A DNA stretch of 42,855 nt from Candidatus Jordarchaeum sp. JNZ_1113 (GTDB lineage: Archaea; Asgardarchaeota; Jordiarchaeia; Jordiarchaeales; Freyrarchaeaceae): assembly GCA_019057715.1 (NCBI GenBank), contig JAHLWW010000001.1:1-42855 (forward strand), read 5' to 3'. Below are positions 1 to 42,855 of the stretch, piece by piece. Made by a program: the position numbers and the translations under genes. The first letter of the stretch is position 1. Every line of letters begins with the position of its first letter. The notes beneath the pieces are model-generated. The model was not told where the DNA came from. It saw only the letters and a list, made by a program, of their open reading frames with translations, and searched no databases.

Positions 1-1
1 G

Positions 2-778
2 GATTGCAGAGAGGCTATTGTTGCCGCTCGTGATTTGGGATTTCCTGTTGTAGTGAGGCGGGAGGCGGGGGGAGGAGGACTTGGAGTGCATCTGGCTCGT
101 GATGAGGATGATGTTAAAAGACTTTTCCATTATTTGTGTAAGGGAGCGTGTAGAGTTATCGTTCAGGAGTACGTCATAGGGGAAGATGTGAGTGCTTCCG
201 TCTTGTGTGATGGTGAAAAAGCTGTTACGTTAACAGTTAACAGGCAGCTGATAGGGGTGCCTTGGCTTGGAGGAAAGGAATTCATTTACTGTGGGAACGT
301 GGTTCCCCACGAGTTGGAGGAGGTTTGTAGGGTTACGGGTAAGGTTGCTGAGGAAATATGCAAGTTTTTAGGGCTTGTAGGCTCTAACGGTGTTGATTTT
401 GTTTTGAGAGAAGGAGAACCTGTCTTCATAGAGGTTAATCCTAGGTTTCAGGGGACTATCGAATGCGTCTCTATGGTGACAGGAATGAATATCGTTGAAA
501 AGCATATTGAAGCGTGTCATGGAGTGCTTCCAGAAAAAGTTACCGTGAAGGAGTTTGCCGCAAAAGGCATAGTGTATGCAAAAGAAAAATCGGTTGTTCC
601 CGACCTTAAAGGATTACCCTGCCTTTACGATATAACAAAGCCAGGAGAAATAGTTGATGCTGGGAGGCCTATATGTAGTATTCAACTAACCGCATCAACT
701 CCGGAACACTGTATAAGGAGACTTAGAGAATTAGCGGAGGTAGTTTATGGGAAATTGGTGCTGATACGGGATGAATGA
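2..778 (+). CDS. ATP-grasp domain protein, COG2232-like (5' partial)
   Basis: The reading frame is open to the left edge (codons from base 2 read DCREAIVAARDLGFPVVVR), so the true start lies outside the window and only the C-terminal part of the gene is present. The visible part is an ATP-grasp fold: the P-loop-like stretch VVVRREAGGGGLGV, the QEYVIGEDVSASV strand that contacts ATP, and the metal-binding EVNPRFQG motif near the middle. ATP-grasp enzymes join a carboxylate to an amine or thiol using ATP. The tail (TIECVSMVTGMNIVEKHIEA) resembles the archaeal COG2232 group of predicted carboligases. I cannot name the substrate. The gene converges on the inositol-phosphate synthase gene with about 20 bases between stops. 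Alternatives are biotin-carboxylase-like or PurK-like enzymes. Confidence 0.75.
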   Translation, partial: DCREAIVAARDLGFPVVVRREAGGGGLGVHLARDEDDVKRLFHYLCKGACRVIVQEYVIGEDVSASVLCDGEKAVTLTVNRQLIGVPWLGGKEFIYCGNVVPHELEEVCRVTGKVAEEICKFLGLVGSNGVDFVLREGEPVFIEVNPRFQGTIECVSMVTGMNIVEKHIEACHGVLPEKVTVKEFAAKGIVYAKEKSVVPDLKGLPCLYDITKPGEIVDAGRPICSIQLTASTPEHCIRRLRELAEVVYGKLVLIRDE

Positions 779-798
779 GTTGATATGTTTATTCGTTT

Positions 799-1878
799 TT
801 ATCGCTCTCTTTTTCCTTCTATGAATTCTTCAACCCACTGGCGGGCTACGCTGTCTGGAACTTGTACTGGAGGATGCTTGAAGGCGTAGGATGACATGCT
901 TATCAATGGACCTGAAATCCCGCGGTCTAGTGCAAGCTTAACTGCCCTGATGACGTCAATGACCACTCCAGCACTGTTTGGTGAGTCCTCGACGACAAGT
1001 TTCACGTCAATTGATATTGGCCTATCACCAAATTTTTTCCCTTCGATTCTTATGTAACAGATTTTTTTGTCTCCGAGAAACGGAACATAGTCTGACGGTC
1101 CTATTCTGACAGGGAACTCGTATGGCACGAGGCTTGTCACGGCTTCAGTTTTGCTTATACGCTTGGTCTTTAGCCTTTCCTCAACGGTCATATTCAGGAA
1201 GTCGGTATCTCCGCCTATGTTTAACTGATACGTGCCTTCTATTTTCACTCCTCTATTTATAAGGAGGTCTACTAATGTTCTATGGAGAATAGTGGCTCCT
1301 ACCTGGCTTTTTATGTCGTCTCCAGCTACAGGTAACCCTGCTTTTTCAAACCTGTCAGCCCATTCCGGGTCTGAAGCGATGAACTCAGGGATACAATTTA
1401 TGAATGCGCACCCGGCATCGAGAGCTGCCTGTGCGTATATCCTAGTTGCTTCATAGCTACCAACCGGAATGAAGTTTATCAGCATCTCAGCCCCAGAGTC
1501 CTGAAGAGCAGATGCAACATCAACTGCTTCAGTTTTGCTCTTGTCATAAGTGTAGAAGGCATCCACCATGTGTGGTGCTACCCCATCAGATATGGGCCCA
1601 GGCAACACTTCTACACCTAACTTTGGAACATCGGCGAACCTTTCAACGCAGTTGGGCTCCGCAAAAATAGCTTCACTAATGTCCCGCCCGATTTTATTCT
1701 TATTAATATCGAAAGCACAGACAAATTCTATGTCTCGGGGATAGTATCCTCCAAAATTAACGTGCATTAGTCCAGGTATCTTATCATCTTTCTTAGCATC
1801 TTTGTAATAGTATACTCCTTGGACTAGTGCTGAGGCACAGTTGCCAAGACCAGCAATAGCCACCTTGATTCTTCCCAA
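799..1878 (-). CDS. ino1: myo-inositol-1-phosphate synthase
   Basis: This 359-residue protein matches the compact archaeal/actinobacterial inositol-3-phosphate synthase, which converts glucose 6-phosphate to 1L-myo-inositol 1-phosphate with bound NAD. The N-terminal NAD site is visible as AGLGNCASALVQG (about residues 9-21). The central catalytic region includes the SQVGATILHRTLVDLL stretch, with the lysine of DDIKSQ just before it, and the C-terminus has the family-typical NSAGVVIDVIRAVKLALDR helix. In archaea the product feeds inositol phospholipids (archaetidylinositol phosphate) or the thermoprotectant di-myo-inositol phosphate; no next-step gene is in the window. The start is a TTG preceded by a GAGGTGG ribosome binding site. 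A TATA-like box at 1951-1958 on the minus strand suggests a single-gene transcript. Confidence 0.93.
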   Translation of the reverse strand: MGRIKVAIAGLGNCASALVQGVYYYKDAKKDDKIPGLMHVNFGGYYPRDIEFVCAFDINKNKIGRDISEAIFAEPNCVERFADVPKLGVEVLPGPISDGVAPHMVDAFYTYDKSKTEAVDVASALQDSGAEMLINFIPVGSYEATRIYAQAALDAGCAFINCIPEFIASDPEWADRFEKAGLPVAGDDIKSQVGATILHRTLVDLLINRGVKIEGTYQLNIGGDTDFLNMTVEERLKTKRISKTEAVTSLVPYEFPVRIGPSDYVPFLGDKKICYIRIEGKKFGDRPISIDVKLVVEDSPNSAGVVIDVIRAVKLALDRGISGPLISMSSYAFKHPPVQVPDSVARQWVEEFIEGKRER

Positions 1879-1950
1879 CAGTTGCCACCTCGCTGAGAAA
1901 GTTTATCACAAACATTAACGAACATAGAGCGCATTATTTAATCAAAAAAA

Positions 1951-1958
1951 TATTTAAA
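1951..1958 (-). promoter_or_regulatory. TATA-like box upstream of ino1
   Basis: On the minus strand the bases read TTTAAATA inside an AT-rich stretch, about 73 bases before the TTG start of ino1. With the usual archaeal spacing of about 25 bases the transcript would begin near 1927, giving a leader of roughly 48 bases that carries the GAGGTGG ribosome binding site. This is inferred from sequence alone. Confidence 0.4.
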
Positions 1959-2083
1959 CGCCAACGAAGCTGAAGCTATATTGGAAGACGTTATTTTTAA
2001 AAGTTTTTCTTTTTGCATTTAACGTAAAACAAAATAAGGGAAAGTTGAAGCTTTAAATTAATGAGGACGTAAGCTTGCGGGTT

Positions 2084-4084
2084 CTATATTTTTGTGGCTA
2101 TTTCTGTCGCTTCTCTGATGGCTTCTAGCGCCTTCCTAGGGTTTATACAATCACCCACAGCGTAAACTTCAGCAACCTTTCCTTCGAGTTGCTTTATGAG
2201 CTCATTGTTCGGCTCAGCGCCTACCGCTATTACCACGGTGTCTGCTTCGAAGAACTGCTCTCCATTGTTGACGATTACGCCCTCATCCGTTATTTCATCT
2301 ACTCTGGCGTTTGTCACTATTCGCACTCCTCGTAGCTCTAAGCTTTGCCTAATTGTCCATCTTGTTGTTAGTCCTATGTCTCTTCCTATTCGTTCCATCA
2401 TTTCGACGATAACTACATCTCTGCTTTTCCTTAGGAGCTTTAAAGCTCTCTCGGGCGACAGCGCTCTTCTTTCGAGGAGGAACACCATTGTTTCAGCGTC
2501 TATTGAGCCTTCATCGGTCAGATATAGGGCCGTTTCGCATCCGACCCCTCCGCCTCCAACAATAACAACTTTTTCTCCAACGTCAACTTTTCCAGCGAGT
2601 ACATCATGGGCGTAAACCACGTTTTTTCTTTCTATTCCGGGGATCTTTGGCCTTATAGGCCTAGCTCCTGTTGCGACTACTACGACGTCTGGCTTCACTT
2701 CATTAACCAGTTCAGGAGTGACCTCTGTTCTAAAAACCACTTTTATTCCGAGCTTCTCTATCTGTCTGCAGAGGTAATCCACGAAAGTTTTAAACTCTCT
2801 TCGCTCCTTGGGTGCGCTTGCCAAAAGTAGTTGGCCGCCTAGCCTGTCCGTTTTCTCGTATATTGTGACGTCGTGCCCTCTCTTCTTCAGTATTATTGCC
2901 GCCTGCATTCCTGCTGGTCCTCCTCCGGCAACGAGAACCTTTTTCGGCTTCACTGCAGGTTTGAGTTCGAGTTTCTTCTCTCTTCCCGCAGCAGGATTAA
3001 CAAGGCAGGTGACTGGTTGCAACATGAAAACACTATCGAAGCACCCCTGTGTGCAAGCGATGCATGGCCTTATCTCGTCGAACCTTCCTTCAGCAGCTTT
3101 TACAACAAATTCAGGGTCTGCTAAGAGCCCTCTGGCTATTCCAACTAGGTCAGCCTTCTTACGTCTAAGGATACGCTCTGCGAGTAATGGGTCGTTTATT
3201 CTGTTGCAGGCTATTACTGGTATTCCAACTGCGTCCTTTATGTTCTCAGCCAAGTATATGTAGGCTCCTCTTGGAACGTTCATGGTTAACTGGGGGATTG
3301 TGGTTTCATGCCATCCTCCAGTTACGTTTATAATGTCTACTCCAGCGTCTTCAAGTTTGGCTGCGAATACCTTTGCCTCGTGGAAGTCATTGCTTCCCTC
3401 CATGAAGTCGTCTCCGCTGACCCTAAATATAATGGGGAAGTTCGCTCCTACTTTTTCTCTTACGCGTTCTATTACTTCAAGGGCAAACGTCATCCGTTGC
3501 CTTAGGTTTCCTCCGTACTTGTCTGTCCTTCTATTCGTTAGCGGGGAGAGGAACTGTCCTATGAGGTATCCGGCTGACGAGATTATTTCGACGGCGTCGA
3601 AACCTGCCTCCTTAGCTCTTCTTGCAGCTTCACCGTAGTCTTCAATCGTTTGCTCGATTTCTTCTATTGTCATTCTTTTCGGGATTTCCCTCGTCAACTT
3701 AGACATTATAGAGGACGGTGCATGAGCCTTGTCCCCTATAATCATGGAAAAAGCATACCTTCCAGAGTGATAAAGTTGAGCCGCAATTTTAGCTCCGTAA
3801 CTTTTAACTGATGAGGCAAGCCCTTTCAGGCCGGGAATGAATCTATCGTCGGAAATGCCTATCATTGATGGAGCACCCATAGCATACTTGTTTATGTAGC
3901 ATCCGCCGACTATTATTAGGCCAACTTGGTTTTTCGCTCTTTCAACATAGAAATCTACCAGTTTTTCGGTCACATGACCGTTTTCGCAGTAGCCTAGGTG
4001 CATTGCTGGCATTACCACTCGGTTGCGTAGTGTCATCCCCCTTATTGTTATAGGCTCCAGAAGTTTTTCAAGTTTAAAAGACAC
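2084..4084 (-). CDS. NADH:flavin oxidoreductase / 2,4-dienoyl-CoA reductase-like Fe-S flavoprotein
   Basis: A 666-residue protein with the FadH / bile-acid BaiCD architecture: an N-terminal old-yellow-enzyme TIM barrel binding FMN (LLEPITIRGMTLRNRVVMPAM, AQLYHSGRYA, SPLTNRRTDKYGG), a 4Fe-4S site CIACTQGC followed eleven residues later by C in VTCLVNP, then a C-terminal FAD/NAD module (VLVAGGGPAGMQAA, later VVIVGGGGVGCETAL). Such enzymes reduce activated C=C bonds with NAD(P)H by passing electrons through FAD, Fe-S and FMN; the substrate here is unknown. The frame is open 16 codons further up to an ATG at 4132. I prefer GTG at 4084 because GGTGAT lies just before it at correct spacing, and because the upstream ATG falls inside a TATA-like box. 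It is divergent from pdxS. Confidence 0.88.
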   Translation of the reverse strand: MSFKLEKLLEPITIRGMTLRNRVVMPAMHLGYCENGHVTEKLVDFYVERAKNQVGLIIVGGCYINKYAMGAPSMIGISDDRFIPGLKGLASSVKSYGAKIAAQLYHSGRYAFSMIIGDKAHAPSSIMSKLTREIPKRMTIEEIEQTIEDYGEAARRAKEAGFDAVEIISSAGYLIGQFLSPLTNRRTDKYGGNLRQRMTFALEVIERVREKVGANFPIIFRVSGDDFMEGSNDFHEAKVFAAKLEDAGVDIINVTGGWHETTIPQLTMNVPRGAYIYLAENIKDAVGIPVIACNRINDPLLAERILRRKKADLVGIARGLLADPEFVVKAAEGRFDEIRPCIACTQGCFDSVFMLQPVTCLVNPAAGREKKLELKPAVKPKKVLVAGGGPAGMQAAIILKKRGHDVTIYEKTDRLGGQLLLASAPKERREFKTFVDYLCRQIEKLGIKVVFRTEVTPELVNEVKPDVVVVATGARPIRPKIPGIERKNVVYAHDVLAGKVDVGEKVVIVGGGGVGCETALYLTDEGSIDAETMVFLLERRALSPERALKLLRKSRDVVIVEMMERIGRDIGLTTRWTIRQSLELRGVRIVTNARVDEITDEGVIVNNGEQFFEADTVVIAVGAEPNNELIKQLEGKVAEVYAVGDCINPRKALEAIREATEIATKI

Positions 4085-4130
4085 ACCTATCACCTTTTTG
4101 TCAATTTTGGTCAATAATTTACGGAGACGC

Positions 4131-4138
4131 ATATTTAA
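4131..4138 (-). promoter_or_regulatory. TATA-like box of the flavoprotein gene
   Basis: The minus strand reads TTAAATAT here, 47 to 54 bases before the preferred GTG start at 4084. Normal spacing would place the transcript start near 4107-4110, leaving a short leader with the GGTGAT ribosome binding site. This supports the downstream start over the ATG at 4132. Confidence 0.4.
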
Positions 4139-4172
4139 GGCTTCATCAATAGAAGTGTGGATTATAGGGAAA

Positions 4173-4184
4173 GATATATTAAAG
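4173..4184 (+). promoter_or_regulatory. TATA-like box of pdxS-pdxT
   Basis: GATATATTAAAG lies about 50 bases before the pdxS ATG. The expected transcript start is near 4203, which gives a short leader containing the GGAGGA ribosome binding site at 4219-4224. The flavoprotein promoter sits about 40 bases away in the opposite direction, so the two transcripts leave from one compact divergent region. Confidence 0.45.
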
Positions 4185-4230
4185 AAACATCTTTAGTAAA
4201 GATGAAAATTGAATAATTGGAGGAAAAGCC

Positions 4231-5136
4231 ATGAAGGCCAGTGTTGGAACAATATGCGTGAAGAGAGGGTTCATGAAAATGCAGAAGCACGGCGTCATAA
4301 TGGATGTTACTAGCGTTGAGCAGGCGCAGATTGCTGAGGATGCAGGAGCGGTTGCAGTAATGGCCCTAGACAAGTTGCCTTATGACGTCAGAAAGGCGGG
4401 GGGTGTTGCTAGGACGGCTGGCCTGAAGGTTATAGAGGAAATAATGGATCATGTTTCGATACCGGTCATGGCTAAGTGCAGAATTGGACATGTCTATGAG
4501 GCAAGGGTACTGGAGGAGTTGGGTGTTGATGCTATAGATGAATCCGAAGTTTTAACTCCAGCTGATGAGAAGAGGCATATTTGGAAGTGGGACTTTAAGG
4601 TTCCATTCGTAAATGGTGCGAGGGATCTCGGTGAGGCTTTACGAAGAATAGAGGAAGGAGCTTCCATGATAAGAACGAAGGGGGAGGCGGGAACGGGTAA
4701 TGTTGCTGAGGCTGTGCGCCACATGAAACTTGTGAGGAGTGAAATAAGAAGGGTGAGAGCTGTAGTTGAGGAGGAGGACTGGCAGGAGATCGTTGCTTTG
4801 GCTCGTGAGTTTAGGGTTTCCTATCAACTGGTTTACGAGGTCGGAAGGCTTGGAAGGCTGCCTGTTGTTAACTTTGCTGCTGGCGGCATAGCTACTCCTG
4901 CTGATGCCGCTTTGATGATGTCACTTGGTTGCGATGGAATATTTGTTGGGTCAGGGATCTTTAAGTCTGAGGATCCTATGGAGCGGGCAAGGGCAATAGT
5001 TTTAGCGACGTCATTTTGGGATGACCCGGAGATTGTGGCTGAAGCCCAGAGGATGATAGATGAAAGAAAGTCCATGATTGGCATCGGCGTCAGTGAGCTC
5101 GAGCTGAAAATGCAAGAAAGGGGGGCTGAAGCGTGA
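4231..5136 (+). CDS. pdxS: pyridoxal 5'-phosphate synthase, lyase subunit PdxS
   Basis: PdxS builds PLP from ribose 5-phosphate, glyceraldehyde 3-phosphate and ammonia in the DXP-independent route. The 301-residue protein has all key residues of the (beta/alpha)8 barrel: Asp25 in [12 protein letters not shown], Lys82 in VMAKCRIGH (Schiff base with the pentose) and Lys150 in [11 protein letters not shown] (second lysine), plus the [12 protein letters not shown] and the C-terminal [12 protein letters not shown] phosphate-binding strands. The start ATG is preceded by GGAGGA at good spacing. It overlaps pdxT by four bases (GTGA), so the two subunits are translationally coupled and made in equal amounts for the 12+12 complex. 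PLP from this enzyme is needed by the PLP decarboxylase at 18304. Confidence 0.97.
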
Positions 5137-5741
5137 GAAGCATTAAAGTTGGTGTACTTGGATTTCAAGGAGCGATCGAGGAACACGTAGATATCACGAG
5201 AAGAGCGCTTAAAGAAGCGGGGCTGAGTGGAGAAGTTAATGTTGTGAGGAGACTGGAGGAAGTTGAAGTTTTGGATGGACTGATAATTCCTGGTGGAGAG
5301 AGCACAGTGATAGGCAGTATGATGGAACGCACGGGTATAATGGATTATTTAAGGCGAACAAGGGGGAAATTTCCCGTTTTTGGAACTTGTGCGGGCATGA
5401 TTGTGTTATCGAGAAAGGTAAAGGATAGAGTATTAGGTGATACTAATCAGCCAACCGCAGGGATACTTGACGTCTCCGTTGAAAGGAACTCCTTTGGAAG
5501 GCAAGGAGACTCCTTTGAAACTGAGCTAGAAATACCAGCGATTGGCGGTCTTTATAGGGGCGTCTTCATTAGGGCACCCATAATATTAGATGTAGGAAGC
5601 GAAGTCGAAGTTTTATGTAGATTGAATGGAAGAATAGTAGCGGTGCAGCAAGAAAAAATAATGGCCACAGCATTCCACCCCGAACTAACAGACGACCCGA
5701 GAATTCACATCTTCTTCATCAAGAAAATAATTTCAGATTAA
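5133..5741 (+). CDS. pdxT: pyridoxal 5'-phosphate synthase, glutaminase subunit PdxT
   Basis: PdxT hydrolyses glutamine and channels ammonia to PdxS. It is a class I glutamine amidotransferase of 202 residues with the Cys86 nucleophile in FGTCAGMI, the His182/Glu184 pair in AFHPELTDD, and the family motif PGGESTVI at about 53-60. Translation starts at a GTG that overlaps the pdxS stop codon. A slightly longer central segment ([18 protein letters not shown]) matches PdxT rather than HisH. No clear terminator follows. Confidence 0.96.
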
Positions 5742-6040
5742 AAGTCGTCAGCAGTTTTAAGATAAAAAGTTAATTTCGAATTTTCTTGCCAAATCTGTTT
5801 GCATACGGCTTTAGGGAGTATTAGATAGTGTTAGTGGTTGAGTAATCAAAAGAAAGGAACGAAGTTGTCTGTAAAATCGTCAATGAACTAGGAGAGAAAC
5901 AGGGATTAAATTAGGTGTTAACATGTGGCAACGTAGAGTTGCTTGTTTAAGGTCTTCCTGAAAAAGAGGGGGTCTACGTAATTTTTATTGGTATATTTTG
6001 TTTTTTTGTTTTTGACGTGAGACTAGAGGTTGGTGGGTTT
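5742..6040. other. Non-coding gap with possible decayed coding remnant
   Basis: About 300 bases separate pdxT from the next gene. I find no RNA gene and no credible intact ORF. In the frame of the downstream gene, bases of roughly 5870-6016 translate to protein-like fragments (KIVNELGEKQGLN, VLTCGNVELLV, GLPEKEGVYVIFI) separated by stop codons, which could be a worn-out gene or chance. The right end holds a TATA-like box at 5992-5999 and T-rich DNA. Confidence 0.35.
5992..5999 (+). promoter_or_regulatory. TATA-like box of the hydrogenase-protease gene
   Basis: TATATTTT is followed about 25 bases later by GTGAGACTAGAGG. A transcript starting near 6020 would begin at or after the GTG at 6017 and would carry the GAGGTTGGTGGG ribosome binding site. 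This argues for the TTG start at 6041. Confidence 0.35.
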
Positions 6041-6499
6041 TTGCGTAAGGTTTTCGTTATAGGTGTAGGAAATTATCTTTTGGGAGATGAAGGAGTGGGG
6101 ATTCATATTGTAAACAGGATGAAGGAGCACTCGTTACCTGAAAAAGTGGAAGTTGTTGATGGAGGAGTGGGAGGCTTGTTTTTACTGGAGTTTCTTGAAA
6201 AGGCTGAAAAAGTTATTCTTGTGGATGCAGTTTTAGGTGGCGGGAAGCCCGGTGATGTATACATTGTTAACTCTGAAGAGCTTGAGAGGAGTAAGATTAA
6301 GAGCTTGTCGTCTTTGCATGATATGACTGTCCAATTACTGGTGAAGGTTGCTAAGGAATTGAATGTTTTACCTAAACTGTTCTTGGTTGGGGTTGAACCA
6401 AAAAACTACAGTGAAATAGGAGACGCTCTTTCGCGAGAAGTGGAGGAAGCTATACCAAAAGTCATAGAAACAGTCTTTAGGCTTATTAATGATTGTTGA
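6041..6499 (+). CDS. Hydrogenase maturation endopeptidase (HycI/HyaD family)
   Basis: This enzyme family clips the C-terminal tail from the large subunit of NiFe hydrogenases after nickel insertion. The 152-residue protein has the GVGNYLLGDEGVGIHIV N-terminus with the metal-binding Glu, the VVDGGVGGLFLLEFLE strand, the central Asp in VILVDAVLGGGKPGD, and the His of LHDMTVQ, matching the three nickel ligands of HybD. The GVEPKNYSEIGDALS stretch is also typical. The frame is open to a GTG at 6017, but I chose TTG 6041: it has GGTTGGTGGG just upstream and starts directly at the family N-terminus. No hydrogenase subunit is present in the window, so the client protein is elsewhere. The next gene follows closely and may be co-transcribed. 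Confidence 0.88.
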   Translation: MRKVFVIGVGNYLLGDEGVGIHIVNRMKEHSLPEKVEVVDGGVGGLFLLEFLEKAEKVILVDAVLGGGKPGDVYIVNSEELERSKIKSLSSLHDMTVQLLVKVAKELNVLPKLFLVGVEPKNYSEIGDALSREVEEAIPKVIETVFRLINDC

Positions 6500-6523
6500 A
6501 CAAGAAAAGGGAAGGGATAAGAA

Positions 6524-7315
6524 TTGAGAGGACCTTTTGCAATGAAGATCCATAATGCCTCTGAGGAGCGAGAAAGCAATCTCGTGTTGGCTTTAGATGT
6601 TTCAACCAAGGTTAAGGATGAAAGAGATATTCGTGAGCTTTGCGGAAGAGCTAAGACCATTTTGGATGATACTGAAAGATTCATAGCGGGCTTAAAAGTG
6701 AATTTTCAGCTTCTGCTTCCTTTAGGTTTGTATGGTTATCTGCAAGAGGTGCTGGATGCCGCTAGGGCGTATGGCTTACCGACGATCATGGACTGCAAAA
6801 TAAATGACGTTGAACATACTAACAGGTGGGCTGCTACTCATTTTTTTGATGCGGGGTTTGATGCTTTAACTGCAAACCCCTTCGCTGGTTGGGAGGGAGG
6901 ATTAAAAGGAGTATTCGATGAGGCAAGGAGACGCGAAAAGGGAGTCATACTTTTGGTTTACATGTCACATCACAGTGCTGAAGAAAACTATGGACGAGAA
7001 ATAGTATTAAGTGACGGCAAGGTAAAGCCTTGCTACAGGTTTTTCGCGGAGAAAGCAGTTGAGTGGGGCGCCGATGGCGTCGTGGTGGGAGCCACGAGAC
7101 CAAATGTGATAAGTGAAGTGAGAAAAATGCTACCTAAAGATGTGCTCATATTTAGTCCTGGGGTCGCTATTCAAGGAGGAGACGTCGAGACAGTTTTTAG
7201 GGCAGGAGCTGACTACGCAATAGTTGGACGCATAATATGTGAGGCGAAAAAACCTGGGGAAACCGCTAAGTGGTACGTAGAAAGAATTAAAAGTGTTTTA
7301 CGAGACAGAGGTTAG
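6524..7315 (+). CDS. pyrF: Orotidine 5'-phosphate decarboxylase
   Basis: PyrF decarboxylates OMP to UMP, the last step of pyrimidine synthesis. The 263-residue protein has the family pattern: LVLALDVS at the first strand, the Lys of IAGLKVNF, the catalytic D-x-K-x-x-D set (Asp90, Lys92, Asp95 in IMDCKINDVEHTNR), the SPGVAIQGGD phosphate-binding turn and the VGRIICEAKKPGE arginine. It is somewhat longer than the common archaeal enzyme, with an insert around YMSHHSAEENYGREIVLSDG. The TTG at 6524 has a GGAAGGGA site upstream; an ATG at 6542 preceded by GAGG is nearly as good. Its stop codon overlaps that of the next, convergent gene by four bases. Confidence 0.88.
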   Translation: MRGPFAMKIHNASEERESNLVLALDVSTKVKDERDIRELCGRAKTILDDTERFIAGLKVNFQLLLPLGLYGYLQEVLDAARAYGLPTIMDCKINDVEHTNRWAATHFFDAGFDALTANPFAGWEGGLKGVFDEARRREKGVILLVYMSHHSAEENYGREIVLSDGKVKPCYRFFAEKAVEWGADGVVVGATRPNVISEVRKMLPKDVLIFSPGVAIQGGDVETVFRAGADYAIVGRIICEAKKPGETAKWYVERIKSVLRDRG

Positions 7316-7818
7316 CGTTCCCCGAGTCCTTTGAGTTTTTTTATCATATTTTCAAGTAATTTTTCAAGTTGAGGATACGTTTTTTCGAAGAGTTCGGTCC
7401 GCCTTTTTGCAGCTTTAACGCCTTCCATGACTTTCAGTACCGCAGAGAACTGCTCTTCAACTCTATTAGCCAGATCCCTTTCTAGGAGGGCTGAGCTTTT
7501 CATGTCGATCAAGTCTTCTATGGCATGTTTAAGGTAGAAAGCGGCATCTTCAACGCTGTCCGCCTCAAGGACTTGCCTAACCCAGAACAAATGAGCTTCA
7601 AACTCACTAATAACTTTTTTACGTGCTTGAATGTAGTCTCTTAGATCATCCAAGTAGGTCAGTATAGTATCCCAGAGAGCATTATACCCGTCAACCAAGT
7701 CCCCGCACCAATCTTCCACTTCTGGCTCGCCACCAATAACGCTTTTTATATAATCCTTGCAAAGCTTAAGGTACTCCTTTACCTCTCTTTTCACGTCACT
7801 CAGCATTTCTTCAAGCAT
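7312..7818 (-). CDS. Hypothetical all-helical acidic protein
   Basis: I do not recognise this 168-residue protein. It is rich in Glu, Lys and Leu, with long helical stretches and no signal peptide or membrane segment, and the C-terminal 60 residues (from about VEEQFSAVLKVMEG on) have heptad-like spacing that suggests a coiled coil. Two Trp residues and single Cys residues near the N-terminus form no metal motif. The ATG has a GGGAGG site upstream and an AAATATAAG TATA-like box about 45 bases before it, so it looks expressed as a single gene. Its stop overlaps the pyrF stop in a TTAG quartet. Confidence 0.65.
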   Translation of the reverse strand: MLEEMLSDVKREVKEYLKLCKDYIKSVIGGEPEVEDWCGDLVDGYNALWDTILTYLDDLRDYIQARKKVISEFEAHLFWVRQVLEADSVEDAAFYLKHAIEDLIDMKSSALLERDLANRVEEQFSAVLKVMEGVKAAKRRTELFEKTYPQLEKLLENMIKKLKGLGER

Positions 7819-7855
7819 GCTTCCTCCCCGAAAACCTCCCTTTTCCCGTTCACTC

Positions 7856-7866
7856 CGCTTATATTT
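7856..7866 (-). promoter_or_regulatory. TATA-like box of the helical protein gene
   Basis: The minus strand reads AAATATAAGCG, about 40-48 bases before the ATG at 7818. This fits a short leader with the GGGAGG ribosome binding site. Confidence 0.35.
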
Positions 7867-8061
7867 ACAGTAATTTTCTTCTAAAAATATTATCTTCTTA
7901 CCTTTTCAGCCACCAGAGGCAGTAATGATTCTTTAATTATCGGGGGAACATAGACTTATCAACTCTTAAAAATCATCAAAAAAATTATCTACGAGTTTTG
8001 TCTTTTTTGAACAGGTAGTTGGAGTCTGCATATTTGAAAAGATTGTGAGGGAGGCGGCTGA

Positions 8062-9411
8062 TTGAGCTTCAGAGTTGGAGGGGTTGTCCTTTCACGGCTT
8101 TTACTAGCGCTATCTGTCATTTTAACCCCGATTTACTTTCTGCTTTTATTTGCTTTTTCACCAGTCAAATTACGTCCTGCTCCTTTACCATTTGACATAG
8201 TAGTTGCCAATTATCCTTTATTTCATAGTATTTTGCAGTACTCTGGGTTTGAACAACCATGGATCATGGTGATTAACTACATTTTTGCTCCTCTTTTTTT
8301 CTCTCTTCCATGGCTTCTTTTCGTTGCCTTGAACCACGAAAGGATTATCAGAACCTTTGAGGTGCTGGACGCAACGACGACGATAGTTCCTCTAAGATAC
8401 AGAATTTTTTACGGTTTTAATACATTGCTTTTACTGGTATTTTTCCTTCTCCCCGCCTTATTCCCTGTTTTGAGCGTTGTTTCAAGCGTGATTCTCGTTG
8501 GCAGGGTGCTTAACACTAGTGAGTGGTTCTGGAGACATGGAAAGATAGTGAAAATAGCTACATGCATTATAGCCTTCACCGTCATATGTTGGGGACCAGT
8601 TTACCTGACCGCGTTATACTATTTGGAAAGGCTCCACGTTTTTCTAACTAGTTGGCTCTGGGACTTATGGGCAAACAACATGGTAATAACATACACTGTT
8701 TCCATGTGTATAGTTAACGCGCTGGCTATAGGGTCTATTGTGTGGCTAATATTTGCTGGCTCAGCCGAGTTTGAAGCTAAGACCTTCGGAGTCGCTTTAA
8801 CCAAGCCACCTTATAGAGCAATAGCCATACTTGAAGCGGTGTTCTTCATATTATTCATTTATATCGGATTGCCATACATTTACGTTCCGGGGTGGCCTCC
8901 TCGTTACCTTATTTGGGGAAGCAACCCGAGCATCTTATATGACAGAATAAATTACATTTGTTTAGGCTTAATATCACTAGTTACTCTGGTGGGAATGACT
9001 AAAGGTCTAAGAAGACGCACATTCAATTTCTCTCTTTTTGGATTGATTATAGCTGGAGGATTCCTAGGGTTAGACATGGTTACAGGTAACTACATTAGGA
9101 CGCTTGCCATCCTGCCAAAGATGCTTACACCGTTTATCCTGAGCGTTACTTTATCATCTCCTTGGGGGCTTTTAACGATGGATATAAACTATTTTTTGAA
9201 CCTTTATATCCCCTACTATGAGCTTCCGAGAGCTCTCATGCAGATCTACTTTTTTGGAGGTGCGCAGACAGCGCTTACCCTAGCTATGTACGTTGTGATG
9301 CTCATCCATAGCTCAGTGACTCACGTAACCAGCGCCATGACATTGACTGCGCTAATATGGGTTACCACGACCATTTACTGTTTCGCTAAGGCAGGGACAA
9401 CGAGGGGGTGA
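8062..9411 (+). CDS. Polytopic membrane protein, unknown function
   Basis: The 449-residue protein is hydrophobic throughout, with about ten or eleven probable membrane helices (for example residues 11-31, 71-91, 118-147, 163-185, 215-235, 255-275, 325-345 and 425-445). I see no transporter signature, no P-loop, no Cys cluster and no conserved charged motif inside the helices. Several Tyr/Trp-rich loops (YIYVPGWPPRYLIWGSNP) lie between helices. The TTG start is well supported by GGGAGG just upstream. The downstream coiled-coil gene begins 64 bases later on the same strand and may be its partner. It could be a permease or a membrane scaffold; the sequence does not decide. Confidence 0.7.
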   Translation: MSFRVGGVVLSRLLLALSVILTPIYFLLLFAFSPVKLRPAPLPFDIVVANYPLFHSILQYSGFEQPWIMVINYIFAPLFFSLPWLLFVALNHERIIRTFEVLDATTTIVPLRYRIFYGFNTLLLLVFFLLPALFPVLSVVSSVILVGRVLNTSEWFWRHGKIVKIATCIIAFTVICWGPVYLTALYYLERLHVFLTSWLWDLWANNMVITYTVSMCIVNALAIGSIVWLIFAGSAEFEAKTFGVALTKPPYRAIAILEAVFFILFIYIGLPYIYVPGWPPRYLIWGSNPSILYDRINYICLGLISLVTLVGMTKGLRRRTFNFSLFGLIIAGGFLGLDMVTGNYIRTLAILPKMLTPFILSVTLSSPWGLLTMDINYFLNLYIPYYELPRALMQIYFFGGAQTALTLAMYVVMLIHSSVTHVTSAMTLTALIWVTTTIYCFAKAGTTRG

Positions 9412-9453
9412 AAAATATGAGGGAGATACTTAATTTTTTATGTTCTTTCAGAG

Positions 9454-9469
9454 CCCCCTTGAAAGGGGG
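9454..9469 (+). promoter_or_regulatory. RNA hairpin overlapping the next gene's ribosome binding site
   Basis: CCCCCT-TGAA-AGGGGG is a perfect six-base-pair stem (9454-9459 with 9464-9469) with a UGAA tetraloop. The right arm is the G-run that serves as the Shine-Dalgarno sequence for the ATG at 9476. Folding would hide that site, so translation may be tuned by it. There is no T-run after it, so it does not look like a terminator. Confidence 0.5.
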
Positions 9470-9475
9470 GATTAT

Positions 9476-9802
9476 ATGGTTGTCAAGCTTAGTAAGGGTA
9501 AAGTTGACGAGAACGTGGTTAGATTTTTGTTGGAAGCTGTTTCGGATTTAGAGCAAAGGCTTAGAAAGATTGAAAGGCAAGTTGACGTTTTGATTCAAGA
9601 GCTTTACGGGTTTAGGCTTCTGGAGAATGGAGAAAGCAGGGTGGAGGAAAAGGCAGTTGCAATAGAGAGAAGAGATGACAAAGGAGAGAGACATGCTGAA
9701 GAGGAGAAAGGCGGAGTTAGAGTTAACATCGAAGCAGAAATAAAAGAAGTGAAGAAAGAACAAGTAAAAACAGTTATTCCAACGGTTAAATTAGCGTCAT
9801 GA
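9476..9802 (+). CDS. Small charged coiled-coil protein, hypothetical
   Basis: I do not recognise this 108-residue protein. Residues about 10-45 (VVRFLLEAVSDLEQRLRKIERQVDVLIQEL) have hydrophobic residues in a heptad pattern, indicating a coiled coil. The remainder is highly charged (Glu/Lys/Arg-rich), probably disordered, ending in VIPTVKLAS. The frame is open to an ATG at 9440, but the ATG at 9476 has a strong GGGGGGAT site directly upstream and starts at MVVKLSKGKVD. It follows the membrane protein gene by about 64 bases on the same strand and may be translated from the same transcript. Confidence 0.6.
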   Translation: MVVKLSKGKVDENVVRFLLEAVSDLEQRLRKIERQVDVLIQELYGFRLLENGESRVEEKAVAIERRDDKGERHAEEEKGGVRVNIEAEIKEVKKEQVKTVIPTVKLAS

Positions 9803-9885
9803 AAAAAGCAAGCTTCCTTGGGAAATGTATTTCTTCAATTGTAGTGATGGAAAGTTATTTATTTTACCTTCTGGAATTTTCCTAT

Positions 9886-9898
9886 ACCCTTAAAGGGT
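9886..9898. repeat. Palindrome ACCCTT-A-AAGGGT upstream of the RAM-domain gene
   Basis: This is a perfect 6+6 inverted repeat with one central base. It lies 20-30 bases downstream of the AT-rich TTATTTATTTT stretch (about 9854-9864), so it would sit at or next to the transcript start of the gene at 9914. That is the usual place for an archaeal repressor site. An operator role is inference. Confidence 0.4.
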
Positions 9899-9913
9899 TA
9901 AGGGGGTTTTAGG

Positions 9914-10159
9914 ATGGGGTTGAGTGCTTATGTGCTTATTAAGGTTGCCTCTGGTCATGAGAAGCCGGTTCTTTCGAGGCTGAGGGAGCTCAAAAATGTT
10001 GAGTGCGCGGACCTTGTCTATGGGATCTATGATATAATACTGAAGGTTAACGTGAAGAACGTTGAGGAGCTTGATGACTTCGTTTTCGGAGTAGTAAGGC
10101 AGATGGATGGCGTTATGGAGACAATGACGTGCATTTGCTCTGGCGGAGAAGAAGGCTAA
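9914..10159 (+). CDS. Stand-alone Lrp/AsnC ligand-binding (RAM) domain protein
   Basis: The 81-residue protein matches the C-terminal regulation-of-amino-acid-metabolism domain of Lrp/AsnC regulators, without their helix-turn-helix. It begins with the AYVLIKVASGHEKPVLSRL strand-helix, has the YGIYDIILKVNVKNVEELDDFV core with the conserved DI-x-L-x-V pattern, and ends with the METMTCICSG strand. Proteins of this kind form dimers and octamers that bind amino acids or related small molecules. They are thought to pair with full-length Lrp proteins or to sense ligands. The ATG follows the AAGGGGGTTTTAGG sequence. A palindrome at 9886-9898 lies just upstream. No full-length Lrp gene is in the window. 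Confidence 0.85.
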   Translation: MGLSAYVLIKVASGHEKPVLSRLRELKNVECADLVYGIYDIILKVNVKNVEELDDFVFGVVRQMDGVMETMTCICSGGEEG

Positions 10160-10256
10160 ACTTGGTTACTAGCGCACCATGGACTAAGATGACTGGCAGA
10201 AGATTTTTTAGAGAAATTCTAATATCAAATTTAACTTAAGCGTGGAGGAGAAAGTT

Positions 10257-10616
10257 ATGAGCGGGAGTGTTGTGAAACCTGCAATACCGTTGCAGCTTAA
10301 AGGTTTGGCTGATCTAGTCAGGTTGCTGGTAACGTGGAGCAGGGAGCGGGGAACACATATATTCTACTTTGAGAAAGGCGGCAAGCATATTTACGGCGCT
10401 TTAATAGGGAGTTTTCCAGGCTACTATGAGCTAAGAGGGCTCCCATTGTTTATGTATATCGCAGATAAAGAGCCGCCTAAAGGAAACTTTATACGTTATG
10501 TCGGACACCAAGAGGAGAAAATAGAATTTGTTGATGCAGTGGAGGTCGACCCGAAGGCGACTTTTATACCAATAATTCGTCTCGCTAATCCTCCAGTTTT
10601 CGTAGGAGAGCTATGA
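10257..10616 (+). CDS. Hypothetical archaeal protein
   Basis: I cannot assign this 119-residue protein to a named family. It looks like a small alpha/beta protein: a helix (LADLVRLLVTWSRERG), then beta-rich segments (THIFYFEKGGKHIYGALIGSF, YYELRGLPLFMYIAD), and a final stretch ending in IPIIRLANPPVFVGEL. There are no Cys residues, signal peptide or membrane helices. The ATG at 10257 has GTGGAGGAG upstream; the open frame five codons further up (10242) would include the ribosome binding site, so I left it out. Its last 121 bases are overlapped by the opposite-strand methyltransferase gene. Confidence 0.65.
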   Translation: MSGSVVKPAIPLQLKGLADLVRLLVTWSRERGTHIFYFEKGGKHIYGALIGSFPGYYELRGLPLFMYIADKEPPKGNFIRYVGHQEEKIEFVDAVEVDPKATFIPIIRLANPPVFVGEL

Positions 10617-11428
10617 TTTAACTGCGTCCCGGATTTATAGTTGCTTTTAATTTTCTTGCAAAGCGCAGTAAAGAGAGGTGAAAGAAGAGCCAAAAACCAG
10701 GTAACAACTCTTAATCTTGTTATGCGGGTTATGAACTTAATGGCAGGTGCATCTTCATAGAGTAGCCAGTATGGATGGTTAATTATGTGTGCGAAGCCGT
10801 TTTCTGTAAGTAATTTGGCGAGTTGCTTGTATGTTACGAGTGAAGGCAGTTCAGCATTGACCTTAAGCATCATCGAAGCGATCTTATTCGCGATCTTCCT
10901 GGGAAGTAAAGTTAACCCGATTATTCCGGTGTGTGGCTCCACGGGATATAGCCTGTTGGGTGTTGTTAGAAAGAGACGTCCTTCATCGTCGAGGACTGAA
11001 TGAATTTCTTTAAGCAATTTGTGTTTGTCTTCAACATGTTCCAGGACGTCATTGCATATGGTCAAGTTGAAGCATCCTTCTTTAAATGGCAGGTTTAGGC
11101 CGCTAGCTAGGATAAAGTCGATTACGCCGTTCTTCGCTTTTTTAGCGTTTAGTTTTGCAAGTTGAATTGCAAGAGAATTTATTTCGATTCCGACAACTTG
11201 GTTAGCATGATTTGCTAACGTTAAGCATGCTCCTCCTACTCCGCAACCCACGTCGAGAACCCTTAGCCCAGAGACGCTTCTAAGAAACACTCTCATTTTT
11301 GCGACGTAAGTTTCAGCTCTTCTTTCAGCGTTTTTAAACCATGAGAACCATGCTTCATAGTTTCCGAGGGACTTTAATGGTTCAAGACTACGCCTCAATG
11401 CCTCCTCGAACTCTATTATTTCGCTCAT
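10496..11428 (-). CDS. Class I SAM-dependent methyltransferase with antisense-encoded tail
   Basis: The 310-residue protein has the Rossmann methyltransferase motifs: motif I VLDVGCGVGGACL (58-70), the acidic residue IEIN at the end of strand 2, an ASGLNLPF motif II region, and the NDVLEHVEDKHKLLKEIHSVL stretch after motif III, as in UbiE/UbiG-like methyltransferases. The substrate is unknown. A hydrophobic segment near VVTWFLALLSPLFTALC (241-257) could be amphipathic or membrane-associated. The expected domain ends around residue 270; the last 40 residues (NHSSPTKTGG to the end) are encoded antisense to the 3' end of the neighbouring gene and look unstructured. The start is an ATG; no strong Shine-Dalgarno is seen. 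A divergent gene begins at 11524. Confidence 0.8.
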   Translation of the reverse strand: MSEIIEFEEALRRSLEPLKSLGNYEAWFSWFKNAERRAETYVAKMRVFLRSVSGLRVLDVGCGVGGACLTLANHANQVVGIEINSLAIQLAKLNAKKAKNGVIDFILASGLNLPFKEGCFNLTICNDVLEHVEDKHKLLKEIHSVLDDEGRLFLTTPNRLYPVEPHTGIIGLTLLPRKIANKIASMMLKVNAELPSLVTYKQLAKLLTENGFAHIINHPYWLLYEDAPAIKFITRITRLRVVTWFLALLSPLFTALCKKIKSNYKSGTQLNHSSPTKTGGLARRIIGIKVAFGSTSTASTNSIFSSWCPT

Positions 11429-11523
11429 TAGTAGCCCTCCGTAGGGGGAATCATAGAAAGATTATTTTTTAGGTTTAAATTAGTTTTCTGGGAGAAAAGA
11501 ATAAGTCTTAGAGCTGAGCTGAG

Positions 11524-12447
11524 TTGAACGTTATCGCATCGTGTGGCAAGGTAAAGATATACAGGTGTAAAACGAATTATTTCTCTTTGTTTAATAGTCC
11601 CTATTACGCTCATAGTTATGGAGGGGCGATCGACATTTATTTCTTAGATGAGGAGCGCGTTTTTCCATGTTTAACCCCTGGTAGGATTGTCGGTATTAGA
11701 ACAGTTAAAGCGGCATCTATGAAAAAGTTCTATCATAGTGACTTTGATTATGTGACGCTGATCGAGAGCAGAGAAGACCCAAGTTTAATTGTCAGAATAA
11801 TGCATATTAAACCATTCGTGAAGGAAGGAGAACACTTAAATGTAGGAAGACCCGTGGGGGAGCCTTTGCGGAGCGGCTTTTTTGATCCTTGGACAAGTTT
11901 ACACGCTCACTTAGAGATAAAAACTCCCGATTACGCCTTTAGAGCGAAAGGCTCCCTCCCTATAGACTTGAAGATCGATGGTGAAGTTGAAGGTGAAGCG
12001 GTGGAGGATATTCTCTTTAGGGTAGTCCATGTCAACGATTTTTTTGTGCTGGTAGAGCTTGAAGAAGGATGCACGGTAAGGTTAGGAGAAGTTAGAGGGT
12101 TAGGAGTCAAGATCGGAGGGAGCATTGGAATTCTCGATTGCGGTTTCCCTCACTATGCAAGGGGGGGAGTTATGCTTGCTCAGGGGAGTAAGGTACAATT
12201 AGGCGACCAGGTTAAGCTTGGTGGTCTAGTTATAGGGAGAGTAAATGGTTTTATACATAATGGAGCCCGAGTTCTCTTAGAGAAAGTTTCTCTGGAATGT
12301 GAGGGGGTTCGGTTGAGAGGGATTTCTGCTTTTCTAAGTTTAAATGAGAAATGCTTAATGAAATTAATCCCTTTAAAGGGAGAGAAAGTAGAGTTCAAGA
12401 AGGGAGAAATCATTCGGTTAGAGTTTAACAAGGAGGGTTTCCGTTGA
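11524..12447 (+). CDS. M23/LytM-like domain protein, putative metallopeptidase
   Basis: The N-terminal part of this 307-residue protein matches the zinc metallopeptidase M23 fold: His30 and Asp37 in AHSYGGAIDIYF, a PGRIVG turn, the His94-containing strand MHIKPFVKEGEHLNVGRPVG, and His127/His129 in LHAHLEIKTPD, equivalent to the family H-x-H metal/catalytic pair. Bacterial relatives cut peptidoglycan. Here there is no signal peptide or membrane helix, so the protein should be cytoplasmic and the role is unclear. The second half (from about 150) is beta-rich with repeated glycines and may be a biotinyl/barrel-like domain. The start is TTG with a weak ribosome binding site; the true start could differ. 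The stop overlaps the start of the LplB-like gene by four bases (TTGA), so the two are probably coupled. Confidence 0.7.
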   Translation: MNVIASCGKVKIYRCKTNYFSLFNSPYYAHSYGGAIDIYFLDEERVFPCLTPGRIVGIRTVKAASMKKFYHSDFDYVTLIESREDPSLIVRIMHIKPFVKEGEHLNVGRPVGEPLRSGFFDPWTSLHAHLEIKTPDYAFRAKGSLPIDLKIDGEVEGEAVEDILFRVVHVNDFFVLVELEEGCTVRLGEVRGLGVKIGGSIGILDCGFPHYARGGVMLAQGSKVQLGDQVKLGGLVIGRVNGFIHNGARVLLEKVSLECEGVRLRGISAFLSLNEKCLMKLIPLKGEKVEFKKGEIIRLEFNKEGFR

Positions 12448-12725
12448 CTGGAAACGCTAGGTTAAAGGTTCCAGGAGGAAAAATGATAGAGGCGGAGGTA
12501 GAGTTAGAGGGAAAATTGATAAGATATGTGCGGATAACAGGTGACTTTTATTTTCATCCTGAGGAGGAACTTGAAGAGCTGGAAGAAACATTGAAGGGGG
12601 CACCTATCCATGCATTATATGAACTTGTCGAAAAGTTTCTTAAAGAGAAAAAGGTTACGCTTGTTGGGATTGATGCAAAAGACATCGTCAAAGTGATACT
12701 TAATGCAGCTGGGCAACGAGATTAA
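12444..12725 (+). CDS. lplB: Lipoate-protein ligase accessory subunit (LplB / LplA C-terminal domain)
   Basis: This 93-residue protein matches the small separate subunit of archaeal lipoate-protein ligase, known from Thermoplasma acidophilum, where LplB is needed for lipoyl-AMP formation by LplA. The diagnostic segments are VPGGKMIEAEVELEG, RYVRITGDFYFHPEEELEELE, and the C-terminal helix VEKFLKEKKVTLVGIDAKDIVKVI. It implies that the organism attaches lipoate to the glycine cleavage H protein or to a 2-oxoacid dehydrogenase. The catalytic LplA-N partner is not in the window. The TTG start overlaps the stop of the M23-like gene. It converges on coaBC with only seven bases between stops. Confidence 0.85.
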   Translation: MTGNARLKVPGGKMIEAEVELEGKLIRYVRITGDFYFHPEEELEELEETLKGAPIHALYELVEKFLKEKKVTLVGIDAKDIVKVILNAAGQRD

Positions 12726-12732
12726 TTTATTT

Positions 12733-14046
12733 TTAGAGAGATTCACGAGTTTGACTTATTAATTCTTCTGATATTATTTTTTCTTTGCCTTCCCAGAGTT
12801 CTTCAAGAATTAAGTCAAAGATTCTCGAAGCCACAATTTTTTTGTTCGAGAGAGAAATGTGATGAACGTTTTCCCTTTTATCTATTACGTAGACTTCGTT
12901 GGATTCTGCGGAGAAGCCTGCGTTCGGCTTTGACACGTCGTTGGCGACTATCATATCCAAGTTTGCGTTTCTAAGTTTTTTTATCGCTCGTGAAATTAGC
13001 TCTTCTTTTGAGACCCCGTACTCTGCTTTAAACCCAACTAAGAAGGCCTTTGGTGCAGCTAATCTTATAGCGTCTATCACTTTAGGCAAAGGCTTCAGGG
13101 AGATTTGGAGGTTCTCTTTTCCAGATGGTATTTTTTCGTTAACCTTGCTTTCAGGGGCATAATCTGAGACCGCCGCGGCGCATATTATTATGTCATAGCA
13201 TTTTTCTCCTACTTCGGAGAGAGCGGCATCTAGCATTTCCTTTGTGGTTTCAACTCTAATGACCTTAACGTTGAAAGGAGGCTCCGCCGTTCCGGGACCA
13301 TATATGAGGGTTACCTCTGCGCCTCGGAGAGCTGCTTCTTCCGCCAGCGCGACGCCCATCTTGCCACTACTAGGATTACTAATGTACCTTACTGCATCTA
13401 TGTATTCTCGTGTTGGTCCTCCAGTGATTAAAACCTTTAGTCCTTTCATGTCCTTTTTCTTTGAGAGAATTTCGATTACCCTAGCTACTATCGTGTTTAT
13501 GTGGGCGATTTTCGCTTTTCCTTCTTCAAAGCGGGGGCCTATTATTTCGATTCCATACGCTTCTAGGCGTTTTAGGTTTTCTAGTATTATTGGGTGGTGG
13601 TACATCGACTCGTGCATTGCAGGCACAACCACTACAGGGATCTTCGCGCCTATCGCCGTTGTGACTACCGTGGTAACGGGAGTGTCGTCAATGCCGTAAG
13701 CGATCTTGCTTATTGTATTTGCTGTGGCTGGAGCAACGAGCACTATGGAAACGGCGTTTGGGTGTTCTCCAGCAAGAGAGATGTGCTCTACCATTCCAGT
13801 TAGCTCGGTTACAACAGGATTTCCTGTAGCCCACTCCATTAGCGCGGGGGAGATCAGTTTTGTAGCTGCAGGCGACATCACCGCATATACTTCTGCCCCG
13901 TGACGCATTAATTCTCTAGCAATTATTGGACATTCTACTGCCGCCACGCTACCTGTTATGCAAAGAGCGATCTTTTTCCCCTTAAGGATCTGGCTTTTAG
14001 TCCCGATGATCTGCTTCGAGGTGTGTTCGGGAAGCAATAATAACAA
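12733..14046 (-). CDS. coaBC: Bifunctional phosphopantothenoylcysteine decarboxylase / phosphopantothenate-cysteine ligase
   Basis: CoaBC makes 4'-phosphopantetheine in two steps: joining cysteine to 4'-phosphopantothenate, then decarboxylating the product. The N-terminal flavoprotein half shows ITGSVAAVE (FMN phosphate), the catalytic His in MVEHISLAGE, APATANTISKIAYGIDD and PAMHESMYHHP. The C-terminal ligase half shows LITGGPTREYIDAVRYISNPSSGKMG, the AAAVSDY segment, the FKAEY lysine and the IVANDVS motif. The 437-residue length is normal. The start is uncertain: TTG 14046 gives a leucine-rich leader and the conserved region begins about 20 residues in. It works directly downstream of the phosphopantothenate synthetase encoded at 16540-17337, though it is transcribed separately on the other strand. 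Confidence 0.94.
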   Translation of the reverse strand: MLLLLPEHTSKQIIGTKSQILKGKKIALCITGSVAAVECPIIARELMRHGAEVYAVMSPAATKLISPALMEWATGNPVVTELTGMVEHISLAGEHPNAVSIVLVAPATANTISKIAYGIDDTPVTTVVTTAIGAKIPVVVVPAMHESMYHHPIILENLKRLEAYGIEIIGPRFEEGKAKIAHINTIVARVIEILSKKKDMKGLKVLITGGPTREYIDAVRYISNPSSGKMGVALAEEAALRGAEVTLIYGPGTAEPPFNVKVIRVETTKEMLDAALSEVGEKCYDIIICAAAVSDYAPESKVNEKIPSGKENLQISLKPLPKVIDAIRLAAPKAFLVGFKAEYGVSKEELISRAIKKLRNANLDMIVANDVSKPNAGFSAESNEVYVIDKRENVHHISLSNKKIVASRIFDLILEELWEGKEKIISEELISQTRESL

Positions 14047-14100
14047 CCCCGAAGTGATAGTGTAAATTCACGTTTCAAGTTAACCTTTAGACAACAGGCA

Positions 14101-14180
14101 TATTTAAGCTTTTAAACACAAAAAAAGTAGTATAAATAGTCTTTAAATTTACTCCAAAAATAAATAAAATAAAAATATAC
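14101..14180 (-). terminator. T-rich tract: likely tfb terminator and coaBC promoter region
   Basis: Read on the minus strand this stretch is rich in T, including a run of seven T at 14120-14126 and TATTTTTATTTTATTTATTTT nearer the tfb stop. Such oligo-T tracts end transcription in archaea without a hairpin. Just after it come TTTAAAAGC (14108-14116) and TTAAATA (14101-14107), which could be the TATA box of coaBC about 60 bases before its start. Confidence 0.4.
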
Positions 14181-14224
14181 TATACAACAAGAAACATGCG
14201 ATGAGATATATGATTACTCCCACA

Positions 14225-15199
14225 TTAATGCGTCCTGGTCAAGTGTGAGTTACCGAGATATTTTGGTTTTAGGACAGCGTTGTAATGGTCTCTGAGGCTA
14301 TATTCTGCTACACCTAAAGACTGCGCAATCAATTTCTGTGTCAAAATGGAGGAGCAACCTCTCCGGAGTGCTAGAAGTTTATCGGCACAGTATATTACTG
14401 CCGCAGTGAAAATGTATGGTCTTCTTCCGCCTTTCTCCTTCTTCGTCTCGGCGAGGATCCTCATGCACATACTTATTAGCTCTCTTCTGTAATCCTCAAC
14501 ACTCATCCCTTTTTCCTCTAGTTTGAGAATGACATTTTTCGATCCTAGCAGGGCGTTTATCGCTCTTGGAAGGTATTCTTCACTTCTACGCAGTGTTTGA
14601 TGTACACCTGTAACTTTTCGGATTAAAAATGCTGCCTTCAGCAACTTTTTTGGGGCAACTTTGTATCCCATCGATTTGAAGGCTTCTGTTATTTCTATTA
14701 GTGTTACCGGCGCATGCGTTTTCTGCTCTCTTACGGCGTGAAGGAGGCATGCTGCCATGAGGAGTATGTGGTTACTAACTTTTAGTTGCTGGATGGCACG
14801 TTTGTACAAGTTTATTGCGCGCTCCCTTACAATGGCTGGGAGATCAAGGCGTTCAGATACATATTTGAGTGCAGAGAACGCTCTATAGTGCGTCGCACAT
14901 AGAGTTCTCATCTTGTCTTGAATAGCTTTGATTTTCAGTCTTTTGTAGATGGCTTGGCTTTTAGGTGAAACCATATTACCCTTCGAGTCTCTAAAGATGA
15001 AGGCGTCTTTGTAATCAATGTAACTTCCTACTTGAGTTTCAGGGTACACCCATGCACCTCTAGTATGCTCCTTTGAGGATATGTAGAAAAGAGGGGATAC
15101 TATGTGTCGCTCAACGACAAGCCCGCAGTTTGGGCATACATAATAACCTTCATATTCTACAGCGTCCACGTCACATTCCTGGCATTTCAAAAGGGACAC
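14225..15199 (-). CDS. tfb: Transcription initiation factor B paralogue
   Basis: TFB bridges TBP-bound DNA to RNA polymerase. This protein of about 324 residues has the N-terminal zinc ribbon CQEC...CPNCG and two cyclin-like repeats (roughly residues 95-180 and 195-300, with RAINLYKRA and YCADKLLALRRG helices) and a C-terminal HTH-like end (TQKLIAQSLGVAEYSLRDHY). It is divergent: the linker between ribbon and core, where canonical TFBs have an E-W-R-AF-like B-reader motif, reads PLFYISSKEHTRGAWVYPETQ. I therefore expect a specialised second TFB rather than the housekeeping one. The frame extends to a GTG at 15226; I chose GTG 15199 because AGGGTG lies at correct spacing. It is divergent from the pantoate kinase operon. 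Confidence 0.86.
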   Translation of the reverse strand: MSLLKCQECDVDAVEYEGYYVCPNCGLVVERHIVSPLFYISSKEHTRGAWVYPETQVGSYIDYKDAFIFRDSKGNMVSPKSQAIYKRLKIKAIQDKMRTLCATHYRAFSALKYVSERLDLPAIVRERAINLYKRAIQQLKVSNHILLMAACLLHAVREQKTHAPVTLIEITEAFKSMGYKVAPKKLLKAAFLIRKVTGVHQTLRRSEEYLPRAINALLGSKNVILKLEEKGMSVEDYRRELISMCMRILAETKKEKGGRRPYIFTAAVIYCADKLLALRRGCSSILTQKLIAQSLGVAEYSLRDHYNAVLKPKYLGNSHLTRTH

Positions 15200-15470
15200 A
15201 CGTAACACCCTTAACGGGAAACCCACACCGAAAATTAATCTCTTTTCAGGATGAGGAGGAAGCTATAGAGGACTGTGTGGTACCATAAGAAAACCATTAA
15301 GACTCTTTAAGAAGAAAGAGGTAAAGTAGACTAAAAAAGAGCAACGAGCAACTAAGTTAGGTCATCGTATACGCCTTGAATCTTTAGCCTGGCCAATCTG
15401 AAAATCTTGCGTAATACTCTTTAAAGGGATGTAAAATGTTCCCCTGCGTGTAATTAGTTTAAGCTTCAAG

Positions 15471-15511
15471 TGAAAGCGAATAAGCGTATTTACCTATGCT
15501 TTCGCTTTTCA
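15471..15511. repeat. Imperfect inverted repeat upstream of the CoA operon promoter
   Basis: The arms TGAAAGCGAATAAGCGTA (15471-15488) and TATGCTTTCGCTTTTCA (15495-15511) pair around a TTTACC loop, with a one-base bulge on each side and one G-T pair. It lies just upstream of the TATA-like box for pantoate kinase, so it is a candidate binding site for a regulator or an RNA stem from an upstream start. Function is inferred only from position. Confidence 0.45.
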
Positions 15512-15524
15512 TCAAAGAAAAAGT

Positions 15525-15536
15525 CTTATATTTTTT
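15525..15536 (+). promoter_or_regulatory. TATA-like box of the pantoate kinase operon
   Basis: CTTATATTTTTT is the best box in the region. The transcript would start near 15557, about 27 bases before the ATG at 15584. Confidence 0.4.
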
Positions 15537-15583
15537 GAGTAAATGGGGGTAACGGAAATTAATCGTGCCAGAAGAGAAAAAGG

Positions 15584-16519
15584 ATGGTTTTACAGTTGAC
15601 CTCCAAATTTTCGAAGGCTTTCTGTCCGGCGCATATCACGTGCTTTTTCCAAATATTTGACAAGTCAGGAAACCCGCTAGAGGTCGGGTCTAGAGGCGCC
15701 GGGATATGTTTGGACAGAGGAATAACTACCATGGTTAAAGTGGAGATTGCTAAGGAGAACCATTTGGAAATAATTATTAACCCAGATATAGGAGAGCCTA
15801 AAGTTACTAGAAGTGCGGCTGAAAGAATGGTGAAACTTGCAAACGAAAAGTACTCGAAAAACTACAAGGTAACCGTGATGCAAAAAATGGATGTTCCAGT
15901 GTATGCTGGGTTTGGCTCTAGCGGTGCTGCAGCCTTCAGCACTGCCTTGGCTCTCAATGACGCATTAGGGTTAGGCCTCACGAAAAATAGGGTAGGGCAG
16001 ATAGCACACTTATCTGAGATTGAAAATCTCACGGGGCTAGGCGACGTTGCAGCCCAAAACGTTGGAGGCGTAGAAATAAGGGTAAAAGAAGGGGCGCCGG
16101 GTTATGGAGTAGTGGACAACATACCGGTCTCGGAAGAATATGTTGTGGTCTGCGGCTCAATAGGCGGATTAGAGACGAAGAGCGTAATTTCTCGAAAAGA
16201 TAAGAAGGAACAAATAAATGCGGCTGGAAAAAGCCTCGTAGAAGAACTGATAAAAGACGCGACAATAGAGAAAGTGGCTCTTTTAGCGAAGAGGTTCACT
16301 ATGGAAACAGGGTTAATGACGAAAAAAGTAGAGGAAGCGATTCTTGCACTTGAAAAAGAAGGGTTTGAATATTGTGGTATGATAATGCTGGGTGAAAGTG
16401 TCTTCTGCATCACCACCAAGAAAAAGGCAAAAAAAGCATATAGGGTGCTTAGAAAATGTATGCCTCAAGGCTTCATTAAGATTTGCAAAATAGATTTTAG
16501 AGGAGCAAGACTGGTGTAA
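15584..16519 (+). CDS. Pantoate kinase (archaeal CoA pathway)
   Basis: Archaea phosphorylate pantoate before joining beta-alanine. Pantoate kinase is a GHMP-superfamily enzyme, and this 311-residue protein fits: the N-terminal FCPAHITCFFQIFD segment, GSRGAGICLDRGI, the ATP-binding GFGSSGAAAFSTALALNDALG motif (about 108-128), and the GLGDVAAQNVGGVEIR segment typical of this family. The operon order (kinase, phosphopantothenate synthetase, ketopantoate reductase, decarboxylase) strongly supports the assignment over other GHMP kinases such as shikimate kinase. The start is uncertain: ATG 15584 has AAAAGG directly before it, and a TTG at 15596 with AAGGATGG upstream is also possible. The next gene follows after 20 bases. 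Confidence 0.92.
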   Translation: MVLQLTSKFSKAFCPAHITCFFQIFDKSGNPLEVGSRGAGICLDRGITTMVKVEIAKENHLEIIINPDIGEPKVTRSAAERMVKLANEKYSKNYKVTVMQKMDVPVYAGFGSSGAAAFSTALALNDALGLGLTKNRVGQIAHLSEIENLTGLGDVAAQNVGGVEIRVKEGAPGYGVVDNIPVSEEYVVVCGSIGGLETKSVISRKDKKEQINAAGKSLVEELIKDATIEKVALLAKRFTMETGLMTKKVEEAILALEKEGFEYCGMIMLGESVFCITTKKKAKKAYRVLRKCMPQGFIKICKIDFRGARLV

Positions 16520-16539
16520 AGCCAGTAGAGGGAAAAAAG

Positions 16540-17337
16540 ATGGACGAAATTCCGCCAGGTCACCCTAGGGCTGAGTCATTAAGAATAAGGCATAAGTTGA
16601 TTCATGGAATGGAGAACAAAGTTGTGGCTAAAGCAGGACTTATCGCGCATGGTAGAGGAGAAGCGTTTGATTATCTTTTAGGCGAGAAAACCCAACCACC
16701 AGCAATGGAAGCGGTACGTGCTGCTGTTTCAGCTCTCCTGCTAGCAAAGTACCCTGTTATAAGTGTTAATGGCAACCTGGCGGCTCTATCACCAAGAGAG
16801 GTCGTGGAGCTTGCTAAAGAAGTAAACGCCAAAATAGAGATAAATCTCTTCTACAGAAGTCAAGAAAGAATTGAAGCAATAAGGAAAGTTCTGGAGGAAG
16901 CAGGGGCAAAGGAGATCTTAGGGGTAGGAGAAACCGCCGATGGAGAAATTCCAGAAATATCAAGTGTTAGGAGAGTTGTTGACCGGCGAGGTATAATGAT
17001 AGCAGATGTAGTCCTCGTTTCCATTGAGGATGGTGATAGAACGCAAGCACTTAGAAAACTGGGAAAAACGGTTATCGCTATAGATCTAAACCCGCTTAGT
17101 AGGACTGCAAAGTACGCTAACATAACAATAGTCGACAATATAGTTAGATGTATGCCTCTCCTCGTAGAAGAAGCAAGAAGGCTCAAAGGATACCCAAAGG
17201 AGCGACTGAAAGAGATTGTAGAAAAATACGATAATAAGAAGGTTCTGGCAGACATGTTAAGAATAATAAGAGATAGGTTAACAGCAATAGCTGAAGCTGG
17301 AGGAACCATACCTGACGACTTTGAAAAAGCACTTTAG
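16540..17337 (+). CDS. 4-phosphopantoate--beta-alanine ligase (phosphopantothenate synthetase)
   Basis: This is the archaeal phosphopantothenate synthetase (DUF137 family). It uses ATP to join 4-phosphopantoate from the preceding kinase with beta-alanine, giving 4'-phosphopantothenate for CoaBC. The family marks are IPPGHPRAESLRIRHKLIHGM at the N-terminus, GLIAHGRGEAFDYLLGE, ISVNGNLAALSP, INLFYRSQERIEAI, and AIDLNPLSRTAKYANITIVDNIVR. The 265-residue length is normal. An ATG with AGAGGGA upstream starts the gene 20 bases after the kinase stop, so they are co-transcribed. No unusual residues were seen. Confidence 0.95.
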   Translation: MDEIPPGHPRAESLRIRHKLIHGMENKVVAKAGLIAHGRGEAFDYLLGEKTQPPAMEAVRAAVSALLLAKYPVISVNGNLAALSPREVVELAKEVNAKIEINLFYRSQERIEAIRKVLEEAGAKEILGVGETADGEIPEISSVRRVVDRRGIMIADVVLVSIEDGDRTQALRKLGKTVIAIDLNPLSRTAKYANITIVDNIVRCMPLLVEEARRLKGYPKERLKEIVEKYDNKKVLADMLRIIRDRLTAIAEAGGTIPDDFEKAL

Positions 17338-17369
17338 AATTCAGAAAAAGACTATCAAAGGGGTACAAG

Positions 17370-18323
17370 TTGAGAGTTGCAGTCTTGGGAGCAGGAGCTA
17401 TAGGAAGCCTTTTCGGGGGAATGCTAGCAAGAACCGGTGTTAAGGTAATACTGATAGGCCGGAAAGAACATGTGGAAATGATAAGAAAAAGAGGATTAAA
17501 GATAATAGAGGAAAGCGGGGAGGCTTTTACAGTTAGAGTGGAAGCAACGACAAACCCACTAGAGGCGGGTAAAGCAGATACAGTCTTCTTAACTGTTAAG
17601 GCATACGACACTAGGAGGGCAGCAATGGATGCTAGGCCATTGTTAAAAGAAGACAGTTTAGTTGTTTGCATGCAAAACGGGTTAGATACGGAGAAAGAAG
17701 CTGCTGATGTCCTAGGAAAGGAAAACGTTTTTCGAGGGGTAACTTCTGAGGGGGCTCAGCTCGTGGAGCCGGGAGTTGTGCGTCATGCTGGTAGAGGAGA
17801 GAGCTTAGTGGGGTCTCCTTTCGGTATCTCGCTGCAAAGAGCAAAGAGCGTTGCCGAGATTCTTAGAGAAGCGGGCTTTAATGCAAATGTCACGGACAAC
17901 ATTGAAAGAGAAGTTTGGGGAAAGGCGCTCGTTAACGCCGGAATAAACCCTATTGGGGCTATAACGGGACTTAGAAACGGTGAGATACTTGAGCATCCAC
18001 CCCTCTTAGAAGTTATGAAGAAGCTTATTGCGGAGGGGAAAAAAGTTGCTAAGAAGCATAATATCACATTGACGGAGGACCCCTTCACTAAAGCTGTCAA
18101 GATTGCAGAGATGACTGCCACTAACAAGAACTCCATGCTTCAGGATATAGAAAAGGGCAAAAAAACTGAAATAGACTATATTAATGGTGCGATAGTTGCT
18201 TATGGTAAAAGGTACAATGTGAAGACACCCGTAAACTTTACAGTAACCGCAATAATCAAAACATTAGAGACGAAGGCCCATCAAAGGAAAGGCGTGATCT
18301 CTAATGAAGCTGAGAGGAATTAG
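17370..18323 (+). CDS. panE: 2-dehydropantoate 2-reductase (ketopantoate reductase)
   Basis: PanE reduces ketopantoate to pantoate, supplying the kinase two genes upstream. The 317-residue protein has the N-terminal dinucleotide-binding turn VLGAGAIGSLFGGMLA (4-19), the LTVKAYDT segment, the NGLDTE motif, and the C-terminal catalytic region VWGKALVNAGINPIGAITG with the conserved Lys and Asn, followed by the EIDYINGAIV motif that binds substrate. The TTG start is preceded by AAGGGGTAC. Its last 20 bases overlap the next gene, so translation is probably coupled. In several archaea this enzyme is feedback-inhibited by CoA; nothing in the sequence decides that here. Confidence 0.93.
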   Translation: MRVAVLGAGAIGSLFGGMLARTGVKVILIGRKEHVEMIRKRGLKIIEESGEAFTVRVEATTNPLEAGKADTVFLTVKAYDTRRAAMDARPLLKEDSLVVCMQNGLDTEKEAADVLGKENVFRGVTSEGAQLVEPGVVRHAGRGESLVGSPFGISLQRAKSVAEILREAGFNANVTDNIEREVWGKALVNAGINPIGAITGLRNGEILEHPPLLEVMKKLIAEGKKVAKKHNITLTEDPFTKAVKIAEMTATNKNSMLQDIEKGKKTEIDYINGAIVAYGKRYNVKTPVNFTVTAIIKTLETKAHQRKGVISNEAERN

Positions 18324-19500
18324 TGCTAAGGAAGTCCTGAGGGAGCTTGAAGAAAGACTAGTATCAGATATGAGCTATCATTCTGGAAGAATATTAGGGA
18401 GTATGTGTACTCTTCCGCACCCATTAGCAAGAAAGATATTTTCTAGGTATCTTGAAAAGAATCTAGGTGACCCAGGCCTTTTCCCTGCAACCTTCCAGTT
18501 AGAGAGAGAAGTTATCAGCATGCTGGGGGAGCTTTTAGGAAACTCTAACGCTTCAGGAATAATAACGAGCGGGGGAACGGAGGCGAACATTTCTGCAATG
18601 CGCATAGCCAGAAACGTTTCACGTAAAAATGGTAGAAAGGGGAAAACAATAATAGTTCCCGAGTCAGCTCACGCATCATTTGACAAGGCAGCAGACTTGC
18701 TTGACGTAAAAATAATTAAAGCTCGACTTGATGAGGAATACCGGGTTGATGTGGACGACGTCCAAGAAAAAGTGACAAGTGACACGTTCGCTATAGTTGG
18801 CATAGCCGGAACAACAGCTCTGGGGACAGTAGACCCGATAGAAGCTCTCTCCGACATAGCAGAAGACAAAGGGATATACTTGCATGTCGATGCTGCATTT
18901 GGAGGGTTCGTATTACCCTTCCTAGAGAAGGCTGGATTCAGAGTTCCAAGTTTCGACTTCAGAAACGAGGGCGTATGCTCTATAACAGTGGACCCGCATA
19001 AGATGGGAATGGCCCCCATACCTGCTGGAGGATTATTGCTTCGAGACGAAAAGCTCTTTATTGAAAACAGCTTTGAAATACCATACCTAGCAGGGGGAAA
19101 ATATAACCATCCAATAATACTGGGAACACGTTCGGGAGCAACTGTCATTGCAACGTGGGCCTTGCTTAATCATCTAGGAGTTGAGGGATACACTAAGATA
19201 GTTAAGAGATGCATGAGGAATACTAGGATCTTAGAGAGGGGAATCCAAAAAATAGACGGCCTAAGATTACCGGTAAAACCAACAATGAACATAATTGGAA
19301 TTTTATCAGATATTGTCGACGTATGCAAGCTAGACTTAGAACTTAGAAAAAAAGGCTGGGCTCTAGGCAAGTTTCCAGAATTTCTAAGAATAGTCGTGAT
19401 GCCGCATGTTAAAAAGAGACATATTATAGAGTTCTTAAGTGAGCTTGAAAGTGCCGTCCAAATACTTTTGGCGAGCAGAACACTCACAAGCTCAATCTAA
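18304..19500 (+). CDS. PLP-dependent L-aspartate (or L-tyrosine) decarboxylase, MfnA family
   Basis: This 398-residue group II decarboxylase has the PLP sites TSGGTEANISAMR (88-100), the histidine stacking on PLP in PESAHASFDKAA, Asp196 in HVDAAFGGF and the Schiff-base Lys233 in VDPHKMGM. MfnA of methanogens decarboxylates tyrosine for methanofuran and can also use aspartate; related archaeal enzymes make beta-alanine for CoA in place of PanD. Here the gene overlaps panE and closes an operon with pantoate kinase and phosphopantothenate synthetase, so aspartate 1-decarboxylase is the better call. No methanofuran gene other than the weakly related ATP-grasp fragment at the window edge is present. 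The ATG has GGCGTGAT upstream. Confidence 0.9.
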   Translation: MKLRGISAKEVLRELEERLVSDMSYHSGRILGSMCTLPHPLARKIFSRYLEKNLGDPGLFPATFQLEREVISMLGELLGNSNASGIITSGGTEANISAMRIARNVSRKNGRKGKTIIVPESAHASFDKAADLLDVKIIKARLDEEYRVDVDDVQEKVTSDTFAIVGIAGTTALGTVDPIEALSDIAEDKGIYLHVDAAFGGFVLPFLEKAGFRVPSFDFRNEGVCSITVDPHKMGMAPIPAGGLLLRDEKLFIENSFEIPYLAGGKYNHPIILGTRSGATVIATWALLNHLGVEGYTKIVKRCMRNTRILERGIQKIDGLRLPVKPTMNIIGILSDIVDVCKLDLELRKKGWALGKFPEFLRIVVMPHVKKRHIIEFLSELESAVQILLASRTLTSSI

Positions 19501-19528
19501 GAAGAAAGATGAATAAAGAAACAAAAAA

Positions 19529-20056
19529 TTACTTTTGGGTTGCAGTCCTATAGATTATCTCTGCTATTTTTTGGAAGGCTTCCTTTACCCCTGCTCCTGT
19601 AAAGGCACTTGTTTCGAAGTATGGCAACCCACCGAGGCGCATGGCAAGTTCTTCTCCCATTTCATGAGTCACTTTACGGTGCTCCTCTAAATCGATTTTG
19701 TTGGCAAGGAGTACACCCGGCACTTCACCGCATTCCTTCACGAGCTCGTTTTTCCAGTTTACTAAACTGAGGTAGCTTTCAGGCCGGCAGACGTCATAAA
19801 CATAGATTGCACCTGCAGCACCTCTATAAAAAGACGAGCGTACTTCTTTAAACTGTGGCTGCCCAGCTAAGTCCCACAATTGAAGTTTAATTATAACGCC
19901 ATCTACTTCAACATTCTTAACGGCAAAGTTCGCTCCTATGGTCATTATGTAATCTGACTGAAACTTCTCTTCGGTGTACTTTTTAATCAAGCTGGTTTTT
20001 CCTACAGCACCGTCTCCCACAACAACTATCTTAAAAATGTACTTTGCTTGGCTCAA
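19529..20056 (-). CDS. Rab/Ras-like small GTPase
   Basis: The 175-residue protein has every G motif of a Ras-superfamily GTPase and looks most like the Rab branch: G1 GDGAVGKTS (14-22), G2 Thr39 in MTIGANF, G3 WDLAGQ (61-66), G4 NKID (119-122) and G5 TSAFTG (149-154). The glutamine after DxxG, needed for GTP hydrolysis, is present. There is no C-terminal Cys for prenylation and no membrane helix, so it should be cytoplasmic or recruited by a partner. No roadblock-type partner or exchange factor gene is adjacent. The frame is open to a GTG at 20065; TTG 20056 is preferred because AAGGTG lies six bases before it. It stands alone, in a 280-base upstream gap. Confidence 0.92.
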   Translation of the reverse strand: MSQAKYIFKIVVVGDGAVGKTSLIKKYTEEKFQSDYIMTIGANFAVKNVEVDGVIIKLQLWDLAGQPQFKEVRSSFYRGAAGAIYVYDVCRPESYLSLVNWKNELVKECGEVPGVLLANKIDLEEHRKVTHEMGEELAMRLGGLPYFETSAFTGAGVKEAFQKIAEIIYRTATQK

Positions 20057-20344
20057 GTCTAACACCTTGTAACTTTAAAGTGAACCTTAACGTTTTCAGT
20101 AAGTAATTGCAAAGAGCGCTAAATAATAATTTTCTGGTAAAACTTTTTAAATTTACTGGCAACAAATTATGAAAGCTTATAGATAAGTAGGATAGTGTTC
20201 AGAAAAAACGAAGCAAAATTGCCTATAACTAAATGACAGAACAGAAATGTTGAACATTTATTTTTGATAAAAACCAAATTTTAACAAGAAACATACAGAT
20301 GTTTTCTATACGTTGTTAGACTTCCTTACTTTTAGAAGGTTAAC

Positions 20345-21388
20345 TTACTTTATTTTAGTAAGAGCCTTAACGAGCAATCTTATCGTATTTTCTATATCTG
20401 ACAGGTCGGCTACTTCAACCGGTGAGTGGGCGTACCGTACGGGAATACAGAGTGGACAGGTTGCCACACCTTCTCTAGCAAGCTGGATTGCCGTAGCGTT
20501 AGTTGTCCCCATGACGACACCTATTTGGTATGGTATCCCGTTTTCCTCTGCTACTTTAATTAGGAATTCTTTTACTGACCGGTCTGCAACAAACATTCGG
20601 TCAGCCGCCCTTATTACGGGACCTTTTCCAAGAACAACAGACGAGATGAAGGGTTTGACTCCAGGGTAGTCTGCTGCTCCCGTTGTATCGAGGGGAATAG
20701 CTATTGTAGGATTCACTCTGAAGGCGACAGGTTTTGCTCCTCTAAGTCCTCTTTCTTCTTCTACACTAAATGAAAAGAAGATGTCGGCGTTTAGGGGTTC
20801 TTTGAGGTTACGTAATTCGTATAACGTCTTTATTGCCACAGCACAACCTAACTTATCATCAAAGCCGTATCCACAAATGCGTCCTCCAACCAGCTCTTCT
20901 AACCCGCCCTCAAAGGATACTGGGTCAGAAATGCGGATGCCCACTTCGTAAGCTTCCTCCCTGCTTGATGCACCGATATCTATGAACAAGTCATCAATAC
21001 TAGGCATCTTTTCGCGTTCTTTCTCTGAGGTGAAGTGCGGGGGAACAGCTGCAATGACGCCTTTAATTTTCCCCTTCGACGTATGCACTACAACTCTTTG
21101 AGCCAATAAAATCCGGTTATCTATTCCTCCAAGAGTCGTAAAGCGGAGAAAGCCCTTTTCATCGATAGCCTTAATGATTAATCCAACCTCATCCATGTGG
21201 GCATCTACAAGAACCCTTTCTTTGCCTCCGCCTTCGACTCTCGCTACAACGTTTCCCACCCTGTCAACTTCCACTTCGTCGGCAAACTTTTCTATGAGCG
21301 ACGTTATAACCTCGGAGAACTCATCCTCGAAACCGGAAACGCTGGAAACAGAAAGAAGCTGCCTAATTAGGGAGGAGGTCTCCATCAA
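20345..21388 (-). CDS. M42 family metallo-aminopeptidase (TET/FrvX-like)
   Basis: M42 enzymes form dodecameric tetrahedral particles that trim peptides left by the proteasome. The 347-residue protein has the complete two-metal site: His64 and Asp66 in DAHMDEVGL, Asp177/178 in YGFDDKLG, the general base Glu210 with Glu211 in FSVEEERGLRGAK, Asp234 in PLDTTGAADYPG, and His321 in RYAHSPVEVADL. The dimerisation (PDZ-like) domain lies between about residues 75 and 165. The start ATG is divergent from the trmO gene, 95 bases away; GAGTTTAAACG on the minus strand near 21440 could be its TATA box. Confidence 0.94.
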   Translation of the reverse strand: MMETSSLIRQLLSVSSVSGFEDEFSEVITSLIEKFADEVEVDRVGNVVARVEGGGKERVLVDAHMDEVGLIIKAIDEKGFLRFTTLGGIDNRILLAQRVVVHTSKGKIKGVIAAVPPHFTSEKEREKMPSIDDLFIDIGASSREEAYEVGIRISDPVSFEGGLEELVGGRICGYGFDDKLGCAVAIKTLYELRNLKEPLNADIFFSFSVEEERGLRGAKPVAFRVNPTIAIPLDTTGAADYPGVKPFISSVVLGKGPVIRAADRMFVADRSVKEFLIKVAEENGIPYQIGVVMGTTNATAIQLAREGVATCPLCIPVRYAHSPVEVADLSDIENTIRLLVKALTKIK

Positions 21389-21483
21389 CCAGGATCAACC
21401 CCTGCCACTTGCTATCTACACAAAATTTAACATAACTAACCCGTTTAAACTCTTTTGAATAACTGAAGGAAGGAAGAAGCCAG

Positions 21484-21936
21484 ATGGATGAAGTTGTTTT
21501 TAAGCCGATAGGCTACGTGAAAGTGATAAACGAGAAGGAGGCGGAACTCGTCTTAAAACCAGAACTTAGAGACGCACTAGACGGCATAGATGGGTTTTCT
21601 CATGTTTTCGTGATATACTTCACGCATAAACTTTCCGGGGCCAAAGTGCCAGATAAAGTTCACCCCAAGAGGGACACGAAACTCCCATTAATAGGTGTGC
21701 TGAGTTCGAGGTCTCCTCTAAGACCCAATTTGATAGGGCTCAGCGTTGTAAAACTAATTGAAAGAAAAGAGAATATTTTGAAAGTAACGGGGCTAGACGC
21801 ATTGGACGGAACGCCCATACTTGACATTAAACCCTACATACCTGAAAGGGACAGTGTACCTGACGCAACCATACCGGAATTCCTTAAACGTGCAGAAGGA
21901 AGCAATACAGATACCTTCAAAAAGCAATTGACGTGA
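21484..21936 (+). CDS. trmO: tRNA (N6-threonylcarbamoyladenosine-37-N6)-methyltransferase TrmO-like
   Basis: TrmO uses SAM to methylate t6A37 to m6t6A in some tRNAs and has a beta-barrel fold unlike other methyltransferases. The 150-residue protein is the short, single-domain form seen in archaea. Diagnostic segments are the N-terminal FKPIGYVK, LDGIDGFSHVFVIYFTH, the HPKRDTKLPLIGVLSSRSPLRPNLIGLS stretch that forms the SAM site, and GLDALDGTPILDIKPYIPERDS. A GGAAGGAAGAAG site precedes the ATG. It is a single gene divergent from the M42 peptidase and followed by the glycerol operon. Confidence 0.9.
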   Translation: MDEVVFKPIGYVKVINEKEAELVLKPELRDALDGIDGFSHVFVIYFTHKLSGAKVPDKVHPKRDTKLPLIGVLSSRSPLRPNLIGLSVVKLIERKENILKVTGLDALDGTPILDIKPYIPERDSVPDATIPEFLKRAEGSNTDTFKKQLT

Positions 21937-21995
21937 TTTTATTTTAGGATCGAACAGATTTCAATGGTATTTTATCAGACAAGGGAGGTTTTAAG

Positions 21996-23462
21996 TTGGT
22001 GGGACGTGAGGAGGCAATAGCTGTTTTTGACGTGGGAACAACAGGTGTTCGTGCTTTGTTGTTTAACCTTGAAGGTTCCATCTTGGGAGGAGCTTACGAG
22101 GAGTACCCTACTATTTCTGAGCATCCAGGGCAGTCAGAGCAAGTTCCCGATGTTTGGTGGGAGGCTTCATGTAGGACTATTCAGTCTGCATTGAAGAACG
22201 CACATGTTTCTCCATCAGATGTGGTTGCCGTTAGCGTCTGCACACAGAGGGCGACAATTTTTCCTGTCGATAAGAGTGGGAGACCGCTTTACAGGGCATT
22301 AACTTGGATGGATACACGAATGTCTCCTTCAGCGAAAAAGCTAAAGAAGGTGATAGGGCAAAGAGAAAGCTTGAATAAGGTCCTCTGGATAAAGGACAAT
22401 GTTCCTTCAGTCTTCGAGCAGACATTTAAGTTCCTTTTCGTTGACTCCTACTTTTACTTTAAGTTAGCAGGAGTTTTTGTGTCAGATCTTTCCAATGCGT
22501 TTTATGGTCCATTTGATGTTGAAAAACTGTCTTGGAATGAAAAATTAGCTGATGAGGTAGGAGTTCCCCTAGACAAGTGGGTTGAAGTTTACCCGTCGGG
22601 AAAGGTTGTCGGCGAGGTGACAGTGGAGGCTGCAAGGGAAACCCAGCTTAAAGCTGGAACACCGGTAGTCGTTGGTGGGGGAGACCAGCAGTGTTCATGC
22701 GTCGGAGTTGGGGCAGTGAGACATGGAATAGTTAAAGTAACCACTGGAACAGGGACGTTCGTAGATGCACTTATAGATAAGCCGATTTACGACCCGTTCG
22801 GCATACTTTTCACGTTACCCCACGTCCTAGAAGGAAAATGGGTTGTTGAGGGAGTCATTCCGGGGACTGGAAGCATTCTCAGGTGGTTCCGCGACAATTT
22901 TGGGCATCTAGAAAAGAAGGTGGCAGAAGACGTCGGCGTGGACGCGTACAGCATACTTGAAGACGAGGCGGAAACAGTTAGCCCTGGATCTGACGGGTTG
23001 CTTGTAATACCGTTATTCAATTTCGGTAAGGGCGCTATTTACAATTTGTCTTTTGCACATAGCAGAAGACATATAATCCGAGCGATAATGGAGTGTAACG
23101 GGTTTGGAATAAGGGGACTCTTAGATATTATTTCGGGAATGGGAATTGCCGTCGAGGAGCTTAGGATAGATGGAGGAGGCGCCAGATCCAAACTTTGGAG
23201 GCAAATACAGGCTGACGTAACGGGTAAACGGATTTCCGTGCCCTGCATTGAGGAAGCTGGAGCGCTTGGGGCGGCGATTCTAGCATCGAAAGGAGTTAAG
23301 TTGTTCCCATCTGTAGAGAAAGCGGTAGAGAGCATGGTTAAAATTTCAGAGGTAAGAGAGCCAAGACACGAGAACAAGAGGGTCTATGACGAAATGCACC
23401 CTGTCTTCATGAAGCTCCTGCTTTCTAGCTACTCCGAGATTACAGGGCAAAGTCAAAACTGA
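21996..23462 (+). CDS. FGGY-family carbohydrate kinase, glycerol-kinase-like
   Basis: This 488-residue sugar kinase has both actin-like ATPase domains: the phosphate-1 loop AVFDVGTTGVRALLF, the CTQRATIFPVD segment, WMDTRMS, the catalytic Asp in GGGDQQCSCVG, phosphate-2 TTGTGTFVDA, and adenosine loop IDGGGARSKLW. GDQQ is the glycerol kinase form of the catalytic motif, and the gene leads the GlpABC cluster, so phosphorylation of glycerol to glycerol 3-phosphate is the first guess. However, the glutamate after arginine in the glycerol-binding R-E pair (E. coli Arg83-Glu84) is alanine here, and I cannot find the equivalent of Tyr135. A different polyol or keto-triose substrate such as dihydroxyacetone is possible. 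The TTG start has GGGAGG upstream. Confidence 0.82.
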   Translation: MVGREEAIAVFDVGTTGVRALLFNLEGSILGGAYEEYPTISEHPGQSEQVPDVWWEASCRTIQSALKNAHVSPSDVVAVSVCTQRATIFPVDKSGRPLYRALTWMDTRMSPSAKKLKKVIGQRESLNKVLWIKDNVPSVFEQTFKFLFVDSYFYFKLAGVFVSDLSNAFYGPFDVEKLSWNEKLADEVGVPLDKWVEVYPSGKVVGEVTVEAARETQLKAGTPVVVGGGDQQCSCVGVGAVRHGIVKVTTGTGTFVDALIDKPIYDPFGILFTLPHVLEGKWVVEGVIPGTGSILRWFRDNFGHLEKKVAEDVGVDAYSILEDEAETVSPGSDGLLVIPLFNFGKGAIYNLSFAHSRRHIIRAIMECNGFGIRGLLDIISGMGIAVEELRIDGGGARSKLWRQIQADVTGKRISVPCIEEAGALGAAILASKGVKLFPSVEKAVESMVKISEVREPRHENKRVYDEMHPVFMKLLLSSYSEITGQSQN

Positions 23463-23517
23463 GAGCAGAAATAATGGAAAAATGGTAAAATATTGTTGTT
23501 AAATAAGGATTTTTGAG

Positions 23518-25161
23518 ATGGTGGTCATGGAGGATTACGATGTTATAGTTATTGGTGGAGGATCAACGGGTACCAGTGTTGCGAGAGACTGCGCTATGCG
23601 TGGCTTTAGAACCATTCTCTTCGAGAGAGGCGACCTTGCGTCGGGCGCTACGGGTGCATGCGCTGGCATGATTAGTGGAGGAACAAAGTATGTGCTCCAG
23701 GAGCCGGAGTTCTCGGAGATGTGCACAAGGGAAGTTGTAACGCTCTCCCGGATAGCTGGGCACATAGTTTTCAGGACACCCATAATAACGGCAATATTGA
23801 CTGAGGAGGAAATTAAGCTTAGGGCTAGCTTCGTTGAGAAGTACGGTGCGTTAACAGAGAAGAGGCAGGCAAGCCCGATTCTGATTTTATCTCCTCAAGA
23901 GGCTAGGAGCCTTGAGCCCAAATTGAGCAATAATATTATTCTGGCAGCTTATTTTGACGAGATGTTCATTGATCCATTTAGGCTGACTGTTCTCACAGCC
24001 CTCTCCGCTAAGCAACACGGGGCAGAGATAAGAACGTACACTGAGGTCGTCGATGTTCTTCATAGGGACGGAGAAGTTTATGGAGTTAGGGTTAAGGATA
24101 GGTTAACCGGCAGGGATGAAGAGATAAGAGGCAGAATTGTAGTTAATGCCGCTGGAGCGTGGGTTCCGGAAATCTCGAGAATAGTGGGAATCAAGCAGAC
24201 GTTAAGGCTTAACAAGGGGGCGCATGTCGTCTTCGATAGGAGAATTACGAGGTTCGGGATAATATGCCGAGCATTAGATGGGAGAACAGTATACTTATTC
24301 CCCCACGAGACCGGGTCAATTTTGGGCACGACCGCAATAGACATATTCACTAGCCCGGATGAAGCTGAAGCGACTTATGATGAGATCGAGTACTTGATTT
24401 CAAGTATGGAGATGGCTGTGCCGTCAGTGAGAGATGCACGCATAGTCAGAGTCATGTGTGGAGTTAGACCGCTAATAGCTCAATGGTGGGTGCCTGAGGG
24501 GGATGTAACAAGAAATTTCAGGGTGATTGACCATGAGGAACGTGACGGTGTTAGGGGTCTGGTAAGCGTTGAAGGGGGAAAACTTGTTGTCTGCCGAGCT
24601 ATGGCCGAGAAAATAACTGACCTGGTTTGCGAGAAGCTTGGAAGAGAAGCCGAGTGCAGAACTCACCTAGAGCCTCTGCCGGGGGCAGACGGAAAAGTTA
24701 ACGTGGAAGAGATAGCTTCAAGGTATCACTTTTCACCGCACACTGCTGGGCGGCTTATCTCAAGGCAAGGCACTTTATCCAGTATTGTCCTATCGGAAGC
24801 AAGTAACGAAAGAAGTCTCCTTTCAAGTGTTTGTCTATGCGAGGCTGTTACTGAGGCTGAGCTACGACACGTCATAAGGAACGAGTGGGGGGTGACTCTA
24901 GACGCCCTGAGGAGACGAACTAGGATGGGTATGGGTCCATGCCAAGGATTCTCCTGCGGATTTAAAGCTATGGCGATTCTAGCTGAGGAGAGGGGGATGG
25001 GAGTTGAAGAGGCTTTTAGAGAGCTTGAAAGGTTTCTAGCCGAAAGATGGAGAGGGCACATTGTTGTTTTAAGGGGAAGCCAGCTCAGCGAGTATGAGAT
25101 GACGCAGGCGGCTTATGCCTGTGTTGGGTCAATCGACATGAAAGTCGGTGAGGAGGAGTGA
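23518..25161 (+). CDS. glpA: Anaerobic glycerol-3-phosphate dehydrogenase subunit A
   Basis: GlpA oxidises sn-glycerol 3-phosphate to dihydroxyacetone phosphate with FAD. The 547-residue protein has the FAD site VIVIGGGSTGTSVARD near the N-terminus, the family patch SGATGACAGMISGGTKYVLQ, the FDRRITRFGIICRALDGRTVYLFPHE active-site region and the TTAIDIFTSPDEAEATYDEIEYLI strand. At the C-terminus a BFD-like 2Fe-2S site VCLCEAVTEAE...MGPCQGFSCG is present, as in E. coli GlpA. The first ATG is used here; ATG 23527 with GGTGG just upstream is an alternative. It is 55 bases after the kinase, and an AT-rich box there may allow separate transcription. Four bases separate its stop from the glpB start. 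Confidence 0.93.
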   Translation: MVVMEDYDVIVIGGGSTGTSVARDCAMRGFRTILFERGDLASGATGACAGMISGGTKYVLQEPEFSEMCTREVVTLSRIAGHIVFRTPIITAILTEEEIKLRASFVEKYGALTEKRQASPILILSPQEARSLEPKLSNNIILAAYFDEMFIDPFRLTVLTALSAKQHGAEIRTYTEVVDVLHRDGEVYGVRVKDRLTGRDEEIRGRIVVNAAGAWVPEISRIVGIKQTLRLNKGAHVVFDRRITRFGIICRALDGRTVYLFPHETGSILGTTAIDIFTSPDEAEATYDEIEYLISSMEMAVPSVRDARIVRVMCGVRPLIAQWWVPEGDVTRNFRVIDHEERDGVRGLVSVEGGKLVVCRAMAEKITDLVCEKLGREAECRTHLEPLPGADGKVNVEEIASRYHFSPHTAGRLISRQGTLSSIVLSEASNERSLLSSVCLCEAVTEAELRHVIRNEWGVTLDALRRRTRMGMGPCQGFSCGFKAMAILAEERGMGVEEAFRELERFLAERWRGHIVVLRGSQLSEYEMTQAAYACVGSIDMKVGEEE

Positions 25162-25165
25162 AAAA

Positions 25166-26491
25166 TTGATTGAGACAGAGATCCTCGTTATAGGTGGCGG
25201 AGTGGCTGGGCTACTAGCCGCAACCAAAGCTACAGACGAAAAATTGGAAGTGACGGTCATCGACAAGGGTTCAGGAGCCAGTTATCAGTCGTCTGGAGTA
25301 ATTGACGTTATGGGGTGCCCTCTGGGAGAAGCCACCTTAAAACCCATTGAGGGGATCGCTCAGGTAATCGAGTGTTCGCCGTCGCATCCATACTCTGTTA
25401 TTTCGAGTGAGAGGAACGTAACTAACGTTATTAAGGACGCTATCAGATATCTAACGAGCATGGCTTCTAATCGTGGAGTCGAATTTAAAGGAGAAATTGA
25501 GAGAAACGTTGTTCTTCTAAATACCATTGGTAGTTTTAAGTTAACCTGTTTTTACCAATCAACGATGGACAGGGGAGTATTGCATAAATTGGAGGGGGCA
25601 TCGTTACTCGTCACAGGCTTTAAGGGCTTAGTTGGATTTAACGCGCGCTTTTGCTCCTCTAGCTTCAAGCACTTCGCATCAAAATTTAACATTGAGCTAA
25701 GAAAGACGTCTAGTACTGAACTTTCGCTTCCAAGTTTAAGAGAATTCAACTTGACAATTATAGAATTAGCAAGAATGATGGATGAAGATGATTTCAGGAA
25801 AGATTTGGCTAAAAAACTGGAAACTGAAATAGCCGTAAATGACGTCTCACATGTAGCTCTCCCAACACTTGGACTAAAGAAGCCCTACGAAAACATGAGG
25901 ATATTTGAGGAGGAGACGGGTACTAGCGTATTTGAACTTGTTTCGCCACCCCCATCGGTACCAGCCCAGAGACTAATGGAGGCGCTTGAAGAGGAAGCTA
26001 TTGAAAGAGGCGTAAGAATTTTTAGAGGCTACAAAGCGGTTGGGTTTGAAGGGGAAGGAAGAAGCATTAAGAGCGTTACACTCGCGTCAGGAGAGAAGCG
26101 TTTTCCTGCAAAAGCTAAAGCCTACATTTTGGCTACGGGAAAATTCATCGGAGGAGGAATAGTAGAGGAAAGAGACAAAGTAAAGGAGACTGTGTTCAAC
26201 TTGCCCTTATACGATGAAAAAGGGGAGCCGCTCAAGAGACAAAATATTTCGCGGCTTCTCGCTAAGTCTCCCTTTCCACGAGAAGGACACCCCCTCATGG
26301 GGTGCGGAGTGAAAGTTAACGCCCAGATGAAGCCTGTGGTGAATGATGAAGTCGCATATGATAATCTTTTTGCTGCAGGATCAATAATTTCAGGCTACAA
26401 TTACGTGAGGGAGAAAAGCGGTATGGGCGTCGCGGCAGTTACAGGCTACATAGCGGGGATGAACGCGGCAACACATGTAGAAGGCGGGTGA
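25166..26491 (+). CDS. glpB: Anaerobic glycerol-3-phosphate dehydrogenase subunit B
   Basis: GlpB is the second flavoprotein of the GlpABC complex and relays electrons from GlpA to the Fe-S subunit. The 441-residue protein opens with ILVIGGGVAGLLAATKA, has the SSGVIDVMGCP patch characteristic of GlpB, the LGLKKPYENMRIFEEETGTSVFELVSPPPSVPAQRL segment, the late FAD segment NLFAAGSIISGYNYVREKSGMGVA, and the C-terminal TGYIAGMNAA. The frame extends to a GTG at 25148, but TTG 25166 has GAGGAGGAG at good spacing and starts close to the FAD motif. The gene ends within the ribosome binding site of glpC (GGGTGA). Confidence 0.9.
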   Translation: MIETEILVIGGGVAGLLAATKATDEKLEVTVIDKGSGASYQSSGVIDVMGCPLGEATLKPIEGIAQVIECSPSHPYSVISSERNVTNVIKDAIRYLTSMASNRGVEFKGEIERNVVLLNTIGSFKLTCFYQSTMDRGVLHKLEGASLLVTGFKGLVGFNARFCSSSFKHFASKFNIELRKTSSTELSLPSLREFNLTIIELARMMDEDDFRKDLAKKLETEIAVNDVSHVALPTLGLKKPYENMRIFEEETGTSVFELVSPPPSVPAQRLMEALEEEAIERGVRIFRGYKAVGFEGEGRSIKSVTLASGEKRFPAKAKAYILATGKFIGGGIVEERDKVKETVFNLPLYDEKGEPLKRQNISRLLAKSPFPREGHPLMGCGVKVNAQMKPVVNDEVAYDNLFAAGSIISGYNYVREKSGMGVAAVTGYIAGMNAATHVEGG

Positions 26492-26496
26492 GTTCT

Positions 26497-27714
26497 ATGA
26501 GGAGGAAGGAGCTTGAACATATAGACAAGGTTCTCGCCGAGGAAAAAATAGTAGTTTTTTCTCCTTATGAGGATGAAATTTATAGTGAAATAGAAAAATG
26601 CCAGAATTGCTCTTTGTGCCTTACGTTTTGCCCCGTCTTCGAAGCTACAGGCGAGTTTTACCCTGGACCGCGGGGGATAGCTGACGAACTTTCTAGAGAT
26701 GTAAGAGAATTCTGGAGGGCGAGTAGTATAGTCTACATGTGCACTTTATGTGGCCGCTGCCAGGAAAGGTGCCCAGTTAACGTCCCAATACCTGAAGTAG
26801 TCATGCTTCTCAGGTCGAAAATATTCGTTCAGAGACCTGACCTTGTGCCAGAGGGACTTAAAGTTCTCCTAGAAAACGTTTCAAGGTACGGCTACATTTT
26901 TGAGCCCATGAATCCTGAGGAAAGGGAGGAAAGTCTTAGGGGGAGACTGGAAAGGATCGGTTTACCTTTAAGAGGCGATCCGCCTCTTAGGAGTGGACTG
27001 GTAGCTTACTTTCCGGGCTGTCAGGCTGAAACTAGGTTGCTTGAAGTTAAAGAGGCTGGGAAACTTGTTCTAGAAGCCTTCGACGTGGATTATGGGATCC
27101 CTGAAAAGTGGAAATGTTGCGGTCTTCCTGTAAGGTTGATTGGTGACTCAGCAATGGCTGACGAGCTTCAGCGTAGCTTTCTCGAAGAAATGGAGAGAAT
27201 GAACGTGACTGATGTTGTTGTTACTTGCGCGGGGTGCGCTTCGGAGTTAAAATCGGCAACTAAGCGGCTGGGTTCAGGCATCCGTGTAAGGCACCTAGTT
27301 GAGCTTCTTTTCGAAGAAGTAGGTGTTGAGACTATAAGCAGGAAAGCTCGTGTTAGCGACAAAGTTAAAGTTACGCTTCATGAGCCTTGCCATTTAAGCA
27401 GACACATTGGAAGGTATACTATCGATTACGCGGAGGAAATACTCAGGGCTTTGCCGAATGTTGATTACGTCGGCATGCGGGGGGCTGACGAGTGTTGCGG
27501 CGCTGGGGGACTTCTTAAGTTTCACAATCCATTCGTTTCTGCAACTATAAGGAACAAAAAACTTGAGAAAATTTCAAGATCTGGAGCTGAGGTTGTGGTG
27601 GCTCCATGCCCTCTTTGCTCGGTCAACATATCCGAGGGGGCCGCTAGAAAAAGGGTTAGTGTTGGAGTGGATGACCTTGCAGTCTTCCTAGCTAGAAGGA
27701 TATACTCGGAGTAG
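26497..27714 (+). CDS. glpC: Anaerobic glycerol-3-phosphate dehydrogenase subunit C, Fe-S / CCG protein
   Basis: GlpC carries electrons from GlpAB to the membrane or another carrier. The 405-residue protein has two 4Fe-4S ferredoxin motifs, CQNCSLCLTFCP (from residue 35) and CTLCGRCQERCP, and two CCG domains of the HdrB/GlcF/LutA kind: YFPGC...WKCCGLP...CAGC and HEPCHLSRHIG...CCGAGG...CPLC. There are no membrane helices. ATG 26497 is chosen because GGGTGA lies just upstream; a GTG at 26488 overlaps the glpB stop. The gene runs straight into the FAD-oxidase gene, whose Shine-Dalgarno overlaps the glpC stop codon. Confidence 0.92.
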   Translation: MRRKELEHIDKVLAEEKIVVFSPYEDEIYSEIEKCQNCSLCLTFCPVFEATGEFYPGPRGIADELSRDVREFWRASSIVYMCTLCGRCQERCPVNVPIPEVVMLLRSKIFVQRPDLVPEGLKVLLENVSRYGYIFEPMNPEEREESLRGRLERIGLPLRGDPPLRSGLVAYFPGCQAETRLLEVKEAGKLVLEAFDVDYGIPEKWKCCGLPVRLIGDSAMADELQRSFLEEMERMNVTDVVVTCAGCASELKSATKRLGSGIRVRHLVELLFEEVGVETISRKARVSDKVKVTLHEPCHLSRHIGRYTIDYAEEILRALPNVDYVGMRGADECCGAGGLLKFHNPFVSATIRNKKLEKISRSGAEVVVAPCPLCSVNISEGAARKRVSVGVDDLAVFLARRIYSE

Positions 27715-27726
27715 GAGGTTTAAGTT

Positions 27727-29160
27727 TTGAGCAACAAGAAGTTGGGTGATTTCTGGAGGAACGTTGTCTATGAAGAGCTAGTCAGCATAGTGGGGCAAGA
27801 GAATGTTCACTGCGATGACGCAGATTTACTTTGTTATTCACGCGACACGTGGCAGCTGACTGTCCCCTGGATTAAGGGGGGAGGAAAGCTTCCCGAACCT
27901 GACTTTATAGTACATCCTGAAAGCGCGGAGCAGGTATCGGAAATAGTTAAGTTAGCTAACAGATTCAAAATACCTCTTATACCCTTCGGGGGAGGAGCTG
28001 GAGTCTGTGGCGGAACGATCCCAGTCTATGGAGGAATCATAGTTGACCTAAAAAAAATGGACAAGATAGTTAGGGTTGACCACAAATCGCTACTAGTAAC
28101 TGTTCAGCCGGGCATCCTAGGGGAGATTCTGGAAAGAGAACTGAACAGGATGGGTTACACGTTCCCTCACTACCCTGCATCCATGTATTGCTCAACGGTA
28201 GGCGGCTTCGTAGCTTGCCGCTCGGCAGGCTCGCTTTCATCCAAATATGGAAAAATAGAGGATATGGTTGTTGGGCTTGAAGTCGTCATACCAACAGGTG
28301 AGATAATAAGAATAAAACCTGTTCCCCGATCATCCACGGGGCCGGACTTAAAGCAATTATTCATAGGATCAGAAGGAACGCTTGGAATAATAACGGAGGT
28401 TACATTAAAGATAAAGCTTCTCCCAGAGGAAAGGAGATTCAGGGCATTCATATTCAAGGACCTTCATTCAGGGATAGAATCGGTCATTAAGATCTTCCGG
28501 AGAGGGCTGAAGCCATGTGTAATACGCCTCTACGACTATCTTGATGCGCAGTTCACCCTTAAAGGAAAAGCAGAGATCCCTGAGGGAGGCTCGTACTTAA
28601 TATTGGGTTTCGACGGCATGAAAGAAATGGTTGATTTAGAGGAAAAAACGGCTACAAGGATTTGTTTGGATGAAGGAGGCGCCGAAGTGGACAGAGAACT
28701 AGCAGAGCACTGGTGGAAACACAGGTATGACATGTACTACCCTGACGCTTTCAAGTCGTCTTATAGCATAATAGCCGACACTGTGGATGTTGCGGCACCA
28801 TACGACAAGCTCGAAGAGCTCTACTGGACCATTAAAAGGACTGTTGAGTCGAGGAATCCAGGTGTGACCATGATGGCGCATTTCTCACACTTCTATGAGG
28901 ATGGAGGTTCGATATACATGATCTTCTTCACTCAGCAGCAGAACCATGAAAAGGCAGTGAGAGTTTACAGCTCTGTTTGGAGAGACGCTCTAGAGGCATG
29001 TCTAAAAGTTGGCGGGACAATAAGCCACCACCATGGTGTAGGACTAGTTAGGGCGGGATGGATGCACAAGGAGCACGGAGACGCTTTTAGTGTTCTGAAG
29101 GCAATTAAAAGGGCATTGGACCCAAACAACATTATGAATCCCGGGAAGCTTGGACTATAA
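27727..29160 (+). CDS. FAD-linked oxidase resembling alkylglycerone-phosphate synthase (GlcD/AGPS superfamily)
   Basis: The 477-residue protein is a PCMH-type FAD flavoprotein: FGGGAGVCGGTIPVYGG binds the FAD pyrophosphate, followed by YCSTVGGFVACRSAGS and IEDMVVGLEVVIPTGEI. Several segments look more like alkylglycerone-phosphate synthase than plain glycolate or D-lactate oxidases: the SSTGPDLKQLFIGSEGTLG block, PCVIRLYD with its conserved Arg, and especially SHHHGVG with three adjacent histidines at 434-436. AGPS swaps the acyl chain of acyl-DHAP for an alkyl chain; related archaeal and bacterial proteins may instead oxidise 2-hydroxy acids. Its partner appears to be the Fe-S protein that follows 18 bases later, in the arrangement of GlcD-GlcF. 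TTG start with GGAGG eight bases upstream. Confidence 0.85.
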   Translation: MSNKKLGDFWRNVVYEELVSIVGQENVHCDDADLLCYSRDTWQLTVPWIKGGGKLPEPDFIVHPESAEQVSEIVKLANRFKIPLIPFGGGAGVCGGTIPVYGGIIVDLKKMDKIVRVDHKSLLVTVQPGILGEILERELNRMGYTFPHYPASMYCSTVGGFVACRSAGSLSSKYGKIEDMVVGLEVVIPTGEIIRIKPVPRSSTGPDLKQLFIGSEGTLGIITEVTLKIKLLPEERRFRAFIFKDLHSGIESVIKIFRRGLKPCVIRLYDYLDAQFTLKGKAEIPEGGSYLILGFDGMKEMVDLEEKTATRICLDEGGAEVDRELAEHWWKHRYDMYYPDAFKSSYSIIADTVDVAAPYDKLEELYWTIKRTVESRNPGVTMMAHFSHFYEDGGSIYMIFFTQQQNHEKAVRVYSSVWRDALEACLKVGGTISHHHGVGLVRAGWMHKEHGDAFSVLKAIKRALDPNNIMNPGKLGL

Positions 29161-29178
29161 GGAAAAGGGAGGCAAAGG

Positions 29179-30291
29179 ATGAGCGCAGACCCTATAGTTT
29201 TATGTGGAATAGAATGTATGAAGATGTGCCGCTTTGTTTGTGTCGCCGCGAACCAGCTTAAGCTTGAAACGGTAACTCCCTACGGGAAATGCTTCTTAGC
29301 ATACTACTTACGCAAGGAAGCGATAACCGGAAGGGGAAGAGTTGCGGAGGCTATGTATCAGTGCGCGACTTGTGGTTTGTGTAAGGAGTGGTGTTTGCCG
29401 AAAGTTGATATTCCAGAAATAGTTAAGGAGGTAAGGGCGAAGCTAGTTAAAGATGGAAATGCTCCTGAGCCCACGCTCGAAATAGGCAAGAAGACGAAGA
29501 GCGAAAAGAACCCCTATGGTGAGCCGCATGAGAAAAGATTCGCTGCACTTAACAAGAAAGGTAAAAGTAAAATGGGAAGCGTAGCTTACTTTGTCGGCTG
29601 CACCTCGGCTTACAGGCAGCTGAACATAGTAAATGCTATGGCTAAAATACTTGAACACACTGAGGGAGAATTCACATTAATAGATGATGAGTGGTGTTGC
29701 GGGGCTCCACTTTTGTCGACGGGACATATAGAGCTGGCTAGTGAGCATGCTGAGCATAACAAGAAGGCGATCGAGGACTCAGGATGCAGCGTTGTCGTTA
29801 CGTCATGCGCAGGATGCTACATGGCGCTCTCCCGGTATTACCCAAAAATGGGGTTCCCGCTAAAAGTCGAGGTCGTGCACCTAAGCCAGTACTTGTGGAG
29901 TGCGATAAGCGAGGGGAAACTTAAATTGAAAAAATCGGGGAAAGGTGGTGTGAAAGTGACTTATCATGATCCTTGCCATCTGGGGAGACACATGGGTGTC
30001 TACGACGAGCCGAGAAGCGTTCTGAGTAGCATACCTGGCGTTCAGCTTGTTGAAATGGATTGGAACAGGAGAAATTCGAAGTGTTGTGGTAGCGGCGGAG
30101 GGCTCCAGCTGAACTTTCAGGAGCTGGCTCGAAGGATAGGCATAGAGAGGATTAGTGAGGCCGTGGCGACAGGAGCAGAATTTTTAGTCACGGCATGCCC
30201 GTTCTGCAAAAATCAGCTTGAAAGCGTAGCGGAAGGAAAAATAAGGGTTTACGACCTCGCCGAAATAGTCGTTGAGCACTTGAAGGTCTAG
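29179..30291 (+). CDS. CCG-domain Fe-S oxidoreductase, HdrD/GlcF-like, with an unusual first cysteine set
   Basis: A second CCG protein in the operon, 370 residues. The C-terminal half has the two CCG domains (VGCTSAYR...WCCGAPL...CAGC and YHDPCHLGRH...CCGSGGG...CPFC) that bind noncubane clusters in HdrB. A normal ferredoxin motif CATCGLCKEWCLP lies at about 62-74. The N-terminal motif is odd: Cys9, 13, 17 and 21, each three residues apart, not the usual C-x2-C-x2-C-x3-C. It probably takes electrons from the FAD oxidase next to it. No membrane subunit is present. ATG start with AGGGAGG upstream; the stop overlaps that of the convergent ArsA gene in CTAG. Confidence 0.88.
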   Translation: MSADPIVLCGIECMKMCRFVCVAANQLKLETVTPYGKCFLAYYLRKEAITGRGRVAEAMYQCATCGLCKEWCLPKVDIPEIVKEVRAKLVKDGNAPEPTLEIGKKTKSEKNPYGEPHEKRFAALNKKGKSKMGSVAYFVGCTSAYRQLNIVNAMAKILEHTEGEFTLIDDEWCCGAPLLSTGHIELASEHAEHNKKAIEDSGCSVVVTSCAGCYMALSRYYPKMGFPLKVEVVHLSQYLWSAISEGKLKLKKSGKGGVKVTYHDPCHLGRHMGVYDEPRSVLSSIPGVQLVEMDWNRRNSKCCGSGGGLQLNFQELARRIGIERISEAVATGAEFLVTACPFCKNQLESVAEGKIRVYDLAEIVVEHLKV

Positions 30292-31238
30292 GTGAAGAGG
30301 ATTTCTGAAAGTTTCCTGAGCTTGTCTATTCCTCTTATTTCCGTTTCAAATAGAGGCACCTCAGTTATGTTAAAGTCGTCGTATATCTCTCTTATATCTT
30401 TCAAATTTTCCTGTTGCATCTGTCTTCTTGCACGGCAGAATGGACAGTTCGGCACGTCGGGATAGATCATGTTGACGATTATGTGATCGCATGGGATCTC
30501 GTATTCTATTAGGGAGGAGAGGAGACGCTCAGTTTCGTAGATCGCCATGACTTCTGGGATCATTACTATCACGAAGGCTGTTTCATTAGGATCTTTAAGT
30601 GTCTCCTTAGCCACACCTATAGTCTCTTTTAGTTTCTCTAGGACATCAAGTGTCCTATCTTCTTCATCTCCCCGCCCAATGAGTCGCTTGAAGAGGCCTG
30701 TTAGTTTGCTCATGTAAACTCTGATTTTTATGAGGTTCACAACCCAGCTGTTCAATATGTCAGGCAGGCTTAGAAGACGCAGAGTGTGGCCCGTTGGAGC
30801 AGTATCGAAAACGACTAAGTCGTACTCAGGGTTTTCGATGAACTCGAGAACTTTCGCGAAAGCAATTGCTTCGTCGGTCCCTGGAGGAGTCATACTAGAG
30901 AGATCTCCGAGCTCCCGGAGAACCGATTGAGCCTGCTCTTCGAAATTCTCCGTCTCAGAGAGCTTTTTTCGATATTCTTCGAAGGCTTTTCTGGGGTCAA
31001 GCTCTAAAGCTGAAAGACCGCTACATCCTTCTACCTTCTTTATTTCTCCTCCTATTTGCTGGTCGAAACTATCACTTAAACTGTGAGCAGGATCAGTACT
31101 TATTATGAGGGTTTCTTTCCCATGCTCGGCTGCCCAGAGAGCTGACGCCGCAGAGCAACTAGTTTTACCTACACCGCCCTTCCCACCAAACAATAAGAAA
31201 GAAACACCCCGATCCTCCAAAAGGTCAGTTAAAGTCAA
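30288..31238 (-). CDS. ArsA/Get3-family ATPase
   Basis: This 316-residue P-loop ATPase has the deviant Walker A GGKGGVGKTS (18-27) with the signature lysine, the switch I region STDPAHSLSDSFDQ, switch II VFDTAPTGHTLRLLSLPD and a CPFCRARR zinc-binding CxxC near residue 285, which dimerises Get3. The single-domain length fits archaeal Get3 homologues, which are thought to target tail-anchored membrane proteins, rather than the arsenite pump ATPase, which is normally a tandem duplication with arsenic-binding cysteines; no arsB is nearby. TTG start with GGTGT upstream. Confidence 0.91.
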   Translation of the reverse strand: MTLTDLLEDRGVSFLLFGGKGGVGKTSCSAASALWAAEHGKETLIISTDPAHSLSDSFDQQIGGEIKKVEGCSGLSALELDPRKAFEEYRKKLSETENFEEQAQSVLRELGDLSSMTPPGTDEAIAFAKVLEFIENPEYDLVVFDTAPTGHTLRLLSLPDILNSWVVNLIKIRVYMSKLTGLFKRLIGRGDEEDRTLDVLEKLKETIGVAKETLKDPNETAFVIVMIPEVMAIYETERLLSSLIEYEIPCDHIIVNMIYPDVPNCPFCRARRQMQQENLKDIREIYDDFNITEVPLFETEIRGIDKLRKLSEILFT

Positions 31239-31329
31239 ACGTTACACCGCCAATCGAGTTTTTGACTTTACTTCAAAAAAACAAGTAGGCACTTAAGAAT
31301 GTTTCTGGCTCGAGTTGGACTTCAACTTT

Positions 31330-31644
31330 TTACCAGAATATGACGAGCCAGAGTAGAAACAGCACGACGCATCCCCCTATAAGGAAAGTAACAACCACTA
31401 TGCGTGAATACTTCGCTTTTAAAGCACCCAGCACTAGAAAGACCAACGCTAGGCCACATAAGGCCATAAGACCATAAGGGGATGCTAAAAGAACCATGTT
31501 CGCGTAGTTTATGTAAAAGGGGAACAAGCCGTTCCAGTATGATTCCAGGATGTACCCTATGACGCATACAAAGCCGAGAAAAAGCAACGTTGCAAGACCG
31601 CCCACTTCACTTCTTTGCTCTTCTTGATGCTCTTCTTGACTCAA
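31330..31644 (-). CDS. Small membrane protein, three predicted helices
   Basis: The protein of about 104 residues has a short acidic, glutamine-rich N-terminus (SQEEHQEEQRSEVGG) and three hydrophobic stretches, around residues 18-36, 49-72 and 82-103. I know no family for it. The TTG at 31644 has GGTGG eight bases upstream, better than the TTG at 31653 that overlaps the same ribosome binding site. It reads through as a clean ORF with ordinary codon use for this window. It is divergent from the AlkP-like gene at 31789, and its end lies about 90 bases before the start of the ArsA gene on the same strand. A membrane partner for that ATPase is possible but unproved. Confidence 0.55.
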   Translation of the reverse strand: MSQEEHQEEQRSEVGGLATLLFLGFVCVIGYILESYWNGLFPFYINYANMVLLASPYGLMALCGLALVFLVLGALKAKYSRIVVVTFLIGGCVVLFLLWLVIFW

Positions 31645-31788
31645 AAACAGCAACCACCGGTCACAGTCATCTCAGAAGGCTACTTCCGTATTCTTCGATA
31701 AAAACACTTCGCAAGCATCTTCAAAAAATGATTTAAAGAAATTCGTGTAATTTTAGAAGTGGAAAAATTTTTAATGGTGGCTTTTCGG

Positions 31789-32496
31789 ATGAGCGGGCTG
31801 ATGACATTTCAGGGTTCGATGAGCCAAATGGCTTCCACTCTTTTAAGCGTAATGGGTATAGATCCACCTAGGAATATTCCGCCAAAAATTAATTTACCGG
31901 AAAAGTTCACTTCGAAGCGTATTGTAACCATAATAATAGACAACTTTGGCCTGCTGGAATGCACATATTATAAGCCCCGTTTTATAATAGGCAAATCTGA
32001 GGCGATCATAACGCTTGAATCCAAAAATCCGTATACGCCTCACGTTCTCAAGGAGATCGTTTATGGAGGGGACAGCTCTGACTTTAACCTATTCAGCTTT
32101 CTATCGTCTCTTGGAAAACGAGCTGTAATGATAGGTAGGAAGGAGGATCTCGCAGTAATAAACGGTAAGGGAGAACAGAAGGTGAGTGATTCAGACAACA
32201 AGAGCTACGTGGAAACCGTTAAGGTGCTTAACAGGACGGATTTTCTCTGGGTTCACTTTCTAGACTTTGAAGAGCTTTACAAGCAATACAGCTTCCAGCC
32301 TCCTAAGGAGACAGCCCAGAAACTCATCCTAAGAACTGACAGCTGGATAAAGGTGCTCTACAGACAGGTGCAACCAGACACTCTCATAACGATAATAGGA
32401 ACATACGGTAGGACAGAGGCACCAATTACATATGAGGGAAAATACGCGACGTGGCAGAGGGCCAGTCTCCCTATAGCCCTCATAATCAAGAAGTGA
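31789..32496 (+). CDS. Degenerate alkaline-phosphatase-fold-like protein
   Basis: The 235-residue protein reminds me of short AlkP-superfamily proteins: VTIIIDNFGLLE at the place of the first metal-binding strand, a NPYTPHVLKEIVYGG segment, LGKRAVMIGRKED, DFLWVHFLDFEELYKQY where active enzymes have D and H ligands, and TLITIIGTYGRTEAP where a D-H-G pattern is expected. The last D-H pair is absent, so it may be inactive. The family guess is moderate; an unrelated alpha/beta protein is possible. The frame reaches GTG 31759, but ATG 31789 has GGTGG eight bases upstream. It ends five bases before the stop of the convergent thiC gene. Confidence 0.6.
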   Translation: MSGLMTFQGSMSQMASTLLSVMGIDPPRNIPPKINLPEKFTSKRIVTIIIDNFGLLECTYYKPRFIIGKSEAIITLESKNPYTPHVLKEIVYGGDSSDFNLFSFLSSLGKRAVMIGRKEDLAVINGKGEQKVSDSDNKSYVETVKVLNRTDFLWVHFLDFEELYKQYSFQPPKETAQKLILRTDSWIKVLYRQVQPDTLITIIGTYGRTEAPITYEGKYATWQRASLPIALIIKK

Positions 32497-32501
32497 AAAG
32501 A

Positions 32502-33806
32502 TCAGCAGGAGAGATGGGAGAAGTCCTTTCTTCCAAGTGCTTCGGATATCAACTTCATCGCGCAATACTCACCACACATGGTGCATACCGATTCCTTTGG
32601 AGAGTAACGTTCACGGAGGGAACGTGCCTTTTCAGGATCAATCGCGAGGCTAAGCTGTTTATCCCAATCCAAGTTCACTCTAGCCCTTGCCATTTCATCA
32701 TCCCATTCAACCACGTGACCACCGAGCTTCGCTATGTCAGCGACGTGAGCCGCTATCTTGGCAGCTATAACCCCCAGCTTGACGTCTTCTTCGCTGGGCA
32801 AGCCTAAATGCTCTGCTGGGGTCACGTAGCACAGGAAGTCTGCTCCCTCTAGTGCCGCTATTGCTCCACCTATTGCTCCAACAATGTGGTCATAACCCGG
32901 AGCGACGTCAGTCACTAATGGTCCGAGAACATAGAATGGAGCTTCTTTGCACATGGCTTTTTGAAGCTTTATGTTTGCGGCGATCTCATGTATGGGCACA
33001 TGGCCCGGCCCTTCAACTATAACTTGCACTCCTTTCTCTCTGGCTCTCTCAACTAGGTGTCCTATCGTTACCAGTTCGGATATCTGGGGTACATCTGTAG
33101 CGTCGTGAATGCAGCCAGGCCTTAAACCATCACCTAAGCTTAGTGTCAAGTCGTACTCTTTAGCTATTTCAAGCAGGTAATCATAATTCTTGTAAAGTGG
33201 GTTTTCTTGGTCATGATGCAGTATCCAGGCAGCGTGGAATGTCCCGCCCCTACTCACCATCGGAATTATCCTTTTACTCTCAACAAGTTTTTTCACGTTT
33301 TCCTTAGTTACGCCGACGTGAACGGTCACGAAGTCCACGCCGTCATCAGCGTGTTTCTTTATGGTGTTGAACATGTCGTCTTCATCCATGTCAACTATCG
33401 CACCTTTCTTCTTAACGGCCTCTATGCCTGCTTGGTATATGGGAACGGTGCCTACGGGAACATTAACCAACTTTAAGATCATTCTCCTTATACGGTCTAT
33501 ATCACCTCCCGTGCTGAGATCCATCAAAGTGTCAGCGCCATAATCAACGGCCACCTTAGCTTTCCTGAGCTCTAACTCGACATCGTAGATCTTGGGAGAA
33601 GATCCTATGTTAGCGTTGATCTTAGTTCTTAATCCTTTCCCTATACCTAGAGGCTTCACTTCGCGAACCACATTTCTCACTATGACTACTTCTCCCCTCC
33701 CCAGCCTTCTCGCCAACTTTTCTGGTGAGATTTTTTCCTCCTCAGCGACAGCCTTAACTTCATCTGTTAAAACTAACCGGTTCGCTGCTTCCATCCTTGT
33801 TGTCAA
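32502..33806 (-). CDS. thiC: Phosphomethylpyrimidine synthase ThiC
   Basis: ThiC turns aminoimidazole ribotide into HMP phosphate, the pyrimidine part of thiamine, using a 4Fe-4S cluster and SAM. The 434-residue protein is the shorter archaeal/clostridial form. It has KINANIGSSP, VTVHVGVT, MVSRGGTFHAAW, LSLGDGLRPGCIHDATD, EGPGHVPIHEI, CYVTPAEHLGLP and the C-terminal cluster motif CTMCGEYC (C-x2-C-x3-C, residues 408-415). The frame reaches an ATG at 33842, but the TTG at 33806 has GGAGGA seven bases upstream and gives a family-like N-terminus. No THI-box riboswitch motif is visible upstream. No other thiamine gene is in the window. Confidence 0.95.
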   Translation of the reverse strand: MTTRMEAANRLVLTDEVKAVAEEEKISPEKLARRLGRGEVVIVRNVVREVKPLGIGKGLRTKINANIGSSPKIYDVELELRKAKVAVDYGADTLMDLSTGGDIDRIRRMILKLVNVPVGTVPIYQAGIEAVKKKGAIVDMDEDDMFNTIKKHADDGVDFVTVHVGVTKENVKKLVESKRIIPMVSRGGTFHAAWILHHDQENPLYKNYDYLLEIAKEYDLTLSLGDGLRPGCIHDATDVPQISELVTIGHLVERAREKGVQVIVEGPGHVPIHEIAANIKLQKAMCKEAPFYVLGPLVTDVAPGYDHIVGAIGGAIAALEGADFLCYVTPAEHLGLPSEEDVKLGVIAAKIAAHVADIAKLGGHVVEWDDEMARARVNLDWDKQLSLAIDPEKARSLRERYSPKESVCTMCGEYCAMKLISEALGRKDFSHLSC

Positions 33807-33959
33807 AAGCAATTCCTCCAGAAAGAGAGACAAAGTCACCATTCATACTTCGACAGTCAATGTTTAAAAGGTTAACTTAGCTGGAGCTGCCAAAAGCACT
33901 CTGTTGAGTCAAGAATCGAGAAGTCTAGGAGAGATGTGACGGGCGGTTGGAGGGCAAGT

Positions 33960-33970
33960 TTTTTAAATGG
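33960..33970 (+). promoter_or_regulatory. TATA-like box of the Sm-like gene
   Basis: GTTTTTTAAAT lies about 50-60 bases before the ATG at 34019. A normal start near 33990 gives a leader of about 30 bases with the GAAGGGA ribosome binding site. Confidence 0.4.
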
Positions 33971-34018
33971 TAGATATGCATTTTTTCGGTAAGCACGAGT
34001 ATTAGAAGGGAGAATGTT

Positions 34019-34276
34019 ATGTCGGGAAGTCAGCCTCTCACAATATTACAAAAAGCGATTAATAACTTAATTTTAGTAAAATTGAAGGATGGAAGAACAA
34101 TTCAAGGGAGACTTTCGAACATAGATGCCTACATGAACCTGTGCCTAACCAACGCTGAAGAGCTGGATGAAGACGGACCGATCGCCAGATACGGGGAAGT
34201 CTTCATTAGGGGAAACAACATACTCTTTATCAAGCCGGACTTAACAGAAGAATTCTCCTCCAAGGAAGAAAAATAG
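34019..34276 (+). CDS. Sm-like (LSm) archaeal RNA-binding protein
   Basis: SmAP proteins form seven-membered rings that bind U-rich RNA. The 85-residue protein has the Sm1 motif (LVKLKDGRTIQGRLSNIDAYMNLCLTNAEE, with the D-x-x-M-N RNA-binding residues) and the Sm2 motif (GEVFIRGNNILFIKPD, with the R-G-N-N pattern). The N-terminal helix LTILQKAINN and a short charged tail (SSKEEK) are usual. Start ATG with GGGAGAATGTT upstream. It is a single gene between two minus-strand units. Confidence 0.96.
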   Translation: MSGSQPLTILQKAINNLILVKLKDGRTIQGRLSNIDAYMNLCLTNAEELDEDGPIARYGEVFIRGNNILFIKPDLTEEFSSKEEK

Positions 34277-34322
34277 ACGAATACAGATCGGACTGAGGAT
34301 ACCCTTCTTTCAAGTATGATGT

Positions 34323-36347
34323 TTAAGTTAATCCTAGTTCTCTCTCCATTCGGTAATCTTCAAGTAGCTTTTCTAGTTGTCTTTTCCGTTTTTCTCGTTC
34401 AGCCTTCTCTTTTTCTTCAAAGTAACGCGAAAGTAGAGCGTCGAATTCTTTCTTGTCGACCACGGCAAACTCGTCGATTTGTTTCACGTTAACCTCGTCC
34501 GAGAAGAAAACAGGTATGTTTGCTTCCAAGAAAGCTTCAAGCGCCATGTGAGACATGGCGGTCTCGGAAATAACGGCTTTAACTCCTTTCTTTATTAGGA
34601 GATCCGCAGTAGCCCTACCGCCCCCGCTTCCATCCAGCAGGAACACTATATCACCTTTGTTTATTCCGACTGCTTCATCGGTTTTATGTATTTCATTCTG
34701 GGTGAATCGCTTTATAACCTTTAGAGGATAAACTACTCCTCTGATCTCCATCATTCTCATTCTTTTCATATTAGTAATTTCATGCCGAGCCTTAGAAAGC
34801 TCTTCTTTTAGATCGAAAATCACGCGTTTAAGAGCTTTAATTTCTTCCTTGTAACGTTCAAGTATTCTTTCAGAATCCTCTGGCTTAGCACAGACACTAA
34901 CGTTCTCTAATACGTCTCTGAGACGCTGAAGCTCCTCTTCCAACCGACCCTTTTCTGCAGCCAAAGTAGCATTCTGTTCTTTAACGCGAATAAGGCTTCG
35001 CCTCAACTTTTTAATTTTAACCCTATACGACTCCAATTTATTGAGCAAAACAGCTAAGTTTATTTGTTGCGGTGGCCGTTCCTCTTTAACTTCTTCTGTC
35101 GCTTTTGGTTGTGAAAGCGTACTTATTGCCTCCGAAACGGAGAGACCCTTCAACAGCATTATTTTTAATTGGTCGGATGGAACATAGTACCCCATGGACC
35201 TAGCTCTAGCCTCAGCCCTTTCAAACTTATTTTTGAATGCTAAGAAAGCTTTAAGGGCGGAGGCTAAGGCATCCCTTTGATGCGAGTCTTGAACTTTAAT
35301 ATGTCGCTCTTCAACGAACTTTTGCACAAGCTCTCTTTTCTCGGAGATAGTAAGGCTTCTCGGTGGATAAAAGACTCTCGAGTTAAGGATGCCTGCTAGC
35401 TTATCAAGAAGGCTTGGAGGAGGATTCACGTCAGACGCAATTATAGTAGGCACGCCGAGGGAAGTAAGTTTTCTGACGAGAGCCATTCTAGATAGGTCTT
35501 TCTCGCTTTCTAGCAAAAGAAGGTTGCCGTTGAGGTCTAGCACAGCAATGCCACACGTAACTCCTGGGTCTAAGCCAACAATCAACCCTTTCTTTGGAGC
35601 GGGCGCGCTGGGGATTTGGGAAAGCGGGATCCACTCCAGACGCTCAAGTAGTATAGGCTGAACAGCCACAATTACGTCTCCTCGATAAGACTTAACAAGC
35701 CGTTCCACAACGCTTCTTTCAGCGTAAACAGTAAACTTACTACGCTTAGCTCCACCCTCTACTTCCTCCACGTATAGGTCATACTCCAGTCCAGCATCGT
35801 CAAGCCGCTTTTGTATTTCCTTTGTCGTCTGGAGGACAAGGTTATACACGCGTCTTCTAAACCTCTCCGAGCTCCACCCCCCATGACCTGGACAGCGCCC
35901 CCTCGCAATTATTATTCTGGTTTCGTTCTCGAAAACGCGTACAACATACCCAACCCCTCTAGACGCTAGCTTAGCGCATATTTCAGCTGTTTTAACAGGT
36001 GAAAGCTCCCCTACTTGGATGCCGTTTTGAGAGGCGACCACGGAAAGAGGTAAAGTGCCGTTAACCGGGGAGCCAGTTACCTGCACCAGCCTTGTGAATG
36101 AAGGGCAGCTAGCTATGAAGGAAATGATGCCCTTCTGGTTTGAGGCGAGCTCAAACACGTTATCTAGGGCGACTACATCCGGTTTAATGGAATTTATGAG
36201 GGCTATCAGCTCTCGCTTACTAAGGCGATCATAAGTGCGCTCTTCTCCGTTATTCAGTAAGAAAGCAGCGTATTTTGGGGGGGTCTTAGACGAGGGAGAA
36301 CTCGTGGGTAGAATATCGACCCCAAGCACCCGCTTAAACATCTCCAT
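34323..36347 (-). CDS. DUF460 protein, RuvC/RNase H-like domain with coiled coil
   Basis: This 674-residue protein belongs to the archaeal DUF460 family (COG2433). Residues about 1-250 form the N-terminal domain. From 253 an RNase H-like fold of the RuvC/YqgF type begins with GLIVGLDPGVTCGIAVLDLNG, where Asp260 is the expected first metal ligand, followed by VPTIIASDVNP and QDSHQRDALASALKAF. A coiled coil spans about 425-545 (RVKIKKLRRSLIRVKEQNA and on). The C-terminal domain ends in a basic helix. A nuclease or Holliday-junction role is predicted for the family, but I know of no proof. ATG start with GGATGGG upstream. The RIO2 gene ends 36 bases upstream, with a hairpin between them. Confidence 0.88.
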   Translation of the reverse strand: MEMFKRVLGVDILPTSSPSSKTPPKYAAFLLNNGEERTYDRLSKRELIALINSIKPDVVALDNVFELASNQKGIISFIASCPSFTRLVQVTGSPVNGTLPLSVVASQNGIQVGELSPVKTAEICAKLASRGVGYVVRVFENETRIIIARGRCPGHGGWSSERFRRRVYNLVLQTTKEIQKRLDDAGLEYDLYVEEVEGGAKRSKFTVYAERSVVERLVKSYRGDVIVAVQPILLERLEWIPLSQIPSAPAPKKGLIVGLDPGVTCGIAVLDLNGNLLLLESEKDLSRMALVRKLTSLGVPTIIASDVNPPPSLLDKLAGILNSRVFYPPRSLTISEKRELVQKFVEERHIKVQDSHQRDALASALKAFLAFKNKFERAEARARSMGYYVPSDQLKIMLLKGLSVSEAISTLSQPKATEEVKEERPPQQINLAVLLNKLESYRVKIKKLRRSLIRVKEQNATLAAEKGRLEEELQRLRDVLENVSVCAKPEDSERILERYKEEIKALKRVIFDLKEELSKARHEITNMKRMRMMEIRGVVYPLKVIKRFTQNEIHKTDEAVGINKGDIVFLLDGSGGGRATADLLIKKGVKAVISETAMSHMALEAFLEANIPVFFSDEVNVKQIDEFAVVDKKEFDALLSRYFEEKEKAEREKRKRQLEKLLEDYRMERELGLT

Positions 36348-36364
36348 TTTAACCCATCCTTAAC

Positions 36365-36382
36365 CTATCCGAGAGCGGATAG
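36365..36382 (-). repeat. Intercistronic hairpin between rio2 and DUF460
   Basis: CTATCCG-AGAG-CGGATAG is a perfect seven-base-pair inverted repeat with a four-base loop. It begins one base after the RIO2 stop codon and ends 17 bases before the next ATG. There is no T-run behind it in the direction of transcription (GTTAAGG follows), so it could be a processing or stability element rather than a terminator. Confidence 0.5.
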
Positions 36383-36383
36383 C

Positions 36384-37262
36384 CTAGCTTTCCGTGACAT
36401 AGTTTAGAGCTTCTGACAGGCTTAATTTAATACCGAACTTTCTTTTGAAGAAGGATAGGACGTTATGCAAGTCTCTTTCGAGCAAATAGCGTGACGAGAC
36501 GTGCTTAACAGGAACATACTGTGGCCAATCGATCAAAAAGACGCCGGATTCAGGGGACACGATCACGTTGTACTCGCTTAGGTCTCCATGAATAACGCCG
36601 CATTGGTAGGCTAGCTTTACATTTTCAAGTATCAATTCTAAGACATCATACGGTTCCGATAGTGACCTGCAACTGACCAGTTCTTCACCTTCTATGAAGC
36701 CCATAACTAATATGTGCCTGTTTAAGTAGACTGGCTCAGGAACTGCAACACCGTTAGAGTGGAGTATTTTAAGGGCAGCATATTCTCTTTCAGCGGACTT
36801 ACAAGAAGCCGGGAACCAATTTGACCTGGTAACTCCTCTCTTAACATAGCTCCGTGCTCTCTTCACATGTACGAAGCTCGTCCTACCAATCCTGTGGGCT
36901 TTAACGGCAACCCGTCTACCGGAGGGAGTCAAAGCTTCATAGACATCCGACTCTTTTCCAACGCCGAGTTTAGAGCCGAAGAACTCTATTGTGCCTGAGT
37001 CTGCGAGAACATTTAGAGCTAAAGCGTCGTAGCCGTGAACCGTTAACCTGTAGCCTACATAGTCAGCTATCTGCCGCGTGACAAGCTTAAAATCATGAAG
37101 TCTTTTAAGAATACTCGAAGCTCTCTCCTTACGGAGAGATGAGTAACGAGCGATAAGGTCTACGGGAACAAACTCGTATGTTTTCATGCCTTTTTCGAGT
37201 GCATGTAAAACCTTGTAGTCATGTGCACTGAGGTTACGGAGACTTCTCGCCAGCCACTTCAT
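36384..37262 (-). CDS. rio2: RIO2 atypical serine kinase
   Basis: RIO2 acts as an ATPase/kinase in late maturation of the small ribosomal subunit. The 292-residue protein has the RIO2-specific N-terminal winged helix (about 1-85, DYKVLHALEKGMKTYEFVP), then the kinase core: the glycine loop GVGKESDVYEA, Lys121 in VAVKAHRIGRTSF, catalytic Asp227 in HGDLSEYN, and the metal-binding Asp245 in LIDWPQ, where RIO2 forms its phospho-Asp. The RIO-specific segment RSNWFPASCKSAEREYAAL is present. ATG with AGGTGA upstream and an AATAAAAG box about 30-40 bases before it. Confidence 0.96.
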   Translation of the reverse strand: MKWLARSLRNLSAHDYKVLHALEKGMKTYEFVPVDLIARYSSLRKERASSILKRLHDFKLVTRQIADYVGYRLTVHGYDALALNVLADSGTIEFFGSKLGVGKESDVYEALTPSGRRVAVKAHRIGRTSFVHVKRARSYVKRGVTRSNWFPASCKSAEREYAALKILHSNGVAVPEPVYLNRHILVMGFIEGEELVSCRSLSEPYDVLELILENVKLAYQCGVIHGDLSEYNVIVSPESGVFLIDWPQYVPVKHVSSRYLLERDLHNVLSFFKRKFGIKLSLSEALNYVTES

Positions 37263-37291
37263 CTAGTCACCTAGAAGCTTATAGAATTCAG

Positions 37292-37303
37292 AAGCTTTTA
37301 TTT
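37292..37303 (-). promoter_or_regulatory. TATA-like box of rio2
   Basis: The minus strand reads AAATAAAAGCTT about 30-40 bases before the rio2 ATG, with the AGGTGA ribosome binding site in the short leader. It suggests that rio2-DUF460 starts here. Confidence 0.35.
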
Positions 37304-37415
37304 TTTCTCACCGATTTACAATTTGAAGCTACACTTAGCATCATGATTAAATTTTTTTCTTATTTAAATGGAGAAAAAGTTCTAATTTTCTTTTTATGTA
37401 AAACAGTATAGAAAA

Positions 37416-37424
37416 AATTTATAA
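37416..37424 (+). promoter_or_regulatory. TATA-like box of the ArsR-type regulator
   Basis: AATTTATAA, preceded by a purine-rich GAAAAA stretch like a BRE, lies about 53-60 bases before the TTG at 37477. The transcript would begin near 37447 and carry the GGAGGA site. Confidence 0.45.
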
Positions 37425-37476
37425 GTTATTAATGTTTTATTCTTCTGCGGATTAACGCTGAAGGAGGAAGCGGACG

Positions 37477-37773
37477 TTGACTGTGGAAACAGGCGAAGAG
37501 GAGCTTGTGGTAAGCGATAAAAAAGCCATAGAGATAGCAAAGGCGCTCTCCTCTGAAACAAGATGGGAGATAATCAAGATCATATGTGAGAGGAAAATGG
37601 ATGTGAGCAGAATAGCTGAGACCTTAAATCAGACAGAAGCCAACATATCGGCGCAGATAAAAATATTGGAGAAGGCAGGACTAATAAGAAGCTATTATTC
37701 TCCGGGCCAGCACGGCGTAAAAAAGGTCTGCGAACCTGCTGTTAAGCGCGTAGTAATAGTTTTATCTGATTAA
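37477..37773 (+). CDS. ArsR-type winged helix-turn-helix regulator
   Basis: The 98-residue protein is one winged-helix domain: AKALSSETRWEIIKIICERKMDVSRIAETLNQTEANISAQIKILEKAGLIRSYYSPGQHGVKKVCEPAV, the ArsR pattern with the recognition helix at about 46-62. There is one Cys near helix 3 and another near the C-terminus, but no clear metal-binding set, so the effector cannot be read. TTG start with GGAGGA upstream and a good TATA box. The upstream gap of about 200 bases is AT-rich and has no other gene. It converges on herA with a four-base stop overlap (TTAA). Confidence 0.85.
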   Translation: MTVETGEEELVVSDKKAIEIAKALSSETRWEIIKIICERKMDVSRIAETLNQTEANISAQIKILEKAGLIRSYYSPGQHGVKKVCEPAVKRVVIVLSD

Positions 37774-39275
37774 GTTTGCCGAAATGTTTCGCTTGCTTCA
37801 AAGCGTTTAGCTGCATCCTCCATAGTTTCCTCATAAGTTGAGGGAGATGCCTTTTTCTCTCTGACTTTTAGGAAGAGGGGAGCGTTAACTGCACTACCAA
37901 CTATTAGTGCTTCTCCTACGGGGAGGTCTGCTATCATGCTAAGAGTCTCGCGGGTGATCATTTCGGAGGAGAGTTCTATGGCTTTCAGGTCATTTGGGTT
38001 GGTCACTCGCAGTATGATGTGGGTATTAGCCTGACTGAGGACGCTTGTTGCAAGCCTCACTGGGCGCTGAGAAATGAGGCAGAGTGAAAAGTGGAACTTT
38101 CTTCCCTCTCTCGCTATAGTTTCGATTATGCTTTTTGAGAGAGCTAGCTCCTGCTTCGCCTCGGGGCAGAATTGGTGTGCCTCCTCGAGTATTACGAGGG
38201 ACGGTGGAATAGTGCCACGCCTCCTCAGCTCAAATAGTCTCTGGAGAACGTAGGCAACTATCATCTGCTTTTTCCTCAGGCTTAGGACGTCACTAAGGTC
38301 AAGTATTGCTGCTCGGCCGGGTTTGGCTTCTTCTGGAAGATACGGGTTTTCCTCTACTCCGAAGAGCTGCGTATCCTCCAGTTCATAGAGCCAGCCTAAC
38401 AAAGCTTCCTTCGTTCTAGGATTCATTTTTTCATCTTCCTCAAGAAGCGAGACAACATCAGATAGAGAGTAAGTTTCACCTCTTGCCTTTCTTACCTCAG
38501 AAAGTAGGCGGCTTAGCTCACGCATTTGAACAGGGCTCATCTCAGGCTGAAACATGGCTAACTGTCTCTCTGTGAATAGTGGCGTGGCGAATTGAACGTA
38601 GGAACCTTTTATTACAGACACTGCCCGAGCAAGCTCCCAGCTGCTATCTTGAGATAACGCCGTATACTCGCCGTGAACGTCAACCACCAAGGAGAATATT
38701 CTTCCTTTATCTCTACTTCTCGAGAGAACCTCCTCTAGAAGAACCGTTGCAAGGTATGACTTTCCGGAGCCGCTCATAGCAAGGATGGCCAAATGTTTTT
38801 GTAATAGACGCGTCATGTTGAGCTTAACTGGTACGTTATGATACCTCATGAAGCCTATCTCAAGCCCGTTTTCCTCGTCGAACCCGAAGAATCTTGAAAG
38901 AACGTTTCTTTCCGCCAGGTAAACCTTCTCTCCAGGGGAGGGGGGAAAGTTTATCTTGTCAAAACCTTCTTCTCTAAGAACGCCGAGAGGTTTGGCTGTT
39001 GCGATTAGCATGTCCCACCTATCACATGGGAAAATTGATGAAAGCATCCTCCCGCTTCTCTCAAGCTCTTTAACAGCCTCGGCATGATAATAGAAACGGT
39101 TTGTCTTCATTACTTCCTGCACAACTGCTAACAGTAAGCCATCCTCGGTTTCGAGTTGGACAAGTTGCCCTCTCCTTACAGGAACTACTTCAGAAGACGT
39201 AACGACGAACGTAAACTCGGAGGTAGTCGGCCCCCGGTCGGTGCATATTACTGTTCCAACAGACTGCATTTCCAT
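37770..39275 (-). CDS. herA: HerA DNA translocase ATPase
   Basis: HerA is the hexameric bipolar helicase/translocase that works with NurA, and with Mre11-Rad50, to resect DNA ends. The 501-residue protein has an N-terminal HAS barrel (about 1-120), Walker A MSGSGKSYL (167-175), Walker B LVILEEAHQFCPE (360-372) and the arginine-finger-like RVTNPNDLKAIE and PVGEALIVG segments. An insert of helical type lies at 235-310. It begins six bases after the nurA stop, so both are on one transcript. Mre11 and Rad50 are not in this window, unlike in many archaeal genomes where the four genes are together. Confidence 0.95.
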   Translation of the reverse strand: MEMQSVGTVICTDRGPTTSEFTFVVTSSEVVPVRRGQLVQLETEDGLLLAVVQEVMKTNRFYYHAEAVKELERSGRMLSSIFPCDRWDMLIATAKPLGVLREEGFDKINFPPSPGEKVYLAERNVLSRFFGFDEENGLEIGFMRYHNVPVKLNMTRLLQKHLAILAMSGSGKSYLATVLLEEVLSRSRDKGRIFSLVVDVHGEYTALSQDSSWELARAVSVIKGSYVQFATPLFTERQLAMFQPEMSPVQMRELSRLLSEVRKARGETYSLSDVVSLLEEDEKMNPRTKEALLGWLYELEDTQLFGVEENPYLPEEAKPGRAAILDLSDVLSLRKKQMIVAYVLQRLFELRRRGTIPPSLVILEEAHQFCPEAKQELALSKSIIETIAREGRKFHFSLCLISQRPVRLATSVLSQANTHIILRVTNPNDLKAIELSSEMITRETLSMIADLPVGEALIVGSAVNAPLFLKVREKKASPSTYEETMEDAAKRFEASETFRQT

Positions 39276-39281
39276 CCCCCT

Positions 39282-40463
39282 TCAGATAGGGAGCATCTTG
39301 TCCCTTGGCTTTAAGAAGCTTGGCGGGATACCTATCTTGTGAGCAAGCTGGTCACATATAAAATCCATCTCTTTCTCGGCAAGCTTCGCCTGCGCGTGGG
39401 CTTCAAGCTGCACCGATGGAAGAGCATACTCCGGATGATGCATAGAGAGAGCCATTATGGCGGACGCCACCTTTCTAACTTCACCTGTAGGGTTTCCTGT
39501 AGCGAGAAACTCGACTCTTATCGGTCGGTCTAGCTCCGCCGGCTTAAGATAAGTTATGTAGAAACGGTCACGCCAATCCTTGCTCACGTCCTTTAATACG
39601 GGATGCACATTCGGGTTATCTGAGTACCTTAAGATCATGCTCCTTTCACCCTTATCCAGCAACCTGAAGAAAAGTTCTGAGTCAAGCAGGCTACGTATAA
39701 AGAGACGGTAATCAAAGGAGAGTATTTCCCTGAACGCCTTGTTTTTCTCCACTAGGGTGGGTATAACGCTTGAAAGTAGCTGGACGAAACGCGTACTACG
39801 TGTGTCCTTAACTACTCCGGCGAGCGATACACCGTTCTCAACACATGACCTGTAAAGCTTTTCAAATAACCCTAGAACCTTCAAGTACTTTGCTTCTAAT
39901 CCGGGAGTGTAGGGTTTATCGCTCGCCTGCGGAAGTAGGCTTCCATCTAGGAGAAGCAGGTCTATGTCGTATTGTTTCTGTACATTGATGGCTACCTCTA
40001 ATTCGTATGATAGCCTTTCGAGCCCCGCTGAAACATCAAAGTCCATCTGTGAGAAAGGGTCAGCGTTAAAAGTGATCTTTGGTGGAGGATGCTCTTCGGG
40101 ATAATAGTAGGCGCTAACCCGGCCTCCGACTTCGTATTTAAATATAACAGCGACAGCCCTCACGGCGATTACATCTATTAACCGAAGGCTCCTGCTAATC
40201 AGTCCTCCATCGACGCTAGCAACCTTTAACCCCGTTAGGTCTGCCGGAGGGGATGGATAAGCAAGCTTGCTTTCAACTATGTCGTTGAAGGCCTTTTTTA
40301 TTTCCTCGTCAAAGATCTCTTCTCCCTTAAAACGCCTAAGGACGCTTACAAGCATGTCTCTTCCCTTCTCTAGGCGTTTAACTTCAGAAGCTATGCTCTC
40401 CAGTTGCTTCTCCAAGTTCCAAGCAAAGCCCAACTTCTTATGTCCCCTCCGCAAATACGCCAC
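39282..40463 (-). CDS. nurA: NurA 5'-3' nuclease
   Basis: NurA is the nuclease partner of HerA. The 393-residue protein has the family motif VASVDGGLISRSLRLIDVIAVRAVAV with the first metal-binding Asp, the LLLLDGSLLPQ segment with the second, the VVKDTRSTR lysine region, and the C-terminal HHPEYALPSVQLEAHAQAKLAEKEM with the conserved His and Lys. The length agrees with NurA. GTG 40463 has no clear ribosome binding site and may be leaderless; a TTG 11 codons later has GGAGGGG upstream. TATTTTTAATG around 40508-40518 may be the TATA box. It starts the nurA-herA operon. Confidence 0.92.
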   Translation of the reverse strand: MAYLRRGHKKLGFAWNLEKQLESIASEVKRLEKGRDMLVSVLRRFKGEEIFDEEIKKAFNDIVESKLAYPSPPADLTGLKVASVDGGLISRSLRLIDVIAVRAVAVIFKYEVGGRVSAYYYPEEHPPPKITFNADPFSQMDFDVSAGLERLSYELEVAINVQKQYDIDLLLLDGSLLPQASDKPYTPGLEAKYLKVLGLFEKLYRSCVENGVSLAGVVKDTRSTRFVQLLSSVIPTLVEKNKAFREILSFDYRLFIRSLLDSELFFRLLDKGERSMILRYSDNPNVHPVLKDVSKDWRDRFYITYLKPAELDRPIRVEFLATGNPTGEVRKVASAIMALSMHHPEYALPSVQLEAHAQAKLAEKEMDFICDQLAHKIGIPPSFLKPRDKMLPI

Positions 40464-40550
40464 TAAAAAGAGTGAACGAAAAAGAGAAATTCTTTTCTGA
40501 TAAGCAACATTAAAAATAGAAAGAGCTGGAGGACAAAAAGGACGTTTGAA

Positions 40551-41558
40551 CTATGTGACTTCTCTTTTTTCCGTTATTATGCAGGATGCTGTTAATGGAA
40601 CTACCGTAAGGAGGACGATTACTATTAGCGCCGTGGATGGGTCTACCATTCTTGAGATGATGAACTCCGAGAAGAAGCCGATCATTGTTATGATGTTCCA
40701 GAGGCTTTTGTAGTAGTTGAGGAAGCCGAGAGAGTGGTAATCTATCAGTTGGCTTGCCAGCCCGGGTATGTCGAAGAACCTTAAGTAGGAGGATAATCCT
40801 GCTCCTCCGAAGACGATTAACATGTTGGGAAGTATAGATAGTAATAGTAGAACTATGAGCGATGTTACTCCAGCAATTATTGACCTATCGATTAGTGAGG
40901 AGAAAAGTATGGTTATGGAGCCCACGGCAAGTATGAAGAGCCACGTGAAGAATATCAGTATTAGTAATAGATTGATGGTTTCTGAGACACCTGTGAAGAA
41001 GAGGGATAGAGGGGCAAGCAGCGTTGCGGCGTATGTGAAGTAGGCTAGAGAATATGTTAGAGCTGTTAAAGCCAAGCTCACTATGGCAAAGGCGAGAAAC
41101 TTTGAGAGCACCAGCTGAGTCCTGTAAACCGGCTTTGAAACGTAGACGGGAAGTGTCCCCTTTTCCCTTTCGGACGCTATGAAGCCACAGGTGAGAAGGG
41201 TGACAATGGCTATTATTGGAATGTTCAGGTAGTATGTGGTGGCGCCTATGGTGTAGCTTATTACACCCCTTTGAACAGTCTGAACTCCCATAGCTGAAGA
41301 GAAAATGTCTCTGAACGTGTCAATGGCACCATTTTCGAATATCCCATTTAAGAAAAACGCTTTTTCGATTTCAGCTAGGAGCTGAGGGTATTGCGTAGTC
41401 GCGTACGATATCAGTATTAGCTGCATGGGGAGGAGCATGAGGATGGAGAATATTACGAATGCTCTCGTCTTGTAAAGTGACTTTATTTCCTCTACCACTA
41501 TGAAGGCTGTCTGGGAAAGTACTATCTGAGCCTTGTCTGTTAGGGAGAGAGACGCCAT
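40551..41558 (-). CDS. ABC-2 type exporter permease
   Basis: The protein of about 335 residues has six predicted membrane helices (roughly 30-52, 110-130, 148-178, 190-218, 224-254 and 300-325) and the ABC-2 signature region SEREKGTLPVYVSKPVYRTQLVLSKFLA between helices two and three. It forms the membrane part of a transporter with the ATPase encoded just upstream. The ATG at 41558 has GGGTGA upstream, which is also the end of the ATPase gene; a GTG nine bases earlier overlaps the stop. No neighbouring gene reveals the substrate. Confidence 0.88.
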   Translation of the reverse strand: MASLSLTDKAQIVLSQTAFIVVEEIKSLYKTRAFVIFSILMLLPMQLILISYATTQYPQLLAEIEKAFFLNGIFENGAIDTFRDIFSSAMGVQTVQRGVISYTIGATTYYLNIPIIAIVTLLTCGFIASEREKGTLPVYVSKPVYRTQLVLSKFLAFAIVSLALTALTYSLAYFTYAATLLAPLSLFFTGVSETINLLLILIFFTWLFILAVGSITILFSSLIDRSIIAGVTSLIVLLLLSILPNMLIVFGGAGLSSYLRFFDIPGLASQLIDYHSLGFLNYYKSLWNIITMIGFFSEFIISRMVDPSTALIVIVLLTVVPLTASCIITEKREVT

Positions 41559-41563
41559 AATGG

Positions 41564-42490
41564 TCACCCACTACTGCTTTCAGAAACAAGCTGGAGAAAG
41601 ACCTCCTGTAACGCCCCGCCGATCGGGGCAAACTTCACAATGCGTGCGTCCACCTCGGCGAGGACCTTAGGAATAATTCTTCCGACAGAGTCCATGTCGG
41701 AGGATGACACTATTATTCGTTCACCGTCGATTGATGCATCCACACCATTTTCCTTCAGTAAGACGAGAACTTCATCTTTTTTGTCGACCACTAGCTCGTA
41801 TCTTCCCGACTTGCCGTGGACAAGCTCCTGCACGATGTCCTTTAACTTTCCCTGCCTGAGCGTACGCCCTCTAAAAATGATCCCCACGTAGTCGCTCACC
41901 ATTTCAACCTCTGAGAGAATGTGGCTTGATAAAAGAACGGTTTTTCCGTCTCGGACGATATCTCTCACCTTGTCAAGTATTTCCTTTCTCCCGATGGGGT
42001 CTAGGTTTGTCGTAGGTTCGTCAAGTATTAGAAGGTCTGGGTCGCCCATTAACGCCTGAGCCAAACCGAGCCTCTGCTTCATGCCGGCACTCAGCGTTCC
42101 TATCGGCTGGTCTTCCCATCCCTCAAGCCCAACCCAAGCGAGGATTTCTTTCGCAGCTCTTTCAGCTTTAAGAGGCTTCATGTGGTTCAGTATGCCCACA
42201 TACTTGAGAAAGTCAACGCATAAAACATGATTATGGTACTCTATTCTTTCCGGGAGGTATCCTATCCTTCGCCTCACGTTGTAGCTTCCCGCCTTCTCGC
42301 CAAAAACACGCACTTCTCCTCCGCTAGGTTCTAGCAAACCTAGAATGATCTTTATGGTCGTTGTTTTCCCGGCGCCGTTAGGACCCAAAATGCCAAAGCA
42401 GACTCCTTCTGGAACCTCCAAATTCACGTCGTCAAGCGCCGTGAATTTACCAAAGACCTTTCTCAGCCCACTTATCGAGATAGCGCTCAT
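41564..42490 (-). CDS. ABC transporter ATPase subunit
   Basis: The 308-residue protein is a DRA/CcmA-type ABC ATPase: Walker A GPNGAGKTTT, the Q-loop region GYLPERIEYHNH, the signature LSAGMKQRLGLAQAL, Walker B LLILDEPTTNLD and the switch His in LLSSHILSEVEM. A C-terminal extension of about 90 residues (VDKKDEVLVLLKENG) is normal for this class. It begins directly after the stop of the preceding membrane-anchored protein and ends in the permease start, so the three genes form one operon and probably one export complex. Confidence 0.95.
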   Translation of the reverse strand: MSAISISGLRKVFGKFTALDDVNLEVPEGVCFGILGPNGAGKTTTIKIILGLLEPSGGEVRVFGEKAGSYNVRRRIGYLPERIEYHNHVLCVDFLKYVGILNHMKPLKAERAAKEILAWVGLEGWEDQPIGTLSAGMKQRLGLAQALMGDPDLLILDEPTTNLDPIGRKEILDKVRDIVRDGKTVLLSSHILSEVEMVSDYVGIIFRGRTLRQGKLKDIVQELVHGKSGRYELVVDKKDEVLVLLKENGVDASIDGERIIVSSSDMDSVGRIIPKVLAEVDARIVKFAPIGGALQEVFLQLVSESSSG

Positions 42491-42855
42491 CTACTTCTTC
42501 CTCCTGATTTTCGGTATAGAGAAGAAGAAAGCGACGAGAGACGGGATAAGGCTGAAGGGCAAAATAACTCTAAAATAGTAGTTCTTGGAAATGCTCAATT
42601 GCGCTCCCAGCACTGACTGTAAACGGTAGACAGTCACAGAGTCTCCTTGCCTGACCTTTAAGTCCATCAGGAAACCGCTTCCCTTATCGTACTTAGCCAC
42701 CGAAACAGTTTCCCCATCACCGTAGAAAAGTATGACCGCGCTCCTCGCAAGCTGGTTAACCCACTCATCGCATTCTCCAACTACAATGAACGAGTTTCCT
42801 TCAACGTCCACAGTAAACCCTAAAGGCAGCGCGGGAGGAACCCACCAAAGTATAC
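42491..42855 (-). CDS. Membrane-anchored protein of the ABC operon (5' partial)
   Basis: The minus-strand frame is open to the window edge (no stop before 42855; reading ILWWVPPALPLGFTVDVEGN), so the start is outside. The visible 120 residues are a soluble beta-rich part (SFIVVGECDEWVN, VILFYGDGETVSVAKYD, LMDLKVRQGDSVTVYRL) and one C-terminal membrane helix (VILPFSLIPSLVAFFFSIP) followed by the basic tail KIRRKK, consistent with an outside-facing domain and cytoplasmic tail. Its TAG stop touches the ATG of the ABC ATPase, so it is co-translated with the exporter and may be an accessory or substrate-handling subunit. I do not recognise the family. Confidence 0.7.
   Translation of the reverse strand, partial: ILWWVPPALPLGFTVDVEGNSFIVVGECDEWVNQLARSAVILFYGDGETVSVAKYDKGSGFLMDLKVRQGDSVTVYRLQSVLGAQLSISKNYYFRVILPFSLIPSLVAFFFSIPKIRRKK

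Follow-up and report, generated by a model that had tools for sequence, protein, structure and literature searches.

An Asgard archaeal operon combines an altered FGGY kinase and GlpABC subunits with an AGPS-like flavoprotein

A six-gene operon of the archaeon Candidatus Jordarchaeum sp. JNZ_1113 is widely conserved among Asgard archaea and varies the known kinase-GlpABC arrangement in a new way. It encodes an FGGY kinase and a GlpA-type subunit with altered pockets, GlpB and GlpC subunits, a FAD protein with an AGPS-type active site and a second CCG-type Fe-S protein (CCG2). With a probability of roughly 0.58, we regard the operon as a catabolic, phosphorylating module whose substrate resembles glycerol but is distinct from free glycerol. 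The window, i.e., the whole stretch of DNA analysed, comprises 42,855 nt (contig JAHLWW010000001.1, positions 1 to 42,855, forward strand) of an assembly of 1.83 Mb in 219 contigs that is 70% complete. Six plus-strand ORFs fill positions 21996-30291 in the order FGGY-GlpA-GlpB-GlpC-FAD-CCG2 (Table 1), with successive intergenic distances of +55, -14, -4, +12 and +18 bases. ORF positions and Pfam and NCBIfam profiles bore out all six closely packed same-strand genes, and their families, named in an original prediction for this DNA. Its overall reading, a GlpABC-linked redox module for glycerophosphate or ether lipids, stood in part: the AGPS-like FAD protein and the gene order held, whereas the argument for a soluble electron acceptor did not and the link to a G3P pool needed revision. 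Upstream of the operon lies a TrmO gene, and downstream, on the opposite strand, a Get3/ArsA ATPase gene.

Table 1. Genes of the six-gene operon in window coordinates.
Product	Position	Strand	Domains or profile
FGGY kinase, 488 aa, altered glycerol pocket	21996..23462	+	PF00370/PF02782 (FGGY_N/C)
GlpA-like flavoprotein subunit, 547 aa	23518..25161	+	DAO, DAO_C, Fer2_BFD (BFD [2Fe-2S] domain)
GlpB, second flavin subunit, 447 aa	25148..26491	+	above TIGR03378 cut-off
GlpC-like Fe-S subunit, 408 aa	26488..27714	+	Fer4_8 + two PF02754 (CCG)
AGPS-like FAD protein, 477 aa	27727..29160	+	PF01565/PF02913 (FAD_binding_4, FAD-oxidase_C)
CCG2 Fe-S protein, 370 aa	29179..30291	+	PF02754 x2

The residues that define glycerol kinase are R83, E84, Y135, D245 and F270, and four of them form hydrogen bonds with glycerol (Zhang et al., PMC3245297); the same glycerol contacts are given in PMC2680290. 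Aligned to E. coli GlpK, the window kinase reads RARDF at these positions: R83, D245 and F270 are kept, E84 is replaced by A and Y135 by R, and the loop around position 135 is shortened. The kinase thus fails the five-residue GlpK signature test, with two of the five residues lost. It also fails the GlpK model TIGR01311 (212 bits against a cut-off of 590), a cut-off that the REYDF paralogue of the same genome (369 bits) misses too. Every NCBIfam FGGY cut-off was above its score, and its top PDB matches were LsrK (211 bits) and GlpK (203 bits). An independent report assigned most Asgard 'glpK' homologues to the carbohydrate kinases (Manoharan et al., PMC6737245).

The altered signature accompanied the FAD gene well beyond the window. 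All 57 kinases encoded no more than eight genes away from an HHH-type FAD gene were without E84/Y135 and had R83 and D245, and REYDF was found in 22 of 27 kinases outside both HHH and E/D-HH neighbourhoods, a control set mostly retrieved by the GlpK model and biased toward REYDF for that reason. Within the Asgard subset, E84/Y135 were lost from every HHH-linked kinase (47/47), and 21 of 25 unlinked kinases were REYDF; among the four exceptions are two kinases of Hermodarchaea located 10-12 genes from their own FAD gene. A few loci in this census are one genome reached through two collections, and the Fisher p value of 9e-16 overstates the case because related genomes are not independent. The HHH-linked kinases come from no fewer than two lineages, of which one nests next to E. 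coli GlpK. Furthermore, a GlpK homologue on a Microbacterium plasmid (552 bits to the GlpK model), checked only once the signature pattern had been set, reads RAVDF and adjoins an HHH-type gene and GlpD. Two alphaproteobacterial HHH-type genes adjoin xylulokinase-type kinases with the signature AHTDT, indicating that an R..D glycerol-like kinase does not accompany every HHH-type gene.

The same genome holds a second operon, on contig C70, consisting of an FGGY kinase with the REYDF signature, GlpA, GlpB and a GlpC-type protein; no FAD or CCG2 gene was present in it. Its GlpA passes the TIGR03377 cut-off (581.5 bits), and REYDF-type operons also occur in a close relative (G002) and in further genomes of the same order (G004, G006 and G007). 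These sequences are read most simply if glycerol is the substrate of the C70 operon and the window operon serves another compound. The original prediction had tied the window operon to a G3P/DHAP pool; because its kinase lacks the GlpK signature and a canonical GlpK-GlpABC operon exists separately in the genome, G3P derived from glycerol is probably not the whole purpose of the window operon. Taken together, these are good grounds for setting it apart from plain glycerol catabolism.

The A, B and C subunits of GlpABC are present in order in the window. GlpB scored 195.9 bits against a TIGR03378 cut-off of 174.15, and the cysteines of the GlpC-like protein form two CX2CX2CX3C motifs in addition to two CCG modules. 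The domain architecture of the window GlpA (hereafter GlpA') fits the predicted identity, but its score of 450 bits is below the curated TIGR03377 cut-off of 552.8, unlike that of its own-genome paralogue. In an alignment with E. coli GlpD, GlpA' keeps Y55, R317, R332 and K354, which we take to be active-site positions, and carries the substitutions H50S and R54K, common to the other aligned Asgard GlpA copies beside FAD/CCG2. The operon resembles E. coli GlpK-GlpABC in having a kinase with A, B and C subunits, a GlpB above cut-off and the four retained GlpA residues, and differs in the extra FAD/CCG2 genes, the loss of E84 and Y135 and the two GlpA substitutions. The lack of a membrane subunit had been read as pointing to a soluble acceptor; this argument fails, since E. 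coli GlpABC, which likewise lacks an integral membrane subunit (maximum GlpC hydropathy, 1.28), still reduces menaquinone (PMC11962113).

In the FAD protein, the SHHHGVG motif named in the original prediction occupies residues 433-439 (HHH at 434-436), and H434 and H436 do not vary among 15 Asgard orthologues. AGPS was the top PDB match both by sequence (E 5.6e-67, versus 6e-49 for D-lactate dehydrogenase) and by family profile (352 versus 242 bits); a Foldseek search with an AlphaFold model (pLDDT 84.9) returned AGPS at 4e-39, with LDHD near at 1e-37. The AGPS match of E. coli GlcD reached only 63 bits. In a 31-row tree with bootstraps, GlcD/LDHD/LctD lay across a 100/100 branch from the window family, AGPS and E. 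coli YgcU, an AU test gave p = 0.0136 against the Asgard FAD proteins grouping with GlcD/LDHD/LctD, and a 76-row tree concurred. In AGPS numbering, the window family carries R419, Y578 and HHH or HQH (AGPS HHH, 615-617); R267 of the window protein corresponds to R419, and a Y occupies the Y578 position. Arg419His and Tyr578Phe are solved AGPS mutant structures. In GlcD types, position 419 is E, DGNxH is usual and so is GEHG; this metal motif was not found in the aligned window protein. Profile, tree and active-site residues thus upheld the AGPS-like assignment, and the phylogeny placed the protein outside the GlcD and D-lactate dehydrogenases.

Nevertheless, on these comparisons the window protein is AGPS-like and not an AGPS orthologue, as eukaryotic AGPS pairs with Bacteroidetes proteins (98/94) and as R515, found in eukaryotic AGPS and the Bacteroidetes rows, is missing from the window and Asgard rows. 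E. coli YgcU has R at the R515 column in a second, smaller alignment, where that column is not firmly aligned. Compared with AGPS (PDB 2uuu, 4bby), of the same superclade, the window protein is also shorter (477 against 584-658 aa) and has a CCG partner, and no acyl-DHAP source was found in its genome. As for that partner, the original description of CCG2 as a second CCG protein was right about its two CCG modules but incomplete: CCG2 also bears two N-terminal four-Cys motifs (C9, C13, C17, C21 and C62, C65, C68, C72) that Pfam leaves unscored, and 18 conserved Cys in total. It is presumed to be the electron acceptor of the FAD protein.

Gene order was compared across 62 further Asgard genomes that carry an HHH-type FAD gene (66 loci minus L060, L067, L072 and L075, from a second collection, giving one count per genome). 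CCG2 adjoins the FAD gene in 58 of them, a same-strand FGGY kinase is no more than six genes away in 49, and GlpA is equally near in 29; all are minimum counts, as contigs end early. At the search threshold there are about two to three FGGY genes per genome, and we estimate the chance of an FGGY gene falling this close to the FAD gene at ~1%; a chance neighbourhood is ruled out by synteny across the phylum. Other members of the genus (L039, L040), G066 and many Thorarchaeia share the full six-gene order, which thus recurs in close and distant relatives, in line with the original prediction. Lokiarchaeia keep FAD-CCG2-FGGY without GlpABC, and the G145 locus contains FGGY, a GlpD-type dehydrogenase, CCG2 and FAD. 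No obvious extra pathway genes were seen in the Hermodarchaeal loci with the kinase 10-12 genes off. A PF00561 hydrolase gene lies 3' of the kinase in one Lokiarchaeal locus and an aldehyde dehydrogenase gene downstream in Thorarchaeia; radical SAM and GNAT neighbours are conserved in Thorarchaea, and neither gave a substrate clue. Among the papers searched, none linked this operon to Asgard archaea, and nothing relevant was found on ygcU/ygcE, AGPS residues or archaeal AGPS.

G3P-dehydrogenase-type genes stand beside FAD/kinase genes as GlpABC in Asgard archaea, as a GlpD-type gene at the Asgard locus L053, and in Acidimicrobiia and Bacteroidales. The latter two groups have trios of GlpD, AGPS-like and kinase genes, with no adjacent transporter and no CCG neighbour. 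Bacterial GlpD proteins with canonical GlpD active sites may simply oxidise G3P supplied by another step. Some bacterial relatives cluster with aldolase, PfkB, IolB-like and ETF genes (names read from the neighbour sequences), and other HHH-type relatives lie beside ABC sugar importers and xylulokinases or beside PdxA and a C4-acid kinase.

For the phosphorylating module, we propose that the FGGY kinase would phosphorylate a primary hydroxyl of the substrate, and that GlpA'BC would then oxidise the secondary hydroxyl beside the phosphate to a DHAP-type product, with electrons leaving via GlpB and GlpC. The AGPS-type FAD protein and CCG2 would together form a dehydrogenase acting on the substrate or an intermediate, passing electrons to the Fe-S centres of CCG2. 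The order of these steps is one that we infer, as are the catabolic direction, the redox pairing of the FAD protein with CCG2 and the substrate class. Evidence for a redox FAD/CCG2 step is moderate, the dehydrogenase role being suggested by the CCG or ETF partners of relatives. To our knowledge, AGPS is the sole member of the family with a shown substrate, and its reaction is a redox-neutral exchange, so the third step could be non-redox. Of the two substrate classes that we consider most likely, one is a C4/C5 polyol or sugar acid, the other a 1-O-alkylglycerol; the two corresponding readings are sub-cases of the phosphorylating module, and our confidences in them overlap with that given above.

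A polyol or sugar-acid pathway, which we entertain tentatively, would have FAD/CCG2 oxidise a small polyol or aldonate, the kinase phosphorylate the product and GlpA'BC oxidise the resulting phosphate. The bacterial clusters with IolB-like, PfkB, aldolase and ETF genes, the ABC sugar importers and the C4-acid kinase all favour such a substrate; sugar importers and downstream sugar enzymes are, however, missing from the Asgard loci. A precedent is offered by the rhizobial ery locus, in which an FGGY kinase is paired with a GlpD-type dehydrogenase, serving a polyol phosphate (PMC3599248); eryAB encodes erythritol kinase (EryA) and erythritol-phosphate dehydrogenase. The likeness to eryAB extends to this pairing for a polyol, but EryA has the signature GDCDT rather than RARDF and shares just 22% identity with the window kinase, a level at which EryA orthology is rejected. 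No annotated AGPS-like gene was present in the inspected eryAB locus.

We consider oxygen-independent ether-lipid salvage rather unlikely. In that scheme, an alkylglycerol kinase would feed GlpA'BC, which would convert alkyl-G3P to alkyl-DHAP, and the AGPS-type protein would cleave the ether, releasing DHAP and an alcohol or aldehyde with electrons passing to CCG2. The scheme draws on the fact that alkyl-DHAP, the predicted GlpA' product, is the AGPS product, AGPS being the sole characterised enzyme with this active site; moreover, a kinase pocket without E84 and Y135 could be more open at the end that stays unphosphorylated. Consistent with it, no transporter adjoins the Asgard, Acidimicrobiia and Bacteroidales loci inspected by eye, and the Lokiarchaeal hydrolase and Thorarchaeial aldehyde dehydrogenase genes described above would suit such a route. 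The missing R515 of the Asgard proteins argues against it, as do the HHH-type relatives whose neighbours are ABC sugar importers and xylulokinases, or PdxA plus a C4-acid kinase. An ether-lipid substrate, one of the candidates in the original prediction, is weakened by the occurrence of FAD relatives in sugar and sugar-acid clusters. According to a 2021 review (PMC7911779), the only known alkylglycerol-cleaving enzyme is AGMO, a monooxygenase. If the substrate were an ether, the operon would provide a first genetic handle on anaerobic ether-lipid breakdown, and the pathway would be spread across Asgard archaea, paralleled by the GlpD-AGPS-kinase trios of Acidimicrobiia and Bacteroidetes.

That the FAD protein is a true AGPS, with the operon making alkyl-DHAP for bacterial-type ether lipids, is highly improbable despite its AGPS-type catalytic residues and fold. 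No PF01553 acyltransferase, the family searched, was found in the window genome (~70% complete), its genus, its order or the Thorarchaeia searched, leaving no obvious source of acyl-DHAP, and a close relative has a gene of the G1P-dehydrogenase family; AGPS, furthermore, needs no CCG partner. A biosynthetic AGPS role is unlikely given the missing PF01553 and the lost R515. Equally improbable is a GlcD-type 2-hydroxyacid (D-lactate or glycolate) dehydrogenase beside ordinary glycerol catabolism: GlcDEF, LctD and the D-lactate dehydrogenases share the FAD_binding_4/FAD-oxidase_C fold (LDHD being close to AGPS by Foldseek) and often the CCG proteins typical of the group, and TIGR00387 is the top NCBIfam match, though far below cut-off, but the 100/100 split (AU p = 0.014), R419/Y578/HHH in place of E, DGNxH and GEHG, and the conserved linkage to a non-GlpK kinase oppose this identity, which was rejected on tree and residues.

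With the phosphorylating module as the preferred reading, Asgard glycerol metabolism would comprise two kinase-GlpABC operons side by side, of which just one is expected to use glycerol; annotating each of them as 'glycerol kinase/G3P dehydrogenase' would misdirect any argument on G3P and the lipid divide. The eukaryotic ether-lipid enzyme sits in a wider prokaryotic family, members of which travel with kinases without the glycerol signature. A laboratory relative of the module exists in E. coli ygcU/ygcE: the ygc locus (YgcU, YgcE, YgcP, YgcQR) has an HHH-type FAD protein of the same superclade together with an FGGY kinase and a putative, presumably GlpP-like antiterminator (YgcP). It differs in carrying the putative flavoproteins YgcQR in place of a CCG protein, in having no G3P dehydrogenase and in its kinase signature, RC-DA.

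In the 31-row bootstrapped tree of FAD proteins, no other prokaryotic sequences lay as close to eukaryotic AGPS as two Bacteroidetes proteins (L108 and L120). The AGPS residue R515 was present in these two AGPS-like proteins and in a third from Bacteroidetes (L114), and the corresponding genes adjoin GlpD. YgcU of E. coli K-12 is likewise an AGPS-like protein of the HHH type; its locus also holds YgcP, a putative antiterminator, the putative flavoproteins YgcQR and the FGGY kinase YgcE, which reads RC-DA at the GlpK signature positions R83, E84, Y135, D245 and F270.

A sister clade of the FAD protein, seen in two Clostridia (L074 and L077) and UASB270 (L062), carries E/D-HH in place of HHH. 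The surrounding clusters, which contain CCG, class II aldolase, PfkB, IolB-like, FGGY and ETF genes, or else ABC sugar importers, apparently represent a cyclitol or sugar pathway. Two records titled Bifidobacterium breve (L102) and Bathyarchaeota (L089) were placed with Acidimicrobiia and Lokiarchaeota, respectively, by the FAD-protein tree and are probably mislabelled bins.

Additional genes in the window and at Lokiarchaeal locus L067
Feature	Location	Remark
Ras/Rab-like small GTPase	window 19529-20065	identified by eye; adjoins MfnA-like decarboxylase
Inositol-3-phosphate synthase-like gene	window 799-1878	score below the model's cut-off
Alpha/beta hydrolase (PF00561)	L067:12389-13228	directly 3' of the kinase

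Within the window, the small GTPase is in line with an Asgard origin, and the synthase-like gene possibly points to inositol lipids. At other Lokiarchaeal loci, ORFs similar in size to the L067 hydrolase follow the kinase.
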